Below, in pieces: positions 1 to 64,000 of a DNA stretch of 64,000 nt (the first letter of the stretch is position 1; every line of letters starts with the position of its first letter). The stretch comes from Ignavibacteria bacterium (GTDB lineage Bacteria > Bacteroidota > Ignavibacteria > Kapaibacteriales > UBA4661). The notes under the pieces are model-generated. The model did no database searches. It saw nothing but the letters and a program-made list of their open reading frames with translations, and had not been told where the DNA came from. The position numbers and the translations under genes were made by a program. The stretch is taken from the NCBI GenBank assembly GCA_013298775.1, contig JAAFIV010000012.1, forward strand, positions 1 to 64,000. Reading direction: 5' to 3'.

Positions 1-217
1 ATTCTATAAAGTTTTCTTCTTCCGAAGAACAAACCGGGTCTTCTTCGGGCGATATGCTTGCTCGCAGAGACGGGAAATAGACTTAATCGGCTTGCCTTTG
101 GTCTTGTCGATTGGACAATAATCTAGAAATTATTCAAAATCTATCACTTTTTTCTGTCTTTTGGGACAATACAAACCTAATAGACGGGATAGTTCCTACA
201 TTCTGTCCATAATCGCT

Positions 218-1333
218 ATGTCCTTTGCTCAACGTTTCTCTCTCGGAATTCTCCTCGCCGCAAGCATTTGTGCGGGGACGCTGTACTATGCGTGGCAAGA
301 ACTGGAGCGCACTACTGCCACAGTCAAAGATGATAGCCGTGCAGAGCGCGTCATTGCTGCCTCCGAAAAGCTCTTGGGGCAATTTATCAGCATGGAAACA
401 AGTGCGCGGAGTTTTTTGATAACGGGCGCGGAGGACGATTTACAGCCATTTTCGCGGAATGTCGGCGAAGTTGCGCTGAGTTTGCGGGAGCTACGCACGG
501 CGTGTCAGCCGTACGCCCCAGAACGCGCATCGGCACTGGCTTTTTTGGATTCTGCGATTGACAAAAAGGTGAATCAAACGAACTACGCTTTGATTTTACG
601 CCGCGAGCAGGGCATCAAAATTTCTGCCTTCGAGCTTATCAAGTATAAAAATCTCAACCTCGCCGATACGATTACGCAAGTGATTCGCACCATTCACACC
701 GAAGAGGAAGCATCCGCCAAAGTCGGCATAAAATCTATTCCCGACAGGTATCAGGCACTCACGCAGCCCGTACTTTTGGGCTTGGGCGGCGCGGTGCTGG
801 TGTTGATTGCCTTCGGCGTGTGGGCTTCGCTCGCACAGAGAGCAGCATTGAAGCCGATTATAGAAGGTGCGGAAAAAATTGCGCTGGGCGATGTGCGGCA
901 TCGTGTTTCCCTGAAAGCCACGAGCGATGTGAAGCCGATTATTTCCGCGCTGAATAGTTTGGGCGAGCAACTCCAGATGCGGCAAGGCTCGGAGCGGAAA
1001 ACCGAAGATATTTTTGCGGATATTTTCCATGCCTCCACCGAAGCAATTTCGGTCTGGCGGGCGCGTCGCAATGGGCTTGGGCAGATTACCGATTTTGAGT
1101 GCATTCTTGCCAATACTGCGTTTGGAATTGCGTGCAAGCATCCCGCAGAAGCCTTGCAGGGTGCGCTTCTCACGGCTTCACGCTTTGTAGATTTGCATCC
1201 TTTGAAAGAGACATTTCAGAACACTGTTGAGAAACAATACGCCTTCCAAAGCCCACACACCTTGCACGGCAAGAACTATCGCCTTTCGCTCGTGAAAATG
1301 CGCGATGGCGTGTTGCTGCGCCTTGTGGAGTAA
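218..1333 (+). CDS. Orphan membrane sensor protein: CHASE3-like, HAMP, PAS-like; no output domain
   Basis: The protein starts with a short basic stretch and a membrane segment (about residues 7-25). A roughly 170-residue helical extracytoplasmic region follows and resembles CHASE3 sensor domains. A second membrane segment comes next (about residues 188-208), then a HAMP-like linker and a C-terminal stretch of about 110 residues with PAS-like character (it begins near DIFADIFHASTEAIS). No histidine kinase, GGDEF or methyl-accepting region follows before the stop, so it is a sensor without a recognisable effector. I chose the ATG at 218 over an in-frame ATG at 161 because the extra 19 residues (MGQYKPNRR...) are polar and precede the natural signal anchor. 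CHASE3 and PAS are assigned by pattern, not search. It precedes an HlyD/TolC pair, which may be incidental. Confidence 0.6.
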   Translation: MSFAQRFSLGILLAASICAGTLYYAWQELERTTATVKDDSRAERVIAASEKLLGQFISMETSARSFLITGAEDDLQPFSRNVGEVALSLRELRTACQPYAPERASALAFLDSAIDKKVNQTNYALILRREQGIKISAFELIKYKNLNLADTITQVIRTIHTEEEASAKVGIKSIPDRYQALTQPVLLGLGGAVLVLIAFGVWASLAQRAALKPIIEGAEKIALGDVRHRVSLKATSDVKPIISALNSLGEQLQMRQGSERKTEDIFADIFHASTEAISVWRARRNGLGQITDFECILANTAFGIACKHPAEALQGALLTASRFVDLHPLKETFQNTVEKQYAFQSPHTLHGKNYRLSLVKMRDGVLLRLVE

Positions 1334-1347
1334 TATTCTTTACCTGT

Positions 1348-1373
1348 GCCGTCAGGCGGCTGTTATCACCAGC
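1348..1373. repeat. Fragment of repeat family E
   Basis: The stretch GCCGTCAGGCGGCTGTTATC and the following CACCAG resemble one end of the family E elements at 6941-7050 and 44463-44570. It abuts the family A element that follows. Confidence 0.45.
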
Positions 1374-1380
1374 ACATTGG

Positions 1381-1487
1381 TAACGCGGATTTTGAGGACT
1401 GAAGAGGACTTTTGAGGACATCATTGATACATTCAAACCAAGTTAGAGTCCTGACCAGTCCTCAAAAGTCCTCAAAATCCGCGTTCC
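1381..1487. repeat. Palindromic repeat family A, copy 1
   Basis: The left arm begins AACGCGGATTTTGAGGACT and the right arm is AGTCCTCAAAATCCGCGTT in reverse sense, separated by a spacer containing CTGACCAGTCCTC. The right boundary, CGCGTTCCCTGACGAAT, is identical to that of the copy at 4594-4745. It can fold into a long hairpin. It lies between the sensor gene and hlyD and codes for nothing convincing. Confidence 0.85.
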
Positions 1488-1628
1488 CTGACGAATTCAC
1501 TTTATCGGCTACCATTTTCCTTGAATTCTCCCCCACAAAACAATCTTTTGCCTCGCTATTCGTTATTGACAATAGATTTATCTTTGTCGCACCAAAGCGG
1601 CACCTACACTCCATTTTCGCATTGCATT

Positions 1629-2969
1629 ATGGCTGTTCTCCAACAAGAACATACGGAAAAGGGCGTACAACCTCACATAAACGGTCATGCGCCAAAAAGC
1701 GGACTGCGCTTGCCTGGGCTTCTCACCGAATCTCCAATTCTGATAACAAGCGAAATACGCTCACTCGGCATGGCGCAAACCCCGCGCTGGCTGCGCTCTA
1801 CGTCGCTTGTGATTGTCAGTCTTGTTCTGCTTTTGGCAGCATTTCTTGTCTTTGTGCCATGGCAGCAGAATATCACGGGCAGTGGCAAGATTACGTCATT
1901 TGTGCCAGGTGTGCGTCCGCAAACGATTGACGCGCCTATCACGGCTCGGATTATGAAATGGTTCGTCAATGAAGGAAAGCTCGTCAAAGCGGGCGATACG
2001 CTGGCGATTCTGCAAGATTTGAACGTCAGTTTTATGGATGAAGATTTCTTGGAGAAAATTGAAACCGTCCGCGATAGAACGATTGCGGCACAAAATAATG
2101 CTATCGAAACCGCAAGAATGCGCACTCTTCAAGCCCGCCAGCGCGAACTTGCTTCCAAAGCAGGATTGGACAATGCAAAAATTGAAATTCAAACTGCACG
2201 AGTACGGATGCGCCGTGCAGACGATTTGACCAAAGAAGGCTTGGCTGCACAACGCGACCTTGAGACCGCGAATCTGAATTTGCAAAAAGCACAAGCAGAT
2301 TCGATTCGCTCCGAAACCGCGCTCGAAGCCGCTAAACGCGACGTAGAAGCCGCTCGCAATGATGAAAGCCGCGTTGTGCAACAGGCAGACGCACTTATTA
2401 TGGAAACTGAACTTCGCGTTGCCAATGCGCGGATGCGGGGCGGCGCGAGCGTCGTTCTCGCACCAGTGGATGGCTATTTGGTGAATATCGCCGAAGTAGG
2501 CGCGGGACAAACCGTGAAAGATGGCGAAGTGCTGGCGCAAATTGTTCCGAAAGCTGGCGCGCTCGACCAAGCTGTCGCTGTCATGATTAGCAGCCGCGAT
2601 GCCGCTATTTTGGATGTTGGTCGCCCCGTGCGCTTGCAATTTTCTGGCTTTCCAGCATTTGTGTTTAATCCAGGTTGGCAAAATTTCACCATCAACACCT
2701 TCGGCGGACGTGTTGCCGTCGTGGATGCGGTTGATGACGGGAACGGCTACTACCGCGTTTTGATTATTCCTGATTCGACGCAATCACAAGGAAAATGGCC
2801 CGAAGCCAAGTATTTACGGCAAGGAACGCCCGCCAGCGCGTGGATTCTGCTGAATGAAGTGCCAGTCGGCTTTGAAATTTGGCGACAGCTGAACGGCTTC
2901 CCGCCTGTGCTTCCCACCAAAGCCGATAAAGGCAAAAGCGGCGGCAAAGATGCGAAAAAAGAGAAGTGA
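1629..2969 (+). CDS. HlyD-family membrane fusion (periplasmic adaptor) protein
   Basis: 446 aa. A single N-terminal membrane anchor (STSLVIVSLVLLLAAFLVFV, about residues 58-80) is followed by a lipoyl-type half-motif (VNEGKLVKAGDTLAILQD). A long alpha-helical hairpin runs from about residue 130 to 270. The second lipoyl half (VLAPVDGYLVNIAEVGAGQTV) and a beta-barrel region come next, and the protein ends in a Lys/Gly-rich tail. This is the architecture of adaptors that bridge an inner-membrane transporter and a TolC channel. The start is ATG 1629 (MAVLQQEH); an in-frame upstream ATG at 1521 would add 36 residues that look like leader DNA. A TATCTTTG box at 1579-1586 resembles the Bacteroidetes -7 element, but I see no matching -33. 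The next gene encodes the TolC partner. No ABC or RND pump is in the window, so the substrate is unknown. Confidence 0.85.
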   Translation: MAVLQQEHTEKGVQPHINGHAPKSGLRLPGLLTESPILITSEIRSLGMAQTPRWLRSTSLVIVSLVLLLAAFLVFVPWQQNITGSGKITSFVPGVRPQTIDAPITARIMKWFVNEGKLVKAGDTLAILQDLNVSFMDEDFLEKIETVRDRTIAAQNNAIETARMRTLQARQRELASKAGLDNAKIEIQTARVRMRRADDLTKEGLAAQRDLETANLNLQKAQADSIRSETALEAAKRDVEAARNDESRVVQQADALIMETELRVANARMRGGASVVLAPVDGYLVNIAEVGAGQTVKDGEVLAQIVPKAGALDQAVAVMISSRDAAILDVGRPVRLQFSGFPAFVFNPGWQNFTINTFGGRVAVVDAVDDGNGYYRVLIIPDSTQSQGKWPEAKYLRQGTPASAWILLNEVPVGFEIWRQLNGFPPVLPTKADKGKSGGKDAKKEK

Positions 2970-2971
2970 TT

Positions 2972-3106
2972 GATTTTTTTTGACACTGATTGGACTGATA
3001 GAAATGATTTTCACAGATGCAAGATTGCAACTGATAAAAACCAAATCTTTATTTATCAATCGTTTATCGGTTATATCAGTACAATCAGTTTCATCAGTGT
3101 CAAAAA
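2972..3106. repeat. Palindromic repeat family B, copy 1 (between hlyD and tolC)
   Basis: The left arm TTTTTTGACACTGATTGGAC pairs with a right arm ending ATCAGTGTCAAAAA. Both arms show a near 9-11 base internal periodicity of the type ACTGATTGG/ACTGATAGA. The element occupies the hlyD-tolC gap and supplies the non-coding start of the over-long tolC reading frame. Confidence 0.8.
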
Positions 3107-3176
3107 CTATTTGACAATTCGCATACACTCTAACCGCCCACAAACCGCATATTTCCTCGTTTTCATCACAACAATC

Positions 3177-4583
3177 ATGACGTTTCAACGCTTTATTTTT
3201 CTTTGTGGTCTTGTCTGTATTGCGCTTGTGTGCGGCATTCTCCCTGTTTCGGCACAAGTGCGTGATTCTGTGCGCTTCAAGCAATTTCTGCAAGCAGTGA
3301 TGAAGGCGCACCCTGTTGTGCAGTCGGCAGCATTGGAAAATAAAATCGCCGACAACGAGATACAAAGCGCACTTGGCAGCTTCGACCCCATGATTCGCGC
3401 TGGATATGAAACCAAAAATGAAGCCTCAAAATCCAAATACGACGACCTTTACGCCGATGTAGAAGTGCCGCTTGCAACGCTGTTTGGTCCAAAAATTCTT
3501 GCAGGATATTCGCGGGCGATTGGTCCGAGCATTAGCCCTGAACTTGCCACAGGAAACGCTGGAAACGTGCTTCTCGGCTTGTCTGCACCGCTTTGGCAAG
3601 GCGTTCTCACCGACCGCCGTCGTACTGCGCTGGATAAGGCACGCTTGCGCCCAACCTTAGCAACGGCAAATCAACGCTTTGAGCAAAATAATTTGTTACG
3701 CGCCGCCGCGTTCCAGTATTGGTCGTGGGCGGAAGCTGCCGAGCAGTTGGATATTGCTGATTCGGTGTTCAAAATTTCGGTACAGCGTGTGCGCTTTATC
3801 ACAGCGCGGGCGCGGCGTGGCGAGATTAGCCCCTTAGATACGGTGGAAGCATTGCAAGAACTGGAGCGGCGCAGAGGCGATATTTTCCGCTCGCAACGTG
3901 TGCTGGAGCAAGCAGGAATTGACGCGGCGGTGTTTCTCTGGACGGAAGCAGGAACCGCGCAGGCAATCAACCAGCCGCCCGCATCCTTGCCCAAAGAGCC
4001 ACCACTGGATTCTCTCAGCATTCGCGCCGACCGCGAGCGAGCAATGACCTTGCGTCCGGAAATGCTGCGCTTGGATGTGGGTGCGCAAAGCCTCACGCTG
4101 GATATGAATCTTGCCCGCGAGGCGCAGAAACCCTTCATCGAAACAAAAGCGCAGTGGTTTTATGGGATTGACAAAGGCACGGCGGATAATTTCAAATTTG
4201 GTGTGAATCTCGGATTGCCGCTCTTTTTCCGCACGGCGAATGCACAAACCGAGCTTTTATCGGTCTCCATAGAACGTTTGCGCCTCCAAACCCTGCAAGT
4301 ATCACGCTTCATCAATGCCGATATTGACAATGCCTTGTCCGCACTGGGTCGTGCTGCCGAGCGCATCCAAGCGGCAGAAAAAGAGTTTGGCTACGCAATG
4401 GTCATGGCAGACGGCGAGCAGCGTCGTTTTCGGGAAGGAGAAACGTCCTTGCTGATTGTCAATCTCCGTGAACGCGCAGCCGCCGAAGCTGCAACCCGCG
4501 TCGTTTCTGCCCGCGCCGACTATCTCCGCGCTTGGACGCAGTATTATTGGGCGATTGGAGCAATTCAGCAACTTGCGGAATAA
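3177..4583 (+). CDS. TolC-family outer membrane efflux/export channel
   Basis: 468 aa with a signal peptide (FIFLCGLVCIALVCGILPVSAQ). Two long helical stretches (about residues 150-240 and 355-460) contain Ala/Glu/Arg-rich heptads. Between them are short amphipathic beta segments such as LLGLSAPLWQG and FGVNLGLPLFF, matching the duplicated OEP fold. The channel would span the outer membrane and the periplasm. The reading frame is open back to 2970, but that part is a family B repeat, so the start is ATG 3177 directly before the signal peptide. The gene follows hlyD by about 200 bases and is probably co-transcribed. The product would work with the adaptor plus a pump encoded elsewhere. Confidence 0.87.
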   Translation: MTFQRFIFLCGLVCIALVCGILPVSAQVRDSVRFKQFLQAVMKAHPVVQSAALENKIADNEIQSALGSFDPMIRAGYETKNEASKSKYDDLYADVEVPLATLFGPKILAGYSRAIGPSISPELATGNAGNVLLGLSAPLWQGVLTDRRRTALDKARLRPTLATANQRFEQNNLLRAAAFQYWSWAEAAEQLDIADSVFKISVQRVRFITARARRGEISPLDTVEALQELERRRGDIFRSQRVLEQAGIDAAVFLWTEAGTAQAINQPPASLPKEPPLDSLSIRADRERAMTLRPEMLRLDVGAQSLTLDMNLAREAQKPFIETKAQWFYGIDKGTADNFKFGVNLGLPLFFRTANAQTELLSVSIERLRLQTLQVSRFINADIDNALSALGRAAERIQAAEKEFGYAMVMADGEQRRFREGETSLLIVNLRERAAAEAATRVVSARADYLRAWTQYYWAIGAIQQLAE

Positions 4584-4593
4584 ACATCATTTG

Positions 4594-4745
4594 TAACTGG
4601 TCAGGTTCTTGATGCAGGAACGCGGATTGTGAGGACTCAAGAGGATTGTGAGGACTCAAGAGGATTGTGAGGACTCAAAAAAATTAAATACGCCAAAGTC
4701 CTGACCAGTCCTCAAAAGTCCTCTCAATCCGCGTTCCCTGACGAA
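4594..4745. repeat. Palindromic repeat family A, copy 2
   Basis: It begins AACTGGTCAGG and then AACGCGGATTGTGAGGACTC, with the 19-base unit GAGGATTGTGAGGACTCAA repeated in tandem in the left arm. The right arm is CTGACCAGTCCTCAAAAG through TCAATCCGCGTTCCCTGACG. The right end matches copy 1. It sits between tolC (+) and the DUF2127 gene (-), which converge, so it may also serve as a transcript end. Confidence 0.85.
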
Positions 4746-4783
4746 TGAACCGACCATCTGCCATCATCCGCAACCCCGCGCCA

Positions 4784-5266
4784 TCACACAGTTTTCACCT
4801 GTTCCGCTTCTTCTTTTTTTCGCAGCATCCGCCACAAGTACACCACAATCGCCGTATTCGCGCAAATCACGAGAACCTTGACAATACTAGGCTTGTGAAT
4901 GAGATGATAGATTTCAAGCGGTATCAGGGATGCCGTTGCCACGACCATAAACCACTCCGCCCATCGCTGCTCGAAATACACGCCAACGCCTTCAATCCAC
5001 AACACCACCGCATACACGAGTGCTAATATTCCTGTTGATTTTACGCTGTCGCTCGACAAAAATTCCTGTAATTTGTGCAGCAAAAACGTGTAAATTTTCC
5101 CGTGCGGCAGCATAAGTTCGTCGTTCATCCAGTGAATAAGCGCGTCCATCCACGCATCGCGGCTCTCCAAAAACACCAGCGAAACACCGATAAACAACAA
5201 ACCAAAACCTTTGATAATTTTATAGACCGCAATCGTGCGGAGATAAGGGTTTTTGTGCATAGTCAT
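4784..5266 (-). CDS. DUF2127-family integral membrane protein
   Basis: About 160 aa with four predicted membrane segments: IKGFGLLFIGVSLVFL; STGILALVYAVVLWIEGVGV; the stretch around WFMVVATASLIPLEIYHL; and VLVICANTAIVVYLWRML. The motif EGVGVYFEQRWAEWF with PLEIYHL is characteristic of DUF2127. The function is unknown. The start is set at MTMHKNPYLRTI (5266, or 5260). The same frame stays open to 5488, but those extra 74 residues are a translated family C repeat (the PHPTLSQRER and RPLGEGLAQRG stretches are typical of such repeats) and are rejected. The gene is monocistronic and faces tolC. Confidence 0.75.
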   Translation of the reverse strand: MTMHKNPYLRTIAVYKIIKGFGLLFIGVSLVFLESRDAWMDALIHWMNDELMLPHGKIYTFLLHKLQEFLSSDSVKSTGILALVYAVVLWIEGVGVYFEQRWAEWFMVVATASLIPLEIYHLIHKPSIVKVLVICANTAIVVYLWRMLRKKEEAEQVKTV

Positions 5267-5310
5267 TATGAAAAAGTGTGGAATGAAGCGGTTTCTGGGA
5301 TTGATAATGA

Positions 5311-5455
5311 ACTCACCTTCCGCACACCCTCGCGCTGCCCTCACCCCTCGCTGCGCGAGACCCTCTCCCAGAGGGCGAGGGTTGATGGAGACCAGCTCTG
5401 AAGCCCTCTCCCTCTGGGAGAGGGTTGGGTGAGGGTCTTGTGCGTAAGGTGAGTA
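5311..5455. repeat. Repeat family C, copy 1
   Basis: It is bounded by ACTCACCTTCCGCACA on the left and TGTGCGTAAGGTGAGT on the right, a near-perfect terminal inverted repeat. Inside are two hairpins of the CCCTCTCCC...GGGAGAGGG type. It lies immediately upstream of the DUF2127 gene and extends that reading frame artificially. Confidence 0.9.
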
Positions 5456-5504
5456 ATGAAGAATCAACGCCCCGTACAAATGTAACATTTTTGCGAAAGA
5501 AATT

Positions 5505-5675
5505 GTACCTGGTCAGGTCATGATTTTTTTTGACGCAGATTACCATGATTTCCATGATTCTCGCAGATGAAGACAGAGAAAAAAGATGTACTAAAAGATG
5601 TACTATTTATTCTGCTCTGAAATCCTCTTCATCATGGGAATCATGGAAATCTGTGTTCATCAATCTGACCAGTGA
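5505..5675. repeat. Palindromic repeat family B, copy 2
   Basis: It starts ACCTGGTCAGGTCATG and then TTTTTTTGACGCAGATTACC. The arms carry the phased ATGATTTCC/ATGATTCTC motif, mirrored on the right by ATCATGGGAATCATGGAAAT and CTGTGTTCATCAATCTGACC. The CTGGTCAGG/CTGACCAG ends are shared with family A copy 2. The spacer has a short direct repeat, AAAAGATGTACT. It precedes the ECF sigma gene. Confidence 0.8.
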
Positions 5676-5760
5676 CAAGAAATCTTTGCAAATGAATATT
5701 TTCCGCCCCGCACTTGTCTAATCCATACAGTTTCCCAAAACGCCCTCAACACCAGTATTC

Positions 5761-6321
5761 GTGCAAGAACTGAGCGATACAGACCTCATCACGGCAACGC
5801 TTTCCGGCTCGTCCAAAGCGTTTGGGGTGCTTGTTGCCCGCTATGAACGGGCGGTTGCGGCGGCTGTGTGTGGGATGCTGGGGCGTGGCGACGATGCCGA
5901 TGAAGTCGGGCAACAAGTATTCATCCGCTTTTTCGATGCGTTGGCACAATTTCGTGGCGAATCGTCGGTAAAAACGTATTTGACACGCATTGCCATCAAT
6001 CTTTCGCTCAACGAACTCGAACGCCGCAAACGACGACACGAGCGAACACGCCCTCTGGAGGACTTCACCGAAACACTTTCCGATACCGATACCTCGCCCG
6101 AAACCAGCATACAAGCGCATTTGGACAACAACATCGTAGAGCAAGCTCTCATGCGACTTTCAGAGGAAATGCGCGAAGTCGTGGTGCTGCGCCTGATGAA
6201 CGGCTATTCCACCGAAGAAACCGCAGAAATGCTTGCTATCCCCGTCGGTACGGTGCTTTCGCGCTTGTCGCTTGCTCGCAAAAAACTTCGCACTTTGCTA
6301 TCGCCGTATTTTGGAGAATGA
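5761..6321 (+). CDS. ECF-type RNA polymerase sigma-70 factor
   Basis: 186 aa from a GTG start (MQELSDTDLITATLSG). Region 2 spans about residues 20-90 (FGVLVARYERAVAAAV, then DADEVGQQVFIRFFDALAQF). A poorly conserved linker follows, and region 4 is about residues 125-180, with the helix-turn-helix MRLSEEMREVVVLRLMNGYS and EETAEMLAIPVGTVLSRL. The sizes and order are those of ECF sigma factors. The next gene, beyond a repeat, encodes a small one-TM protein that is a plausible anti-sigma, and the third encodes a Spy/CpxP-like protein. The cluster therefore looks like an envelope-stress regulon, though the target promoters are unknown. Confidence 0.92.
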   Translation: MQELSDTDLITATLSGSSKAFGVLVARYERAVAAAVCGMLGRGDDADEVGQQVFIRFFDALAQFRGESSVKTYLTRIAINLSLNELERRKRRHERTRPLEDFTETLSDTDTSPETSIQAHLDNNIVEQALMRLSEEMREVVVLRLMNGYSTEETAEMLAIPVGTVLSRLSLARKKLRTLLSPYFGE

Positions 6322-6331
6322 TTAAGAAATA

Positions 6332-6475
6332 ACTCACCTTACGCACAAGCCCCTCACCCAACCCTCTCCCAGAGGGAGAGGGCTTCAGATCTGGTCTCCA
6401 TCAACCCTCGCCCTCTGGGAGAGGGTCTCGCGCAGCGAGGGGTGAGGGCAGCGCGAGAGTGTACGTAAGGTGAGG
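6332..6475. repeat. Repeat family C, copy 2 (inside the sigma cluster)
   Basis: It is bounded by ACTCACCTTACGCACAAG and GTACGTAAGGTGAG. The interior is close to the reverse complement of copy 1 (the CAGAGGGAGAGGGCTTCAG and GGTCTCCATCAACCCTCGCC blocks). It separates the ECF sigma and anti-sigma-like genes. Confidence 0.9.
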
Positions 6476-6517
6476 AAATAATTGAAGAATGACACAAATC
6501 ATCACAAGGAAACAACC

Positions 6518-6907
6518 ATGACCCCTGAAGAACCATCTTTCCGAGAAGAGCATCCCACCGATGCACGTATTCATGCGGCATTGGAGCAATTGAGCAAGGA
6601 TGCCTTTTTCGCGCCAAATTTTGCCGCCCGCGTGGAAGCACGTGTACGAGAGCATCTGCAAGAACAATCGCAGCAACGACCACGCCTGACAGGAAGGCTC
6701 GAAGCAAGCGTGGACGCGCTTGTGCAGGAAATCCTCGCCTTGTTTCCACGCTTCTCACTTGCAGTAGTGGGCTGTGTAGCGGTTTTACTGTGGTATAACG
6801 CCGACATTTTTGCGAATATCCACAATGAATCGGACACGCTCAACAACACAACAAGCTACGAAGCCATGAGTGATGCGGTGTTCGATGCCATATTTGATGG
6901 AGAGTAA
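6518..6907 (+). CDS. Putative anti-sigma factor, single membrane segment
   Basis: 129 aa. The N-terminal 75 residues are charged and helical, and predicted cytoplasmic. One membrane segment follows (FSLAVVGCVAVLLWYNADIF, about residues 78-100), then a short acidic extracytoplasmic tail. Size, topology and position directly after an ECF sigma gene suggest an anti-sigma factor. No HxxxCxxC zinc motif is present, so it is not a ZAS-type protein, and the call rests mainly on context. The start is ATG 6518, preceded by AAGGAAACAACC, which holds a purine-rich ribosome-binding site. Confidence 0.55.
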   Translation: MTPEEPSFREEHPTDARIHAALEQLSKDAFFAPNFAARVEARVREHLQEQSQQRPRLTGRLEASVDALVQEILALFPRFSLAVVGCVAVLLWYNADIFANIHNESDTLNNTTSYEAMSDAVFDAIFDGE

Positions 6908-6940
6908 GGAAAAGGATAAACGTAACGGATGAGGTCTTTC

Positions 6941-7050
6941 TCGTCGGACGGCTGTTAGCACCAGTTCAGTAGCCGTCCGGCGAGTGTCGTGCAAGCGACG
7001 CACCCGCCAGACGGCACTGTTTCTTCACTCCTCAGCCGCCAGACGAGACG
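6941..7050. repeat. Repeat family E, copy 1
   Basis: It contains TCGTCGGACGGCTGTTAGCA, AGTAGCCGTCCGGCGAGTG, CAAGCGACGCACCCGCC and CACTCCTCAGCCGCC. The copy at 44463-44570 is the same element in inverse orientation. The CCGTCCGG and GGACGG blocks allow several stems. It lies between the anti-sigma-like and Spy-like genes. Confidence 0.88.
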
Positions 7051-7107
7051 TGAGCAGTTACAAATACAAGTAAAAAAGCCATTTTTCACACACTACGCAT
7101 ATATGCA

Positions 7108-7500
7108 ATGATGACCGCACGAACAAAATCTCTTCTCGCGCTTGGCGGAACGCTGCTTCTCGGCATGATACTGGGCGGCTTACTCGTTGGCACGATTGTC
7201 AAAAAACGCGCAACAATGCTTGCGTTGGTGATGGTGAATGAACAACGATTTATTCAGCGTTTGGAAGATATTGTCGAGCCAGATGCAGCACAAAAAGATA
7301 CGGTGCGGAGTATTCTTGAGCAGCACGGAAGCGTGATTACATCGCGCTCGCAGGAGTTTCGCCGTGCGCAGTGGCAAAGTTTCGATTCCCTGAAACGCGC
7401 CTTACAACCCGTTCTTACGGCAGAACAATATGCACAATTACTCAAAGCGAGCGAGCGCATTGATAAGCAAAAAAACGGGCAGAATCGCAGGAAAGAGTGA
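7108..7500 (+). CDS. Small membrane-anchored Spy/CpxP-like (metal-resistance type) protein
   Basis: 130 aa (or 129 from the second Met). One N-terminal membrane segment (LLALGGTLLLGMILGGLLVGTIV) is followed by an all-helical periplasmic region. That region has the spacing of Spy/CpxP and heavy-metal-resistance proteins: a first helix with RFIQRLEDIVEPDAAQ, a second with RRAQWQSFDSLKRALQ, and the motif VLTAEQYAQL, which resembles the LTxxQ signature. Such proteins bind unfolded periplasmic protein or metals and are often under ECF control. It is the third gene after the sigma and anti-sigma-like genes. Family assignment is tentative; the topology is clear. Confidence 0.55.
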   Translation: MMTARTKSLLALGGTLLLGMILGGLLVGTIVKKRATMLALVMVNEQRFIQRLEDIVEPDAAQKDTVRSILEQHGSVITSRSQEFRRAQWQSFDSLKRALQPVLTAEQYAQLLKASERIDKQKNGQNRRKE

Positions 7501-7515
7501 TAGATGCTGGTGGTT

Positions 7516-7618
7516 GCGTGAGGGTCTCAATTCTTACTCAAGGCTCTCACTTTGACCACAATGCTTTGTCGAACATTTACCAAAGTGAGACCCTCGCTTG
7601 AGAAGCGAGAGCCTCACT
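7516..7618. repeat. Repeat family D, copy 1
   Basis: The left arm GTGAGGGTCTCAATTCTTAC plus TCAAGGCTCTCACTTTG faces the right arm CAAAGTGAGACCCTCGCTTG plus AGAAGCGAGAGCCTCAC, giving a long hairpin. It lies between the convergent Spy-like (+) and DUF4397-like (-) genes. Confidence 0.85.
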
Positions 7619-7641
7619 CCACATCCTGAACATACAATTGC

Positions 7642-10011
7642 TTAAAACTCCTGCAACACAATCGTATTATAGTTCTGCACCGCAGCCGTGTCTCCGCGCT
7701 GAGGCGTGATTGTCCTGCCAGAAAAGATGATAGTGTATGCTCGCCGTGCGCCAAAATTGTAGCCTCGTAGAAGAACACTCACGGAATCTGCGGGGTTGTC
7801 AAAACGTCGGAAACGGAGGTCGTAGGTGCGAGCTGCCTCAAATGGGCTTGGGAAGCTGGCTTCGCCTAGTGCAATGGCTCGGTAGTTTACGGAGCCTGTG
7901 GAGGATAGCTTAAAATCGCCGCCATCAGGGGTTGGATCAACAAACATCCGCCCAAAATCTGATGACACATTCATGTAGCGAAACATTGGTTGGACATTGC
8001 GGTCGGTTGAAGCAGGACGACTCCAATCATTTCTAAAATTCTGCCAGCGCACATCATCTTTCATGCCTGTATCTACCAGCATTTTCAGCACACCGTCTGT
8101 CCCTTGCCAGAACACAAGTACACGCCGCTCGCCTGTTTTCACACCAAAACTCGCCATTTCACGCTCCAAATTGACCGTGTATGTACCTGCACGCAACACA
8201 CTCATTTGCGGGCGACCGTAAAAGAGCGTATTTCCATTGATATTCGACGGTGCAGTGTTTGTTGCGATATTCATCACAAATTCCTGTTGCGTCGCACGAG
8301 CATTCACAAACTGCACAAATGCTCCTTGTTCCATTGGCTGAGGTGCTATGGGCATAGCATTGACCGCATCTTCGAGGACATACATTTCTACGGCTCGTGT
8401 GTTGACATTGCGCACCAGAATCACGAAGTAAGACTTTCTCGCTGCAATTTCGGCAATTCCCGTGTGCAGCAAAATTTGCGGGTCGAGGCGCGGTGGAAGC
8501 GGCGCAGTAAAGACGAGAAGCGGAAGCGTTCCTGCTTTGACCGTCAGGCGTGGACTCATTGTTCCAAAGAGCATTGTTCCCGTTAAAAGCTGTTGCGGAG
8601 CTTGGTTGCTGAGACCGCGCTGCACCTGTACAGTGTCATCTAAAAAGCTCACAACCCGAATATACGCGCTGTCTGCACCAAGTGCGCTTGCGTTTACCAC
8701 TGGTGCTACAATCGTTTTCGCAGAATCATTTCTAGCGCGTTTGCCAACAAGCAGTGTGTAGCTCTGATTTGCTGCAAGCGAGGTGGTATCGGCTATGGAG
8801 CGCGTTCCTAAGCGGAGGCGCACAATATCGCGCCCCACCGAGCGGCAGGCTTCCAATTTCTCATAACCCGTCAGTTGAATTTGCGATTGCCCCGTTATGC
8901 TACTTGCGGGAAGAGTAAGCGAGCGTGATTGCGTCGTATCGCCAACGGTGAGACTATTTATCGCCACACCAGACGTATTCACAACGCGTACATTCGTCGC
9001 AATGGACGTACCCTCCAGAGGCGTTATCATGTCGCTACTTTGCTCATTGATTACCTTAAGGCTGATTTTACCTTGATATTTACCCTGTTGCTTGGGGTCG
9101 CGATAGACAAGCAGCGCGTAAGACTGCCCCGCACGAACATTGATTTGAAAACTTCCAGTGATAATGCTAACACTTTGCCCTGTTGTGGGGCTATTCCCAA
9201 TTCTTGTAACGAGCGAAACGGTAATACTTTCCGTCGCAGTTGGCGTTGCGCTTTGTAGATTTTGTTCCCGATACGTACTCACACCCAAATACTTCAAACT
9301 CGTGGCAATGGCATCACCACTGGGGCAGCCAAGTGCGAGGTCGAAGGTAGTGAGCGTGTCGGGAACACAATTCACCGCACGAATACGCACCGCGCCCGTG
9401 CTTTGAAAATTGTTGAAGGAAGCCAGCGCAAGCACGGTATCAACGGCGCGTTCGGGCTGTAAACTGGGTAAGAATACATCGGCTGCGCCTTTCGATGTCG
9501 TTGCAACAGTATCAAATTTTCCGCTTCCCGTGCCGAGACGCGAGGGAAGTGCAATCAAGGTATAGACAGTGTTTACGCCAGCAAAGCGTACGGGACCAGA
9601 AGTGTCTCGTTGTTCTGGATTGCTCATACTTAATGTCGTGAACACTAGCGCAGAATCATTCCTTGGGGCAATAGTATCGCCAGTGAATGTAGCAAAAGGG
9701 AGAATGGGAGGCATTTTGGGAAATTCTCCATCGGGCGAGCCAATCTGCATCCTGCGTGGCTGTCCGTCGTGCGCAAGATTGAGAAAGCGAATTTGAATGG
9801 TCGAATACGTAAGTGCGGTATTCAGAAGTCCAGGCGTGGCAGTTGGGAAACGGCATTCCGCACTCAGCAGCAAACACGCGATTGCGAGCATAGAAACGGC
9901 TTGCAAAGGTCGTGAAAACAACATGCGAGAGGAAAACAGGGCGGCAGGAAAAACACGGCTTGCGTACACACGACACCGTGCAACGCAAGCCTTCATCAAG
10001 TGTTGGAGCAT
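7642..10011 (-). CDS. Large secreted/surface protein with DUF4397-like repeats
   Basis: 789 aa. The N-terminus has a basic stretch and a hydrophobic signal (AVSMLAIACLLLSAEC), followed by beta-rich, Thr/Ser/Val-rich sequence to the end. Modules such as FRYMNVSSDFGRMFVD and QIRFLNLAHDGQ with AGTYTVNLER or AGTLPLLVF match the pattern of DUF4397 domains, which occur several times in surface proteins. No catalytic motif and no T9SS tail are seen. The start at 10011 overlaps the moxR stop (TAATG) and is preceded by GAGGTG, so translational coupling is likely. A second Met at 9924 sits closer to the signal sequence and is an alternative. The SAEC motif is not a good lipobox. Its role beside MoxR is unknown. 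Confidence 0.6.
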   Translation of the reverse strand: MLQHLMKACVARCRVYASRVFPAALFSSRMLFSRPLQAVSMLAIACLLLSAECRFPTATPGLLNTALTYSTIQIRFLNLAHDGQPRRMQIGSPDGEFPKMPPILPFATFTGDTIAPRNDSALVFTTLSMSNPEQRDTSGPVRFAGVNTVYTLIALPSRLGTGSGKFDTVATTSKGAADVFLPSLQPERAVDTVLALASFNNFQSTGAVRIRAVNCVPDTLTTFDLALGCPSGDAIATSLKYLGVSTYREQNLQSATPTATESITVSLVTRIGNSPTTGQSVSIITGSFQINVRAGQSYALLVYRDPKQQGKYQGKISLKVINEQSSDMITPLEGTSIATNVRVVNTSGVAINSLTVGDTTQSRSLTLPASSITGQSQIQLTGYEKLEACRSVGRDIVRLRLGTRSIADTTSLAANQSYTLLVGKRARNDSAKTIVAPVVNASALGADSAYIRVVSFLDDTVQVQRGLSNQAPQQLLTGTMLFGTMSPRLTVKAGTLPLLVFTAPLPPRLDPQILLHTGIAEIAARKSYFVILVRNVNTRAVEMYVLEDAVNAMPIAPQPMEQGAFVQFVNARATQQEFVMNIATNTAPSNINGNTLFYGRPQMSVLRAGTYTVNLEREMASFGVKTGERRVLVFWQGTDGVLKMLVDTGMKDDVRWQNFRNDWSRPASTDRNVQPMFRYMNVSSDFGRMFVDPTPDGGDFKLSSTGSVNYRAIALGEASFPSPFEAARTYDLRFRRFDNPADSVSVLLRGYNFGARRAYTIIFSGRTITPQRGDTAAVQNYNTIVLQEF

Positions 10012-10997
10012 TATGGCACCTCAACAACGTTCAAAATTTCGTTAATTATCATTTCGGTTGTCATATTTTCTGCTTCCGCCTCGTAGGTAAGCCCTACGCG
10101 GTGGCGCAGCACGTCGTGGCAGATAGAGCGCACATCTTCGGGAATAACATAGCCCCGATGCCGTATGAACGCAAACGCCTTCGCAGCACTCGCCAGCGAA
10201 ATCGTCGCACGCGGCGAACCACCGTAGCTGATGAGATTTGCCAGCTTGCCGAGCTTGAAATCTTGCGGCTTGCGCGTCGCTGCGACAATATCCAAAATGT
10301 ACTGTTCAATTTTTTCATCCATATACACGTCCGCAACGACTTTTCGCGCTTTCAAAATATCTTCCGGCTTCACGACTTTGTTAATCACCGCAACCTCTTT
10401 CGCTAGATTTTGCCGCATGATGAGGCGTTCGTCTTCGCGCGTCGGGTAGGTGATAAGTGCTTTCAGCATGAAGCGGTCCACCTGCGCCTCAGGAAGCGGG
10501 TAGGTGCCTTCTTGCTCAATCGGATTCTGCGTTGCCAGCACCAAAAATGGCTCTTCGAGCTTGAAGGTCTCGTCGCCAATCGTTACTTGGCGTTCCTGCA
10601 TTGCTTCCAGAAGTGCGCTCTGTACCTTCGCTGGAGCGCGGTTGATTTCGTCCGCCAAAATGAAATTGGCAAAAATTGGTCCTTGCCGCACCGAAAACGC
10701 GCTTTTGGCGGGATTGTAAATCATTGTGCCAACAAGGTCGGCGGGAAGCAAATCGGGCGTAAACTGAATACGGCTGAACTTCGCATCAATAGCCGTTGCC
10801 AGCGTTTTGATAGCGAGTGTTTTTGCCAATCCCGGAACGCCTTCCAAAAGAATATGCCCGTTGGCGAGCATGGCTATCAGGAGGCGTTCAACCATGTATT
10901 TTTGCCCAACGATACTTTTGCCAATTTCGGTCGTAAGAATTTCAATAAACGCGCTTTCACGCTGGATGCGCTCGTTGAGTTCGCGGATGTCAGTCAT
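10011..10997 (-). CDS. MoxR-family AAA+ ATPase
   Basis: 328 aa. Walker A is GVPGLAKT (about residues 54-61) and Walker B is ILADEINRAP. The family block LLEAMQERQVTIG, sensor-1 ATQNPIEQEGTYPLPEAQ and the sensor-2/lid region SYGGSPRATISLASAAKAF all match MoxR. These ATPases act as chaperones that mature metal-dependent or envelope complexes, usually together with DUF58 and VWA proteins. No DUF58 gene is adjacent, and the nearest VWA gene lies 33 kb away. Instead the stop overlaps the start of a DUF4397-like gene, an unusual partner. The start is ATG 10997. Confidence 0.93.
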   Translation of the reverse strand: MTDIRELNERIQRESAFIEILTTEIGKSIVGQKYMVERLLIAMLANGHILLEGVPGLAKTLAIKTLATAIDAKFSRIQFTPDLLPADLVGTMIYNPAKSAFSVRQGPIFANFILADEINRAPAKVQSALLEAMQERQVTIGDETFKLEEPFLVLATQNPIEQEGTYPLPEAQVDRFMLKALITYPTREDERLIMRQNLAKEVAVINKVVKPEDILKARKVVADVYMDEKIEQYILDIVAATRKPQDFKLGKLANLISYGGSPRATISLASAAKAFAFIRHRGYVIPEDVRSICHDVLRHRVGLTYEAEAENMTTEMIINEILNVVEVP

Positions 10998-11000
10998 TTT

Positions 11001-11037
11001 TTTTGAGTGTTGAGTGATAAGTTTTGAGTGTTGAGTG
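11001..11037. repeat. Two direct copies of TTTTGAGTGTTGAGTG upstream of moxR
   Basis: The 16-base unit lies at 11001-11016 and again at 11022-11037, just before the moxR start. It is probably a simple replication-slippage repeat in the leader; no regulatory role is evident. Confidence 0.7.
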
Positions 11038-11054
11038 CTTATTTTACGCGCTTT

Positions 11055-11264
11055 CTAGTTGCGCCATGCTTGCATTTCCTTACGCATTTCTTCCTGAGAA
11101 TACGTGCGCCCTGTAGCCACGTCGCGCCGTCCTTGTTCAATTTTTTGCAGTACATACACTTCGTGCATGATTTCTTCAAACGTTGCTGAATCATTCATGC
11201 GGGTAATTGCCGCCAATGCCGCATTTTTCGGTGCGTCGGAAGGAATATAAGCAGAGGAGTTCAT
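11055..11264 (-). CDS. Small antitoxin-like protein without a partner
   Basis: 69 aa. The C-terminal half (EGIMHEVY-like core FEEIMHEVYVLQKIEQGRRD, then the TYSQEEMRKEMQAWRN end) resembles small antitoxins of RelE/ParE-type systems. In these a helix ending in a Tyr/Ser-xx-Glu-Glu segment binds the toxin. A toxin gene would normally follow directly, but only 57 bases separate this stop from the moxR start. It is therefore either an orphan antitoxin or the remains of a module. The assignment is by resemblance only. Confidence 0.5.
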   Translation of the reverse strand: MNSSAYIPSDAPKNAALAAITRMNDSATFEEIMHEVYVLQKIEQGRRDVATGRTYSQEEMRKEMQAWRN

Positions 11265-11296
11265 AAATACATTTTTTAGTTGAACTTTTTCGTGTC

Positions 11297-11331
11297 TGTG
11301 AGGCTCTCAATTCTTATTGAGGGTCTCACTG
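11297..11331. repeat. Repeat family D, short copy 2
   Basis: It reads GTGAGGCTCTCAATTCTTAT followed by TGAGGGTCTCAC, one arm-length of the family D palindrome and itself nearly self-complementary. It lies just downstream of the GT2 gene on the minus strand and could act as its transcript end. Confidence 0.75.
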
Positions 11332-11351
11332 CATCGCCGAAACGCCAGTAT

Positions 11352-12512
11352 TTACGTGCGCTTCAGCAAATGTGCCGTCAAAATATTTGCCGTTAAAAGA
11401 AGTCCATTCGAGGCAAACGCAATTACGAGAAGCGTTTGTTTTTCAAGGGAAAGATTCGCAAAACCGCCCAAACCCCAGCGAACAACAATCCCTGCCAGCA
11501 AGAGCAAACTCGCCGAGCCAACCCAGAACGATTGCCAAAACAGCGTATCTTCTTGCATTTCCACAAAACGCTTGTACAGACGCACCGTCGAGCCTTGCTT
11601 TGCGGCAATAAACATCCCGATTGACCACAGCGTTAAGCCCAAAATACTGCCCAAAAGCGCGAACATCATCGAATGCAAACCAAAGACGGAAGCCCCGCCA
11701 ATACTCACTTGTCCTAATGCAGTCGCAAGCCCCAGCACAAGCCAACTTGCGCACCAAAGCAGCGTTCCTGCGGTGGAGAAAAACTCTGGCGATTCGAGTA
11801 AAATTTGCAACAAATGGCGCATTCCGTCGCGCCAGGTGCGTAAGTGCGGGATGCGTCCGGGCTTGTCGGGCGAGAGCGAGGCGGGAACTTCACTCAGTTT
11901 TGCGCCAGATTTCATCGCCTTTACGAGCATTTCCGACGCAAATTCCATTCCTGTTCCTTTCACGTTCCACGAAATGAAACTTGCTTTTTTGAAGGCGCGA
12001 AAACCAGAATTGCAATCACTCAAACGATACGAACCGTCTGAGTAGAGCGCGTTGATGATGAAGCTGAGAACTGGCGTTCCCACGTAGCGATGCAGAAACG
12101 GCATTGCGCCGTCGTGAATCGTGCCTTGCAAGCGCGACCCCAGCACCATATCATAATTTCCCTCGTCGAGCTTGTGCAAGAGCGCGGGAGCTTCCAAGAA
12201 ATCGTAGGTATCATCGGCATCGGCGAAGATAACGACTTCGTTTTCTGCACCGCGAATACCGCACTGCAAGGCAGCTCCATAGCCACGCTGCGGGCAATGA
12301 ATCACCCGTGCGCCAAAGGATTCCGCGACTTTGACAGAGTTATCCGTGCTGCCATTGTCGGAAACAATCACTTCCACAGCGCGGTCAGTAATGATGCTGT
12401 CTTTGAGGGATTTGAGTTTTGTTAAAACAAACGGCAATACCTTTTCTTCGTTCAAACAAGGGACAACGAAAGAAACCGAGTGTTTATGCGTAGTTGAAGG
12501 TGTTTGAGCCAC
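11352..12512 (-). CDS. Membrane-associated GT2 glycosyltransferase (dolichyl/undecaprenyl-phosphate sugar synthase-like)
   Basis: 386 aa from a GTG start. The GT-A domain begins VSFVVPCLNEEKVLPFVLTK, continues with VIVSDNGSTDNS and the DxD-type motif FADADDTYD, and has the acceptor loop GSRLQG and DCNSGFRAF. The C-terminal third holds about four membrane segments (AGTLLWCASWLVLGLATAL, SMMFALLGSILGLTLWSI and two more). This layout fits enzymes that load a sugar onto a polyprenyl phosphate at the inner membrane. The upstream gene, only four bases away, is a polytopic membrane protein that could use such a lipid-linked sugar. The sugar is not identifiable. Confidence 0.85.
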   Translation of the reverse strand: MAQTPSTTHKHSVSFVVPCLNEEKVLPFVLTKLKSLKDSIITDRAVEVIVSDNGSTDNSVKVAESFGARVIHCPQRGYGAALQCGIRGAENEVVIFADADDTYDFLEAPALLHKLDEGNYDMVLGSRLQGTIHDGAMPFLHRYVGTPVLSFIINALYSDGSYRLSDCNSGFRAFKKASFISWNVKGTGMEFASEMLVKAMKSGAKLSEVPASLSPDKPGRIPHLRTWRDGMRHLLQILLESPEFFSTAGTLLWCASWLVLGLATALGQVSIGGASVFGLHSMMFALLGSILGLTLWSIGMFIAAKQGSTVRLYKRFVEMQEDTLFWQSFWVGSASLLLLAGIVVRWGLGGFANLSLEKQTLLVIAFASNGLLLTANILTAHLLKRT

Positions 12513-12516
12513 AGTA

Positions 12517-13803
12517 TTATGAAAGTTTCGGAGAATGTATTTTCAATTCTTTGCGCACAAAAAGAAACGTGAGCAGTCCTGCAAAAATAGCAAGAATACA
12601 GTATATCACCGCAAAATACGATGAATTATCTGACGTTGGGTCGCCAAAGCGTGTGGTCATATGGTGGAAGGAGCTTGAAAAAGTAACGCTCATAAACCAA
12701 ATTATCAAACTGCCCGCAATGCCCGCAAACGAGTTGTAGTGCCGCATTGCAATCGCCAAGGCACACAACATTGCGGGAAAAGCGTGTGAAACGTAGCGCG
12801 TTACGCCCGACATGAACAAGGTCGGTCCGCCCAAAAAAGCAAAGCTGTACAAGGCAGCCACAAAAAGCAGCGCGAACCAGAAATCACGTGGCATTTGAGC
12901 AAAAAACTTGCGCACGGAAAGCCCATTGACACGCTGCGCAAAGGCGATTCCAAGCAGCATAAAGACGGGGAAAAGCAGCGCAATGACCGTGCGCAAACCA
13001 TATTCCGCAAAAGTCTTGAACTTCCCTGCAAAATTTCCGTCGCTTGGCGCAATAGCCCAGCGAATCAGCCCCGTGAGCGCGTCGCCTTCCATGCCTTGTA
13101 CGCTGAAGCTCGCAATGACGCGCCCAATCACGATGTAGAGCGCAATCATGCTTGCGGCGGCTATCGCAAATTGTCCTAAACGCTTGCCAAGCGAGAGACT
13201 GCGCCACTTCTCGCCCCAGAGCATCCATGCTGCCAGCGCGGGCAAATACACCAGCGCGTTTTGCCGTCCCGCAATAGCAATGATGCTGCCTGCGAGAATT
13301 ATCACAAAACCCCGACGTTCTGCACCACGCACCAAACCTAAGAGCGTGAGCGCAAAACCCGCCACAAACACAATATCATTCACCATCGCAGGAACGGTGA
13401 GATAATAACGAAAGGTGTACGGATTCAGAATCAGCAAGCCCATGAGCGGGATAAACTGCATATCGTTCAAACCAAGCTCTGCAAAGGTTTGATAACACGC
13501 TACAACGACAATTCCACAAAAAAGCATTGTAAAAACAAGAAACATCCAATGCTCTGAAACCCCGATTCCATGCGCGGTTACGCCCACCAAGTACGGCACA
13601 ATAAATCGCGCAGAATGATTCGTCGGCAGCATTGTTTCTGGCGTTGTCAGCACGGGCAGTGCTGGTGCGGCTTTGGCAATGGTCATGTAGCTGTGCGTGT
13701 CGGCGGCTTTCAGAATCGTGATGCCGTCTTCGTAAGACAGCCAGCGATTTGAGCTGAGAAGCATGAAGCAAAAAACAAGCGTAGCAATAAGGCGAAGGTT
13801 CAT
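12517..13803 (-). CDS. Polytopic membrane protein, possible GT-C-type glycosyltransferase
   Basis: 428 aa with about ten hydrophobic segments, for example LIATLVFCFMLLSS, GFALTLLGLVRG and FAIAAASMIALYIVIGRVIA. An N-terminal loop (EDGITILKAADTHSYMTIAK) contains Asp residues and precedes a conserved-looking TNHSARFIVPYLVG stretch. The general look is that of GT-C or O-antigen-type membrane enzymes, but I see no diagnostic motif. The start is ATG 13803 (MNLRLIATL). The frame is open to 13884, but the added residues are polar and lie before the natural signal anchor. It is almost certainly in an operon with the GT2 gene (four-base gap). Confidence 0.6.
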   Translation of the reverse strand: MNLRLIATLVFCFMLLSSNRWLSYEDGITILKAADTHSYMTIAKAAPALPVLTTPETMLPTNHSARFIVPYLVGVTAHGIGVSEHWMFLVFTMLFCGIVVVACYQTFAELGLNDMQFIPLMGLLILNPYTFRYYLTVPAMVNDIVFVAGFALTLLGLVRGAERRGFVIILAGSIIAIAGRQNALVYLPALAAWMLWGEKWRSLSLGKRLGQFAIAAASMIALYIVIGRVIASFSVQGMEGDALTGLIRWAIAPSDGNFAGKFKTFAEYGLRTVIALLFPVFMLLGIAFAQRVNGLSVRKFFAQMPRDFWFALLFVAALYSFAFLGGPTLFMSGVTRYVSHAFPAMLCALAIAMRHYNSFAGIAGSLIIWFMSVTFSSSFHHMTTRFGDPTSDNSSYFAVIYCILAIFAGLLTFLFVRKELKIHSPKLS

Positions 13804-13940
13804 AGAGATTGAATTCAAGGAGTGAGATTTTATGCGGTGTTTGTAGAAGATATTTGGTAATTGCATATTCGCAAAATCAAGCATTTGCTAAAACAAAGGG
13901 TTGAACTCAATGTTCTCAGCATCAATATCACATTTGGCAA

Positions 13941-14525
13941 TCAAAACTTGTAATACGGCGCAATCATAAAATACACAATCACGCCCGTTGCCGTAACGTA
14001 AATCCAGATAGGAAGCGTGATACGGGCTATTTTACGGTGCTTGGCAAATTCTCCCCGCCACGAGCGTGTAATGGTAAACAGTGCCAAAGGCAGGATAGCT
14101 GCTGCAAGCACAATGTGCGTAAGCAAAATCGTAAAATAGATGGGACGAATAATTCCCTCGCCGCCAAACTTCGTTGCCGCAGCTTGCGAATGATACACCA
14201 CATACGACACGAGAAAAATGCTCGAAAGCAGAAAACACGCCAGCATCAGGGTTTTGTGAAGCTGATATTTTTTCTGACGCACCGCCACATAGCCCGCAAT
14301 GAGCAGCAGCGTGCAAGAGCCATTCAAAAAAGCGTGAAAGCGTGGTAAATACGAGACATTGATACCGCCACTACTGAGTGCGAGGGCTTGCGGAAAATAA
14401 ATCAGAAACGCCACCGCAAGGCAAATCACAATCGAAACAGCATAGATAATTCGCGCAAGCGATTTCTCACTCATTTCCCGAAGGAAACCTGCTTGCTGGC
14501 TTTGTAAACCATCATAGTTACTCAT
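13941..14525 (-). CDS. DUF420-family membrane protein
   Basis: 194 aa with five membrane segments. The family-typical motifs are present: PRFHAFLNGSCTLLLIAGY, KYQLHKTLMLACFLLSSIFL, SYVVYH and TILLTHIVLAAAILPLAL. They are followed by HRKIARITLPIWIYVTATGV. DUF420 proteins (CtaM in some Gram-positives) are linked to heme-copper oxidase maturation. The conserved His residues in each of these motifs support the call. It precedes the GT operon on the same strand with a gap of about 140 bases. No oxidase genes are adjacent, although the Alternative Complex III genes lie in the same window. Confidence 0.82.
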   Translation of the reverse strand: MSNYDGLQSQQAGFLREMSEKSLARIIYAVSIVICLAVAFLIYFPQALALSSGGINVSYLPRFHAFLNGSCTLLLIAGYVAVRQKKYQLHKTLMLACFLLSSIFLVSYVVYHSQAAATKFGGEGIIRPIYFTILLTHIVLAAAILPLALFTITRSWRGEFAKHRKIARITLPIWIYVTATGVIVYFMIAPYYKF

Positions 14526-14692
14526 AACGGCAAAGAAAATTGTAGAAGTAGGATAAAAGAGGTGAATTCCAATTGCAATATATTTGAAGATTCGCCAGAA
14601 AACAACACTGCCGAAGCAAGTACGAAGACTTGTTCCGGCAGTGTGAAGAGACGTTCATATTGCGTTCTTGTTGCAGAGGCGCATTGTTACTG

Positions 14693-14728
14693 TCTTTTAT
14701 CGTATCTTTTATCGTATCTTTTATCGTA
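14693..14728. repeat. 12-base tandem repeat carrying three in-frame stop codons at the permease 3' end
   Basis: On the minus strand the unit is ATACGATAAAAG, three times without mismatch. The first TAA (14721-14723) is the permease stop. The next two (14709-14711 and 14697-14699) are in the same frame, 12 bases apart. See the matching case at plsC. Confidence 0.9.
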
Positions 14729-16211
14729 TTTTTTGCTGTACTTTGCTGTGCTTCGCGCCATAGAGGAAATACACTGCAATACCAAGTACCATCCAGCCTG
14801 CAAGCAACATCCATGCGAAGCTGTTTACGAACGCCATACAACCCAAACATGCAACAATGCCAGCCGCCGGAATATATGGTGAAGCTGGTGTTTTGAAAGG
14901 ACGTTCTGTTTTCGGATTGGTGCGACGCAAGATAATTACTGCCAAGCACACCATCGCAAAAGCAAGCAATGTTCCCAAGGAAACAAGTTTCGACAAAATG
15001 CCAATCGGGAAAACTGCCGCCAAAAGCATTGCTACGCCACCGGTGATAATCGTAGAAATATACGGCGTTTTGAATTTTGGATGTATTTTCGAGAATGCGG
15101 GCGGCAACAAACCGTCATTCGCCATCGTGTAGAAAATACGCGGCTGTCCGAGCAACATCACCAAAATTACCGAACTCAAGCCAGCAATTGCGCCGAGTTT
15201 GATAAACGGCGACAACCACGTCAAGCCAGTTGCGTCAATACCAACCGCAATCGGGTCGGGGACTGCCAGTTTCGGATATGGTACAATGCCCGTCAGCACA
15301 AGCCCCACAGCGATATAGAGAATCGTACACACGACGAGCGACCCCAAAATACCGATTGGCAAATCACGCTGCGGGTTCTTTGCTTCTTGCGCTGCCGTCG
15401 AGACGGCATCAAAGCCAATGTAGGCAAAGAAAATCACCGCCGCACCGCGAAATATACCCGAATACCCAAAATGCCCAAAATCGCTCGACGTAATAAACGC
15501 CCACAAACCATTATCCAACGTGCCTTTGTTTTCGGGGATGAATGGCACCCAGTTTCCAGTGTTTACATAGGAAACACCTGCCGCCAAAAACATGAGAATC
15601 ACGGTTGTTTTGATAGCAACAATGATGTTATTGAACCGTGCTGATTCCTGCACACCCACCACCAAAATCGTCGTTACCACAGCAACAATAAATACTGCTG
15701 GCAAGTTAATAAGCGCACCCGTAGCATGGAAACCGAGCGCATCGTCATACGCAATCGGCGCACTCGTGAGTATTGGCGGAATAGTAACGCCAAGTCCTTT
15801 CAAAAAGCTCACGATATACCCCGACCACCCAACTGAAACAGTAGAAGCCGCAAAAAGATATTCAATAATCAAATCCCAACCGATAATCCATGCAAAAAAT
15901 TCACCCAGCGTCGCGTAGGAATACGTGTACACGCTCCCCGCAATGGGAATCATCGAAGCAAGCTCGGCATAGCACAAACCCGCACACGCACAGGCAAATG
16001 CCGCCACCACAAAAGAAAGCGTAATAGCGGGACCAGCATACTGCGATGCAACTTCGCCCGTCAAAACAAAGATACCCGCGCCGATAATTGCGCCAATACC
16101 CAGAAGAATGAGGTTTACCGCCCCCAAACTCCGTTTCAAGCCGCCTTCATGCGTATTTTGGGCTTGCCCGATAAGTTCATCAAGATTTTTTTTAGCGGTA
16201 AGATTTGCCAT
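14721..16211 (-). CDS. APC-superfamily amino acid permease (cationic amino acid transporter-like)
   Basis: 496 aa with 12 predicted membrane helices. The first carries the APC signature LILLGIGAIIGAGIFVLTG, and a later loop has FFAYIGFDAVSTAAQEAKNP, typical of the CAT/YfnA group. It is an inner-membrane secondary transporter that imports amino acids, probably by cation or proton symport. The start is ATG 16211, preceded on the minus strand by GAGAGGAGACCTGTTT, a strong ribosome-binding site. The frame is open further upstream to 16418, but that part is leader sequence with a tandem repeat. The 3' end lies in a stop-codon tandem repeat. Confidence 0.92.
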   Translation of the reverse strand: MANLTAKKNLDELIGQAQNTHEGGLKRSLGAVNLILLGIGAIIGAGIFVLTGEVASQYAGPAITLSFVVAAFACACAGLCYAELASMIPIAGSVYTYSYATLGEFFAWIIGWDLIIEYLFAASTVSVGWSGYIVSFLKGLGVTIPPILTSAPIAYDDALGFHATGALINLPAVFIVAVVTTILVVGVQESARFNNIIVAIKTTVILMFLAAGVSYVNTGNWVPFIPENKGTLDNGLWAFITSSDFGHFGYSGIFRGAAVIFFAYIGFDAVSTAAQEAKNPQRDLPIGILGSLVVCTILYIAVGLVLTGIVPYPKLAVPDPIAVGIDATGLTWLSPFIKLGAIAGLSSVILVMLLGQPRIFYTMANDGLLPPAFSKIHPKFKTPYISTIITGGVAMLLAAVFPIGILSKLVSLGTLLAFAMVCLAVIILRRTNPKTERPFKTPASPYIPAAGIVACLGCMAFVNSFAWMLLAGWMVLGIAVYFLYGAKHSKVQQKIR

Positions 16212-16239
16212 AAACAGGTCTCCTCTCTGAAAGAGATGA

Positions 16240-16269
16240 AATGAAAGAATAGGTAATGAAAGAATAGGT
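16240..16269. repeat. 15-base tandem repeat in the permease leader
   Basis: The unit AATGAAAGAATAGGT occurs twice in direct succession, about 30 bases upstream of the permease start. It is likely a slippage product; no function is inferred. Confidence 0.75.
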
Positions 16270-16399
16270 AATGGAATTGCGATGATACGAATAATAAGCT
16301 GAACACAACACAGAATAGGAAGATACAGCATTTTTCCGCCGAGTGCAAGATGAAAACATGAAGTTTGCACTTTGGAGAAAAATTTGTCCGGATACCAAC

Positions 16400-16435
16400 A
16401 AAAAAACTGCTCTCGCACGAAAGCGAAAGCAGTTT
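16400..16435 (-). terminator. Rho-independent terminator after the porin gene
   Basis: Read on the minus strand, AAACTGCTTTCGC pairs with GCGAGAGCAGTTT around a short loop and is followed by a T run. It lies 43 bases beyond the porin stop. Confidence 0.75.
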
Positions 16436-16477
16436 ACAAAAAAGAAACAATATCCCAAAGGAAGGTTCACGTCGAAA

Positions 16478-17578
16478 TTACAACCAGAAACCAAGCGTAA
16501 GAACGCCTTCTAAGCGAGAATTCGTGGCACGTTTGCTCGCGTCGAGGAAGGGAGTGTATTTGCTGTCGAATTGCAATGAGCGCATTTCTGCACGGATGTA
16601 GCTACTGGGAATCGGACGAAATTCCACCGATGCACCAAAGCCGCCGCCAGCAATCTCTGAGGTGATAATAGCACCTGGATTATTGATAAATTCGTATCGC
16701 GCAGCAATGGAGAGCTTTGGGGTAATCATATATTTTACCGCGCCATAGCCAGCAAGATACGTTTTACCAGACTCCAAGCCCAAATCCACTTGCCCCCTGA
16801 TAGTGAGCGGCTCAAACGGCGTAAGCGTTACCACAGCATTGTTGTAGATGCGCGTAGCGGCGGGCGTTCCTGCGGCTTGCTCATTGCCCAAAAGACCGCT
16901 TATTGACGCGCTAATCACCGACGATGGTGTAAATCCAATAAACCAGCCAAATGATTTATCGGCATTATTATCTTCAAAAATGCCGTAGCCGTTCAACACA
17001 TGCAGCTGCGCTTGAAAGGTGCTGCTTTCATACGAAGCACGCACGCCTGCTTGGTAGAATGGCTCGTTGTTGGTCGCAAGCGCGTAAAGCGTGAACCAGT
17101 TATCACGCGGCAGCAAGCCTTCGCCGCCAATATGCGTATAAAATAATCCCGCATCAATCCAGATTTTATCCACCAAGCGGAAACCTGCGTTTGCTTGCTG
17201 AAGCGCACTAAAGCGCGTGAGACCGTCGTATGCAGAGCGGCGTAAATCGCCATAGTGCAAGGTCAAGAATGCACGATAATCGTCGGACGTAACCGAACCC
17301 GTTATCTGGGCGGTATTCAAACTAAACTGATTTTTCACATAGCCCAAATACGAGAACTGACGCGCTCCGCCGACCGCACCTGTGATTTCGGTTGCGTCGT
17401 TATCAAACGCAAAATAGGTATCCACATACGCGGAAAAACTAAAGGTTGGCGGTGCAATTTTTGGTGCTTCTTGCGCCAATGCTTGTTCTTGCGGCATTGC
17501 AACAGCAATTCCCATTGCCAGCAAAAATGTCCCCGCGAAAGCACGAATTCGAGAAAAGGTAGTATTCAATGATTTCAT
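16478..17578 (-). CDS. Outer membrane beta-barrel porin (OmpL-like / bbp2 type)
   Basis: 366 aa with a signal peptide (FAGTFLLAMGIAVAMPQEQALAQ). Alternating amphipathic strands follow throughout, starting FSFSAYVDTYFAFD and ending in the C-terminal aromatic strand LEGVLTLGFWL, the usual barrel closure. The motifs NQFSLNTAQITGSV and FYTHIGGEGLLPRDNW, with PFYQAGVRASYE, are characteristic of putative beta-barrel porin-2 proteins. It is expected in the outer membrane as a diffusion channel. The upstream 200 bases are very AT-rich and hold its promoter, though I cannot place it. It ends in a clear terminator. Confidence 0.82.
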   Translation of the reverse strand: MKSLNTTFSRIRAFAGTFLLAMGIAVAMPQEQALAQEAPKIAPPTFSFSAYVDTYFAFDNDATEITGAVGGARQFSYLGYVKNQFSLNTAQITGSVTSDDYRAFLTLHYGDLRRSAYDGLTRFSALQQANAGFRLVDKIWIDAGLFYTHIGGEGLLPRDNWFTLYALATNNEPFYQAGVRASYESSTFQAQLHVLNGYGIFEDNNADKSFGWFIGFTPSSVISASISGLLGNEQAAGTPAATRIYNNAVVTLTPFEPLTIRGQVDLGLESGKTYLAGYGAVKYMITPKLSIAARYEFINNPGAIITSEIAGGGFGASVEFRPIPSSYIRAEMRSLQFDSKYTPFLDASKRATNSRLEGVLTLGFWL

Positions 17579-17779
17579 ACATCACTCAGAAAAATGAAGG
17601 AAATGAAGAAGTAGCTCAATATTGAAAAACAACGTGTTATCATGCTTTTCAATAAACTACTGTTTTTTCGATTGCAATGTAAAATAATTTAAGCACAAAG
17701 TCAAGAAAGATAAATATTTTAAGTAAAACTTTTCTTATTCTTAAAAATATTTCCACATTACATTCCCATAATACTTTTC

Positions 17780-18358
17780 TTATCCGTGCATAGCAGGTTT
17801 ATTCGGCAAGGCGCGGACGATAGAGGCTTCCTCGCCGCATAATTCATGAAAGCGCATATCCACCTCATGTTCAGGAAAGTATTCTTTTGCTAAACGTACA
17901 AACGTGAGGTAATGACCTTCTTCCGAAGTCATAAGCGCGTGATAAATGCCCCGTAAATCTGCTGGAATAGCCTCGCACCCTGCAAGTAAGGTGAATCGTT
18001 CGCAAGAACGCGCTTCAATGAGCGCATCAACAAGGAGAGCGTCGAGAAATCGCTTGGGTTCATTCGGACGTATGAGCGCAGCAAGCTGCTTGGCATATGA
18101 ATTTCCTTTATCGCGCCCAAGAGAATGTCCACGCTGCGCGAGTTCGCCCACCATGAGCTTAAAATGAGCAGTTTCTTCTTCCAACACGGTAATCATTTCG
18201 CGGACAAGAGCGTCGTGTTCAGAGTATTGCGCGAGAAGGTAAAGAGCATTCATCGCCGCTTTTTTTTCACAATGAGCGTGGTCTTTCATTACCGCAATAA
18301 TATTTCCTGCGGCAACATCCAGCCAAGCGGTGTTTGTCGGAGTTTGAAGGCACAGCAT
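17780..18358 (-). CDS. miaE: tRNA 2-(methylthio)isopentenyladenosine-37 hydroxylase
   Basis: 192 aa, close to the usual size. MiaE is a non-heme diiron monooxygenase that hydroxylates the isopentenyl group of ms2i6A37 in tRNA. The ferritin-like ligand pattern is visible: His27/Glu31 in MKDHAHCEKKA, Glu62-x-x-His65 in EEETAHF, Glu115 in EARSCERF, and Glu146-x-x-His149 in TSEEGHYLTF. RSCERFTLLAG and LRGIYHALMTSEEGHY are family signatures. It stands alone between the porin and the giant secreted-protein gene. Ligand assignments come from the spacing, not from a structure. Confidence 0.88.
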   Translation of the reverse strand: MLCLQTPTNTAWLDVAAGNIIAVMKDHAHCEKKAAMNALYLLAQYSEHDALVREMITVLEEETAHFKLMVGELAQRGHSLGRDKGNSYAKQLAALIRPNEPKRFLDALLVDALIEARSCERFTLLAGCEAIPADLRGIYHALMTSEEGHYLTFVRLAKEYFPEHEVDMRFHELCGEEASIVRALPNKPAMHG

Positions 18359-18378
18359 ACGAGAAAATTCAGAGATAA

Positions 18379-18424
18379 AGAAAAAAAAAGAAAGCCGCCT
18401 CCTTTGCAGGAAGCGGCTTTTTAC
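18379..18424 (-). terminator. Rho-independent terminator of the giant secreted-protein gene
   Basis: On the minus strand, AAAAAGCCGCTTCC and GGAGGCGGCTTT form a GC-rich stem with a CTGCAAA-type loop, followed by TCTTTTTTTT. It lies just after the 8.6-kb gene. Confidence 0.88.
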
Positions 18425-18460
18425 CTAAAAAGCTATTATTCAACTGAACATGACGTTCAC

Positions 18461-21400
18461 TTAGAATTTGGTGACTTTTTGTGTGAATGTGCGTCCACCT
18501 TCGATAACTTGTACAAAGTATGTACCGTTAGCGAGACCTTCAAGATTAAACTCTTGACGGAATGCGGTGCCAGCAACAACGTTTTGGCTTGAAGCAAGAA
18601 CTTCTTGACCCAAAGCGTTGGTCATCACGATGCGGATTGCGCCTGATTGTTTTGCGGTTGCTTGAACAGCAATACGCTCAACAGCTGGGTTCGGCGATAC
18701 AGTCAAACCGATTTCAGAAGCGTTTGCAACGCTTGTGACGCTGCTGCGTACATAGACGATGAAATCATCTACTGCGAAGCGAGCTTCATCCGGAGTAACT
18801 GTTGTACCGTCGAATGCACGTACTGTAATACGTACACCAGCAGCACGGTTTGTATCTGCGTTTGGTTGTACTGCGTAGAACAACGAAGGACGACCTTGGA
18901 AGCGTGGGTCAGAGTTTACGATGGTTGCTGTAACCTGTGTTGCATCCTCAGAGGTTGCTGAGTATGTCATCGGGTCATAGTTATCATCATAGAACACAAA
19001 ACCTGGGATTCCATCTTCACGCCATTTCGGCGATTCGAGTTCGATGCGGTCTTCTGTTGCAACGTTTGTGCGAGGACGCGGCAAGATTTTGTCTTGGATT
19101 GCGTTGATAAGCACCGGAGGAGCCGGAGCTGGGTCAAGCAACATAACAAATGCCGAATCTCTGCCATCAGCCAAATCGTAAATAGTAGCGTTTTGAGCAT
19201 CTGGGCGGCGAAGTGCGATAATCGCAGCACGCAAACCTTGATAACCCGGTGTACGCGGCCATGCTTGGTCGCTCCAACGAGCGGTAAAGTTTACGCGTTG
19301 TGCTGCGGTACCAGCATCCAAGAAGAATGTACCTGGAACTTGGGTAACGCTTACTGTTTGTTGCGGACGAGCACCAGCCGGAATGATTGGCGACAAGTCA
19401 CCTTGCAAACCGTTGATGAGTACCGGTGTAGCTGCTGGAAGTGCTGGTGTAAATACTGGCACTGGAGTAGCGTTAATCGGTGCTGGCAATGACAATGCTG
19501 GAGCCGGACCTTCGTTGTTCAGAGCAACTGCACGTGCGCCAGGGATACCGGCGGTGCTTGTCGGAGCATTACGTTGGTCAGGGTTAACATTGACATAGGT
19601 AAGTGTATAACCAACCGCGATGTCGTTCGATACTGCTGTGTTCGGGCGTTCGATGCGAACTGAACCGGTTTGGAAACCGTTGTCAGCAGCAGCCATTGTG
19701 TGGCGACGCTCGCGCAAGAGCAACGAGTTTGTCGAGATGCGTTGTGCGCCATTTGCTGGAGCACCGTCTTCACCTGCGTTCGGGATAACAAGGCTAACGC
19801 GTGGTACAGGCAAGAATGTTGTGGTCGCTGTTGTTACCGGCGGAATAGGCTGGAACAACGGACGAGCAACGCCTGTGCTACGAGGAGCTTTGATACCTGG
19901 CAAGTTCGTATCTTCAAAGGTAAGGACAACGTCGTTACCCATCGGATCGATGCTTTGCGGACCGGTCGGATTGAATTGGTTGAAGGTGTACAAGCCATTC
20001 ACAGCAGAACGAGATGTCGTACCAGTAGCTGCATATGGAGCATTGTTAAGCTTCACATACGGATCGTTCGACGGAGTAAATTGGAAATACCCCAATGTCG
20101 GGAACTGAGCCGCTGCAAGCGCACCTTGTGAACGTGGCAAGCCTTGTGCGTTGGTGTAGAAGGTAATGTTTGCAACGTTACCTGTTACAGTGTTCTGACC
20201 GTTATCAACACGGTTGCCGAATTCGTCCACTGCTTGTACGTAGAACCATGTACGCGGATCGCCTTCGTTTGAGCGACCAATGTACATACGCGACGGCATA
20301 CGATTCGGGACATTCATGTTATAGATATCAGGAATGAGTACCGGAGCGATACCAACTGCTGCACCCGGACGGATACAAACAAGTGCTGAGGTAGAGCGTG
20401 GTGAAGAACCACCAACTGCGATACCAGCAACACCAGGTGTGTTACCCGGAACATATGGGTCACCATTCAACACACCAACCGTCAAAGTAACGTTAGCAGC
20501 CGTAGCACCCCATACTTGGAAGTTCGGGAAGGTAGCAACGTTATTGAAGATTTGTGGGTTGTTTGTTGGCGGATAACCAGCACCTGTCGGCAATACAGCC
20601 GGAGATACGCGAGAAGCATTGTTATTTGCTGCTTGGTTAATCAAACCAGTAGAGCTGAACGGCGGCAAGCTGGTCGGAACACCGATGCTTGTAGCCAAGT
20701 CAGCAACTGTACGAGCGATACCAGGAACAGCATTTGACGGTGTGCCATTTACTTCACGACCGAATTTACCAAGACCCCATGTAACAACAGAGGTAGCAAC
20801 GTTGCCAACAACCGGAGTACGGACGTTATCAATCGTTGGGCCACCCAATTGAATGGTAGCTTGTGTTGGGAAGGAAGCATAGTTATCGAAGCGGTCGCGA
20901 ACAAGAACCGCAATGTTTGCATAACCTGGGTCAGAGAATGGGAAGACAACGGGCTGACCAACGACAATGTCGGTCAAGGAACCGTCGAATCCACCAGTTG
21001 CACTACAAACACCCAAAGCACCAAGCGTAATCGCGCCTACACGGCCCGGAGTAGCGTATTGGATATTTTGAGCATTTTGTGTAGCAAAGGTTACACCATA
21101 TGGGAAACCACCTTGAAGTGATACTTGTACAGCCGGACCACCATTACAGAAAGTGATACCACCTTCGGTATTTGGAATCGGGTTAGCACGTGTACCACCG
21201 CGAGCAGCAACGATAGCGTTGTCGAGTGAGCCATATGGACCACCAACAAAGTCATTGCGAAGCGAAAGGGTTACTGTTGTAGAGGCAATACCTTCAAGAC
21301 GAACACCCGCCCACTCAAAGCGACCACCAACTGGTGCGCCAGAAGCAGCGTTTGTTGTCAAACCAGAGTTACCAGCTACTACGCCATATGCGTTACCAGC

Positions 21401-24400
21401 TGCTGCTTCACCAGTGATACCTTCTGAAGCTGCACTAGCACCAACAGCGATAGACGGAACAGGTTGTGTTGGGTCCAAGTTACCAATAACAAGTGAAGCA
21501 CCTGTTGAGAAGTTTGTTGTTGCAACATTACCAAATTCGTCAAGGAGTTCACCAATGATTGTAGCAACCGTCGGAACACCAGCTTTGAACGGACCAACGA
21601 TAGGACCGTAGTTGTTAGCTGTTGCTGGAGCGATACCACCACCAAATTGGGTAGAACCGAAGTTGTTCGGGAAGCGAGGAATATCGCCACCCAAGCCGGT
21701 GCTAAATCCACTGCCTGCGCCGATAGGATCGCCATAGCTACCACCGAAACGCTGACCACGAATTACCAAACATACAGGAGCCGGAATACCGATTGCCCAG
21801 ATGTTGAAACCGCGATTTGGCTCAGGGTTGGTACGGTCTGGAGACAAGCCAGACGCAACAGCACCTTCTGCGAAGTTACCTGTGTTAAGAACCACGTTAC
21901 CGTTTACTGTTTGAGTAGCACCGATAAGGGTCAATTGCTTAACGAAGTTATATGAGTTCGGACCAACCAACAACTGAGCAGCAAGAGCTTGGAACGGTCC
22001 AAGGAATGCTGAGTTCGGGTTTTGGTATTGCAAGCCACCTTGAGCACGGAAGATGTTCAAAGAAGCCGGAGCCAAACCAGCAACCGTACCGTTCTCATTC
22101 AAGAGGTCGGTGTCGATGTATTGCAAGCGGAGTTCTGAACGACCCATTGGGATGTTCAATGTACCGGTTGTTTCGATTTGCCAGTAGCGATCAGCTGTAC
22201 GAACGTTCGGACGGGTTGTGAGTGCACCATGCAAACCAACACCGCGTGTTTGCCAACGGCGAACGCGGAATTGTGCAGGATTACCTGTTTGGTAAATGTG
22301 CGCACCCAAGCCTGCCGGCTCTTCGTTTACTTGGTCGATACCAAGACCTTGGTTCATTGCAGCAACGTTGCGGTGTGATGTAAGACCGATATACGCACGT
22401 ACTGAACGGTTATTGTTGATAACCGAAGAAGGACGAGAAGGATATACTGGTGTTTGATCACCTACACGGCCACCACCATTGTTACCACCGTTTACAAAGC
22501 CGTTCGTGCCGTTGAAAAGGCGCGGAGAGCTTACTTGTACTGGTGTCCAAAGCGGGTTACCGAAAGCAGAATCAGGCAATGCGCCTGCTGTTGCTGACGG
22601 AGAGCCAACATACGGTGTACGCTCGAATGTTTCTACAAGTGTAGAACGGTTACCACCCAATTCGATGTTACGACCGTTCAAGTCGATGTCACCACGAGCA
22701 GTAGCAATTGTACCGTAGATTTGCAAACCAGCAGACTCAGGATTGGTAGCTGTTACGCCACTTGCATCTGGTGTGCCTGGTGTTGTACCGTTTGCTGTGT
22801 TACCAACAAGCGTAAGAACGTTTGTTGTAGCACGCAACCATGTCAAGTGCTGCAAACCACCCGTTACGCGTGGCAAGTCCACGTTCCATGCGTTGTTTGC
22901 ACGAACGATACCTGCATTGTACGCAGAGCTGAACACGGTAGAAGCCGGAGCATTTGCTGTGTTCGACGGATATACTTGGTTATTACCAGAGAATGGAACG
23001 GTAGCTGTACCAACGCGTGCGCTAAAGCCATCTACATAGCTTACGGTTACGAGGTTTTGGTCAGCATCGTTTGTCATTTCAGGACCTGCATTGTAGCGGT
23101 TTGTGCTACCAGCTTGCGGGTTAGCCGCAACGGTGAACGGAGAAATTGCTACGAATGCTGGAGCGATAGATTGGATACCAATAACACCCAAGTTTTGAGA
23201 CAATTCTGTGTTACCAGAGTTTACGTTGTCTGTTGCACCGTATGCTACTGGATACGCGCTCGAACCAGCAAGGTAGTTACCGCTGCCAGCACGTGCTGTT
23301 GCAAGAGCTGCGCCGCTGATTGTACCACCGGTACCGCCAGTGAAGAGAATGTTTGCCAAATCACCACCAACAAGGATACCAGCCAAGTTTGCCGGACCTG
23401 CAGGACCACGCACAACAGCAGGAGCTGTGATGCCAGGGTTTGCAGCTGCGTTACGCAAGCCTACTGGAGACCAGTTGGTGAAACCAGGATATGCATCTGC
23501 GCCAGAAGCCTCAGACAAAAGAACTTGTGCATTTGCATTGTTCACGCCTACTGGTGTGCTAAAGCCTTGAACAGCTGTACCGTAGGTTACATTAGCTTGG
23601 TCAAGTGAAGCAATAGCGGTAGAAGACAATACGAATGTATAGTTGAAGGTAGCAGTGGTACCTGTTGCAGGCTCACTGATACTAGCTGGGATATTTGTGC
23701 TTGGAATGCGAAGCGTACCACGACGAAGCTCAACCAAACCGAAGTTGTTGAAGTCGCCACGACGACCGAAGTCGTTTACTGCTGTCGTCGGGTAGCTGGT
23801 ATTAACAGCACCGGTGAACGACGGACCAGTTACGCGGAATTGTGGGAAACCTGCACGGACACGACCGTCGAATGTACCAGTCAAGGTGTTCGTTGGGCGA
23901 AGACCAGAGCCTGCGGTGTACATGTCGTTTGCAAGCAAGGTGCGTGGGTTTGCAACGTCTGGGCGGGTGTCAATATATGCAGAACCACCAACACCAGGCG
24001 TAATACCCATGCCTACTTGGCTTTGGTTATAGATAGCCGAACCTTGGTACAAACCTGTACGTGGGTCGATAGCATTACGCTGAAGGTTACCGTTGGTTGA
24101 GTTTACATACTCAGGACCGAGAATGATTGTACCGCCTGTTGCGCCATACAATGTTGCTGTTTTGTTACGGAAGTCCAAATCGCCAGTGATAGACGGATAT
24201 TGAACACCAATATCTGTCGCAAGACGATAGTCTGCTGTGCGGATTGGAAGAACTTGAATGGTGTTTGAAGCACCGTTCATAACAAGGTTGTGCGGACCAA
24301 CTGCACCAGCAGGGAACTCTACTTGAGACATGATGTCGCTAGCTTCGGTATCATATTCAAGTGTGGTTGTTGCTGTTGTATTGATGGTGTAGTCATACAA

Positions 24401-27082
24401 GCTGTTGGTGATAACAGGGAAACCAGGGGTAAAGTTACCAGCATTGATACCTGTACCTGCTGCATTCAAACCTGTTGTTACTGGAGCTTGGAGTGTACCG
24501 TTTGCACCACCTGTACCGTTTACACGGTCAAGGGTTTGGCGGATAACACCGTCGAATTGGCTACCAACTGTTTGTGTTACGTATGAACCTGTGTACCATA
24601 CAGCACGTGCGCCATAACCATATTGTGCTTGTGCGCCACCAACTTGGAAGTATGACGGCTCTGCTGGCAAACCGTGCACTACTGCTGGTTTGTTCCATGG
24701 AGACATGTCCAACTGCTCACGGTTGATAGATGCAGAAAGTACCATTGCCATTGGGTACGAATCACCCTCTGGGTACATACGATACATGTCAGCTGTCCAC
24801 AATGTGGTGAATGCACCACCTGTGGTGAAGAACGGACGGGTAGAAGCAGTTGTATAACCTACAAATGCTACTGGGTCAGTATTACCACCATACACAGACC
24901 ACATCGGTTGTGCAATGGTTGTCGAGTTTACGTCATCAAAGGTAGAACCGATAGTTTCAGCACCAGTTGCTGGGTTGAGGCTACCGCGAAGTGTTGTACC
25001 AATGTTGTTTTCTTGACGCAAACCTGTCAAACCTGTACCGCGAAGGTATGCAAGAGCTGGGAAATAACCAGCTTTTGACCAGTTTTGTGTACGGGTTGCA
25101 CCGTCAGACAATTCACCACCAAATGCTTGTTGCATATAGTATGGTACGCCTGTTGCAATGTTTGCACCGTTCAGTACGTTAACACCTGATGGATAGGTTG
25201 CAGTACGAACACCTGTACGTGCCAAACCTTGGAAGATAAGACCACGAGAGATGGTAACGGTTGTTACAGGCAAGAATTTCGTGCCTGAACCACGGAATAC
25301 CAAGTGTGCATACGCAGCTGTGGTAGAAGGCTGCCAAAGAGCTGCCGTACCAATACCAAGACCTGCTGGTGTTGTACCGTACTGACCGAGTGTACCCGGA
25401 GACGGGTCACCAGGTTGAATAGCAGCAGCAACAGTAGCATTACCAGAATGATAGTTATTATTGAATGGGTCATACAAACCATTCTCACCACCATGAACCT
25501 GTACACCACCCGCAGCTGCGGCAAGTGTAGTAGTGTTCAGGACTGGACCGTTCGGGTTAAACGACAAGAACGGAGAGTTTTCTACCAAGTTCTGATCAGC
25601 GGTACGAGAGTAGATAACTGTACCGTTGAAGCGAACGTCAGCAGCAGACAATGTACCTACAACGCCTGCAAAATCCAACGCGCCACCTTCTTCAACAACG
25701 AAGTAACGCATACGAGAGGTTACTGCATATTCTTGACCTACTGGGGTCATCGGAATAGCGCGACCTGAAGCTGCGGCGATAGCTAAATCTGTAAAGCCCC
25801 AAGCCGCAGGTTGTGTAGAACCAAAACGGTTAGCAAAGCTTACAAGCGGTACAGCGGTACGACCGATGTTACCATTACCAGACATACGAAGAATAGCATT
25901 ATTCATAATCTGGATAGAACCAGAAGTAACTGCACCCTCGTTAGCCAAGAGAGCTTCACCGCGGAAGTTTACTGTACCACGACGAATTTGAATAATACCA
26001 GCTGTAAACGAACCTTCGAGTGTACCCACAGCGGTGGACGGGTCATCGCCCGGACCGGTGAAGAGGTCAGTCGTAAAGTTACGATCAACTACACGACCAA
26101 GGTCGAAAATAGCTGTCCAGAACGAGTTACGTCCCATCAAGCCACGGAAGTTATTGATACGGTCAGCATTAACAGCTGCGCCAACACCTGGGAAAGTAAT
26201 ACCAGCACCAGAGAGATCGGCACCAGCACCATTACCATTAAACGCGGTGTTGTCGAAGTAACCTGTTTGCGTAGCAAGAGTGGTTGACCATTCTTGCGCT
26301 TGCGTAATTGTACGTGTGCGACCACGGAATACGATTGTAGAACCGGTACCGATTGTCGCAGCCGTAACTTGAATATTCGCATCACGGTCGGTCAAATCAC
26401 TAGCAGCACCCGCATAGTAGCGGAGCTTACCATAGACACGCAACTCCATGTTACGTGGTTGCGGAACGTTACCACCAGCTGGCTCCAAGTCGATTGCGCG
26501 AACAGGAGCAATATTCAACGCACCACTATTGATAAGGGTGCTGTTGTTTGCCAAGTAAATATCCTGGTCGCCAATGATATTGAGACCAGAACCTTGGAAA
26601 ATACTTGGACGCTGCGAAATGCGACCACCAAAGCGGTCACCATCGTACTTATCAACACCAGCAACGATACGACCAGGCACAGAGCCCCACGTTGTCGTTA
26701 CCGACGCAGCAGTGTTGATGTGCAAGTCATTGATTTCCAAGAACGCCCACGCCTGCGAACCATTGTAAGAAATGGTGTTCGCAACGTTAGCGCGTGTAGC
26801 AATGATGGTGTGGTTTGTTTCGATGAAAGCGTTGGTTGCCGCATTCGGAATACCAACAGAAACATCAGAATTCACCCAAGTACCAGAACGATAGACCTGC
26901 CACGTGGTCAAGTCTACCCAACGGCCGGAACCCCGCGTACGGAAGTCACGGCTCTCGCCCCCAACCTCAGACTGCGCATTACCTTGCGCGAATGTAAGGC
27001 TCGGTGCCGCCACCAAAAGCGCAGCCAAAACAACAAGCAAAGCGCTTGCAGACTGACGCAATTTTGCGATAGCAAAACTCAT
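18461..27082 (-). CDS. Giant T9SS-secreted surface protein (2873 aa)
   Basis: A signal peptide (SALLVVLAALLVAAPSLTFA) leads into a G8/beta-helix-like opening (RGSGRWVDLTTWQVYRSGTW). About 1,800 residues of Gly/Asn/Thr/Ala-rich, beta-solenoid-looking sequence follow. Three Ig-like modules then carry an invasin/filamin-type D-x-F-x-N motif: LLDEFGNVATT near 1850, VRDRFDNYASF near 2060 and AVDEFGNRVDN near 2290. The last 85 residues are a type A T9SS sorting domain (LTVSPNPAVERIAV ... LANGTYFVQVIEGGRTFTQKV). It should be exported by Sec, pass the outer membrane through T9SS and be anchored or released at the surface. Cys is almost absent (about four residues). There is no enzyme motif; adhesion, matrix or S-layer-like roles are inferred. 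The gene is single, has its own terminator and a structured upstream region. Confidence 0.9.
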   Translation of the reverse strand: MSFAIAKLRQSASALLVVLAALLVAAPSLTFAQGNAQSEVGGESRDFRTRGSGRWVDLTTWQVYRSGTWVNSDVSVGIPNAATNAFIETNHTIIATRANVANTISYNGSQAWAFLEINDLHINTAASVTTTWGSVPGRIVAGVDKYDGDRFGGRISQRPSIFQGSGLNIIGDQDIYLANNSTLINSGALNIAPVRAIDLEPAGGNVPQPRNMELRVYGKLRYYAGAASDLTDRDANIQVTAATIGTGSTIVFRGRTRTITQAQEWSTTLATQTGYFDNTAFNGNGAGADLSGAGITFPGVGAAVNADRINNFRGLMGRNSFWTAIFDLGRVVDRNFTTDLFTGPGDDPSTAVGTLEGSFTAGIIQIRRGTVNFRGEALLANEGAVTSGSIQIMNNAILRMSGNGNIGRTAVPLVSFANRFGSTQPAAWGFTDLAIAAASGRAIPMTPVGQEYAVTSRMRYFVVEEGGALDFAGVVGTLSAADVRFNGTVIYSRTADQNLVENSPFLSFNPNGPVLNTTTLAAAAGGVQVHGGENGLYDPFNNNYHSGNATVAAAIQPGDPSPGTLGQYGTTPAGLGIGTAALWQPSTTAAYAHLVFRGSGTKFLPVTTVTISRGLIFQGLARTGVRTATYPSGVNVLNGANIATGVPYYMQQAFGGELSDGATRTQNWSKAGYFPALAYLRGTGLTGLRQENNIGTTLRGSLNPATGAETIGSTFDDVNSTTIAQPMWSVYGGNTDPVAFVGYTTASTRPFFTTGGAFTTLWTADMYRMYPEGDSYPMAMVLSASINREQLDMSPWNKPAVVHGLPAEPSYFQVGGAQAQYGYGARAVWYTGSYVTQTVGSQFDGVIRQTLDRVNGTGGANGTLQAPVTTGLNAAGTGINAGNFTPGFPVITNSLYDYTINTTATTTLEYDTEASDIMSQVEFPAGAVGPHNLVMNGASNTIQVLPIRTADYRLATDIGVQYPSITGDLDFRNKTATLYGATGGTIILGPEYVNSTNGNLQRNAIDPRTGLYQGSAIYNQSQVGMGITPGVGGSAYIDTRPDVANPRTLLANDMYTAGSGLRPTNTLTGTFDGRVRAGFPQFRVTGPSFTGAVNTSYPTTAVNDFGRRGDFNNFGLVELRRGTLRIPSTNIPASISEPATGTTATFNYTFVLSSTAIASLDQANVTYGTAVQGFSTPVGVNNANAQVLLSEASGADAYPGFTNWSPVGLRNAAANPGITAPAVVRGPAGPANLAGILVGGDLANILFTGGTGGTISGAALATARAGSGNYLAGSSAYPVAYGATDNVNSGNTELSQNLGVIGIQSIAPAFVAISPFTVAANPQAGSTNRYNAGPEMTNDADQNLVTVSYVDGFSARVGTATVPFSGNNQVYPSNTANAPASTVFSSAYNAGIVRANNAWNVDLPRVTGGLQHLTWLRATTNVLTLVGNTANGTTPGTPDASGVTATNPESAGLQIYGTIATARGDIDLNGRNIELGGNRSTLVETFERTPYVGSPSATAGALPDSAFGNPLWTPVQVSSPRLFNGTNGFVNGGNNGGGRVGDQTPVYPSRPSSVINNNRSVRAYIGLTSHRNVAAMNQGLGIDQVNEEPAGLGAHIYQTGNPAQFRVRRWQTRGVGLHGALTTRPNVRTADRYWQIETTGTLNIPMGRSELRLQYIDTDLLNENGTVAGLAPASLNIFRAQGGLQYQNPNSAFLGPFQALAAQLLVGPNSYNFVKQLTLIGATQTVNGNVVLNTGNFAEGAVASGLSPDRTNPEPNRGFNIWAIGIPAPVCLVIRGQRFGGSYGDPIGAGSGFSTGLGGDIPRFPNNFGSTQFGGGIAPATANNYGPIVGPFKAGVPTVATIIGELLDEFGNVATTNFSTGASLVIGNLDPTQPVPSIAVGASAASEGITGEAAAGNAYGVVAGNSGLTTNAASGAPVGGRFEWAGVRLEGIASTTVTLSLRNDFVGGPYGSLDNAIVAARGGTRANPIPNTEGGITFCNGGPAVQVSLQGGFPYGVTFATQNAQNIQYATPGRVGAITLGALGVCSATGGFDGSLTDIVVGQPVVFPFSDPGYANIAVLVRDRFDNYASFPTQATIQLGGPTIDNVRTPVVGNVATSVVTWGLGKFGREVNGTPSNAVPGIARTVADLATSIGVPTSLPPFSSTGLINQAANNNASRVSPAVLPTGAGYPPTNNPQIFNNVATFPNFQVWGATAANVTLTVGVLNGDPYVPGNTPGVAGIAVGGSSPRSTSALVCIRPGAAVGIAPVLIPDIYNMNVPNRMPSRMYIGRSNEGDPRTWFYVQAVDEFGNRVDNGQNTVTGNVANITFYTNAQGLPRSQGALAAAQFPTLGYFQFTPSNDPYVKLNNAPYAATGTTSRSAVNGLYTFNQFNPTGPQSIDPMGNDVVLTFEDTNLPGIKAPRSTGVARPLFQPIPPVTTATTTFLPVPRVSLVIPNAGEDGAPANGAQRISTNSLLLRERRHTMAAADNGFQTGSVRIERPNTAVSNDIAVGYTLTYVNVNPDQRNAPTSTAGIPGARAVALNNEGPAPALSLPAPINATPVPVFTPALPAATPVLINGLQGDLSPIIPAGARPQQTVSVTQVPGTFFLDAGTAAQRVNFTARWSDQAWPRTPGYQGLRAAIIALRRPDAQNATIYDLADGRDSAFVMLLDPAPAPPVLINAIQDKILPRPRTNVATEDRIELESPKWREDGIPGFVFYDDNYDPMTYSATSEDATQVTATIVNSDPRFQGRPSLFYAVQPNADTNRAAGVRITVRAFDGTTVTPDEARFAVDDFIVYVRSSVTSVANASEIGLTVSPNPAVERIAVQATAKQSGAIRIVMTNALGQEVLASSQNVVAGTAFRQEFNLEGLANGTYFVQVIEGGRTFTQKVTKF

Positions 27083-27397
27083 GAAGAAAACTCCATAAAG
27101 TTGAACAAAAAAGTAATTATTTGAGGTGATGTTTTGGAAGGAACGGTGTTGGGGCTAGTACCGACCGAAAGCGGACACCGCAACCGCTTTGCAGTGTGTT
27201 TTGTGTGATTATATAGGTCATACAACGAACACACGTCGGGTACTCTTCAGGTTGTTGATAGCGTACTCATGTATATCCCTACACACGAATTCCACTACGC
27301 AACGAGGCGCATTTATTTATCCATAGAACACTTGCCCAAATGACGTGCCAATATTGTTTTTGCATGACTTTCCGTCATTCTTACCTCATTTTCCCCA

Positions 27398-27501
27398 AAA
27401 AGTGTCAGGCAAACCTGACACTTTTACTGACAGTGTAAACATCGCTTAACACTCATTTTTGAGAGACATTGTCAGATTTTTCCCAGTAAACCTGACACTT
27501 T
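27398..27501. promoter_or_regulatory. Perfect 12-base palindrome plus satellite CTGACA boxes between divergent genes
   Basis: AAAAGTGTCAGG and CCTGACACTTTT are perfect inverse copies around a CAAA spacer (27398-27425). Nearby are CTGACAG (27427-), TTGTCAG (27470-) and another CCTGACACTTT (27491-27501). The cluster lies between the giant gene (starts 27082, minus) and plsC (plus), so it is not a terminator. Repeated half-sites of one motif look like a multi-site operator. The binding protein is unknown. Confidence 0.6.
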
Positions 27502-27529
27502 CTTACGACAATTTTATCACAATTTATTG

Positions 27530-27560
27530 TTTGAAAATCCAGTAATCATGCGTATCTTTG
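27530..27560 (+). promoter_or_regulatory. Bacteroidetes-type promoter upstream of plsC
   Basis: TTTG at 27530-27533, a 19-base spacer, and TATCTTTG at 27553-27560 match the TTTG-N19-TAnnTTTG consensus of the phylum's housekeeping sigma factor. The expected start near 27567 would give a leader of about 125 bases before plsC. Confidence 0.55.
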
Positions 27561-27691
27561 AGCAAAAAGGTTGATGTATCAACATTTTTGAATCCTCAAG
27601 AAGCCTCCTACTTGCAAATCAAAGTGAGACCCTGACGAAAAAGTCAAAGCCTTACTTCCCGAACTTTCCAAATTTTCCCACCCCAAAACTC

Positions 27692-28432
27692 TTGAAAACA
27701 CTCTTCAGCATACTCCGTTTATCGTTCATGACGATTGGCTATTCCTTATTTGGCTTGTCGTTTTCATGGCGCGATAAAGACTTTCGCCTTTTTTACAAGC
27801 ATGGTTTCGGCTTTGCAAAGGCGGCGTTACGCTTAGGAAATATCCAATTAGAGGTGGAAGGGAAAGAGCATATCACGCACGGCGAAAGCTATGTGTTCGT
27901 GGCAAATCATACGAGCGTATTCGATATTCCTGCGGTGTGGGTGGCAGTGGCAGAAGCGGTAGGCGACAGTTCTGGCGGGCGACTCCGTATTATTTACAAG
28001 CGCAGCTTAGAACTCATTCCTTTTTTGGGATGGGAATTGAAAGTAAGTCCGTTTATCCCAATTCAGCGTGAACGCGCTCGCAAAAGTATGAATAGTATTG
28101 AAGCAGCAGTACGAGCATTTCAAATGGGAGAATCCGTGGTAATTTTCCCCGAAGGCACACGTTCGCGCTCTGGACGACTTATGGAATTTCGGCGCGGCGC
28201 ATTTCATCTTGCGGCTCGGGCAAAAAAACCGATCGTCCCCGTTGCTATTATTGATGCCCATAAAATTCTTCAAGCGGATTCCGTTCAACTCCACGAAGGT
28301 ACCATCCGCGTCGTTTTTGGCAAACCCGTCCCGCCGCCCGAACATGATGACCGCATTGCAGAACGCAGCTTGATGAAACATATTCACGCCCTTGTCGAGC
28401 AGATGCTTCCTGAGGAGCAACGCGGTTTGTAG
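27692..28432 (+). CDS. plsC: 1-acyl-sn-glycerol-3-phosphate acyltransferase (PlsC/LPLAT family)
   Basis: 246 aa from a TTG start at 27692; ATG 27728 is an alternative. The catalytic motif is NHTSVFD (His73-x4-Asp78), and the phosphate-binding motif is FPEGTRSRSG (EGTR about residues 154-157). A third block, KPIVPVAI, completes the family pattern. The enzyme would acylate lysophosphatidic acid at the inner membrane to give phosphatidic acid; other lysophospholipid acceptors are possible. The C-terminus EEQRGL lies in an 18-base tandem repeat that carries the stop codon. The gene converges on pdxH. Confidence 0.88.
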   Translation: MKTLFSILRLSFMTIGYSLFGLSFSWRDKDFRLFYKHGFGFAKAALRLGNIQLEVEGKEHITHGESYVFVANHTSVFDIPAVWVAVAEAVGDSSGGRLRIIYKRSLELIPFLGWELKVSPFIPIQRERARKSMNSIEAAVRAFQMGESVVIFPEGTRSRSGRLMEFRRGAFHLAARAKKPIVPVAIIDAHKILQADSVQLHEGTIRVVFGKPVPPPEHDDRIAERSLMKHIHALVEQMLPEEQRGL

Positions 28433-28467
28433 GAGCAATGCGGTTTGTAGGAGCAACGCGGTTTGTA
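28414..28467. repeat. 18-base tandem repeat carrying three in-frame stop codons at the plsC 3' end
   Basis: The unit GGAGCAACGCGGTTTGTA occurs three times (28414, 28432, 28450), with one C-to-T change in the second. In the plsC frame each unit reads Glu-Gln-Arg/Cys-Gly-Leu-stop, so TAG recurs at 18-base steps. Confidence 0.92.
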
Positions 28468-28530
28468 GGAACTACCGCACGTTTCCAGCAGGTGCTATGC
28501 AGATAACGACCAAGCCCTACGGCAGAATCC

Positions 28531-29178
28531 TCACGGCGCACGCCTTGAAATACGCCATTCTCCAGCTTCTGCAAGGCGATACACAAGACGGTCATGCAAA
28601 CGCCCCACGCGCCCCTGCCAAAATTCCATTTCGTAGGGAACAACGCGATATCCGCCCCAAAATGGCGGCAAAGGAATGGGTGCGTCGGCATATTCCTGTT
28701 GCAGTGCGGCAAAGCGTTTTTCTAACACCTCACGCCCCTCAATAACACTGCTTTGCGCCGATGCCCACGCTCCTAAGCGGCTTTCAAGCGGGCGCGATTG
28801 AAAATACGTATCGGATTCCCCACGCGAGATTTTTTCTGCTTTTCCTGCAATACGCACTTGGCGTTCCAATTCCGACCAAAAAAAGCTCAAGGAAACATGC
28901 GGGTTTTGGGCGATGGCTTGCCCTTTTGCACTGTCGTAATTCGTATAAAACACAAAACCACGCTCATCCATATCTTTCAAAAGAACAATTCTTGCTGATG
29001 GCGTATTATCTGGGTTCACGGTGGCAAGCGTCATCGCATTTGCCTCGCCAGAAATACTTGTGCGGGCTTCCTCAAACCATTGAGAAAACTGCGCAAAAGG
29101 AGAGGAAGCAATTGAGTGTTCGTCAAGTCCTGCAAGCGTGTAGGAACGCCGCATTTGGGCAATATCATCGCGATTCAT
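28531..29178 (-). CDS. pdxH: Pyridoxamine/pyridoxine 5'-phosphate oxidase
   Basis: 215 aa, a normal size. It is an FMN enzyme that oxidises PNP or PMP to pyridoxal 5'-phosphate. Family motifs run in order: RSYTLAGLDE at the N-terminus, ARIVLLKDMDERGFVFYTNY, SFFWSELERQVRIAG, ESRLGAWASAQSS, and the C-terminal FWGGYRVVPYEMEFWQG followed by RLHDR. The last residues RISRRAP correspond to the usual RLxP end. It is convergent with plsC and followed on the same strand by no close gene; the upstream TPR gene is also on the minus strand, about 70 bases away. Confidence 0.95.
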   Translation of the reverse strand: MNRDDIAQMRRSYTLAGLDEHSIASSPFAQFSQWFEEARTSISGEANAMTLATVNPDNTPSARIVLLKDMDERGFVFYTNYDSAKGQAIAQNPHVSLSFFWSELERQVRIAGKAEKISRGESDTYFQSRPLESRLGAWASAQSSVIEGREVLEKRFAALQQEYADAPIPLPPFWGGYRVVPYEMEFWQGRVGRLHDRLVYRLAEAGEWRISRRAP

Positions 29179-29249
29179 GGTGTGGTAAAAAGAGTGGTGA
29201 GAAAAGCATTTTTTGACTAAAAACTTGAGAGATTTTGGGACTCAATCCA

Positions 29250-32200
29250 TTACATTTTTTCCAATTTCTCCAAACGCTGCTGGGCTGTTTTCCCGAAATC
29301 ATCCTCTGAACGCCGCGTGAGAACAAGGCGGTACATTTCCTTTGCCAAATCAGTTTGCCTCAGAGCTTCGTAACACGCACCTGCGTTCAAAAGGGCGAGC
29401 GTGTGCCAGTCTTCTTGTCCAGCAAAAGCGGTGGTAGTTTTCAGGAATGCCTCAATTGCTTCTGTGTAGCGTTTATCACGTTGGAAAAGCTCGCCTCGGC
29501 GGTACTGGGCTTCTGCGCCGAGTTCGTCATTGCGCGATGTGGCGAGAATGAGGAATTGCGCCCGTGCGCTATCGGTTTGGTTGTTTTGGCGGAAGTACAT
29601 ACCCACGCGGAAGCGGCATCGGTCGCCGTAGTCGGTGCCAGCGTATTTTTCAGCAATGGTGCGGTATTGGCGCAAGGCTTCGGTGGTATCGCCACGCGAT
29701 TCCCGCATATTTGCTCGCTCGAAAGCGGCTCGAACTGCGGCATCGTCATTCGGATAGGTGCGCTCCAATGTGGCAAAAAGTGTATCGGCTTCGGTGATTT
29801 TTTGCTGCGAAAGGCGGAGTAATGCTATTTCCAAGAGCGACGGCGCGGCGAAATTCCCTTCAGGATAATTCTCCTGCACCCGCCGAAACGCGCTTAACGC
29901 CTTGCTTGTATCGTTGATGGCGGCATAACTGCGCCCGAGTTGATACAAGGCTTCGGCAGAGCGTGGGTTCTGGCGGTTTTTGGCAATAAAATCCTCATAC
30001 TCGCTTGCTGCATTCATAAATTTTCCCGCATTGAAGAGCGTTTCTGCCTTTTTGAATTTCACTTCTTGCGAAAGGCTCGAACCTGGGTTTGCATTGATGT
30101 ATCTGTCCGCCGAAAGCGAGGCGGAATCGTCCTTGCCCTGCATCATGTAGGCGTATTGCATTGCGCTGACGGCATCGGCGGCGTATTCGCTGAGAGGAAA
30201 AATATCCGCAACAGCGCGGTAGGACTTGATTGCCGCGTCATAATTCATCAGGTTGAAATACGAATCGCCAAGCGCGTAATAAGCACGCGGAGCCGCCGAC
30301 GCAAGCGGATATGCCTCGACGAGCTTTGTAAATTCCCGTGCTGCTTGGTCGTATTTACGCTCTTGAAAGAGCATCCACGCCGCACCGTAGAGCGCGTCGT
30401 CGGCAAGTGGTGAAGCGGCATACCGCTCGGCAAATTCTTTCATTGCCGCAATTGCCGCTTCAAATTCTTGCAAGCGATACAATGATTGCCCAAGCTGGAA
30501 CGCCGCATATTCGCGTTGTTCGGAGCTGGTTTTGTCGGGTGCATTTTTGCGAGATGTGGTTTTTATTTCTTCATCATCATTGGCGTTTTTCGCTGTACCA
30601 TCAGCTTTTATCGGCATCTTCGCGGCTTGGCGGTAGGCATCGGCGGCAGCGCGGTAATTTTTACTCAGATACAATCCATCGCCCTTGCGCACGAGAACAT
30701 CAAGCGCGAAGCGGCTTTCAGGGAATTCTCGCAAGAGCCGCGTAAACGTAGCGGCGGATTCACCAAATTGGCGCAAGCGAAATTGCGACCAACCCAAGCC
30801 GTACATGGCTTCCTCACTGCGTTCATGCGAACTATATTTGGCAAGAAATGCTTGATAATGTTGTGCGGCGTTTTGCAATAAATCTGCGTGAAATTGCGCT
30901 TCTATAAGCCAAAATGCGGCTTCTGGAGCCTCATCGCGGTTGGGATTATCATTCAAAAAGCGGGTCAGCACGGTCATTGCCTCGCGGTATTCTTTCGCGC
31001 CAACAAGAGCTATACCCCGCTTCAAGACTGATTCGGCAAGCAATTCTTCACGATTACCGAGCTGAAATGCTGATGTTTGCCTGATATTCTGCTCGGTGCG
31101 CTCGAAAGCACGAATAGCAAGCGCGTACTGGCGAGCTTCCAAAGCATTTTCACCCAAGAGCAGATTCACGCGGGCTTGCGTGGCGAGGTCAGGAGCTTCA
31201 CGGGCAGCGCGTTCCAGTGTTTTGCGGGCTTCGTCGGCTTTACCATCGGCGTAATAGAGTTCGCCAAGTTCCAGCAAGGCTTGTGCGGAATATTGAAAAT
31301 CTGATTGCACCGCAAGTGCGCTTAATTCCTTGCGTGCCGTCTCGCGCTCACCTTTGCGCTTCAAAGCAATGGTTCGGTACAATCGCGCCATGCTTGCCAG
31401 ACGCATGTATTCTGGGTTTGCGCTAGAAATGCCCGAGTTTGCATCAGCCGTAAGAACGGCATCGTATTCAGCAAGAGCAGTATCTATGCGGCTTGTAGAA
31501 GTGCTATCCGAAGTATTGAGGAGCGCGAAACCTTTCCCCAAACGCGAGCGCAGCACCACCATTGATGGGCTATTCATTGATGCGCTGTTCATTGGAGTAG
31601 TGTTCATTGGCGCAGTATTGCTCGGAAGATTGATAATGTTCGTAAATGCTTTCAACGCCGCATCATACTGTTTTGCTGCCAAATATGCTTCACCGCGCAA
31701 GTAGAGAAGCTGTACGTTGGCATCCGGCACAAAGTCTTGCGCTTCGTAGCGAGAGGCGCGTGCGGGGGTGCTGCTTTGAAGGTCGGAGAGAATGGAACTT
31801 GCTTGCTCAAGCTCAGAAATGGCGCGGGTTGCACGACGAAATTGCAAATGGTTTTGTGCCGAGCGCAAGTGCGCAGCAAGACGCGTATTTGCAAAGGGAT
31901 AGTTTTTTGTAATGCGCTCGTAGGCGGTAAGAGCTTGTTCATAATTGCGGGAAAGCTCGTCGAATCTGGCGTTCAGGAAAAGTGCGTCGTCAGCAAAGGC
32001 GTGGTCGGGGAAGCGGGTGCTGAGACGCGCAAAATAGTATTGCGCACTGTCGTAGCGCACTTCTTCGGCAAAGGCAATCGCCCGCCAAAAATAGGAATCA
32101 CCCACAAGGCGCATGAGTTCAGTCTTTTCAGTGGAATCATTGCTGAGGGCGGCACGCGCTTCGGCGAGCGAAGCCGCATTCTGAAAGGCTGTGCGGGCAT

Positions 32201-32630
32201 GAACAAAGCGGCGTTGCTCAATTGAGCGTTTTGCTGAAAGTTCGTAGGCAAAAGGCAAAAGCGGTGATTGTGGGCGTTTGAGAGCAAAGCTATCAAGCGT
32301 ACGCCAGGCGTGCGTGTATTCATCAGGGTTTTGCCGCCCAGCGCGAAATTGGGATTCTGCGAGTAAAAGCGCAGCGTGGTCAGAAGCTGGTGCATTCGGA
32401 TAGCGACGCAATGTCACAAATAAATATCGTTGCGTTTCTTGCTGAAGGTCGCGTTGGAACTCGCTTGTCGCGGTTTCCAGCATTGCCGAACCGTACTCAA
32501 ACGGCGCAGGAGTAATTTGCGCAAACACCGTTTTTCCGCTAGAAGCAAGCACAGCGACAAAACACGCTACCGCCGACAAACAAGCGCGGAAGCTAGAGAG
32601 AATGCGGTTTAGAGAGAAAGAAAAGCGCAT
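29250..32630 (-). CDS. Periplasmic tetratricopeptide-repeat protein (1126 aa)
   Basis: It has a signal peptide (FRACLSAVACFVAVLASSGKTVFA), then helical repeats to the end. Many fit the TPR consensus, for example AFYALGDSYFNLMNYDAAIKSY-like units, ALYQLGRSYAAINDTSKALS and AMYGLGWSQFRLRQFGESAA. I estimate more than 15 repeats, similar to those in CpoB/BamD-type proteins. It is expected to be a periplasmic or outer-membrane-associated scaffold. The start is ATG 32630 next to the signal peptide; the frame stays open to 32669. An Asn/Thr/Met-rich insert (TAPMNTTPMNSASMNS) interrupts one repeat around residue 350. Confidence 0.82.
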   Translation of the reverse strand: MRFSFSLNRILSSFRACLSAVACFVAVLASSGKTVFAQITPAPFEYGSAMLETATSEFQRDLQQETQRYLFVTLRRYPNAPASDHAALLLAESQFRAGRQNPDEYTHAWRTLDSFALKRPQSPLLPFAYELSAKRSIEQRRFVHARTAFQNAASLAEARAALSNDSTEKTELMRLVGDSYFWRAIAFAEEVRYDSAQYYFARLSTRFPDHAFADDALFLNARFDELSRNYEQALTAYERITKNYPFANTRLAAHLRSAQNHLQFRRATRAISELEQASSILSDLQSSTPARASRYEAQDFVPDANVQLLYLRGEAYLAAKQYDAALKAFTNIINLPSNTAPMNTTPMNSASMNSPSMVVLRSRLGKGFALLNTSDSTSTSRIDTALAEYDAVLTADANSGISSANPEYMRLASMARLYRTIALKRKGERETARKELSALAVQSDFQYSAQALLELGELYYADGKADEARKTLERAAREAPDLATQARVNLLLGENALEARQYALAIRAFERTEQNIRQTSAFQLGNREELLAESVLKRGIALVGAKEYREAMTVLTRFLNDNPNRDEAPEAAFWLIEAQFHADLLQNAAQHYQAFLAKYSSHERSEEAMYGLGWSQFRLRQFGESAATFTRLLREFPESRFALDVLVRKGDGLYLSKNYRAAADAYRQAAKMPIKADGTAKNANDDEEIKTTSRKNAPDKTSSEQREYAAFQLGQSLYRLQEFEAAIAAMKEFAERYAASPLADDALYGAAWMLFQERKYDQAAREFTKLVEAYPLASAAPRAYYALGDSYFNLMNYDAAIKSYRAVADIFPLSEYAADAVSAMQYAYMMQGKDDSASLSADRYINANPGSSLSQEVKFKKAETLFNAGKFMNAASEYEDFIAKNRQNPRSAEALYQLGRSYAAINDTSKALSAFRRVQENYPEGNFAAPSLLEIALLRLSQQKITEADTLFATLERTYPNDDAAVRAAFERANMRESRGDTTEALRQYRTIAEKYAGTDYGDRCRFRVGMYFRQNNQTDSARAQFLILATSRNDELGAEAQYRRGELFQRDKRYTEAIEAFLKTTTAFAGQEDWHTLALLNAGACYEALRQTDLAKEMYRLVLTRRSEDDFGKTAQQRLEKLEKM

Positions 32631-32695
32631 AACGCGGAGGGAATCGTGTGGCAAAATACTCCATTGCACAAACAGTGCGTGATTGCGAGTTAGTC

Positions 32696-33056
32696 TCTCA
32701 CCTTACGCAAAACACCCTCACCCAACCCTCGCCATCTGGGAGCTAACAAGGGAAGGTATTCCAGAAGGCGCGTAAAAACTGATGTTCTGTGTGAGGGTCT
32801 CAATTCTTATTGAGGCTCTCACTTTTTGAGGCTCTCACTTTCTTCACAGAGAAGAAGAAGTGAGAGCCTTGAGTAAGAATTGAGACCCTCACACCTGGTG
32901 TAAAATCTTAGTCGTGTATTTTCGATGTGTTGTCATAAACACGAGATTTTATGAGGCTTCCAGTAATATCTACCCTTATCAGCCCTCTGGGAGAGGGTAT
33001 CGCACCGTCTTCGGAGCGAGGGATGAGGGCGGCGTGAGAGCTTGCGTAAGGTGAAT
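32696..33056. repeat. Repeat family C, copy 3, split by an insertion
   Basis: The left part (CTCACCTTACGCAAAACACC ... CCATCTGGGAG, 32697-32743) and the right part (CCCTCTGGGAGAGGGTATCG ... CTTGCGTAAGGTGAA, about 32983-33055) together make one family C element. The 240 bases between them are foreign to the family and hold a family D palindrome. Confidence 0.8.
32789..32895. repeat. Repeat family D, copy 4, nested in a C element
   Basis: The left arm GTGAGGGTCTCAATTCTTAT and TGAGGCTCTCACTTT (with GAGGCTCTCACTTT doubled) faces the right arm AAGTGAGAGCCTTGAGTAAG and AATTGAGACCCTCAC. A long hairpin is expected. Confidence 0.88.
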
Positions 33057-33165
33057 TAGTCTATAATCCAGCAACGATGCAATTTACAAAGTTTTCTCGC
33101 CCTTGAAGATAAAAACTTCTGGAGGGCTTATTCTACCTTGTGTGCAGACAAAAATTGCGTAAAAG

Positions 33166-33210
33166 AAAAAGCTGCTTTTCCTTCCGTGTGGTCGAGGAAA
33201 AACAGCTTTT
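33166..33210 (-). terminator. Terminator after the carboxylate-amine ligase gene
   Basis: On the minus strand, AAAAGCTGTTTTTCCT pairs with AGGAAAAGCAGCTTTT and is followed by TCTTTTACG. It lies about 50 bases past the stop codon. Confidence 0.72.
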
Positions 33211-33259
33211 GTGGATTTGAATTGTACGAGCAAAGACCGCCCAAGCGCATTACTACGCC

Positions 33260-34510
33260 TTATTGTGGGTTTATTGTAAGCGAGGATGCTTTTTCAACAA
33301 TAGAATCTTTCGAGGGCGGACGGAATTCGTTGAGGAACGGCGTTACGTCGTCAATCAAGCCGACGCAGGTTTCTTTGTTGATGTACTCTACCACCGCTTC
33401 CATACTGCCCGTTTGCTCGTAGATACGAAGCTGGCGGTCAGCACCGGTGCCGTTTTCAAGGATGGTGTGGATGTAATTGATTTCATTGCGCGAACCTAAA
33501 TCATCTACAACATCATCAATAAAGTACAGCAATTCGTGGATGAGTTGGCGCGTGGGGATTTCGCGCTGCTTGCCGAAATCAATCAATTTCCCATCCAAAC
33601 CGTAGCGTACCGCACGCCATTTGTTTTCCATGAGCAATGCTCTGTGATACAGGCGGTAACTGAGGTTGCGCGTGTAGAGTTTGTACAATTTCGCTGCAAT
33701 TGCTTGGCAAAGAGCGGCAATCGCAATCGTCTCATCAATGCGCATGGGAAGGTCGCAAATGCGGATTTCGAGCGTTGGAAAATTCGGATGGGGCCGGATG
33801 TCCCACCATATTTTTTTCGCATTGTCAATACAACCCGTTTTCACGAGCAAATCCACGTAGCCCTGATATTCGCCCCACGAGGTGTAGTAGTCGGGCAAGT
33901 TCGTGCGCGGGAAGCGTTCAAACACCTTCGAGCGATACGATTTCAAGCCTGTTTTAATGCCCGTCCAGAAGGGGGAATTGGTGGTCAGCGCGAGAATGTG
34001 CGGCAACAAATAGCGAATCTCATTCATAATCTGAATTTGCAATTCGCGATTTTCAATACCGATGTGGATGTGCATACCGAAAATGAGCAGCGACCGTGCC
34101 AGCATTTGCATATCTTCCACGAGAATTTTGTAGCGTTCATCGGGGAAAATTTCTTGGTCTTTCCAATGCGAGAACGGGTGCGTACTTGCGGCACCCAAGA
34201 GCAAACCGTTTTGCTTGGAAATGTGGTTCACCACCGAGCGGATTTTCGTGATTTCCGAGCGTGCCTGTTGGATATTTTTGCACACGCCCGTCCCGATTTC
34301 CAGCATCGAACCAATCATTTCTGGCTTGATATGCTCATGCAGAATCATTTGCCCTTTCGAGAGTAACTCAATGTCAATATGCGACTTGAGTTCAAAGGTC
34401 TTGGGGTCAAGCACCATGTACTCTTCTTCGATGCCGAGCGAAAACGCTGGCTTTTCCACGTCCTGAATCGCATGGCGCGAAGGAATATCTGTTGGAGTCA
34501 TAGACGACAA
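33260..34510 (-). CDS. YbdK-like carboxylate-amine ligase (glutamate-cysteine ligase type 2 family)
   Basis: 416 aa. The N-terminus holds FSLGIEEEYMVLDPKTFEL, the GCS2 signature with the Glu cluster that binds metal. LEIGTGVCKNI, ASTHPFSHW, MHIHIGIENRE and TNSPFWTGIKTGLKSYRS follow. Next come WWDIRPHPNFPTLEIRICDL and an Arg-rich tail (NKWRAVRYGLDGKLID). The fold is that of ATP-dependent ligases joining a carboxylate to an amine. The E. coli relative has weak glutamate-cysteine ligase activity, and the true substrate is unknown. It is a stand-alone gene with its own terminator. Confidence 0.86.
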   Translation of the reverse strand: MSSMTPTDIPSRHAIQDVEKPAFSLGIEEEYMVLDPKTFELKSHIDIELLSKGQMILHEHIKPEMIGSMLEIGTGVCKNIQQARSEITKIRSVVNHISKQNGLLLGAASTHPFSHWKDQEIFPDERYKILVEDMQMLARSLLIFGMHIHIGIENRELQIQIMNEIRYLLPHILALTTNSPFWTGIKTGLKSYRSKVFERFPRTNLPDYYTSWGEYQGYVDLLVKTGCIDNAKKIWWDIRPHPNFPTLEIRICDLPMRIDETIAIAALCQAIAAKLYKLYTRNLSYRLYHRALLMENKWRAVRYGLDGKLIDFGKQREIPTRQLIHELLYFIDDVVDDLGSRNEINYIHTILENGTGADRQLRIYEQTGSMEAVVEYINKETCVGLIDDVTPFLNEFRPPSKDSIVEKASSLTINPQ

Positions 34511-34550
34511 AGGTAAAGTGAGATGAACAGAAGATTATTTGGTCAAAAGG

Positions 34551-34700
34551 TATTGAACCATCATCTGCAAACACTTGTACTGCCCTCACCCCTCGCTATG
34601 CGAGACCCTCTCCCAAAGGGCGAGGGTTGATGAAAGCTAGTTTTGAAGTCCTCTCCCTCTGGGAGAGGGTTGGGTGAGGGTAGTTTGCAAATGGTGAGTT
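34551..34700. repeat. Repeat family C, copy 4
   Basis: The interior has CCCTCACCCCTCGCTATGCG, CTCTCCCAAAGGGCGAGGG and CTCTCCCTCTGGGAGAGGGT. The ends are ACCATCATCTGCAAACA and TTTGCAAATGGTGAG, a variant terminal inverted repeat unlike the CACCTTACG ends of other copies. Confidence 0.85.
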
Positions 34701-35021
34701 ATTTCGTCAAAATTATCCGTCAAAACAGAGCAACACAAACGATGAACATTTTTTCATTTTCATAAGCCCGTAAGAATAGGAAATTTATTTGCTATTGTCA
34801 AGGTATTTATTGGCGACCTTACCGAAATATGGAAATATTCTGCTCGAAAGAATCGTCGAAAGAAGAAGCCGAGCAATGAGGAAAAAATCTGGCAGAATGT
34901 TTCTCAAATTTCTCTCATACCACTATGCAAGAAATTCCGTAAATTGACGTTCTTTTGAAGAATTTCTCCTGAAAAAATGTCCCAATAATGACAGCTAAAA
35001 AACATCGCAACATTTCTGTCT
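34701..35021. other. Intergenic stretch without a recognisable gene
   Basis: This is AT-rich DNA upstream of the 942-aa gene. It should hold that gene's promoter, but I find no convincing -33/-7 pair, no tRNA and no riboswitch-like structure. Confidence 0.5.
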
Positions 35022-37850
35022 ATGAACTCTGAACAACAGCATCAACCTGGCGCACATACGCTTTCGGGCGAAAAGCCACAAGACCGCACGGACACTCATT
35101 CTGAGAAGAAACATGCGGTTTTTGCTGCGGCGGAGAAAATCTCTATGCCGCAAGTATTGGTCTGCCATGTTGCGGCGATGGACGTTTCTAATGGTGCAGA
35201 TGCGCAATTTTTCGACCATTGGATGCCGCCAGAGACGAACAACCATATTTTGGGCGCACTCGGACGGCGTATTTGCTTGGTGGATGAGCGTTTTTCGCGC
35301 GGCGAGGAATTGAAAGCATTGGTCCATTCCTTCCAAATACCGCATGAATACGACTCTGGCACGACCGTCCGCCTGTGGTACGAAAGCATCAAAGATTGGT
35401 TCAATGAGCAAGAATGGTCGGAAGAAGACGTGCAACATTTCAACGTCATTGTTGCCTTGCTCCGCCGCGATGCCGTGCAGGCACTGGAGTTTGGACAAGC
35501 GCAAATGCGTATTTCCTCGAATCGTTTACGCTTAAAAAATGTTATCTCGCTTGATGGCGCACGGGAATTCTTCCAAGACCGCATCAAAGCTCGTTTACAG
35601 AGGAAAGTAACAGGGAAAGAATTTTTTACACGCGAACAATGGTCGTGGAATAGCCGCGAACACCAGATTTCATGCCGCTTTGAAGAAACAATGCTGCAAG
35701 GCGTTACGCGCTGTTTGGGTCTGGCAAGCGATATTTGGCTGCCCAGCGAAATAGAAACACTGGTGCGCACGGGTAGCGAGGCAACGGGTTCGCGGAAAAA
35801 TGTGTGCGAAGAAACGCGTCAAGCCTTCGGCATTATTGGTCAAAGACCTCGTGGGAGCGTGATGGTGGTGGATATTCTCCCGCAAGAGCTGGACACGCCA
35901 GATTTGGATGAAGTCGTGAAAGCCGTGAAAAATGCTCGCCGCGCATCGAAAGTGGGCAAAGCGGTAAAAGGTGCGAAAGCGGCTTCCAATGCCAGTAAAA
36001 GCACCGCAGGGCTTGCAGGCAAGGTCATTGCTGGCTTGATGCTCGTGGGCGCAGTTGTGGCGGGCGCGGCAGTGGTGAAGGCAATTTACGACCGATACCA
36101 CATACCGCAAACGGACCGTACCGCATTTGAAGAAGAAGAGCGCAGACGATTGGCTGAAAACCAAGCAAACGCGCCCTTACCAGAAAATACAATCGCCAAC
36201 GCAGCCAACGCACTCGATACCGCAAGCCTGAACCCAAATTCCCTGATAGCAAGCGATACGCTCGGCTTGAAGCCAAGCACCACGCCGCCGACGGGCAAAG
36301 AAGTGTGGTTCAATGAAGATTTTTACCGTCGAAATCGAGAAATACTCTTGCGTGGCGATTTCAAGGAAGTTCCGTTTGTTGTGAAGGAATTTCCAACGCG
36401 TTTTATCAGCTTTGCCGCGCAGCAAACCACGTTTATCCCGATTGCGCTTATTCGCTCTACCTTGTTTCGAGCCGAAAATATTCGCGTAGAAGTTCTGCCC
36501 TATTCTGGAGCTGCGCTCGCGGCGGCAACAACGCCAAACCCCTCAAAAACCGCTCCACAGCTTGCTTCTACAAAAAATACGCCTATTGCTACAAATAAAC
36601 TTACAACAAACAAACTCGCTGCGGCAAAGGCTGTACCCGTGAAAAAATCACCCTTCGACGGACTTTTTCGCATTGACAAACAGCCCCAAGCGACCAATGG
36701 CACACAGAACGTAGCACGCAACAGCCGCAATGCTTTGAAAGTGAGCAGGGATAAGGAGACTGAGTACGGCAAAGATAGCTCAGGAGGCGCACCACCACTT
36801 GCGAAGAAGCAATTAGCCAGCACAAATGCCAAAGAAGCCACCGTGCCAAAAAGCACGATGCCGAAACCACCGCAAATCCAGCAAGTAACGCGCTACGGCA
36901 TTTTGTTCGATAAGCCTTTTCCGATTGGACGCTACATTGTGAAGCTCTACCACACGGAAAAAGGGCAGCCCGACACGTCCGTTTGCGAGTGGCGCGTGAT
37001 TGAAAGTCCTTTTACGAAGCCCTCTCTGAAGTCCATGCAGACCGCAAAATTTTACTACGGAAAGCCGCTTTCGCTGAGAGCAAAGCTCGTTCCAGAGCTG
37101 CTGGATTTCTACACAAGTGGGACGAATAATTTCCGTGTGCGCTATCAATTTGGCGTGGAAAGCCCACATTCTACGGGCTTTACGCCTAACACGTGGACAG
37201 GTCCATTTATTCCAGCATTTGCAAAAAAAATGAATCTGGAAGTCGTCTGGGTGGACACGCTGAGTAATTACACCGTTCCGCTTTTTGTTCGCGAAGTAAC
37301 GCCAGAACAAACGCCGCCAGACATTCTCTGCGCTGATGCCCGCGCCGAATCCGACGACGCAGACGCGCTTCGCAAGGCACCGAGCAGCAAGAAAGCAGTA
37401 CCACCGCCCAATTTCAATATCGCTCTCAAAGGTATCAGTGTTGATTTTGAAGTTCCCATTGATGCGGATAATAAAGACCCCAAAAGAAGCAAAAGTGTGA
37501 AAGCCACGCTCACGGAAATCGAAGTGGATGCACCAGCAGAAATCAACTTCAATACGCCCGACACACGGCTTGGAATCTTTAACGGCGAAGAACCCGACCC
37601 TAAGGCTCCATGGGAGGCAAACGCCACAAACTTCAAAGTTGTGAATGGCGCATTCGACCCAAAAACTGGCACATTTCCCATCACAATTTTGGTCAGCAAT
37701 TTACCGCCCAAACCGCCCGCCGAAACACGCACCTTGCGGGGAACAATCTCGGTGAAAGCATCCGCGAAAATTGTTAATCGCCTCGCAAGCGTATCGGCGC
37801 GGTCGGGAACAGCCGAGTGCTTAGTGCCGATTAACATTACGTACAAGTAA
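35022..37850 (+). CDS. Unrecognised 942-aa single-TM protein upstream of a pseudokinase
   Basis: I do not recognise a family. Residues 1-290 look globular and cytoplasmic. A helical stretch at about 75-160 (RGEELKALVHSF ... EEDVQHFNVIVALLRRD) has some feel of an effector-associated adaptor domain, but this is weak. A basic linker (KAVKNARRASKVGKAVKGAK) leads to one membrane segment (about 335-357, VIAGLMLVGAVVAGAAVV). The outer 580 residues are beta-rich with Ser/Lys/Asn-rich low-complexity parts. They contain Ig-like stretches (GRYIVKLYHTEKGQPD, TEIEVDAPAEINFNTPDTRL). The next gene encodes a protein with the same layout: cytoplasmic domain, TM and long low-complexity exterior. The two may work together. 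The start is ATG 35022; there is no signal peptide. Confidence 0.7.
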   Translation: MNSEQQHQPGAHTLSGEKPQDRTDTHSEKKHAVFAAAEKISMPQVLVCHVAAMDVSNGADAQFFDHWMPPETNNHILGALGRRICLVDERFSRGEELKALVHSFQIPHEYDSGTTVRLWYESIKDWFNEQEWSEEDVQHFNVIVALLRRDAVQALEFGQAQMRISSNRLRLKNVISLDGAREFFQDRIKARLQRKVTGKEFFTREQWSWNSREHQISCRFEETMLQGVTRCLGLASDIWLPSEIETLVRTGSEATGSRKNVCEETRQAFGIIGQRPRGSVMVVDILPQELDTPDLDEVVKAVKNARRASKVGKAVKGAKAASNASKSTAGLAGKVIAGLMLVGAVVAGAAVVKAIYDRYHIPQTDRTAFEEEERRRLAENQANAPLPENTIANAANALDTASLNPNSLIASDTLGLKPSTTPPTGKEVWFNEDFYRRNREILLRGDFKEVPFVVKEFPTRFISFAAQQTTFIPIALIRSTLFRAENIRVEVLPYSGAALAAATTPNPSKTAPQLASTKNTPIATNKLTTNKLAAAKAVPVKKSPFDGLFRIDKQPQATNGTQNVARNSRNALKVSRDKETEYGKDSSGGAPPLAKKQLASTNAKEATVPKSTMPKPPQIQQVTRYGILFDKPFPIGRYIVKLYHTEKGQPDTSVCEWRVIESPFTKPSLKSMQTAKFYYGKPLSLRAKLVPELLDFYTSGTNNFRVRYQFGVESPHSTGFTPNTWTGPFIPAFAKKMNLEVVWVDTLSNYTVPLFVREVTPEQTPPDILCADARAESDDADALRKAPSSKKAVPPPNFNIALKGISVDFEVPIDADNKDPKRSKSVKATLTEIEVDAPAEINFNTPDTRLGIFNGEEPDPKAPWEANATNFKVVNGAFDPKTGTFPITILVSNLPPKPPAETRTLRGTISVKASAKIVNRLASVSARSGTAECLVPINITYK

Positions 37851-37995
37851 TGGCGGAAGATTGTCTTGGAAGCACGTATTGAAAGGGCTTAGAAAGATTA
37901 CGCGAAATTCTTCCAAATAGTCAGAAGATAAACGTATTTTCAGGGACTCTTGGTCGAAATACTGTCCAAACGATTCTCATAAACAATCGGGCTTC

Positions 37996-38022
37996 GGTAG
38001 CACAGACACTCCTGTCTGTGCC
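37996..38022. repeat. Small REP-like hairpin upstream of the pseudokinase gene
   Basis: GGTAGCACAGACACTCC and TGTCTGTGCC form a tight stem on either side of a short loop. It lies about 60 bases before the start codon and could be either a spacer hairpin or a small repeat element. Confidence 0.65.
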
Positions 38023-38081
38023 ATATTTCATCATGAAAACTATTACTACGCAATACATTCACGATACATTTTTCAGCAACT

Positions 38082-41000
38082 ATGGCAGACAAAGTACAAC
38101 ACTACACACTGGGAGACCGCATCGGGACTGGCGGTACAGGCACAGTGCGCCGCGCACGTTTTACGGGTGAGCGCGAAGAACAACGTAAAAAAAACACGAT
38201 TGACACGGAAAAACAGGGGCTAAAAAAGCAAGCAGAGAGTAAGCAAACAGAGAGTAAGCAAGCAGAGAGCAAGCAAACAGAAAACAAACAAGCAGACAAG
38301 AAACAAGCAGACAAGAAACAATCCGAGAAAACGCTTGGGAAAGAAATATTCGGCAAAGAAACGCAGCGCAAGGAAAGGTCAGCACCAGAGAAGATTTCTG
38401 CACCAAAAGGCGAGCTTGTCATCAAAACCTTGCAGCCCGATATTGCTCGCGACCCTGTAACGCGCAAGCGGCTTCTTTCCTCGCGAAAACAGCTTCAATC
38501 GGTTCCGCAGCAAGAGAACTTGGCGCGGGTGTTGGACATTCTTGAGCAAGGCGATACGCTCCACGTTCTGATGGAATACGCACCCGGAAAATCGCTTGAA
38601 AGCTCGCTTGGGCGTAAATCTCGCCCGATGCCACAAGAAACCGCCGTGCAGATTTTGAATCAAGTTTTACGCGGCGCAGTGGCGGCGCATGGGAAAGGTG
38701 TGTTGCATGGAAATTTGAAACCAAGCGATATTCTTCTCCAGCAAACGGGCGCAGAAACAAGCGTGAAAGTCTCAGGCTTTGGCGTGGCGCAGCACGTAAG
38801 TAATGCGGCTCTTTTGCGAGCTGCGGGACGCTCTCAAACTCTGCCCTATCTCGCACCAGAACAAGTGCGCGGCGAAGTTGCCGACGAGCGCACCGATGTG
38901 TACAGCGCGGGCATGATGCTCTACCGAATGCTGACAGGAAAACTCCCCTACGCAAGCAGCGAACGCGGCGCAGAAGCACGCATTCGCCATGCTATTTTGA
39001 ATGAGCCGTTGCCGGATATTGCTGAGGTGATGCCAGAAATCAGCTTCTCACCACAGCTCTTGGCAATTGTCCGCCGTGCGCTGGCAAAAGAACGCCGTGA
39101 ACGTATTCCTACGATGCGAGATTTTTCGCGCCTCGTGCAAAAAGTACAAGCGGAATTACCATCGGTAACGCTTCCAGCAAGTACCACCAACATTGCACAA
39201 AAACAGACCGCACAAAAACAGGCTGTTGCGACAAGTGCCGTTGCTATCAGCGCAGCCGCTCCCGCTCTTGCGAGCGCAGCATTACAATTTCCACCGCCAC
39301 CAACGCCAATTGAGCAACAAGTTTCTGTAATGGAGCCAGTGCGCAGTTTTGCGGCTTCTGAGCCAACTGCAAGCATTGGTACATCCTCCGCACCGCAAGC
39401 AATACCGCCACAGGCTACATCAACGCAAGCAGTATCACCACAAGCTGCACCGCCACAAGCTGCACCACCAGTGGTTGAGGAAAAAGAAAAATCATTTTGG
39501 AATATTCTGACGAATCCAGGTGATATTACCACACCAGCTGCCGCCGGCGCACCAACACTGACGAAATCGGCTGCGGAACTTGAAGTAGAACGCCGAATGC
39601 AAGCACTCCGAGCCAGCACTGCGGCGGCGGCAATGGCTTCGGCGGTACAAGATTCACCAGCTCAAAGCATTGCTACTCAAAGCATTACTGCTCAAAATAC
39701 TGCGTCTCCAAGTGTGGTAGCTCAAGATTCAGTCTCACAAGAATCAAGTATTCAAGCGGTTTCTACGCCAAGCCCTTCTACGCCTGTTTCTTCTGCACCA
39801 TCCTTTGCTGCACCATCCTTCGCTGCACCGCGTCCGATTGCACCGAGCATTCCGCCATCGTCGGCTCCGATTGCGAGTGTGCAAACGCCATTGTACGCGC
39901 CAGAGACAAAGAAAAAACGCTCTGCTCTGCCGTGGTTGGTCGTCGGCGCATTGGCACTGGGCGGTGGCGTATATTACGTTGCACTGAAAAACAAACTACC
40001 GTTTGGCACGGGCATATCAAAAGGCTCAGAGGGCGCATCGCAACAAGCCTTGAGCAAAGAAGAACTTGACCAGCAATACGATTCGCTTGCGAATACCACT
40101 CCCAACGCAACCACCCCAAACGCCAGTAAAGAAGCAGCTTCTACGGCAAAAGAAGAAGTGCCAAACCAAGAAATACCAAACCAAGAAATACCGACTCAAG
40201 AAACATCACCGCAAGAACAATCTTCCACGTCTTCTCTCCCACAAGAGGCGCAGAAACAAGCTGCAAACACAGCTTCAAAGGCAACTTCTGACAAGCCTCT
40301 CCAAACAACACAAGCAGAAAAAACATCTGGTACAGCATCAGAATTGACGGATGCACCGAAAACAAACGCGCCAAAAGCAAACACGCCGAAAGCAGCACAA
40401 AACCTTGCTGCGGAGAAGAAATCGGAAGAGAAAACTGTTCAACCAAGTACAAAAAAAGAACGCCCGCAGATTGCAGCTCTTTCTCCAAAGCCAGTAACTA
40501 CACCATCATCCGAAGGAAGCAGCACCACGCTTCGTAAGGAAAAACGAGTAGGAAAAACACAGGGAACATCAGAACGCACGCCGTACAGCACCAGTAATGA
40601 TGCGGTGAGCAAGAAAGAGCCAGCAAGTACAGTTTCTAAAGAATCACCCAAAGAAAGCACCAAAGAAAGCACCAAAGAATCATCCTCGAAAAGCGGCTCA
40701 CTTTCTGCGTACAATGCGGCGCAGGATGCCGAGCGCGAGGCAGCACGGGCGAAAATCAAGGAAAAGTATTCAACACATTTAAGCAAGAAACAACGCACTG
40801 CTGAGACGCAAAAACTCGCTGTGAATGACACCAAAAGCGATGGAAAAACAGAAGAAAAAAGCGGTGGCAAGAGCGTTCCAGCTGCATTGAAAAATCTGAA
40901 TACACAAAGCGCAAGCAAACAAAGCACAAGTAAGCAAGTTGCACGCACAAACCGCGAAGACAACTACACGCCGTCACAAAATCCCGTTGATGTAACGAAT

Positions 41001-41432
41001 GAAATTGACCCCAGCACCACCGCACTGGAGAGCGCATCACGCAAGGCAAGCGGCACAGAGCCGTACTTGATTTTGCGCGGACACGTCGGCACGGTACGCT
41101 CGGTTTCCTTCAGCCCAGATGGTAAACTCATCGCAAGCGGCAGCGAGGATAAAACGGTGAAAATTTGGGATGTCGCAACAGGCACCATTCTACGCTCCAT
41201 TCGCGGACACGGGAACTCGGTAACGTCTGTATTTTTCAGCCCCGACAGCAAGTTTGTGATTAGCAGCAGCAAAGATAAAACCGTGCGCATTTGGGATGTG
41301 GAAACAGGAAATGCTATCCAACGCTCGCCGGGTGTGTCGTGCGAGGGAAGTCCCGCAGCGTTCAGCCCCGATGGTAGCTTTATCGCAACTGCGAATAATC
41401 GCAATGTGAATATTGCGAAAGTGCAGAAATAA
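38082..41432 (+). CDS. Membrane pseudokinase of the Ser/Thr kinase (Hanks) fold with C-terminal WD40 segment
   Basis: 1116 aa. The kinase fold runs from the Gly loop (IGTGGTGTV, residues 14-22) to about 365. Lys115 sits in LVIKTL and the APE motif is LPYLAPEQVRG. The alpha-F segment reads DERTDVYSAGMMLYRMLTG. Two catalytic elements are lost. HRD is His209-Gly210-Asn211 in HGNLKPSD, so the catalytic Asp is Asn and the later Asn is Asp216. DFG is Gly232-Phe-Gly. Between the Gly loop and Lys115 is a charged insertion with seven KQxxx pentapeptides. A Pro/Ala/Ser/Gln-rich linker leads to a membrane segment (about 616-636). About 360 residues of low-complexity Lys/Glu/Ser/Thr sequence follow, then three WD40 repeats (998-1116; HVGTVRSVSFSPDGKLIASG, DKTVKIWDVATG). 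It likely signals by binding rather than phosphorylation. Confidence 0.87.
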   Translation: MADKVQHYTLGDRIGTGGTGTVRRARFTGEREEQRKKNTIDTEKQGLKKQAESKQTESKQAESKQTENKQADKKQADKKQSEKTLGKEIFGKETQRKERSAPEKISAPKGELVIKTLQPDIARDPVTRKRLLSSRKQLQSVPQQENLARVLDILEQGDTLHVLMEYAPGKSLESSLGRKSRPMPQETAVQILNQVLRGAVAAHGKGVLHGNLKPSDILLQQTGAETSVKVSGFGVAQHVSNAALLRAAGRSQTLPYLAPEQVRGEVADERTDVYSAGMMLYRMLTGKLPYASSERGAEARIRHAILNEPLPDIAEVMPEISFSPQLLAIVRRALAKERRERIPTMRDFSRLVQKVQAELPSVTLPASTTNIAQKQTAQKQAVATSAVAISAAAPALASAALQFPPPPTPIEQQVSVMEPVRSFAASEPTASIGTSSAPQAIPPQATSTQAVSPQAAPPQAAPPVVEEKEKSFWNILTNPGDITTPAAAGAPTLTKSAAELEVERRMQALRASTAAAAMASAVQDSPAQSIATQSITAQNTASPSVVAQDSVSQESSIQAVSTPSPSTPVSSAPSFAAPSFAAPRPIAPSIPPSSAPIASVQTPLYAPETKKKRSALPWLVVGALALGGGVYYVALKNKLPFGTGISKGSEGASQQALSKEELDQQYDSLANTTPNATTPNASKEAASTAKEEVPNQEIPNQEIPTQETSPQEQSSTSSLPQEAQKQAANTASKATSDKPLQTTQAEKTSGTASELTDAPKTNAPKANTPKAAQNLAAEKKSEEKTVQPSTKKERPQIAALSPKPVTTPSSEGSSTTLRKEKRVGKTQGTSERTPYSTSNDAVSKKEPASTVSKESPKESTKESTKESSSKSGSLSAYNAAQDAEREAARAKIKEKYSTHLSKKQRTAETQKLAVNDTKSDGKTEEKSGGKSVPAALKNLNTQSASKQSTSKQVARTNREDNYTPSQNPVDVTNEIDPSTTALESASRKASGTEPYLILRGHVGTVRSVSFSPDGKLIASGSEDKTVKIWDVATGTILRSIRGHGNSVTSVFFSPDSKFVISSSKDKTVRIWDVETGNAIQRSPGVSCEGSPAAFSPDGSFIATANNRNVNIAKVQK
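38226..38330 (+). repeat. 15-base coding tandem repeat, seven copies
   Basis: The repeat encodes the pentapeptides KQAES, KQTES, KQAES, KQTEN, KQADK, KQADK and KQSEK (residues 49-83). It lies inside the N-lobe of the pseudokinase, between the Gly-rich loop and the ATP-contacting Lys. Confidence 0.93.
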
Positions 41433-41482
41433 CGAAGAGCAGAGCAGATTTGTATCTATAACAATTTTTCTGCAATAAACGC

Positions 41483-41542
41483 CACAGAGCGCACAGAATC
41501 TCAGTTTGGAATCTTTTCTCTGAGAATTCTGTGCGCTCTGTG
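41483..41542. repeat. Long palindrome between convergent genes
   Basis: CACAGAGCGCACAGAATCTC (plus AG) and CTGAGAATTCTGTGCGCTCT (plus GTG) match over 22 bases with a single extra base, around a 15-base spacer. It separates the ends of the pseudokinase and amidohydrolase genes and could end both transcripts, although no T run follows. Confidence 0.82.
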
Positions 41543-41571
41543 CTTATCATAGAACAGGGATTTTCAAAAAC

Positions 41572-42966
41572 CTACTTCTTCGCCGTTTCCGCTTTCATCG
41601 GCGCACTCAGATAATCAACCGTGAGATTCGCAAGTGCGCGAACGCCTGTTATCAAAGCGGGTTCATCAATGTAAAAAAGCGGTGAATGGTTCGAGGCTGC
41701 GCTTGCAAGCTGCGCTTTCGGGGTTACGCCTAAGAAGAAGAACAAGCCTGGAATTTTGCGTTGGTAAAACGAAAAATCTTCTGCGCCCGTGAGTTTTGCA
41801 CACGGGAAAATAATGTTCTCCTCGCCCGCAACCCGCTTCAGCGTTGGCGACATATACGCCGTCAAGCGGTCATCGTTCACGGTGCTGGGATATTGCTTGC
41901 GGATAAACACATTCGCGCTCGCGCCGCTCGCACCAGCAATCATCTCGCTTGTCCGCTTGATACGCTCATGGATACTCGTCTGCATTCCATCGTCGTAGGT
42001 GCGAATTGTTCCCGTCATTTCAACGCTATCAGGAATAATGTTATTCCGCACGCCACCATGAATACTGCCCACCGTGATAATTGACGGCTCTTTTGTAACA
42101 TCTACCTGACGGCTTTCAATCGTTTGCAAGCCCATGATAACTTGCGACGCAGCAACAATCGGGTCAATGCCGCCCCAGGGCTTCGCGCCGTGTGTTTGCC
42201 GCCCTTTAATCACCATTTTCAGGTAATCTACCGCCGCCATTGTTGGACCTGGACGAAACGTAATTTTCCCTGTTTCCGTACCTGCCATCACGTGCAATCC
42301 GAAAATAACTTCTGGCTTGGGATTGTCCAACACGCCTTGTTTTATCATCAGTTCCGCGCCGCCTTCTTCGCCTTCTGGTGGTCCTTCTTCGGCGGGTTGG
42401 AAAATAAATTTTACCGTGCCGGGCAGATTTTGCTTCATGTCGGCAAGGATTTCCGCCACGCTCATCAAAATGGACACATGCGCATCATGTCCGCACGCGT
42501 GCATCACGCCAACGGTTTGCCCGTTGTATTCGGTGCGCACTTTCGAGGCAAATGGCACATCTACTTGCTCGGAGACGGGCAGCGCATCCATATCGGCTCG
42601 CAGCGCAATGATTGGTCCTGGCTTGCCACCTTTCAAAATGCCCACAACGCCCGTATATGCTACGCCCGTCTGAACTTCCATGCCGAGCTTTTTCAAATGT
42701 TCGGCGACAATTTGCGATGTCCGTTTTTCGCGGTTACCGAGTTCGGGATTTTGGTGCAAGTCGCGCCGCCACTGGAGGAGCTTGGGTTCAATCGCGCTGG
42801 CTTTTTTGTCAATCTCGGTGCGGAGTTTTTCGGTAGATTGCCCCAGAAGTGCCGTAGAATCAAGCGTGGTTAATCCCCAAATTGCGACCATTCCCCAAAT
42901 GCTTTTTGTAAGCACCATGTTCCGAACAAATGATGTGCTGCGAAGCAAGATATGATGCGGGTTCAT
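41572..42966 (-). CDS. Exported M20-family amidohydrolase (hippurate/N-acyl amino acid hydrolase type)
   Basis: 464 aa with an N-terminal hydrophobic signal (SIWGMVAIWGLTTLDSTALL); Met at 42918 is an alternative start. Dinuclear-metal peptidase motifs are present: RRDLHQNPELGNREKRT, ALRADMDALPVSEQ, and MHACGHDAHVSILMSVAEIL with the Cys and His ligands. FIFQPAEEGPPEGEEGGAELM, GLHVMAG and GAEDFSFYQRKIPGLFFFLG follow. Members hydrolyse N-acyl or N-aryl amino acids or amino-acid conjugates. The signal implies action in the periplasm, unlike most cytoplasmic relatives. The substrate is not deducible. It is a single gene facing the pseudokinase gene. Confidence 0.9.
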   Translation of the reverse strand: MNPHHILLRSTSFVRNMVLTKSIWGMVAIWGLTTLDSTALLGQSTEKLRTEIDKKASAIEPKLLQWRRDLHQNPELGNREKRTSQIVAEHLKKLGMEVQTGVAYTGVVGILKGGKPGPIIALRADMDALPVSEQVDVPFASKVRTEYNGQTVGVMHACGHDAHVSILMSVAEILADMKQNLPGTVKFIFQPAEEGPPEGEEGGAELMIKQGVLDNPKPEVIFGLHVMAGTETGKITFRPGPTMAAVDYLKMVIKGRQTHGAKPWGGIDPIVAASQVIMGLQTIESRQVDVTKEPSIITVGSIHGGVRNNIIPDSVEMTGTIRTYDDGMQTSIHERIKRTSEMIAGASGASANVFIRKQYPSTVNDDRLTAYMSPTLKRVAGEENIIFPCAKLTGAEDFSFYQRKIPGLFFFLGVTPKAQLASAASNHSPLFYIDEPALITGVRALANLTVDYLSAPMKAETAKK

Positions 42967-43140
42967 ACAAGCAAAAAAATAAGAATGAAAAAAATGTGAA
43001 TGCGACGGAAGATAGTGCGTTAGATGTTGCGTTTCCGCGCCAGTGTGCGTAATTTACGAAATCGTTTGCTGAATCATTCAGCTATTTCGCGGTGTTGCGG
43101 TAAAATTTTCCGCAACCTCGACTGAGCTATTTTTCACATT

Positions 43141-43299
43141 CTCATCTTACGCAAGCCAAGCAATACCGCCCTCACCCAACCCTCTCCCAGAGGGAGAGGG
43201 CTTCAGCATCTACTGCCTTTCTACCCTCGCCCTTTGGGAGAGGGTCTCGCGCCGTCTTCGGAGCGAGGGGTGAGGGATACGAGCGGTACGTAAGATGAG
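43141..43299. repeat. Repeat family C, copy 5
   Basis: The ends are exact inverse copies of 11 bases, CTCATCTTACG and CGTAAGATGAG. The interior has CAACCCTCTCCCAGAGGGAG and CGCCCTTTGGGAGAGGG stems. Its right end lies 40 bases before the VWA gene start. Confidence 0.92.
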
Positions 43300-43339
43300 C
43301 CACTTTCTTTTCCCTTCACTTTCCCTACGAGGCTCACCA

Positions 43340-44443
43340 ATGCTAGGGTATCGCTTTTCTGAATATGTTCCGAATCCTGATGGCGACAAGTCCACCTTTG
43401 AGAATTTGTTGAACGTTCTCATGCAACTCCTTGTCTATACGTCGGGCAATTTTTCTGAGGCAATGGATTGGCTGAATCAGTTGGACAGGCAATACGGCTT
43501 GACCAACGACGACTACGGCATGGGTAATTTTCTCGACGACCTGAAAGAACGCGGCTATATTGATGAAGATGAGCAAGAAAAAGGCTCCTTCACCATTACG
43601 CCTAAATCCGAGCAGAGCATCCGCCGTCGCTCGCTGGAAGAGATTTTTGGTAAGCTGAAAAAATCCAAACCCGGTAATCACCAAACTCCGCTTTCTGGCA
43701 TGGGCGACGAAAAAACCACCGACCGCCGCGATTTTCAATTCGGCGATTCGATTGAGCAAATTTCCATGACCGAATCGCTCCGCAACGCCCAAATCAATCA
43801 CGGTATCGGCGATTTCCGCTTGACCGAAGACGATTTGGAAGTGGTAGAAAACGAGTACAAATCGCAGACTTCGACCGTGCTGATGATTGATATTTCCCAC
43901 TCCATGATTCTCTACGGCGAAGACCGCATCACGCCTGCAAAGAAAGTAGCAATGGCAATGGCGGAAATGATAACCACGCGCTATCCAAAAGATACGCTCG
44001 ATATTTTGGTCTTCGGCAATGATGCGTGGCAAATTGAAATCAAGGATTTACCGTACTTGCAGGTCGGTCCGTACCACACGAACACTGTTGCGGGCTTGGA
44101 GCTGGCAATGGACTTGCTGCGCAGACGCAAAACCAGCAACAAGCAGATTTTTATGATTACCGACGGCAAGCCCACGTGCTTGAAAGAGGGCATCAAGTAT
44201 TACAAAAACAGCTTCGGTCTCGACCGCAAAATCGTGAACAAAACGCTCAATCTCGCCACGCAATGCCGCCGCTTGAATGTTGGCATTACGACGTTTATGG
44301 TCGCCAAAGACCCGTATTTGCAGGAGTTTGTCCGCGAATTCACCAAAGCCAATAACGGACGCGCTTTTTACAGCAGCTTGCAAGGCTTGGGCGATTATGT
44401 GTTCGAGGACTACGTGCGCAATCGCCGTAAAAATGTACGGTGA
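43340..44443 (+). CDS. VWA-domain protein
   Basis: 367 aa from ATG 43340 (MLGYRFSEYVPNPDGDKSTF), preceded by ACGAGGCTCACCA, which holds a ribosome-binding site. A longer frame from 43295 would add 15 residues derived from the repeat boundary and is rejected. The first 170 residues are helical and charged (FENLLNVLMQLLVYTSGNFS ... DDLKERGYIDEDEQEKGSF). The von Willebrand A domain follows, with a MIDAS motif Asp184-x-Ser-x-Ser188 in LMIDISHSMILYGEDR, then NTVAGLELAMDLL and MITDGKPTCLKEG. Such proteins partner MoxR or Mg-chelatase-type ATPases as metal-dependent adaptors. No ATPase gene is adjacent; the MoxR gene at 10-11 kb could be a remote partner. It has no signal peptide, so it is cytoplasmic. 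Confidence 0.85.
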   Translation: MLGYRFSEYVPNPDGDKSTFENLLNVLMQLLVYTSGNFSEAMDWLNQLDRQYGLTNDDYGMGNFLDDLKERGYIDEDEQEKGSFTITPKSEQSIRRRSLEEIFGKLKKSKPGNHQTPLSGMGDEKTTDRRDFQFGDSIEQISMTESLRNAQINHGIGDFRLTEDDLEVVENEYKSQTSTVLMIDISHSMILYGEDRITPAKKVAMAMAEMITTRYPKDTLDILVFGNDAWQIEIKDLPYLQVGPYHTNTVAGLELAMDLLRRRKTSNKQIFMITDGKPTCLKEGIKYYKNSFGLDRKIVNKTLNLATQCRRLNVGITTFMVAKDPYLQEFVREFTKANNGRAFYSSLQGLGDYVFEDYVRNRRKNVR

Positions 44444-44462
44444 AAACTGTTCAGTTCTTCCC

Positions 44463-44570
44463 GTTGGGCGGCTGAGGAGTGCAGATACGCTGCCGTCCGG
44501 CGGGTGGGTCGCTTGTACAGCACTCGCCGGACGGCTACTGTTCGTGTGATAACAGCTGCCCGACGAGAAG
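44463..44570. repeat. Repeat family E, copy 2 (inverted)
   Basis: It reads GGGCGGCTGAGGAGTGCAGA, GCCGTCCGGCGGGTGGGTCG, CACTCGCCGGACGGCTACTG and ends CAGCTGCCCGACGAGAAG, the reverse complement of copy 1 at 6941-7050 with scattered changes. Confidence 0.88.
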
Positions 44571-44627
44571 ATTCAACCTACAACACATCATTATCCCCCA
44601 CACCATTCTCAAGCAAGAGCAAACGCT

Positions 44628-47216
44628 ATGAAACAAGCTACGAAACAACGTCTGTACACGCTTTTAGCAGCAGTATTGCTGGGCGGCATTGTTTATGCTA
44701 CCTCGCAGCCGCTTGGAAAATTACCCGTTCTTTCGCTGTTTCTCGACCCTTGGAATGGTGCATACCGAACTGCCCGCAATGCGCATGAAAGCTCATCTTT
44801 GAGGGAATTATCCATTCCCGGACTACGCGGCGAAGTGCGTATTTACCGCGATGCTCGCAACGTTCCGCACATCATCGCCGAAAATGATATTGATGCTGTT
44901 GCCGCGCTTGGTTACTTGACCGCCCGCGACCGCTTATTTCAAATTGACTTCCAAACCCGCGTGGCGGCTGGGCGTTTGTCGGAAATATTCGGCGCAGAGC
45001 GCATCAAAACGGACCAATTCCTCCGCAGAACAGGAATGATGCTGGGTGCAGAACGGACGTGGGAAAAAGTTCAACGAGAAAATTCGGAGGTGAAAAATGT
45101 GCTGGAAGCCTTCACAAGCGGCGCAAATGCGTACATTTCGAGCCTTTCGCCGAATGATTATCCGTTTGAGTGCCGCTTGCTTGGGTACGCGCCCGAAGCG
45201 TGGTCGCCGCTCAAGTGTATTCTCATCAATCAGCTCATGGCATACGATTTAACCTTTCCCATGACCGATATTGTGATGGAAGAAACACGCAAAAAGCTGG
45301 GAGACAGCGCGTTTGCTACCTTGTACCCGAATCATGCTCCAATAAGCATTCCGCAAAGCCCCGAAGAACGAGGCTTGGTGCGCCCTGCAAGCAATCCACT
45401 TTCGCCGCAGTACCAAACACAACAACAAGCACAGAAACAACAATCAGATATTGCAAAAAACTCCACAAGCCGCGCTATTACTGAGCTTTTGGCAATGCAC
45501 CGCGACGTTTCTACGCTCTTCGGCGAAGCAGCCGAAGGCAAAGGCAGCAACAACTGGGTTGTGAGCGGCACGAAAACACGCTCGCAGAAGCCGCTCCTTG
45601 CTGGAGACCCGCATCTTTCCTTGTCGTTGCCAGCAATTTGGTACGAAGTACAGATGATAACGCCGACGATGAATATGTACGGCGCGACAATTCCAGGCGC
45701 ACCGCTCATCATTGTTGGCGCGAATGACCATCTGGCGTGGTCGCCGACCAATACTGGTGCGGATGTGGTTGATTTTTACACCGTGCAGTTTCAAAATGCG
45801 CAGCAGGAACAGTATTGGCACAATGGCGCGTGGAAGAAGGTAGAGAGCCGTATTCAGCCAATTCGTGTAAAAGGGCAGACGGATGTGCAAGATACGATGC
45901 GCTTCACGCACTGGGGTCCCGTTATGACCGTTGATGCCGAAACCCCACGCGAGCAGAGCCTTTCGGTGCGCTGGACAGCGCATGAAGCCTCAACGATTTT
46001 GAGTGCGCTGTGGGGAATGAATCATGCGAAAAATCTGGCGGAATTTGCAACGGCGCATAAAAACTGGGATGTTCCCGCGCAAAACATCGTCTATGCCGAC
46101 AAGCAAGGAAATATCGCCCTTCGCAGCTTCGGGCATTATCCCGTGCGCAAATGCGGGCATGGGCGCGGCATCCACGACGGCAGCACCGATGCGGGCGCGT
46201 GGATTGGGCGTGTGCCGCTTGATTCCGTACCAGGCAGTATCAATCCTGCCGCCGCATTTTTGGAATCCGCAAACCAAGACCCCGTGCCGCCGACCTACCC
46301 ATACTACCTCAACTACAACTGGGGCGACCTCTGGCGCGGTGCGCGTATTGCCGAATATCTCCAAAGCTCACAAAACCTTACGCCAGAGGATTTCGAGCGT
46401 TTTCAAACCGACGTAAAGGTGATGCAATGGGCGTTTATCAAGGAAAGCATTCAAAAACTAAAATGCGAGGAAGAATGCACGGGCGCGAAAAAACAAGCAA
46501 TGGAGCGGCTTCTGGCATGGAACGGCATTGCCGACACGACCAACCAAGCTGCTTTGCTTTTTCACACCTTCACGCGCCTTTTGCGCCGTGCGGTGTGGGA
46601 TGAAATGCTCGTGGAGAATATTGATGTACAAAAAAATGCGGCAAAAGGCACAAGCGATACTGTACGGAGCAAGGATTTACGCGGCAATCCAAGCGACCCC
46701 ATGATGTGGTATTTGCTGAAAAATGAACCCAATTCCGTGTGGTTGGACAATCGCGCAACGCCAGAGCGTGAGAACGCAGACATAGTGCTGAAAACCGCAC
46801 TGTTACAGGCATTGGACACGCTCGTGGCTGATTATGGCACAAATCCTGAAGGCTGGACGTGGGGACGCAATCACAAACTTATCATTCGCCATCTCACCCG
46901 CGCCGAGCCGCTTAAATCCTTGTGGCGCGGACCATTTCCTTTCGTCGGCGCACAAGCAACAGTGCTGCCTGCGGGTTCGTTGCTGACGACGCACAGCGCA
47001 AGTTGGCGGATGGTGGTGGATTTCGCAAGCGGCAAACCGCGTGTTTCTGCGGTGTATCCAGGCGGTCCGTCGGGGAATCCTTTTAGCAAATGGTACGATT
47101 CACAAATTTCCACGTGGCTGAATGGCAAGCTCTACGCCACTGAGCAATCAGCATCGGAAGAAAGCTGTAAGCAAGGAAATATGAGACTTTCGGAGAATTT
47201 GCGTCCTGCGAAATAA
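44628..47216 (+). CDS. Penicillin-acylase-family (Ntn-hydrolase, peptidase S45) enzyme
   Basis: 862 aa. An N-terminal membrane or signal segment (LYTLLAAVLLGGIVYATSQPL) is followed by GEVRIYRDARNVPHIIAEND and AALGYLTARDRLFQIDFQTR, the typical alpha-chain start. The autocatalytic cleavage site is GKGSNNWVVSGTKT, with Ser307 as the N-terminal nucleophile of the mature beta chain. Later come LLAGDPHLSLSLPAIWYEVQ, GAPLIIVGANDHLAWSPTNT and VDFYTVQF, the oxyanion and substrate-pocket blocks. Relatives hydrolyse acyl amides such as penicillins, N-acyl homoserine lactones or other amides in the periplasm. Which one is not visible here. It is followed by the convergent yciO gene. Confidence 0.92.
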   Translation: MKQATKQRLYTLLAAVLLGGIVYATSQPLGKLPVLSLFLDPWNGAYRTARNAHESSSLRELSIPGLRGEVRIYRDARNVPHIIAENDIDAVAALGYLTARDRLFQIDFQTRVAAGRLSEIFGAERIKTDQFLRRTGMMLGAERTWEKVQRENSEVKNVLEAFTSGANAYISSLSPNDYPFECRLLGYAPEAWSPLKCILINQLMAYDLTFPMTDIVMEETRKKLGDSAFATLYPNHAPISIPQSPEERGLVRPASNPLSPQYQTQQQAQKQQSDIAKNSTSRAITELLAMHRDVSTLFGEAAEGKGSNNWVVSGTKTRSQKPLLAGDPHLSLSLPAIWYEVQMITPTMNMYGATIPGAPLIIVGANDHLAWSPTNTGADVVDFYTVQFQNAQQEQYWHNGAWKKVESRIQPIRVKGQTDVQDTMRFTHWGPVMTVDAETPREQSLSVRWTAHEASTILSALWGMNHAKNLAEFATAHKNWDVPAQNIVYADKQGNIALRSFGHYPVRKCGHGRGIHDGSTDAGAWIGRVPLDSVPGSINPAAAFLESANQDPVPPTYPYYLNYNWGDLWRGARIAEYLQSSQNLTPEDFERFQTDVKVMQWAFIKESIQKLKCEEECTGAKKQAMERLLAWNGIADTTNQAALLFHTFTRLLRRAVWDEMLVENIDVQKNAAKGTSDTVRSKDLRGNPSDPMMWYLLKNEPNSVWLDNRATPERENADIVLKTALLQALDTLVADYGTNPEGWTWGRNHKLIIRHLTRAEPLKSLWRGPFPFVGAQATVLPAGSLLTTHSASWRMVVDFASGKPRVSAVYPGGPSGNPFSKWYDSQISTWLNGKLYATEQSASEESCKQGNMRLSENLRPAK

Positions 47217-47276
47217 AGAAGGGTGTAAGCAGGTGAGAGATTTCAAAATTTCATACTTCATCATTCATCCTTTGCC

Positions 47277-47921
47277 TTAGTCTTCCGCAATTTCAGGAAT
47301 ATGCTCCAACACCTCCGCCATTCCCGCGCCACGCCGCACCAAATGGAACTCTTCCTGCGTCATGTCAATCACGGTGGATTCGCCCACAAAGGCGTATTCG
47401 CTGGGCGTAACGACGATATCCACGAGTGGCGATAAAGCATCCAGCAAATCCTCGACGGTCTCAAATTCTTGGTCGTCGCGCTTGGCAGTGATGGAAATAA
47501 GCGGGTTGTCGAGTTCTTTCAAAATAGCAATCGCAATGGGGCTTTCTGGTACGCGAATACCAGTGGTTTTGCGCTTTGGATCTACGGCATAGTGCGGGAC
47601 GGCTTTCGTTGCGGGCAGGATAAAGGTAAAGGGTCCAGGAATTAAGCGGCGAATAATTTTATAGGCATGATTACTCACTTTGGCAAACTCGGAAATATTC
47701 GTCAGAGAATCGCAAAGAAAGCTCAAATGCTTGTGTTCTGGCAAGCGGCGTATCTGGCGCACCCGCTCAATCGCATTTTTCTTCGACAAGCAACAGCCCA
47801 ACGCAAAGCCTGAATCCGTTGGATAGAGCATCACTGCGCCATCCCGAAGCATTTCCACAATTTTGCGGACTTTATGTGTTTCGGGCGTGGTGGCGTGGAG
47901 TTCAAAGGTTTGTGTGGGCAT
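47277..47921 (-). CDS. yciO: YciO/Sua5-YrdC family protein
   Basis: 214 aa from ATG 47921 (MPTQTFELHATTPETHKVRK). The YrdC fold is marked by KIVEMLRDGAVMLYPTDSGFALG, AIERVRQIRRLPEHKHLSFLC, RLIPGPFTFILPATKAVP and KRKTTGIRVPESPIA. It agrees with E. coli YciO over its length, including the YPTDSGxALGC and LPxxKxLxxLC variants that separate YciO from TsaC/Sua5. The paralogue TsaC makes threonylcarbamoyl-AMP for tRNA t6A. YciO itself has at most weak activity of this kind and an unclear role. An in-frame upstream Met at 47969 would overlap the TA module end and is not chosen. Confidence 0.88.
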   Translation of the reverse strand: MPTQTFELHATTPETHKVRKIVEMLRDGAVMLYPTDSGFALGCCLSKKNAIERVRQIRRLPEHKHLSFLCDSLTNISEFAKVSNHAYKIIRRLIPGPFTFILPATKAVPHYAVDPKRKTTGIRVPESPIAIAILKELDNPLISITAKRDDQEFETVEDLLDALSPLVDIVVTPSEYAFVGESTVIDMTQEEFHLVRRGAGMAEVLEHIPEIAED

Positions 47922-47958
47922 TTGTGGGGCTTTGATAAATCTGAAGTATTCACGGCTT

Positions 47959-48192
47959 TTATGCAGCAAACTCCAGAACAGGAATTGTTTTCGTTACTTC
48001 TTGTGCTGTGTCAAGCAGAGAAAAAATATGACGCGCAGTTGCTAGCGACAAGGTGCGCTCACCACACACGGTACAGACCGTCGCTGGAATATTCTCAACG
48101 ACGAATCTCCGCCCATCAGGGTTTTCGTAAATATCATCTACTTTTTGTTCTTCAAACGAGGAAGAACCGCAGACGTTACACGTTGTTTTCAT
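47959..48192 (-). CDS. YgiT/MqsA-type zinc-finger antitoxin
   Basis: 77 aa from ATG 48192. Two CxxC pairs, TTCNVCGSSSF near the start and ATVCTVCGERTL at about 40-50, form the zinc-ribbon of YgiT-type proteins. The C-terminal part (TARHIFSLLDTAQEVTKTIP) is a short helix rather than the full HTH domain of MqsA, so it is a truncated-type antitoxin. Its start overlaps the stop of the DUF4258 gene (ATGA), a tight coupling usual for TA pairs. It is expected to neutralise that toxin and perhaps repress the pair. Confidence 0.82.
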   Translation of the reverse strand: MKTTCNVCGSSSFEEQKVDDIYENPDGRRFVVENIPATVCTVCGERTLSLATARHIFSLLDTAQEVTKTIPVLEFAA

Positions 48193-48506
48193 AATTTTGG
48201 TCTCCGAATGCGAAAATAATCCCATTCATTTGTATCAGGTTCGTAGACGGTAATCACTTTACAAAGAGGTCGTTGATATGCTGTAACCAGTATATGAAGC
48301 GGACGAGCAGATATTGTTATCCCAAAAAGTAAAACGCTTGCTCCATATTTGTCGTCTGGGTACGATTCAATACATTCAGCATTCACCATCATTTCAAACA
48401 ACTCTTCGATAGCAATGCCGCGCTTACGCATCTGCTTCGCCGCGTGGTCGCTTAATTCAACCTCTTCTTGAGCAAATTGTGCTTGTATTTCTGCGACGGT
48501 TTTCAT
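48189..48506 (-). CDS. DUF4258 toxin-like protein
   Basis: 105 aa from ATG 48506 (MKTVAEIQAQFAQEEVELSD). The motif VELSDHAAKQMRKRGIAIEE is the DUF4258 signature, followed by strands AECIESYPDDKYGASVLLFG, RPLHILVTAYQ and LCKVITVYEPDTNEW. The last has the [IV]TVYEP signature of RelE-like/BrnT-like RNases. DUF4258 genes are regularly paired with YgiT-type antitoxins, as here. The likely function is mRNA cleavage or growth inhibition, inferred from the family. Confidence 0.85.
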   Translation of the reverse strand: MKTVAEIQAQFAQEEVELSDHAAKQMRKRGIAIEELFEMMVNAECIESYPDDKYGASVLLFGITISARPLHILVTAYQRPLCKVITVYEPDTNEWDYFRIRRPKL

Positions 48507-48562
48507 GCAATAATCTATGAAAAAATTCACTCTGTTTCAAGAGAATAACGCCCCCAAAACAA

Positions 48563-48635
48563 CAAACGCCCCTTCGTGATAACTACGAAAGGGCGTTGTG
48601 TATTTTTTTTGCTCGTTTGGAGAGCGGAGTTTTTA
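48563..48635 (-). terminator. Duplicated terminator plus relic gene 3' end, copy 1
   Basis: The hairpin ACGCCCCTTCGTG/TACGAAAGGGCGT is followed by GTGTATTTTTTTTGCTCG and TTTGGAGAGCGGAGTTTTTA. The same block recurs at 49231-49305. On the minus strand the end encodes a relic of a T9SS protein C-terminus (Val-Leu-Asn-His-stop). It lies between the two TA modules. Confidence 0.85.
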
Positions 48636-48661
48636 GTGGTTCAGGACGTGAAACTACGAAG

Positions 48662-48961
48662 CTATTTTTTCTGCATTTTGGTAGCTGCTTTGAGATTGCC
48701 GAGAATCTGCATATACTCGGCGTGTGTACCTATCCAAAACCACTTTGCTATCTCATGCTCAACAAGTGCCAACGCCCTGTAATCAGATCCGATACGAACC
48801 GACCAAACATTAGCACTTCTCGGATGTACCGATTTGAAATGTAAACTCGGATGATATGGATTTTCCGACCACAGGCGATAGTTTTCTTTTGCCAAACGCC
48901 GTATTTCCTTTGGAAGAAGCCGAAACTGCGCACGGAATTGACGTAGCAACTTAGACTTCAT
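48662..48961 (-). CDS. RelE/HigB-type toxin
   Basis: 99 aa. MKSKLLRQFRAQFRLLPKEI and RRLAKENYRLWSENPYHPSL, followed by HFKSVHPRSANVWSVRIGSD, YRALALVEHEIAKWFWIGTH and AEYMQIL follow the RelE/ParE fold: two helices, then strands. The motif VWSVRIGSDYRAL-x-WFWIGTHAEY is typical of the HigB-1/YoeB-like group. The expected activity is ribosome-dependent mRNA cleavage. The gene start overlaps the 3' end of its antitoxin gene, so the pair is translationally coupled, antitoxin first. Confidence 0.87.
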   Translation of the reverse strand: MKSKLLRQFRAQFRLLPKEIRRLAKENYRLWSENPYHPSLHFKSVHPRSANVWSVRIGSDYRALALVEHEIAKWFWIGTHAEYMQILGNLKAATKMQKK

Positions 48962-49166
48962 CCCAGCCGCCTTCTATCAACTTTCCAGCCGCTTCTTCTC
49001 GGCGCACCTCAGCTACCATCAGCGTTAGGAATGCTTCTGATTCTGGTGTAGCAAAAAGTTCGTCCCAAATTTCGTCGCCAGAACGATGCGGCGGCTTCTC
49101 TTGCGGCACAATAGATTTTGCGCGTGATGTGCGCCTAGAGGCGGGCTGTGTAGATGCGGGAAGCAT
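48951..49166 (-). CDS. Antitoxin partner of the RelE-type toxin
   Basis: 71 aa from ATG 49166 (MLPASTQPASRRTSRAKSIV). The N-terminal half is basic and Ser/Pro-rich. The C-terminal half (GDEIWDELFATPESEAFLTL, MVAEVRREEAAGKLIEGGWD) is acidic and helical, with the Glu-Glu-x-x-x-Gly-Lys pattern of toxin-binding tails. I do not see a clear DNA-binding domain. The pairing is by overlap with the toxin gene. An in-frame Met at 49226 would begin inside the neighbouring terminator and is rejected. Confidence 0.72.
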   Translation of the reverse strand: MLPASTQPASRRTSRAKSIVPQEKPPHRSGDEIWDELFATPESEAFLTLMVAEVRREEAAGKLIEGGWDEV

Positions 49167-49230
49167 AGTGTTGTCAAGAAAAAGTTGAAGGTAATCGGCT
49201 GGGTAAATATACTTATTCCACCGCATAAAT

Positions 49231-49305
49231 ACAAACGCCCCGCCGCGTATAACCGCGAAGGGGCGTTCTGTATTTTTTTGCTCGTTTGGAGAGCGGAGTT
49301 TTTAG
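49231..49305 (-). terminator. Duplicated terminator, copy 2 (of the T9SS gene)
   Basis: The hairpin ACGCCCCGCCGCG/CGCGAAGGGGCGT is followed by CTGTATTTTTTTGCTCG and TTTGGAGAGCGGAGTTTTTA; the last bases are the stop codon of the T9SS gene. It is a near copy of 48563-48635. Confidence 0.85.
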
Positions 49306-50141
49306 CGATTCAAAACGATTTTGCCTGTTTTGATGGTGCCGCTTACTTCTACGCGATAAAGATATACACCAGAGGTCAATGCAACACCGTTGTTATCATC
49401 GCCTTCCCACATTGCAATGTGGTAGCCTTGTGGGTGCATTTTGTTCTCAACAAGCGTGCGAACTTCACTGCCCAATGAGTTGAAGATTTTTACGGTGGTA
49501 GCACCTGGTTTGCGCATACCGAAACCGATTTGCACTACTGATGATGCTGGGTTTGGAGAAGCATTGACTGATTCTACAAATTCGTCGGAATTGCGAACGC
49601 TCGTACCAGTTGCACCAAGCGGTACAAAGAAGTCAGATTTTGCATCTGTTGTACCAGCAGCAGGTGCAGCACCACCTTCACGCATACCGCCTGAACCGTC
49701 ATTCAACACAAAGCAGAGTTCAGAAATATTTACACCAGCCGGAATCGGGTACCATGTGCTTGGTGTCAAAGATATGTTCCAGGTATTTGCCATGCCTGTA
49801 ACAGCAGCAAATTGGCGGCTCGCTGGATAGTTACGCCATTCGCCAGCAGGGATAGTTTGTGTGTCCCAGCGTTTGCCCATAGGACCAATATCTCCAGTAT
49901 TTGCACTAGCATGGATGAACACGCCTGTTGCGCCGTTCATCGCTGCTGTACCTGTTCTTGGAAATGTTTGTGTCGTATTAACAGTAATGGTAATACGGTC
50001 TGTTTGTTTAAATGGCCATGGTGCAACAGTCAAGCCAGATGCACGGAGTGCTGTTGGATACGTTGTTGGTTGTTGCGCAAAAGCAGAAATGCTCATACCA
50101 AGAAACATAGCTGCTGCAAGAAAGTAACGTTTAGCTTTCAT
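49302..50141 (-). CDS. Secreted protein with C-terminal T9SS type A sorting domain, linked to SusC/SusD
   Basis: 279 aa. The start is ATG 50141 (MKAKRYFLAAAMFLGMSISA), with TCAGGAGACTTT upstream as ribosome-binding site; the frame is open to 50384 without meaning. After the signal peptide, a beta-rich domain of about 150 residues (LTVAPWPFKQTDRITITVNT ... NISELCFVLNDGSGGMREGG) looks like a carbohydrate- or ligand-binding module. The last 90 residues are a sorting domain (VNASPNPASSVVQIGFGMRK ... ALTSGVYLYRVEVSGTIK). It is transcribed after susD but separated from it by a terminator-like hairpin. It may present the ligand for the SusCD transporter; this is inference. Confidence 0.8.
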   Translation of the reverse strand: MKAKRYFLAAAMFLGMSISAFAQQPTTYPTALRASGLTVAPWPFKQTDRITITVNTTQTFPRTGTAAMNGATGVFIHASANTGDIGPMGKRWDTQTIPAGEWRNYPASRQFAAVTGMANTWNISLTPSTWYPIPAGVNISELCFVLNDGSGGMREGGAAPAAGTTDAKSDFFVPLGATGTSVRNSDEFVESVNASPNPASSVVQIGFGMRKPGATTVKIFNSLGSEVRTLVENKMHPQGYHIAMWEGDDNNGVALTSGVYLYRVEVSGTIKTGKIVLNR

Positions 50142-50285
50142 AATGAAAGTCTCCTGAAAAATACGTGAAAAAAAATGTGAAATGTTGTGTCTGGTAATAT
50201 CGAAAAAACAATCCGTTTTTGCAATAGGTTCCGCAAAAGAACACCAAATAAAACTAAATAAAACTAAATAAATTTCTCTAAAAAC

Positions 50286-50334
50286 TCGCTTGCATACTTT
50301 ATTTCGCTTCCAGCGAAGTATTGTATGCAAGCGA
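50286..50334 (-). terminator. Hairpin between susD and the T9SS gene
   Basis: TCGCTTGCATAC and GTATGCAAGCGA are perfect 12-base inverse copies enclosing a smaller stem TTCGCT/AGCGAA, followed on the minus strand by GAGTTTTTAG. It could end the susCD transcript or attenuate read-through into the downstream gene. Nearby, AAATAAAACT is repeated. Confidence 0.75.
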
Positions 50335-50349
50335 ATTTCAGCAACATTT

Positions 50350-51708
50350 TTAGTCTGGATTTTGTGTGCAAAGGTTATTTGCATTCACTTCATTATCTGG
50401 GATTTTGAAGATAGCTTGGTTGTTGTTCCATGGGGTTGAGCGCAGATTTTGACGTGTGCGCTTCAGTTCATGGTAGCGATGCCCTTCGGCAATAAACTCA
50501 ATGCTGCGCTCACGGCGAATCGCATCAACAAGTGCTTGACTTGTTAGCCCTGTAAGAGCCGCCAATCCTGCACGACGGCGAATCGCATTTACGTCTGCGA
50601 GTGCAGCCGTTGGATTCGATTGTGCCGTTGCCTCTGCGCGAATGAGCAATACTTCTGCGTAGCGAATCATGGGGACGTTCATTACTTGCTTGTCAAACTT
50701 GGTCGTGAAGGTCAAGCCGTCGCGTTGCAAGAAGAGGTCGCGGCGTTTGTCGCCCGCAGTTGTTGAGCCAAAGAGTACGCGAGCGTATGCATCATCAACG
50801 TAAAATGGCGCATCAAAATCAACCGCACGGAAATTACCATTTACCGCGCCTGCTGCATTATTTTGGTCGTTGCTACGGAGTTGGAAAATTGCTTCTGGGT
50901 TATCGTTGTTGTCGAACACATCACGTACACCCGCATTAAGCGAGTACAGATTTGTGCTAATAACACGATTTGCAGCCGCAGCAGCATTGGTGAAATCATT
51001 TTGCTGGAAATACACGCGTGCCAAAAGTGCAGCCGCGGCACCTTTCGTTGCACGCGAGCCAGAAGCAGGAAGCAGACGCTCTGCTTCGGTCAAATCAGCA
51101 ATAATCTGGGTGTAGGTTTCTGCAACGGTAGAACGGGCTTTTGTAACCCCAACTGTGCCTTTGGTTGGCGTTGTGCGAAGAATAACGCCTGGATGGCTAT
51201 TATCCGCCGTAAAGCCCCATGGCTGCGCGAAATAGCGGACAATCTCAAAGTACATCCAGCCACGTAAAAAGAGCGATTCACCACGAATACCATCGCGGAC
51301 ACCAGCAATTTCGGCATCGTTGATATTCGGAAGTGCGTCTAAGATATTATTAACACGGTTAATAATGCCATAGCCATTGTCCCAAATCGGACGACCTTGG
51401 TCATTGAAAAAGTTCAAATTCCGATTGATAATTTGCAACTGACCAAAGCCTGGACTGGAAATAACAACTTGGTCTGCCCAAAGTTCGCCAGCCGTGATGC
51501 CATTCCCTGAAATCAAACTACCGTCCGACAAGCCACCAGAGGTGCTGTACGCGCCCGTGAGCGCGGTTTGTACGCCACGTGTATTCGTGAGCGCGGCTTC
51601 ATTTGCAAGGTCGAGCGGCGGAAGGATGTTCAGCACTCCTTCGCAGGAGGACATTCCCAAACCTGCTGTCATTGCTGCGACCGCAAGAAATTTTGAAAAT
51701 CGTTTCAT
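50350..51708 (-). CDS. SusD/RagB-family substrate-binding outer membrane lipoprotein
   Basis: 452 aa. The signal peptide ends in a lipobox (AGLGMSSC), giving a lipid-anchored outer-membrane protein. The TPR-like SusD core has NRVNNILDALPNINDAEIAG, RGESLFLRGWMYFEIVRYFA and GVILRTTPTKGTVGVTKAR. It ends with the RagB signature MIRYAEVLLIRAEATAQSNP and the RRRAGLAALTGLTSQALVDA and IRRERSIEFIAEGHRYHELK blocks. It caps the SusC channel and binds the ligand. The operon order is susC, susD, then the T9SS gene. No glycoside hydrolase is adjacent, so the substrate is unknown. Confidence 0.93.
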   Translation of the reverse strand: MKRFSKFLAVAAMTAGLGMSSCEGVLNILPPLDLANEAALTNTRGVQTALTGAYSTSGGLSDGSLISGNGITAGELWADQVVISSPGFGQLQIINRNLNFFNDQGRPIWDNGYGIINRVNNILDALPNINDAEIAGVRDGIRGESLFLRGWMYFEIVRYFAQPWGFTADNSHPGVILRTTPTKGTVGVTKARSTVAETYTQIIADLTEAERLLPASGSRATKGAAAALLARVYFQQNDFTNAAAAANRVISTNLYSLNAGVRDVFDNNDNPEAIFQLRSNDQNNAAGAVNGNFRAVDFDAPFYVDDAYARVLFGSTTAGDKRRDLFLQRDGLTFTTKFDKQVMNVPMIRYAEVLLIRAEATAQSNPTAALADVNAIRRRAGLAALTGLTSQALVDAIRRERSIEFIAEGHRYHELKRTRQNLRSTPWNNNQAIFKIPDNEVNANNLCTQNPD

Positions 51709-51744
51709 ACGTTTGAAAAGTAAAATTTTGTAAACAAAATGGGT

Positions 51745-54700
51745 TTAGAATCCGACATTAACACCGAACGAGAAACCACGCGCTTGTGGTGGCGTAAGAT
51801 AGGTTACGCTTGCACCCAAATTCGCGCCTTGTGCGCTGTATTGGTCGCGTTGGATTTCTGGGTCCCAACCTGGATAGCTCGTGAAGGTAAAGGGATTTGA
51901 TGCCGTTGCGTAAACACGCAAGTTGCTCAAGCCCAATGACTCCAGTGCTGCTGCGGGCAAGCGATAACCAAGTGTAATTTGGCGCACACGCACAAATGTA
52001 CCATCGTACACCCAACGGTCAATGTTAATATCACGATTTTCCGTGAGAGACAAACGCGGTACTGTTGCCACATCGCCTTGATTGCGCCAGCGTTGTTCGG
52101 TTTCGTTCACGCGCTGATTCCAACGAAAGCCGACTGCGCCTACTTGACGTTTTGCAGCGTCGTCATAAATCGAATTACCAAACGAGAAGTTTACAAGAAC
52201 CATCAAATCAAAACCCATGTAGCTAAAGGAGTTCGTGATACCGCCCACCATGAAGGGATACGGCTGTCCGAGTGCCTGACGGTCTTTCGGGTCGTAAATG
52301 TCGGTGAGTTTGCCATCCAAGTTGTAATACAATGCCGAACCGCCGCGTACCATAACGGTCGTGTCAATAAAGCGACCAGAAACGTTATCGCGGTTGTTAG
52401 GTTTGTTGGAATTAAACGAGGTGTTGTTATCTGGTGTGCGGCGTTGTACTTGTACCATGCCGTCGCTTGCTTGTACACGCGCAAAGCGGTTGATGAAGAA
52501 TGTTCCGATTGGGTAATTCGGGAACAAGCGTGTTTCACCAGGACCTTGAACCGCATCTGGTGGCAAACCTGCGTTGTTGATAACATAGTTGCGGTTGAAA
52601 GCAAGGTTAAGGTCGGTGGACCATGTAAACTCACCAACAAGATTTTTGCTGCTGAGACTGAACTCAACACCAGAGTTATTCAAGCTACCAACGTTTTGCA
52701 AAATGGTTCTAAAGCCCGTCGAAGAAGGAATACTGACGTTCAAGAGAAGATTTGTTGAGGTTTTGTTGTAGTACGCAATCGTACCAGAGAGGCGACCTTG
52801 CCAGAATGCGAAATCAAGACCTGCATCCAACATAGCAGCTTGTTCCCAACCAAGATTGTTATTCGGCAAGCGTCCAGGAGCAATACCTGGCTGACCGTTG
52901 TAATCTGCACCAGCGAAGTATGTACCGAAGCGTTCAAAGTTTGGAATCTCTGCATTGCCCGTGAGTCCGTAGCTTGCGCGGAGTTTCAAGAGCGATACGG
53001 TTTCGTTGCCTTTCAAGAATTCTTCATCCGACATAACCCATCCCAAACCGATAGCGGGGAAAATACCGAAGCGGGTATCAGAGCCGAAGCGAGAAGAACC
53101 GTCGCGGCGAACACTGGCTTTGAGAAGGTAGCGGTCCATAAGTTTGTAATCGAAACGAGCAAAATAGCCAACAAAGCTAAATCCTGTTTCGTTCGAGAAA
53201 CCTTGACGAATCGCAGCAGAGTTCGGGTTGGTAAAGTATGGGTTCGGGAAGTTACGACCATTCGCGCCTACGTCAAGTTGGTCGGAGCGGTTTACGCTCA
53301 TACCCACGAGGGCTGTAATTGCGTGGTCATCACCAAGTTTCGCTGAATAGTTCAAAGTAGTGTTTGTATTCCAGTTCAAGACATCCACGGTGCGTTTTTC
53401 CGAGAATGCAAAACCATCACCACGAATGGCTCCGCCTTGGAAGAAACTTTCGGAAAGGTTCATTTTGTCAATACCAGCTTCCAAGCGCAATGCCAAGCCT
53501 GGAATGCCCAAACTATTGAAGCGATATTCACCAAAACCATTTGCGATAAGACGCGTTTCTACGCCTGTAAATTTGAAGTTTTCTAACTGTGCAACGGGAT
53601 TGTTACCAGAAACTGCTTGGAAAAACGAGCCGTCGGTGTTTCTGATAGGGAAAATTGGAAGCGCGTTACTTTGTGCTGCACCCATACCACCTGACCAAGC
53701 CACAGGACCACGGTCGGTTGTAAAGCGCGAAACGCTGACGTTGAAGCCAACAGTCAAATCTTCGGTAGCGTTATGGTCAAGATTCAAACGACCAGAAATA
53801 CGCTCGCCGCTTGTTTGGCGTTGAAAACCAGTTTCTGTACGATAGCTTGCGCCAGAATAAAAGCGTGTTTTTTCTGTACCGCCGCTTGCGCCGACATCTA
53901 CTTGGTTGATAATACCTGTTTGCAATACTTGGTCGAGCCAGTTTGTATTTGCAGGGTCAATTTGACCAGGGCGTTTTGCCAGACCGCTTGTAGGGTCATA
54001 GATATTCAATGGCAAATTCGGACGTGTATAGCTGCGTCCAGAAGCACGAGCAATAACGCTGTCATTTTTCGCACCTTCGTTCCAGAGAGCCAGCCAGCCT
54101 GGACCGTCGTAAAATTGCGGACGATTAGAAACGTTATTAAAACCGTGCATATAGTTGATAGTAAATTTTGTCGTGCCAGCTTGACCGCGCTTGGTGGTGA
54201 TAAGCACCACACCATTCGCACCACGTGCGCCGTAGATAGCCGTCGCGTCAGCATCTTTCAAAATTTCCATGCTCTCAATGTCGTTTGGATTCAGCGACGC
54301 AAGAGCGTTTGTTTCGGTTGCTGTGCGGAAGTTTGCACCAAAGCTACCAGTGGTCATCGGAATACCGTCAATCACGTACAGAGGCTCGCTGCTTGCTGTA
54401 ATAGAACCCGTACCGCGAACACGCACCGTTACTGGTGCGCCAGGCATACCGTTTGCCGCAAGCACTTGTACACCAGCCGCACGACCTTGAAGCATTTGCT
54501 CAAAGCTGGGGAGTGGAGCATCTTTGATTTCTTTTGCATCAATGGACGAAATTGAACCCGTCAAATCTTTACGGGTTTTTGTTCCGTACCCAATAACAAC
54601 TGCCTCTTCCAAGAGAAGAAGGTCGAGCTGCATATTGAAATTCGCGCTTACTTCGCCATCATCCGTAACCGTTACTTTTTTGGTTTGGGATTTGAAGCCA

Positions 54701-54969
54701 ATATAGGCAGCAGTAATTTCATAGCTTCCCGCAGGAACGTTGCGGATTTCATAGCTACCATCTTTTCCTGAAAACGCTCCCATTACTTTGGAGCCAACTT
54801 TTACTTTGATACTTACGCCGCCCAAAGCAGCCTTAGTATCATCGTCGGTTACTTTACCGACGATGCGCCCTGCTGCCAGTGCATACACAGCACTGAAGGT
54901 GAACATCGCGGCAAATACCAGTGCGCGTGAAAACGCGCTATACCGAGATACGGTAAATAGTCGTTGCAT
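51745..54969 (-). CDS. SusC/RagA-family TonB-linked outer membrane transporter
   Basis: 1074 aa from ATG 54969 (MQRLFTVSRYSAFSRALVFA). Order: signal peptide; CarboxypepD_reg-like domain (GRIVGKVTDDDTKAALGGVS, about 33-115); TonB box region (LEEAVVIGYGTKTRKDLTGS); and a plug with the SusC signature SSEPLYVIDGIPMTTG. DATAIYGARGANGVVLITTK follows, and then a 22-strand-type barrel that ends in SFGVNVGF. It imports ligands captured by SusD across the outer membrane using TonB energy. The frame is open upstream to 55104 without a plausible start. susD follows after 36 bases. Confidence 0.94.
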   Translation of the reverse strand: MQRLFTVSRYSAFSRALVFAAMFTFSAVYALAAGRIVGKVTDDDTKAALGGVSIKVKVGSKVMGAFSGKDGSYEIRNVPAGSYEITAAYIGFKSQTKKVTVTDDGEVSANFNMQLDLLLLEEAVVIGYGTKTRKDLTGSISSIDAKEIKDAPLPSFEQMLQGRAAGVQVLAANGMPGAPVTVRVRGTGSITASSEPLYVIDGIPMTTGSFGANFRTATETNALASLNPNDIESMEILKDADATAIYGARGANGVVLITTKRGQAGTTKFTINYMHGFNNVSNRPQFYDGPGWLALWNEGAKNDSVIARASGRSYTRPNLPLNIYDPTSGLAKRPGQIDPANTNWLDQVLQTGIINQVDVGASGGTEKTRFYSGASYRTETGFQRQTSGERISGRLNLDHNATEDLTVGFNVSVSRFTTDRGPVAWSGGMGAAQSNALPIFPIRNTDGSFFQAVSGNNPVAQLENFKFTGVETRLIANGFGEYRFNSLGIPGLALRLEAGIDKMNLSESFFQGGAIRGDGFAFSEKRTVDVLNWNTNTTLNYSAKLGDDHAITALVGMSVNRSDQLDVGANGRNFPNPYFTNPNSAAIRQGFSNETGFSFVGYFARFDYKLMDRYLLKASVRRDGSSRFGSDTRFGIFPAIGLGWVMSDEEFLKGNETVSLLKLRASYGLTGNAEIPNFERFGTYFAGADYNGQPGIAPGRLPNNNLGWEQAAMLDAGLDFAFWQGRLSGTIAYYNKTSTNLLLNVSIPSSTGFRTILQNVGSLNNSGVEFSLSSKNLVGEFTWSTDLNLAFNRNYVINNAGLPPDAVQGPGETRLFPNYPIGTFFINRFARVQASDGMVQVQRRTPDNNTSFNSNKPNNRDNVSGRFIDTTVMVRGGSALYYNLDGKLTDIYDPKDRQALGQPYPFMVGGITNSFSYMGFDLMVLVNFSFGNSIYDDAAKRQVGAVGFRWNQRVNETEQRWRNQGDVATVPRLSLTENRDINIDRWVYDGTFVRVRQITLGYRLPAAALESLGLSNLRVYATASNPFTFTSYPGWDPEIQRDQYSAQGANLGASVTYLTPPQARGFSFGVNVGF

Positions 54970-55779
54970 AACGATTCTTGAATGATTGAAAAAAAAAGAA
55001 TTGAAAGACACACAAATTGAACAACACACAAATACCGAAAACATGGAAGATGAATGATAAGAAAAAAACCTAAAAGCCGCACACATACGCCTTTCTAGGA
55101 ACACATCACACTTTCGGCTCTACATACGTGGTCGAACACACAACAAACAGCATTACGATAAGATTGTATAAAAATCTTTCTCCGTAAGGCAATTGATGAG
55201 CAAAAGCTCGGAATCAGATATTGATTGAATTTTTTTTGATTATCGTGGTTTGTACGCATTCAGCAGAAACACTCATAATACAAATATTTGCACGTATCGA
55301 ACGTGATTTCTACCTGCATTACATTCGGCAACACGCTCCACAAACATTGGTGTACGATGCTTTATCGTAAGGAATGGATGTACTCAGAGCAGGGAAACAG
55401 TCTGAAGGGAAGAGGTATATCGGCAGTATTGTGGTAATTTCTGGTGCATTTTTTATATTATTCTTTTATGTACGAAACAATACATCATGCTCAACACAAA
55501 CACATCCTTGATGAACATAAAACTCTTCACCGAAGGCATTTGAACGTAGTTTATTCAAATCCTACCTACAACTATTGCAGCGATAGTAACTGCGCTCTCT
55601 GAAAACACAAACCTTGTAACAATCTCCTGTACTATGCCTTTCGCATGCTGTTCATCGGCATTGACCTACAAACATCTCGGCGAGAAGCATCTTAAAATAC
55701 TGAGTGTCGAAATTACGGAACGGAACTTCCTTTGTCAAGTGTTTTTTTCACGAATCGTGGTCAAATAAAAATCCCATAA
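54970..55779. other. 800-base region upstream of susC without a gene
   Basis: I see no coding potential, tRNA or strong palindrome. It is AT-rich and should carry the susC promoter and any regulatory site, none of which I can place. The minus-strand GT-C gene ends at its right side. Confidence 0.5.
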
Positions 55780-57234
55780 TTATTCAAGTTTTTGCCCGTT
55801 TTTCTTCACTTTTTTATCCTGCCATTTTTGCTGCATTCTCCTATACCATACCTCCCACGCCAAGACTAATGCGGCAATACGCCACACAAGCATTTCCACC
55901 CCGTACTGCTCGGCGGGCGGCTGAACGCTGTAATACGCATAACTGAGCAAAGAGCCTGAAGCCAAGACCGGAAGCCACATCCAGCCAACAAGAGTATTCA
56001 CAAGCAAGAGCGGCACAAAATACCACGTATGCACTTTGGCAGCACAAAGAAGAACAAGACAAAAGATTGTTAGTATTGCCCTAAAAACCTCTCCATTGCT
56101 GGCTTTTTGGGATATTCCTACGAGAGTAATCGCGCCAAGACGAAGAGTGGCGAACACGGACGGCATCCATAACCAGTATTCATGCAGCTTCAGAGCTGCT
56201 GCTGCATAGCACATCGCATAGTACGGTCCACCGTTGAATTGCCACGAAAGCGCATTATTCCTAGCTCTTTCGAGGAATTGCTGAAGCGTTGCGGGTTCGT
56301 GGAGAAGTGGTGAACACAATATAGTCATTCCACCGCAACAAGCAGCAAGAAACCCTACAATGGCGGTAAAATTACACTTTTGAGCAACAAACCGCATGAT
56401 TGGCAATACCAAAACAAGCGGTAAAATTTTTATTGCACCACACATTGCTATCCCAAAACCAATGCCAGAGGAGAGCAGAAACAGCTGCTTTTGTGAGTGC
56501 TGCCTCTCTCCGTCGTTCGTTTGCAAGAGCGCGAGCAAATACAGTATCATTCCAAGCGGCGCGGCAAGCAAGCCGTCCAAATGCCCTTGTCCAGCAAGCT
56601 CCAGCGCGGGAAGCGGCAAGCAGCAATACAAGACGATACCGCTCGGCGAAAGACCGAATCGCCTGCACACCGCATATACACAAGCAATCCCGATTCCTTC
56701 CGAAAGTATTACCAGTATTTTCCAAACAATAAATGCCGCCCACCACGTAGGATGCACCAGCTTTCCGCACCACACCGCACACGCAAAGCTCATTTCTGCA
56801 AGCGGCGGATAAATGCTCGGAATATCGCGGTAATCCAAAACGGCGTACAACGTAGATTCCATGCCGCGCAGAGCCGAAAGTTCTGGCGCGTTTGGTGCGA
56901 GCAAATACGGATTCATGCCTTGCAGAAGCACGTGTCCATCCCACAGGTAGCGCGGCGCATCGTCAGAAAGCCACGGCTGCATGGCAAGAAGCAACAAACG
57001 CGGCACAATAAACACGCAAACAGCGCATAAAATCTGGACTTTTCGATGATGTATTCTCGGCAAAACCCAGTAACAGCACAGCCCACACGCGGCATGGAAG
57101 ACGGTGAACTGGAGAAATGGCGTCGTACTTATCGTGCGCACTGGCTCCAACACAAAAGAATACACCGCAAAACCGCATACATACAGGCTGAGAACAAAAA
57201 ATGTTGTGAGAGGATGAGAAATGATATTTTGCAT
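55780..57234 (-). CDS. GT-C-type polyprenol-phosphate-sugar glycosyltransferase, polytopic
   Basis: 484 aa from ATG 57234 (MQNIISHPLTTFFVLSLYVC). About 11 hydrophobic segments. The first extracytoplasmic loop carries LSDDAPRYLWDGHVLLQGMN and PYLLAPNAPELSALRG. Asp pairs of this type followed by RYxWDGxVxxxGxNPY are typical of GT-C enzymes (DUF2029/GT87 and mannosyltransferase groups). DYRDIPSIYPPLAEMSFACA and the helix ELAGQGHLDGLLAAPLGMIL are also family-like. It would transfer a sugar from a lipid-phosphate donor outside the inner membrane. The upstream neighbour is actF, separated by a terminator, so it is not part of that operon. Confidence 0.75.
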   Translation of the reverse strand: MQNIISHPLTTFFVLSLYVCGFAVYSFVLEPVRTISTTPFLQFTVFHAACGLCCYWVLPRIHHRKVQILCAVCVFIVPRLLLLAMQPWLSDDAPRYLWDGHVLLQGMNPYLLAPNAPELSALRGMESTLYAVLDYRDIPSIYPPLAEMSFACAVWCGKLVHPTWWAAFIVWKILVILSEGIGIACVYAVCRRFGLSPSGIVLYCCLPLPALELAGQGHLDGLLAAPLGMILYLLALLQTNDGERQHSQKQLFLLSSGIGFGIAMCGAIKILPLVLVLPIMRFVAQKCNFTAIVGFLAACCGGMTILCSPLLHEPATLQQFLERARNNALSWQFNGGPYYAMCYAAAALKLHEYWLWMPSVFATLRLGAITLVGISQKASNGEVFRAILTIFCLVLLCAAKVHTWYFVPLLLVNTLVGWMWLPVLASGSLLSYAYYSVQPPAEQYGVEMLVWRIAALVLAWEVWYRRMQQKWQDKKVKKNGQKLE

Positions 57235-57375
57235 GAATCGGCTGTACACTTGTATTTGTGGGTGTTTTAGCTTCGTAATATTATTGGAACTATTGATACA
57301 GATTGTCCTGCAAAAATGAAAAGAACAACATCTTGAATTCAGCTTTTTCAAAGGTTGACCTATTCATGCGATAAA

Positions 57376-57413
57376 ACAAAAGCCCGTAAGAATCGGATTC
57401 CTACGGGCTTTTT
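57376..57413 (-). terminator. Terminator of the act operon
   Basis: On the minus strand, AAAAGCCCGTAGG and CTTACGGGCTTTT form a stem with a short loop, followed by GTTTTATCG. It lies 34 bases beyond the actF stop. Confidence 0.85.
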
Positions 57414-57446
57414 CAATAAACTTTTTGATACTTTTTGGACAATTTC

Positions 57447-58643
<1,197 letters not shown>

Positions 58644-58699
58644 TATTCATCCCTGAGTTTTTATGTTACACAATGAAGGAATTAAGGAAAGCCGCATCA

Positions 58700-59326
58700 T
58701 TACTGCTGCTTTATAGGTGCGCTTGTTGGGGCTGCGCTTGCCATTTTCGGATGTGTGCCGCCGTTCTGCAAAACACGAACGTAATGCACAACGCACCAAC
58801 GGTCAAGTTCTGAGAGTTTGTCCGCGTAGGAGGACATGATATTTTGTCCCGCGCTTATCACGTGGAAAATCTTTCCGTCCGTATAAGCAACCGCTTCTGG
58901 GCGAACAAGGCTTGGCGGGTTTGCAAAGCCTTTTTGCACGACCAAACCGTTTCCTTTGCCATCGTAATTGTGGCAAGGCGTACACATGGTCTCGAAGCGA
59001 TTTTTGCCGCGTGCAAGCACTTCGGGCGTTACGGGAATCGTGTTGATGTTTTTCGTGTCGGCATCGTCCAGCGAAGTTGCATACTTCGTGCCATTGCGTG
59101 GAACGGTATATTCAACGGGTTCGCGGGTAGCTTTGCCGTCAGCGAAGAAGTTGGACGCTGCCTGAGCTTTTACTTTCGGCTGATTGTCCATGTCGCTGAT
59201 GATTTCAAGTGGCGGCGTGTCGGATGTCCACAGAATGTTGCCAGAGAGCAATCCTACCCAGAAGATTGCAAACAACACCAGAAACAACGCCGACCAAAAG
59301 CCGAATTTGCGTTTGTTATTTGACAT
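58700..59326 (-). CDS. actE: Alternative Complex III subunit ActE (monoheme cytochrome c)
   Basis: 208 aa from ATG 59326 (MSNNKRKFGFWSALFLVLFA); an upstream TTG at 59392 is less likely. An N-terminal membrane anchor (about 12-33) is followed by a linker and a class I cytochrome c domain. The heme motif is Cys115-x-x-Cys118-His119 (METMCTPCHN-type, here FETMCTPCHNYDGKG). Met164 in AGQNIMSSYA is the likely distal ligand. It passes electrons from the pentaheme ActA (not in this window) toward the soluble acceptor. It lies 56 bases upstream of actF and has a repeat-rich gap before it. Confidence 0.92.
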   Translation of the reverse strand: MSNNKRKFGFWSALFLVLFAIFWVGLLSGNILWTSDTPPLEIISDMDNQPKVKAQAASNFFADGKATREPVEYTVPRNGTKYATSLDDADTKNINTIPVTPEVLARGKNRFETMCTPCHNYDGKGNGLVVQKGFANPPSLVRPEAVAYTDGKIFHVISAGQNIMSSYADKLSELDRWCVVHYVRVLQNGGTHPKMASAAPTSAPIKQQ

Positions 59327-59368
59327 AGTTTTTACGAATACTTTGAAAGAAAGGATGAAATCTGAGGT

Positions 59369-59425
59369 ATGAAGTATGAAACGTTGAGACAAGCATTAAA
59401 GCGGTCTGCGGGTTTCATACTTCAT
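59369..59425. repeat. Inverted repeat in the actD-actE gap
   Basis: ATGAAGTATGAAAC (59369-59382) and GTTTCATACTTCAT (59412-59425) are perfect 14-base inverse copies with a 29-base spacer. Similar TTTCATACTTCAT text lies near 47250, downstream of the penicillin acylase gene. Confidence 0.82.
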
Positions 59426-59460
59426 ATTTCAATCTTCATAATTTCCTTCTGGGTTGGAGA

Positions 59461-60033
59461 TTAGTTTACATATTCTGGCTCGTCGTGTTCGACGGTTTCA
59501 TGCACCACGCGCACGTTTGCTGCACCTAATTTGGTAAGCAGTGCTTGGGCAGATTCTACCGTAAAACGCGGGTCTTCTGCTTCCAACACAACGCACATAT
59601 TATCGTCCTGAGCAGCGATAAAACCTGCATCGTACTGATATTTTGAATGCCAATTCGGAAGTTTATTCAGAATGAAAAACATCGTGAAAAATACCGTGAG
59701 CCCTGTACACAAGACCATCAATTCAAAGAACACGGGAACACCGAAGTGTGGCGTAAAGAGCGGTTTGCCGCCGATGTTGAGTTTGTATTCAATCGCGCCA
59801 GACCAGTATTGGAGAGCGAAAGCAGATGACAGACCGAACAAGCCACCTGCCAAAGCAAATTTGGGGAGGCTAGTTTTCGGCATTCCCATTGCTTTTTCCA
59901 AACCGTGAACTGGATACGGTGTATAAATATCAAATTTTGTATAGCCTGCTGCGTGGATTCCTTTTGCTGCTGCGGTAACGGCATCAGCATTTTTGTAATC
60001 TCCCATCACAGCGATAACATTACCTTGTGCCAT
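59461..60033 (-). CDS. actD: Alternative Complex III subunit ActD (DUF3341)
   Basis: 190 aa. The N-terminal half is a soluble ferredoxin-like fold (VIAVMGDYKNADAVTAAAKG, AGYTKFDIYTPYPVHGLEKA, MGMPKTSLPKFALAGGLFG). The two central membrane helices are in FALAGGLFGLSSAFALQYWS and LMVLCTGLTVFFTMFFILNK. The C-terminal tail has a second soluble part (DDNMCVVLEAEDPRFTVESA). This is the DUF3341 layout. ActD packs against ActC in the membrane arm; its catalytic role, if any, is unclear. Confidence 0.93.
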   Translation of the reverse strand: MAQGNVIAVMGDYKNADAVTAAAKGIHAAGYTKFDIYTPYPVHGLEKAMGMPKTSLPKFALAGGLFGLSSAFALQYWSGAIEYKLNIGGKPLFTPHFGVPVFFELMVLCTGLTVFFTMFFILNKLPNWHSKYQYDAGFIAAQDDNMCVVLEAEDPRFTVESAQALLTKLGAANVRVVHETVEHDEPEYVN

Positions 60034-60088
60034 AGTCGTGAAAATTCAAAGGTGATACTTTCGTGATTTATCGGTGAAGATGCGAGAT

Positions 60089-61585
60089 TTAATGCGCTTT
60101 TGCATGACCATTTGCCTCAGCATGAGCATGGTCGTCGTCATCGTGATGATGATGGCTTGGTTGCGAACCTGGCATAATGCCTTTCACTTCCGATGCAGCA
60201 ATAATCGGCAAATACTTCGCAAACAAGAGGAAGAACACCATGAAGATACCGAATGTGCCTACGAAAATGGTGATTTCCACCCATGTCGGCGTGTAATAGT
60301 GCCATGTTGAAGGCAAGTATGCGTGGTGAAGCGAGGTCGAGATAATCGTAAAACGCTCGAACCACATACCGATATTCACGAAGATAGACAAGATGAAGGT
60401 AAAGAGAACATTGCGACGCAATTTCGCGCTCCAGAAGAACTGCGGCGACACAACGTTACACGTAATCATCATCCAGTACGACCAAGCGTAATCACCGAAT
60501 GCACGGTTAATGAACACAAATCGCTCGTAAGGATTGCCGCTATACCATGCAATGAAGAACTCCATCGCATACGCATACCCAACAATCATACCTGTTGCGA
60601 GGATGATTTTGTTCATGTTGTCAATGTGCTTGAGCGTAATGTAATCATGCAAGTCGAGGATTTCTCGCGCAACGAGCATGAGCGTAAGCACCATCGCAAA
60701 ACCAGAGAAAATAGCACCCGCAACGAAGTATGGCGGGAAGATTGTCGTGTGCCAGCCCGGAAGAATCGAAACCGCAAAGTCAAACGATACGATAGAGTGT
60801 ACCGAAAGTACAAGCGGCGTAGAAAGACCTGCAAAAATCATGTACGCAAACTCGTAGTGATGCCAGTTGCGGGTTGAGCCGGTCCAGCCCAAGCTGAAGA
60901 TTGTGTAGGCAGCTTTTGCAATTTTGCCTTTTGCGCGATTGCGAAGCATTGCCAAGTCTGGCACCAAACCGGTGAACCAGAAAAGGAGCGAAATCGTAAA
61001 ATAGGTACTTACCGCGAATACGTCCCACTCAAGCGGGGAACGGAAATTCACCCACATTTGCATTTGGTTCGGGTACGGCAAAAGCCAGTAATCAAGCCAA
61101 GGGCGACCTGTGTGCGTAAGTACGAAGACCGCCGCATTAACAACGGCGAAAATAGTCATAGCCTCAGCAGCGCGGTTAATCGCTGTGCGCCATTTTTGGC
61201 GGAAAAGAAAGAGTACCGCCGAAATAAGTGTGCCAGCATGACCAATACCGACCCAAAATACGAAGTTGGTGATGTCCCAACCCCAACCGACGGTGTTGTT
61301 CAAGCCCCAAACACCAATACCTACACCGATGGTGTACGCCAAAGCGAGTACCCCTGCGCCCGCCACCACAGCCGATGCAAAGAGCGCGAGCCAGAATTTT
61401 GGGGTTGCTTTGTCTTCAGCGATGCGGGAAATATCAACCGTAATGTCATGGACAGTTTTATTGCCCAAGACAAGGGGTTCACGGACGGGTTTGGCGGACA
61501 GGCTATCGTGATAGCCGTTGCCATTCATAGCCCCGTTTTTCAATCCCGTAGCGGCTGCCGATGCAACTTGTCCTTGTGCTTCCAT
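60089..61585 (-). CDS. actC: Alternative Complex III subunit ActC (NrfD/PsrC-like membrane protein)
   Basis: 498 aa with about ten membrane helices in an NrfD fold. Blocks include GWGWDITNFVFWVGIGHAGT, LISAVLFLFRQKWRTAINRA, EAMTIFAVVNAAVFVLTHTG and RPWLDYWLLPYPNQM. WTGSTRNWHHYEFAYMIFAG and VFINRAFGDYAWSYWMMITC follow. The protein ends in a His/Asp-rich tail (SHHHHDDDDHAHA). It is the main quinol-oxidising membrane subunit that faces the iron-sulfur protein ActB. The order actB-actC-actD-actE-actF is the one known for this complex. Confidence 0.94.
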   Translation of the reverse strand: MEAQGQVASAAATGLKNGAMNGNGYHDSLSAKPVREPLVLGNKTVHDITVDISRIAEDKATPKFWLALFASAVVAGAGVLALAYTIGVGIGVWGLNNTVGWGWDITNFVFWVGIGHAGTLISAVLFLFRQKWRTAINRAAEAMTIFAVVNAAVFVLTHTGRPWLDYWLLPYPNQMQMWVNFRSPLEWDVFAVSTYFTISLLFWFTGLVPDLAMLRNRAKGKIAKAAYTIFSLGWTGSTRNWHHYEFAYMIFAGLSTPLVLSVHSIVSFDFAVSILPGWHTTIFPPYFVAGAIFSGFAMVLTLMLVAREILDLHDYITLKHIDNMNKIILATGMIVGYAYAMEFFIAWYSGNPYERFVFINRAFGDYAWSYWMMITCNVVSPQFFWSAKLRRNVLFTFILSIFVNIGMWFERFTIISTSLHHAYLPSTWHYYTPTWVEITIFVGTFGIFMVFFLLFAKYLPIIAASEVKGIMPGSQPSHHHHDDDDHAHAEANGHAKAH

Positions 61586-61650
61586 AGCCTTACCTTTTGG
61601 AATGAAGTTTTACAAATGTTTAGTTCAAAGGTTGTTGTGCGAGTGTTTTT

Positions 61651-61728
61651 CCCTCACCCCAACCCTCTCCCAGAGGGAGAGGGAGTCTTGAAAAGCCCTC
61701 TCCCTCTGGGAGAGGGTTGGGTGAGGGC
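61651..61728. repeat. Repeat family C, copy 6 (inside the act operon)
   Basis: CCCTCACCCCAACCCTCTCC and AGAGGGAGAGGGAG, with CCTCTCCCTCTGGGAGAGGG and TTGGGTGAGGG, give nested stems. The outer CACCTTACG-type ends are missing, so it is a core-only copy. It lies in the 177-base gap between actB and actC. Confidence 0.85.
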
Positions 61729-61762
61729 TTACCATGAGTGGGGGAAAAACAACGCCACAGAA

Positions 61763-64000
61763 TTATCCGTGATGACCACCCGCGTGTGCTTCTTCTTTCT
61801 TGCCTTCAGCGTTGCGCACTTTTGCAAGATACGTGATTTGCGGACGGACGTTCAATTCTTCCAAAACGAGGAAGCCGCGCTCGCTTGTGCGTGATTTCGA
61901 GACCATGCTTGCTGCGTCGTTGGTGTTGCCAAAAACGATAGCATTTGCTGGGCAAGCCTGTTGGCACGCGGTTTGGAGGCTGCCGTCTTTGATGTAGAGT
62001 TCGCCTGCGTCTTTGGTTTTCTGACGCGCTTCGGTGATGCGATGTGTACAGAAGGAGCATTTCTCCATCACGCCACGCATACGCACGGTTACATCAGGGT
62101 TGTGGACGAATTCTATTGGAGAACGGTCTTTTTTGTGCCAGTTGAGCCAGTTGAAACGACGCACTTTGTACGGGCAGTTGTTTGCGCAATACTTCGTGCC
62201 AACGCAACGGTTGTAGGTCATTTCGTTCAAGCCTTCGGGGCTGTGCGTTGTCGCCGCAACAGGGCATACATTCTCGCACGGCGCGTTTTCGCAATGCTGA
62301 CACAACATCGGCTGCATCGTAACTTCAGGGTTGTTTTCCATATCCGAACCGCCGTAGTAGCGGTCAATGCGAATCCAGTGCATATCGCGGGCATTTGCGG
62401 TGTGTTCTTTGCCGACAACCGCAATGTTGTTTTCCGCCTGACACGCCGTAATACACGCGCCGCAACCGACGCACGCCGACATATCAATCGTCATGCCCCA
62501 GCGATGACCATTGTACTGGAAGCTCTTCATAATGCTCTTTGGCAATTCGCTGTTTTTCTCAGTTTCTTTGCCTGGAACTTCTTCTTTATGAAGGAGATGC
62601 TCGCTTTTTGATTTCACTTTGTCAAACGTGGTATCAAGCGCGAGTTTGCGACCAATGAGGTCGGAGTAACGTTGCGTCGAAGCAATTTTGTATTTCTTGC
62701 CCGTAAGCTCGACCGTTACTGCCACGTAGCCGTTGGACTGCTCTGCGCCCATGAGCGCGTAGGCATTCGCGCCAACGTTATCGGCAACTTGCCCAACGTT
62801 TGTGCGTCCCCAGCCTGTTGTTGTCGCAATTACGCCATCTGCCATGCCGTATTGTACCCATGCCGGAAGCTCCACAACGCCATTCGCGCTTTTTACGCGG
62901 ATAAGTTCGGTTGGGTAGTGTTCGGAATTGAGTTGCTTTGCGCGTTCAGCACCGAAGAGCTTTTCAGCCGTTTTCGGACTCATAAGCGCGAGGTTGTCCC
63001 ATGTTGTTTTGGTAACAGGGTCGGAGAGTTCCATGAACCAGCTTGTATTCGAGACGCTGCCGTCGTAGTGCGCGTAGGATGGTGTTACAAGGCAGACCAA
63101 ATCTGCTTTTGCCACTTTTGCTTGCGCAATAAGCCCAGAAGCCGCACCAGCATTCACGTTTGCTGCTGGAGACGACGCTGCACCTGCTTTGGCAACACCA
63201 TCGCGGAGGACTTGCGCCCAGTACGCATCGAAGGTTGCGGGTTTTTCACCAGAAACGCTACCGTAGGAAGCAGTCCAGCGAGCGCGTAAATACTCGACAT
63301 ACGCGAATTTCTCACCCAAGCTCGCAAATGCGTCTGCTTTCACTGCTTTTGCCAATTTCATCAGCAAATCTTGCAATGAAAAACTGTTCGGGTTGAGCGG
63401 CGCAACAACGGGCTGCTGAATAGAGACAGAGCCGTCGAACGCCATTGCATCGCCCCACGATTCGAGATAATGTGCCGCCGGAACGTAGGCGGTACACATC
63501 ATGCTGGTTTCTTCTTGATAGAGCGAGAAAGCGTAGCGATGTTCAACTTTTTTCAAAAGTTCTTGTGTTTCCGCATCAGCAGAATACGCAGGATTAACGC
63601 CCGCAAACACAAGCGCACCAACTTTTCCGCCTTTTAATTCTTCGCGGAATGCTGCGATTGCTGCATTCTTGCTATTGCTCATCGGGATTTGATGCGCAGT
63701 GTCAATCGCTTTGCCCGCACCATACGCGCCAAGAGCTGCATTGATAGCGATACCGAGTGCGTGTGCGCCTGCTGGAAGATGGTCGCCAACGCTGACCACT
63801 GCTTTACCAGAAGCGGCTTTGAGTTCCGCAGCTACTTTTTCCGCATCCGCTTTTGCTTCAGCAGAGAGTCCTGCATCATCACCCGAAACGCCCGCGCCTA
63901 CACCTTTTGCAACGGCTGCAAGAAACGCTACAAGTTGGTCGGGAGCAACGCGAATACGCTTGTCCGCGTTCATGCCCGTCAGCGACATCATGCTTTCCGC
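61763..64000 (-). CDS. actB: Alternative Complex III subunit ActB (iron-sulfur subunit), 5' end cut by window
   Basis: About 745 residues of the C-terminal part are visible; the frame continues past the right edge. The first roughly 450 residues resemble a molybdopterin-oxidoreductase-type domain without cofactor ligands (the usual ActB condition). Cysteine-rich blocks follow: ACVGCGACITACQAENN, LCQHCENAPCENVCPVAAT, RCVGTKYCANNCPYKVRRFN, then KCSFCTHRITEARQ and TACQQACPANAIVFGNT. These hold three [4Fe-4S] and one [3Fe-4S] cluster in known complexes. The subunit carries electrons from quinol at ActC toward the heme subunits. It is the first act gene visible here; actA should lie just outside the window. 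Confidence 0.94.
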   Translation of the reverse strand, partial: AESMMSLTGMNADKRIRVAPDQLVAFLAAVAKGVGAGVSGDDAGLSAEAKADAEKVAAELKAASGKAVVSVGDHLPAGAHALGIAINAALGAYGAGKAIDTAHQIPMSNSKNAAIAAFREELKGGKVGALVFAGVNPAYSADAETQELLKKVEHRYAFSLYQEETSMMCTAYVPAAHYLESWGDAMAFDGSVSIQQPVVAPLNPNSFSLQDLLMKLAKAVKADAFASLGEKFAYVEYLRARWTASYGSVSGEKPATFDAYWAQVLRDGVAKAGAASSPAANVNAGAASGLIAQAKVAKADLVCLVTPSYAHYDGSVSNTSWFMELSDPVTKTTWDNLALMSPKTAEKLFGAERAKQLNSEHYPTELIRVKSANGVVELPAWVQYGMADGVIATTTGWGRTNVGQVADNVGANAYALMGAEQSNGYVAVTVELTGKKYKIASTQRYSDLIGRKLALDTTFDKVKSKSEHLLHKEEVPGKETEKNSELPKSIMKSFQYNGHRWGMTIDMSACVGCGACITACQAENNIAVVGKEHTANARDMHWIRIDRYYGGSDMENNPEVTMQPMLCQHCENAPCENVCPVAATTHSPEGLNEMTYNRCVGTKYCANNCPYKVRRFNWLNWHKKDRSPIEFVHNPDVTVRMRGVMEKCSFCTHRITEARQKTKDAGELYIKDGSLQTACQQACPANAIVFGNTNDAASMVSKSRTSERGFLVLEELNVRPQITYLAKVRNAEGKKEEAHAGGHHG

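What the first reader, a model, noticed from the sequence alone, without database searches (positions are those of the whole stretch)
4594..5675. Repeat families A and B share the same CTGGTCAGG / CTGACCAG boundary
The A element at 4594 starts AACTGGTCAGGTT and carries CTGACCAG in its right arm. The B element at 5505 starts ACCTGGTCAGGTC and ends with ATCTGACCAGTG. The interiors are unrelated in sequence but both are long palindromes built from short phased units. Common ends with different fillings suggest one mechanism that spreads or extends different palindromes.
Basis: partly seen in the sequence, partly recalled or inferred. Interest (0 to 1): 0.5.

Follow-up and report, generated by a model that had tools for sequence, protein, structure and literature searches.

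The report
IS66-type mini-transposons with swapped palindromic fillings
The two repeats share their ends because both are small hitch-hiking transposons of the IS66 type, and in this bacterial genus the same ends carry several different, mostly hairpin-forming fillings, so ends and fillings look interchangeable.

Summary
The shared boundary is real and is a transposon end. In the window's genome CTGGTCAGG occurs 171 times (reversed control 33) and GTAACTGGTCAGG 109 times (control 1). Of 100 places read, 45 elements pair by their ends alone (GTAACTGGTCAGGT, inverted); 22 of 45 have exact 8-bp flanking repeats, 32 of 45 at most one mismatch (random pairing 0.1% and 1.2%). In sister genomes this end lies 21-35 bp beyond an IS66-family transposase C-terminus in 16 of 16 loci. 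A (4593-4761, right end decayed) and B (5505-5676) are thus non-autonomous IS66-type MITEs. A's CTGACCAG at 4701 is inside the filling, not its boundary. 'Common ends, different fillings' holds: 85 elements carry at least six filling classes, 78 of 85 strongly hairpin-forming, none matching the known parent pieces. Fillings A and F also occur inside other ends, so ends and fillings behave as modules. How fillings are swapped is inferred from a few nested elements. No IS66 transposase was found in the window's own assembly. A known kind of element; interchangeable fillings are unusual.

The parts
4585..4592 (.). left target-site duplication of element A (CATCATTT)
   Evidence: right copy CATCATCC matches 6 of 8
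4593..4606 (+). left terminal inverted repeat of A, GTAACTGGTCAGGT, exact
4607..4747 (.). class A palindromic filling (GGAACGCGGATT + GAGGACT units)
4701..4708 (+). CTGACCAG internal to the A filling (AGGACTGGTCAGGA on the other strand); not a transposon end
   Evidence: this loop form is 12 of the 100 places read
4748..4761 (-). likely right terminal inverted repeat of A, decayed (5 of 14 mismatches, at the offset from the core seen in other A copies)
4762..4769 (.). likely right target-site duplication of A (CATCATCC)
5497..5504 (.). left target-site duplication of element B (AAGAAATT)
5505..5518 (+). left terminal inverted repeat of B, GTACCTGGTCAGGT (1 mismatch)
5519..5662 (.). class B palindromic filling (CATGATTTCC units)
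5663..5676 (-). right terminal inverted repeat of B, ATCTGACCAGTGAC (2 mismatches)
5677..5684 (.). right target-site duplication of B (AAGAAATC, 7 of 8)
6922..7061 (.). third, decayed element with class C (REP-like GTCGGACGGC) filling; ends with 3 and 2 mismatches, flanks do not match
1349..1496 (.). class A copy with a piece of class C filling on its left; no left end recognised
44456..44573 (.). old class C filling; no end within 3 mismatches remains

Best explanation
A and B are non-autonomous miniature transposons (MITEs) of the IS66 family, probably of the single-ORF ISBst12-like sort. What they share with the parent IS, as far as it is known, is only the 14-bp end GTAACTGGTCAGGT. A pair of these ends in inverted orientation is inserted, with whatever lies between, into AT-rich 8-bp targets, which are duplicated. 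What lies between is variable: at least six classes of filling, mostly about 80-175 bp, all but one class (J) strongly palindromic. Shown: ends, target duplications, copy number, several fillings per end, two fillings (A, F) each also found beside a different flanking sequence at a fixed distance, and the link of the end to an IS66 transposase in sister genomes. Inferred: that such a transposase moved the copies in the window's genome, whose assembly gave no match to it, and that fillings are swapped when another palindromic element inserts into an existing one and the older filling is later lost.
For: Ends and 8-bp duplications, right end chosen by end sequence alone: 22/45 exact and 32/45 with at most 1 mismatch in G000; 28/34 and 32/34 in sister genomes. 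With the looser pairing, which also looked at the flanks: 23/49 and 35/49, against 0.1% and 1.2% for flanks of different elements; frames shifted by 1, 2, 3 or 8 bases give none at 0-1. Transposase: 16 of 16 loci with the C-terminus carry the end with 0-2 mismatches, 21-35 bp beyond the matched stretch; NCBIfam NF033517 'IS66 family transposase' E 3.5e-15 and 9.3e-8 on the two TIR-linked fragments given (56 and 31.5 bits, below the whole-protein cut-off of 180); PF03050 E 1.3e-6 on the G001 fragment, over its cut-off. A published ISBst12-group IS66 element, ISDge4, has ends GTGACTACTCAGCA / GTAACTGCTCAGCA and an 8-bp repeat (passages of PMC12898284). Different fillings. Palindromic: 78 of 85 with folding z <= -3, 30 shuffles each. 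A filling beside two different flanking sequences; F filling likewise. Nested element with its own CATTT duplication, L201.
Against: No IS66 transposase was found in the window's own genome. No full-length parent IS was recovered: the TIR-linked pieces stop at a contig end, are broken or are short relics. Two shorter TIR-linked pieces (45 and 46 aa) gave no Pfam match, nor did two fragments of 30 and 42 aa. 13 of 45 elements have 2 or more mismatches in the duplication and 7 of 45 have 4 or more. 25 of 100 places read have no right end within 2 mismatches. The swap route rests on a handful of nested examples, and insertion sites show no preference for palindrome centres.
Confidence: 0.9

Rival explanations
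1. The elements are ordinary internal-deletion derivatives of one parent IS, and the fillings are diverged remains of it.
For: This is how MITEs are generally thought to arise (passage of PMC3189936). Ends match those of the parent.
Against: 85 fillings against 12 pieces of the parent and its relatives (3,015 bases in all, redundant) give only words of 9-15 bases, best E 0.004, while diverged parent pieces from different genomes still find each other (e.g. E 3e-10 and 5e-9). Fillings A and F occur beside other flanking sequences.
Confidence: 0.06
2. One ancestral MITE diversified in place: the end and a short subterminal stretch are inherited, and the interior changed by expansion and contraction of short phased units, with the arms kept complementary by gene conversion.
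For: A, B and E share ACGCRGAT inside the end (4/4, 5/14 and 38/40 arms, 0.07% in shuffles). Some C and D arms both begin CTTCYCGTC. Elements with one C-like and one D-like arm occur in G002 (by eye).
Against: C/D, F, G and J arms lack the A/B/E motif (0 of 94, 0 of 10, 0 of 2 and 0 of 6). Fillings A and F sit beside unrelated flanking sequences too. It probably explains variety within the A/B/E and C/D groups, not between groups.
Confidence: 0.3
3. CTGGTCAGG is a host motif (regulator site, Chi-like site or terminator part) that decorates palindromes, not a transposon end.
For: The motif also occurs unpaired and in the A loop.
Against: Fixed 14-bp ends with exact 8-bp direct repeats just outside them and adjacency to a transposase gene; 7 of 61 genomes searched have the 13-mer, with high numbers only inside the genus.
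Confidence: 0.01
4. REP/REPIN-type elements moved by a RAYT tyrosine transposase, with the IS66-like ends a coincidence.
For: Class C is a pair of small GC-rich hairpins in inverted orientation, like REP doublets (by eye).
Against: 8-bp duplications are not expected from IS200/IS605-type tyrosine transposases (recalled, not tested here). The same ends carry non-REP fillings.
Confidence: 0.02

Closest known systems
IS66 family, ISBst12 group (example ISDge4 of Deinococcus geothermalis, PMC12898284, passages)
   Same: End GTAACTGCTCAGCA against GTAACTGGTCAGGT (11 of 14), 8-bp direct repeat, IS66-type transposase in sister genomes.
   Different: The window's elements carry no gene; their fillings do not match the known pieces of the IS.
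Bacterial MITEs (RUP, NEMIS, MITEPsy1, MITECca01; passages of PMC3733652, PMC3189936, PMC9769881)
   Same: Short, no coding capacity, inverted ends like those of a parent IS, target duplication.
   Different: A MITE family normally has one interior (recalled), as the second MITE-like family of this window does (22 of 22 with one interior motif). Here one pair of ends carries at least six, and two interiors also occur beside other flanking sequences.
REPINs and CGTC/GTAG-tagged REPs (PMC3733652, abstract and passages)
   Same: Inverted doublets of small GC-rich hairpins (class C, D); [quoted passage not shown]
   Different: Class C carries IS66-type ends and 8-bp duplications. Its CGTC is part of the paired arms, not an unpaired tag (judged by eye).

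Membership tests
IS66-family MITE | 8-bp target duplication | tested here: met
   22/45 exact, 32/45 with at most 1 mismatch; sister genomes 28/34 and 32/34; controls
IS66-family MITE | ends beginning GTAA, inverted at both sides | tested here: met
   GTAA starts of IS66 ends in passages of PMC12898284 and PMC12888890
IS66-family MITE | same ends on an IS that encodes an IS66 (PF03050/NF033517) transposase | tested here: met
   16/16 loci in G001, G002, G004, G005; family matches of fragments; only partial or broken copies
IS66-family MITE | transposase present in the same genome | tested here: not met
   0 matches in G000, by Pfam and by protein; the assembly is 95 contigs and may lack collapsed repeats. 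Not strictly required, as a MITE can outlive its parent
ISBst12 group | single transposase ORF, no tnpA/tnpB | tested here: inconclusive
   An ORF starts about 41 bp inside the left end (L097); its N-terminus weakly matches a gene annotated 'transposase IS66' in one Leptolyngbya plasmid (23 aa, 69.6%, E 0.2); no full-length copy
MITE | short, no transposase gene inside | tested here: met
   100-352 bp, too short for a transposase gene
MITE by internal deletion of the parent | interior derived from the parent IS | tested here: not met
   best filling-parent match E 0.004 over 13 bases; part of the parent unseen
REPIN / CGTC-tagged REP | unpaired CGTC or GTAG tag beside a small hairpin, associated with RAYT or no transposase | tested here: not met
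   CGTC lies in the paired arm (by eye); ends and duplications are IS66-like. RAYT genes were not searched for

The most novel reading that the evidence does not exclude
In this Ignavibacteria genus, IS66-type ends act as an interchangeable shell for palindromic repeats: fillings move between transposon families with different ends (8-bp against about 4-5-bp duplications), so palindromes without a transposase of their own spread by borrowing successive shells. This would be a general way for bacterial intergenic palindromes to outlive any one transposase.
Probability: 0.4. Interest if true: 0.7.

Novelty: new variant of a known kind. Interest (0 to 1): 0.5.

Why it matters
Many bacterial genomes hold palindromic repeats for which no mobilising enzyme is known. 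[quoted passage not shown] Here is a genus where several kinds of palindrome have transposon ends, target duplications and an identifiable transposase family, and where two kinds occur beside more than one set of flanking sequences. That makes it testable whether palindromes are passengers that switch vehicles.

Tried and rejected
Insertion into palindrome centres as the cause of nesting: empty sites of 35 elements with a clean duplication show inverted-repeat scores like control positions (median 5; control mean 4.7; two of 35 above the control maximum of 7); rejected as a general rule.

Avoidance of genes: 12 of 21 usable insertion sites lie in an open frame of at least 450 nt, control 44%; uninformative, no claim made.

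First pairing of ends used the flanks when choosing the right end, which favours matching flanks; I recounted with ends alone and use that count first. The class, folding and filling counts still rest on the 85 elements of the first pairing.

Another shell for filling A searched genome-wide with one exact pattern: 0 hits. The pattern was stricter than the copies are, so the S3 shell rests on the first 30 of 67 class-A places. The S3 and S4 motifs were chosen by eye from the same loci on which they were counted; what is independent is their fixed offset, their absence from arms with the IS66 end, and for S4 its presence in two genomes. 15 of 30 class-A arms and 12 of 29 class-F arms passed neither threshold. 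L277 (G023, a lone match) was dropped before the F count.

Pfam on 30- and 42-residue fragments: no match; too short. IS66 proteins of order-level relatives give no meaningful match to the N-terminus.

Literature searches: IS66 + MITE + ends, Ignavibacteria + palindromic + repeat, IS66 family + GTAA, bacterial MITE + nested (none), repeated palindromic + MITE (none), IS66 + MITEs + nonautonomous (none), REPIN/RAYT, IS66 + miniature inverted, MITE + mosaic. Nothing in the listings, or in the passages read from six of the papers, describes an IS66 MITE family with several fillings; the library holds only open-licence papers.

Full report
WHAT WAS CHECKED. The genome that holds the window (G000, 5.19 Mb, 95 contigs) has CTGGTCAGG 171 times against 33 for the reversed pattern, and GTAACTGGTCAGG 109 times against 1. 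The tool listed 100 of the 171 places; I read those 100 and none of the other 71.

WHAT THE BOUNDARY IS. Pairing ends by sequence alone (right end within 2 mismatches, within 400 bases), the 100 places give 12 copies of the A-loop motif AGGACTGGTCAGG (or AGGGCT...), 45 elements, 25 ends without a partner, and 18 second ends of counted elements. The full end is GTAACTGGTCAGGT. Just outside the paired ends the flanks repeat over 8 bases: 22 of 45 exactly, 32 of 45 with at most one mismatch, 7 of 45 with four or more. A first, looser pairing that also used the flanks gave 49 elements, 23 exact and 35 with at most one mismatch. Flanks of different elements match that well in 0.1% and 1.2% of cases, and shifting the frame by 1, 2, 3 or 8 bases leaves no element at 0 or 1 mismatch. 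The duplicated targets are AT-rich (27% G+C in 35). In sister genomes 28 of 34 paired elements have exact duplications and 32 of 34 at most one mismatch. This is the signature of transposed DNA; a regulator site would not show it.

WHICH TRANSPOSASE. GTAA ends with 8-bp duplications point to the IS66 family. ISDge4, an IS66-family element of the ISBst12 group, has the ends GTGACTACTCAGCA and GTAACTGCTCAGCA and an 8-bp repeat (passages of PMC12898284); two IS66 elements of Paracoccus are tabulated with 8-bp repeats (passages of PMC3281130). In sister genomes contigs break inside elements that start with the same end and continue into a transposase. A search of 10 genomes with its C-terminus gave 16 loci in 4 genomes. 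All 16 carry the end 21-35 bp beyond the matched stretch: 11 exactly, 2 with one mismatch, 3 (all in G001) with two. The query was a join of two sister fragments. Two TIR-linked fragments match the NCBIfam IS66 transposase model (E 3.5e-15 and 9.3e-8, bits below the whole-protein cut-off), and one of three matches PF03050 (E 1.3e-6). The window's own genome gives no IS66 match, so its copies are orphans or the parent is missing from a fragmented assembly.

THE TWO ELEMENTS OF THE FINDING. B is 5505-5676 with AAGAAATT/AAGAAATC outside. A is 4593-4761: exact left end, a right end decayed at 5 of 14 positions but at the expected distance from the core, and CATCATTT/CATCATCC outside. The CTGACCAG at 4701 is the A loop motif. 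A third, decayed element lies at 6922-7061; its flanks do not match.

DIFFERENT FILLINGS. Over the 85 elements of the first pairing (49 in G000, 36 in other genomes), motif classes are C/D (GTCGGGCGGC or CCGTCCTACGC hairpins) 47, E (GATGAAGATGAT) 20, B (CATGATTTCC) 7, F (CACGAATCGCACGAAT) 5, J 3, A 2, G 1. Six classes, all but G, include elements with at most one mismatch in the duplication. Sister species favour different fillings: in the stretches read, E in G005 (17 of 17 paired elements), C/D, F and J in G002 (10, 4 and 2 of 16). Folding of the fillings alone is far below dinucleotide shuffles (z <= -3) in 78 of 85; the 7 exceptions are 2 of 3 J elements, 1 E, 3 C and L001. Fillings do not match the known pieces of the parent. 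A, B and E share ACGCRGAT inside the end, so they are probably one lineage. By contrast the second MITE-like family of this window (ends CTCACCTTACGCAC) carries the same interior motif in 22 of 22 paired elements from 30 loci.

FILLINGS IN OTHER SHELLS. Of 30 class-A arms (from 30 of 67 places), 10 have the IS66 end within 4 mismatches at offset 21-22, 5 have a different sequence (ATGATTCTTGAATTACG-like) at offset 18, none both, 15 neither; shuffles give 1% and 0%. Of 29 class-F arms from G000, G002 and G007 (29 of the 30 loci returned for 139 matches), 10 have the IS66 end within 4 mismatches, 7 have a GMGAAAYAAYTCAT shell at offset 29-30, none both, 12 neither; shuffles give 2% and 0.07%. 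The F shell seems to have a shorter, about 4-5-bp, duplication (by eye), which would mean a different transposase. Both second-shell motifs were chosen from the same loci.

HOW FILLINGS MIGHT BE SWAPPED (inferred). Nested elements are seen (by eye): a palindrome with CACAGACA...TGTCTGTG arms inside A (L012), D (L014) and E (L199, L201) elements; in L201 it has its own CATTT duplication. A B element sits in an F element (L142) and another in an A element (L156). If the older arms are later lost, the outer ends are left around a new filling. The copies show the nesting, not the loss. A general preference for palindrome centres was tested and not found.

DISTRIBUTION. The 13-mer end occurs in 7 of 61 genomes searched: 5 of 8 of the genus (own included; 109, 63, 55, 7 and 4 places), one pair in the same family, one single match elsewhere. 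A scan of public genome contigs with the intact pair found 7 loci, all from one Ignavibacteria metagenome assembly, JAAFHM01, whose coordinates coincide with G002; the window is thus from the same genus. Records near the window's own genome may be left out of that scan.

VERDICT. Established: IS66-type non-autonomous transposons. Well supported: several fillings per end. Supported by part of the copies: two fillings in more than one shell. Inferred: the swap route and the trans-acting enzyme in this genome. Score 0.5.

Noticed in passing
window 5312-5453, 6333-6474 and 43141-43299: A second MITE-like family with ends CTCACCTTACGCAC and a CCCTCTCCCAGAGGGAGAGGG interior, mostly 142 bp, with short flanking repeats (e.g. 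TTATGAA, AACTTCA); 37 exact ends genome-wide against 0 in the control.
   Followed up: partly
L028, L044, L053, L075, L077, L080 (contig ends of G000 C4, C9, C12, C28, C28, C32): Six contigs end inside a class C or C-like element at one of two recurring junctions (CCGTC|TATTAGGTTTG, three; CCGCCCGA|TTTCTATGG, three), as if another multi-copy IS inserts at one fixed point of the REP-like palindrome; L227 of G002 carries a sequence that looks like a remnant of it.
   Followed up: no
L085 (G009), L087, L218, L226 (G002): An AT-rich filling (J; 202-bp elements) with IS66-type ends, little hairpin potential in two of the three paired copies, found in two genera.
   Followed up: no
L234 (G005:C11): A relic with the IS66-type end, a 100-aa C-terminal frame and a 36-nt match to the other end of the parent: possibly a classical internal deletion derivative.
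   Followed up: no

Follow-up and report, generated by a model that had tools for sequence, protein, structure and literature searches.

The locus considered here raises the question of what a membrane protein can do that has kept the frame of a protein kinase but has lost both catalytic aspartates. Bacterial pseudokinases are largely unstudied (PMC12599244). The gene resides in a 64,000-nucleotide stretch of an Ignavibacteria genome (the window), and the coordinates and residue numbers given for it in an earlier interpretation made from the letters alone (the sequence-only reading) proved to be exact. Its N-terminal part comprises the following features:

38082 to 41432, plus strand: pseudokinase gene, 1116 amino acids, single copy in nine of ten genomes of the Kapaibacterium family
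38124 to 38141, plus strand: Gly loop GTGGTG, residues G15 to G20 (G15-x-G17-x-x-G20), Gly residues invariant across the family
38169 to 38405, plus strand: insert rich in Lys, Glu and Gln, placed between beta2 and beta3 and shared by this species with its nearest relative (G005) alone
38406 to 39152, plus strand: kinase domain proper, residues 109 to 357 (Pfam Pkinase, AlphaFold, Foldseek, dN/dS)
38424 to 38426, plus strand: Lys115 of beta3 (in LVIK), retained by all family members
38706 to 38729, plus strand: degenerate catalytic loop H209-G-N-L-K-P-S-D216, reading HRDxKPxN in active kinases
38775 to 38783, plus strand: GFG, residues 232 to 234, replacing DFG, invariant across the family
38853 to 38861, plus strand: APE motif (A258-P259-E260), from sequence and alignment

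The N-terminal domain was recognized as Pfam Pkinase (E = 9e-33 in the Pfam profile search), with PknB-type kinases as its best sequence matches. For the structure prediction proposed along with the sequence-only reading, AlphaFold yielded a kinase domain with a mean pLDDT of 87.9, mostly above 90, and the closest solved structures retrieved by Foldseek were PknB and PknI from M. tuberculosis and PknB from S. aureus, with TM-scores by target of 0.76–0.86. Profile and predicted structure thus agree on a Hanks-type (PknB-like) kinase fold. PknI has itself been described as pseudokinase-like, and the pseudokinase CASK was found among the first 50 Foldseek matches. The insert in the N-lobe spans 80 residues built from KQAES/KQTES repeat units and is modeled as a helix (residues 30–67) followed by a low-confidence, unstructured portion.

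The Gly loop, Lys115 and the APE motif at residues 258–260 are present exactly where the sequence-only reading had placed them, and its assignment of the HRD motif to His209-Gly-Asn211 and of the DFG motif to Gly232-Phe-Gly was borne out by alignment with bacterial Hanks kinases. In HMMER alignments to solved PknB and StkP structures, HGN falls on HRD and GFG on DFG. Column 211 is occupied by Asp in 29 out of 29 bacterial kinases from other lineages and by N, N, N, N, N, G, S and N in eight aligned family members, while column 232 holds Asp in the same 29 and Gly in all eight. A further 28 kinases from the same phylum all feature HRD and DFG, such that both aspartates are present in each of the 57 other kinases that were aligned or checked for motifs. 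A different alignment register concealing the missing residues was rejected, as neither the HMMER nor the multi-kinase alignments offer a true HRD or DFG Asp elsewhere in the domain. Among the residues expected of a competent kinase, only the beta3 Lys (K115) is left, and with two out of three, the HRD Asp and the DFG Asp, being absent, the protein conforms to the sequence definition of a pseudokinase.

The Asn of HRDxxxxN is Asn in 29 out of 29 outsiders and Asp216 in all eight aligned members, and an acidic side chain is retained in this way at one metal-binding position. The sequence-only reading had held that loss of both aspartates should abolish phosphotransfer and Mg binding. As far as can be judged from sequence, a membrane pseudokinase devoid of normal phosphotransfer is well supported, whereas the statement on Mg binding was too strong because, with an invariant Asp at the Mg-binding Asn position, metal binding need not be lost. 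The invariant new Asp216 together with GFG suggests a selected pocket rather than drift, and this could be taken to indicate that the kinase fold performs a different chemistry, e.g., AMP transfer or glutamylation, resembling SelO or SidJ. We consider this extremely improbable, as both SelO and SidJ retain an Asp at the DFG position (DYG, DLG; PMC12599244, Table 1) where Gly is found here. Activity of a CASK-like, atypical kind, i.e., phosphotransfer without the DFG Asp and perhaps without cations, also has to be weighed. Nucleotide binding is poorly predicted from sequence alone, and CASK, which lacks the DFG Asp and possesses Gly loop and Lys, is active, phosphorylating in a cation-free manner and being inhibited by cations (PMC4718504); Asp216 could assume some role in such a case. 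That the HRD Asp is missing as well, at a position that drifts among N, G and S unlike a catalytic residue, renders this alternative very unlikely.

Orthologs were searched for in 61 related genomes. One full-length ortholog each occurs in all eight genomes of the genus, the source genome included, although a contig end truncates the G001 copy. Of the two other genera of the family, one likewise has an ortholog, and the family genome without a match is 70% complete. The named records of the family are Candidatus Kapaibacterium and Ignavibacteria metagenome-assembled genomes. Both aspartates are missing in nine out of nine orthologs, with HGN, HGG or HGS at the first motif and invariant GFG at the second. 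Retained residues include, besides the Gly-loop glycines and the Lys, the HRD-His, the Lys of HRDxK, Phe-Gly of GFG, the APE Glu, Asp272 of alpha-F and Arg341. In a tree of 65 sequences, the family forms a single clade (support 100/100), whose long stem measures 1.01 changes per site, among kinases containing HRD and DFG, and its monophyly combined with the absence of both residues from all members is most simply explained by a single loss in the ancestor.

Codon comparison of the kinase domain resulted in dN/dS values of 0.09 (source vs. G005) and 0.05 (G004 vs. G006), and not one amino-acid change was found between G004 and G002 over 246 codons at a dS of 0.34. Such strong purifying selection indicates that the dead domain is maintained and functional and is not decaying. 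A pseudogene was rejected based on dN/dS values well below 1 and the absence of stops, and a sequencing error because identical motif losses are present in nine separate assemblies. Selection on the Gly loop and Lys115 fits nucleotide binding, and the loss of the DFG Asp suggests that such binding would be Mg-weak or Mg-independent, as in MLKL, STRAD-alpha or CASK (PMC4718504). The Glu of alpha-C is absent from this species, where S134 takes its place, and from G005; in most members the register is ambiguous at this position, and only the absence from these two is firm. Its loss in this species would be in line with a pure structural scaffold like EssB/YukC, in which the kinase fold binds no nucleotide and serves an envelope complex only as a platform for binding proteins, and YukC indeed follows the plan of a membrane pseudokinase with a dimerizing outer domain (PMC9600267). 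We regard this explanation as possible but doubtful, given that all family members preserve the Gly loop and the beta3 Lys, while EssB/YukC have lost the Gly loop along with all three motifs (PMC12599244), and that no T7SS or other conserved secretion genes were seen beside the pseudokinase gene.

Most telling with regard to function are two features not mentioned in the sequence-only reading, the truncated three-blade WD40 module located beyond the membrane and a genome that lacks a recognizable stand-alone partner kinase. The part of the protein following the kinase domain is organized as follows:

39153 to 39917, plus strand: Ala/Ser/Pro-rich cytoplasmic linker by composition, fast evolving (dN/dS 0.27–0.56)
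39924 to 39992, plus strand: single transmembrane segment, about residues 615 to 637, preceded by KKKR (hydropathy, charges), conserved in the genus
40008 to 41006, plus strand: Ser/Lys/Ala/Thr/Glu-rich periplasmic linker of about 330 residues (composition, codon comparison), fast evolving
41007 to 41429, plus strand: short helix, then three WD40 blades in d-abc order, forming the C-terminus (Pfam WD40, AlphaFold, dN/dS)
41340 to 41342, plus strand: Cys1087 in degenerate blade 3, sole Cys of the 1116-residue protein, invariant in full-length orthologs

The KKKR sequence before the single transmembrane segment points to a topology with the kinase domain in the cytoplasm and the C-terminus in the periplasm. 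With a dN/dS of about 0.03, the WD40 part is the most conserved region of the protein, compared to 0.2–0.56 for the linkers. The module spans 141 residues, is modeled with a pLDDT of 91.5 (AlphaFold) and shares 52–94% identity among orthologs, with the chain terminating after the same blade in all complete ones. Blade 3 is degenerate, yet it contains GVSC-x-G-x-PAAFSPDG with the invariant Cys, and no full-length member has a second cysteine anywhere in the chain; Cys1087 might form a disulfide or act as a redox site. The chain holds three blades and not the seven of a complete WD40 propeller. Within 500 bases after the stop, no further blade is present in the source genome and seven relatives, and loss of additional blades by frameshift was therefore rejected. 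The model resembles the propellers of WRAP and of PkwA, the latter at 39% to 5YZV (Foldseek), but the superpositions, while covering most of the module, are loose (rmsd 8–9 Å). The modeled monomer might thus be under strain, and the single-copy model is not to be taken as the true shape.

Completion of propellers in trans is known in eukaryotes, e.g., for Sec13/Sec31, and the three blades might likewise complete the ring of another protein instead of pairing with themselves. We judge this decidedly unlikely, since the further WD40 proteins examined in the source genome are many-bladed and mixed propeller fragments gave only homo-oligomers in vitro (PMC6805158). Propellers comprise four to twelve blades, and three-blade constructs of PkwA form dimers whereas those of WRAP form trimers, i.e., a nine-bladed ring (PMC6805158). 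By analogy with these isolated constructs, self-assembly or oligomerization appears as the best-supported role of the module.

Allosteric regulation of kinases is a frequent role of eukaryotic pseudokinases, and activation or inhibition of a partner Ser/Thr kinase in the style of STRAD or JAK JH2 would be the usual expectation. In the family genomes, however, profile searches, on which all genome-wide statements made here rest, revealed no recognizable stand-alone PknB-type kinase. Of the nine family genomes containing the pseudokinase, eight have it as their top Pkinase match, and in the source genome it ranks second (113.7 vs. 115.9 bits). The remaining matches in the family genomes lie in long open frames of 839–1843 codons or short fragments; in G005, which is 96% complete, the sole other match is a fragment of 52 residues. 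Three other matches exist in the source genome, all of them multi-domain fusions of COG3899/AAA type; two are kinase-ATPase-histidine-kinase fusions, the third being a degenerate kinase with AAA and helix-turn-helix parts. Profile searches of the same genome returned no match to FHA or PP2C_2 but nine SpoIIE phosphatase domains. With other kinase matches confined to long open frames and short fragments, a partner-kinase role is highly improbable, and explanation by regulation of a sister kinase is nearly closed.

A conserved neighbor that would name a pathway was not found beside the pseudokinase genes. An FAA hydrolase gene is located directly upstream in six of the seven other orthologs, and the seventh, that of G001, shows the same order on a short contig, but it is not a neighbor in the source genome and G005, and a functional link as operon partner was dropped on these grounds. 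In the latter two, the gene adjoins an orphan (35022–37850, plus strand) for a protein of 942 residues with a single transmembrane segment, a pairing restricted to these genomes. The orphan is without Pfam match, and its C-terminal 320 or so residues recur in several paralogs per genome across the Kapaibacterium family. Other proteins seen in the window are one of 2873 residues (18461–27082, minus strand), in which a type IX secretion sorting tail is the sole part recognized by Pfam, and a penicillin amidase family protein of 862 residues (44628–47216, plus strand). Elsewhere in the genome, the frame around 33173 (G000:C45:27000-40000) encodes 1183 residues in which another kinase domain, more degenerate than the first, is fused to AAA and Fis-like parts. 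G000:C50:1-8000 encodes a protein of 1329 residues that combines numerous WD40 blades with a caspase-like domain and a long coiled coil, and G004 has a close relative of this protein.

Taken together, we give an even chance to a catalytically dead Hanks-type domain that serves as a membrane signaling scaffold or switch. The cytoplasmic pseudokinase would probably still use its Gly loop and Lys115 to bind nucleotide, needing Mg barely or not at all, and would offer a binding surface to a cytoplasmic partner without phosphorylating it. The three periplasmic blades, unable to close a ring alone, would assemble across copies, either as a dimer of six or as a trimer of nine blades, and this assembly would set the oligomeric state and gather the pseudokinase domains across the membrane via the long flexible linkers. 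Nucleotide binding, oligomeric state, topology and scaffold role are what we infer in this scheme. Against the scaffold or switch speak S134 in place of the alpha-C Glu, the degenerate blade 3, the loose superposition of the module, the want of a conserved neighbor naming a pathway and the fact that the oligomer is argued by analogy from designed constructs. A more far-reaching version, which we put forward only tentatively and consider rather unlikely, would be a natural transmembrane receptor found throughout the lineage, with a periplasmic three-blade WD40 module that is obligately oligomeric and controls a nucleotide-binding pseudokinase whose metal site is replaced by Asp216 and GFG, in genomes without a stand-alone PknB-type kinase. 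If true, this would represent kinase-fold signaling without phosphorylation. In any case, the family is small, conserved and well defined by a single loss of both catalytic aspartates, and it provides a natural candidate for sub-ring oligomeric WD40 propellers, which have so far been made in the laboratory from PkwA and WRAP fragments; the module is short enough for direct testing.

Among eukaryotic pseudokinases, CASK has an intact HRD Asp, unlike the protein studied here, and neither CASK nor MLKL is known to have a WD40 part. The likeness to the two is one of analogy only. MLKL exhibits noncanonical HRD and DFG motifs, keeps the Lys and binds ATP only in the absence of cations, and CASK shares the missing DFG Asp (PMC4718504). 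Seven families of bacterial pseudokinases are described in a 2025 review, namely ActPs1-3, GLW, CP1, DYD and DLHK, with classes in which either all three motifs or the ATP- and metal-binding motifs are divergent (PMC12599244). They resemble the present family in being bacterial Ser/Thr pseudokinases conserved as families, but belong to another phylum, and the pattern with Lys kept and both aspartates lost is found in none of them according to these descriptions (PMC12599244). Lys and Gly loop set it apart from ActPs1-3 and GLW with three divergent motifs, the transmembrane segment and WD40 module from CP1 with its COG3899 ATPase fusion and no transmembrane segment, and the lost HRD Asp and the transmembrane segment from DLHK (PMC12599244). 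Neither an ATPase nor a PASTA domain is among the best 25 of the 35 Pfam families matched by the protein. In the open-licence literature, we found no papers on this pseudokinase family or on Kapabacteria kinases.

EssB/YukC of type VIIb secretion likewise combine a membrane pseudokinase with an extracytoplasmic dimerizing part (PMC9600267), but the outer domain is unrelated. PknB/StkP of M. tuberculosis, S. aureus and S. pneumoniae share with the protein a cytoplasmic kinase fold, a single transmembrane segment and an extracytoplasmic repeat domain; they differ in having the HRD and DFG aspartates and PASTA repeats where three WD40 blades and very long linkers are found here. The PASTA kinase model NF033483 matched the kinase part only (158.9 bits vs. 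the whole-protein score of more than 450 required). To our knowledge, and going by open-licence papers, the combination of a pseudokinase with a three-blade module is undescribed, while kinase-WD40 proteins as such are already known: PkwA from Thermomonospora curvata also consists of an N-terminal kinase domain and C-terminal WD40 blades that are near in sequence, but its seven blades form a closed ring (PMC6805158), compared to three blades and a dead kinase in the present family.
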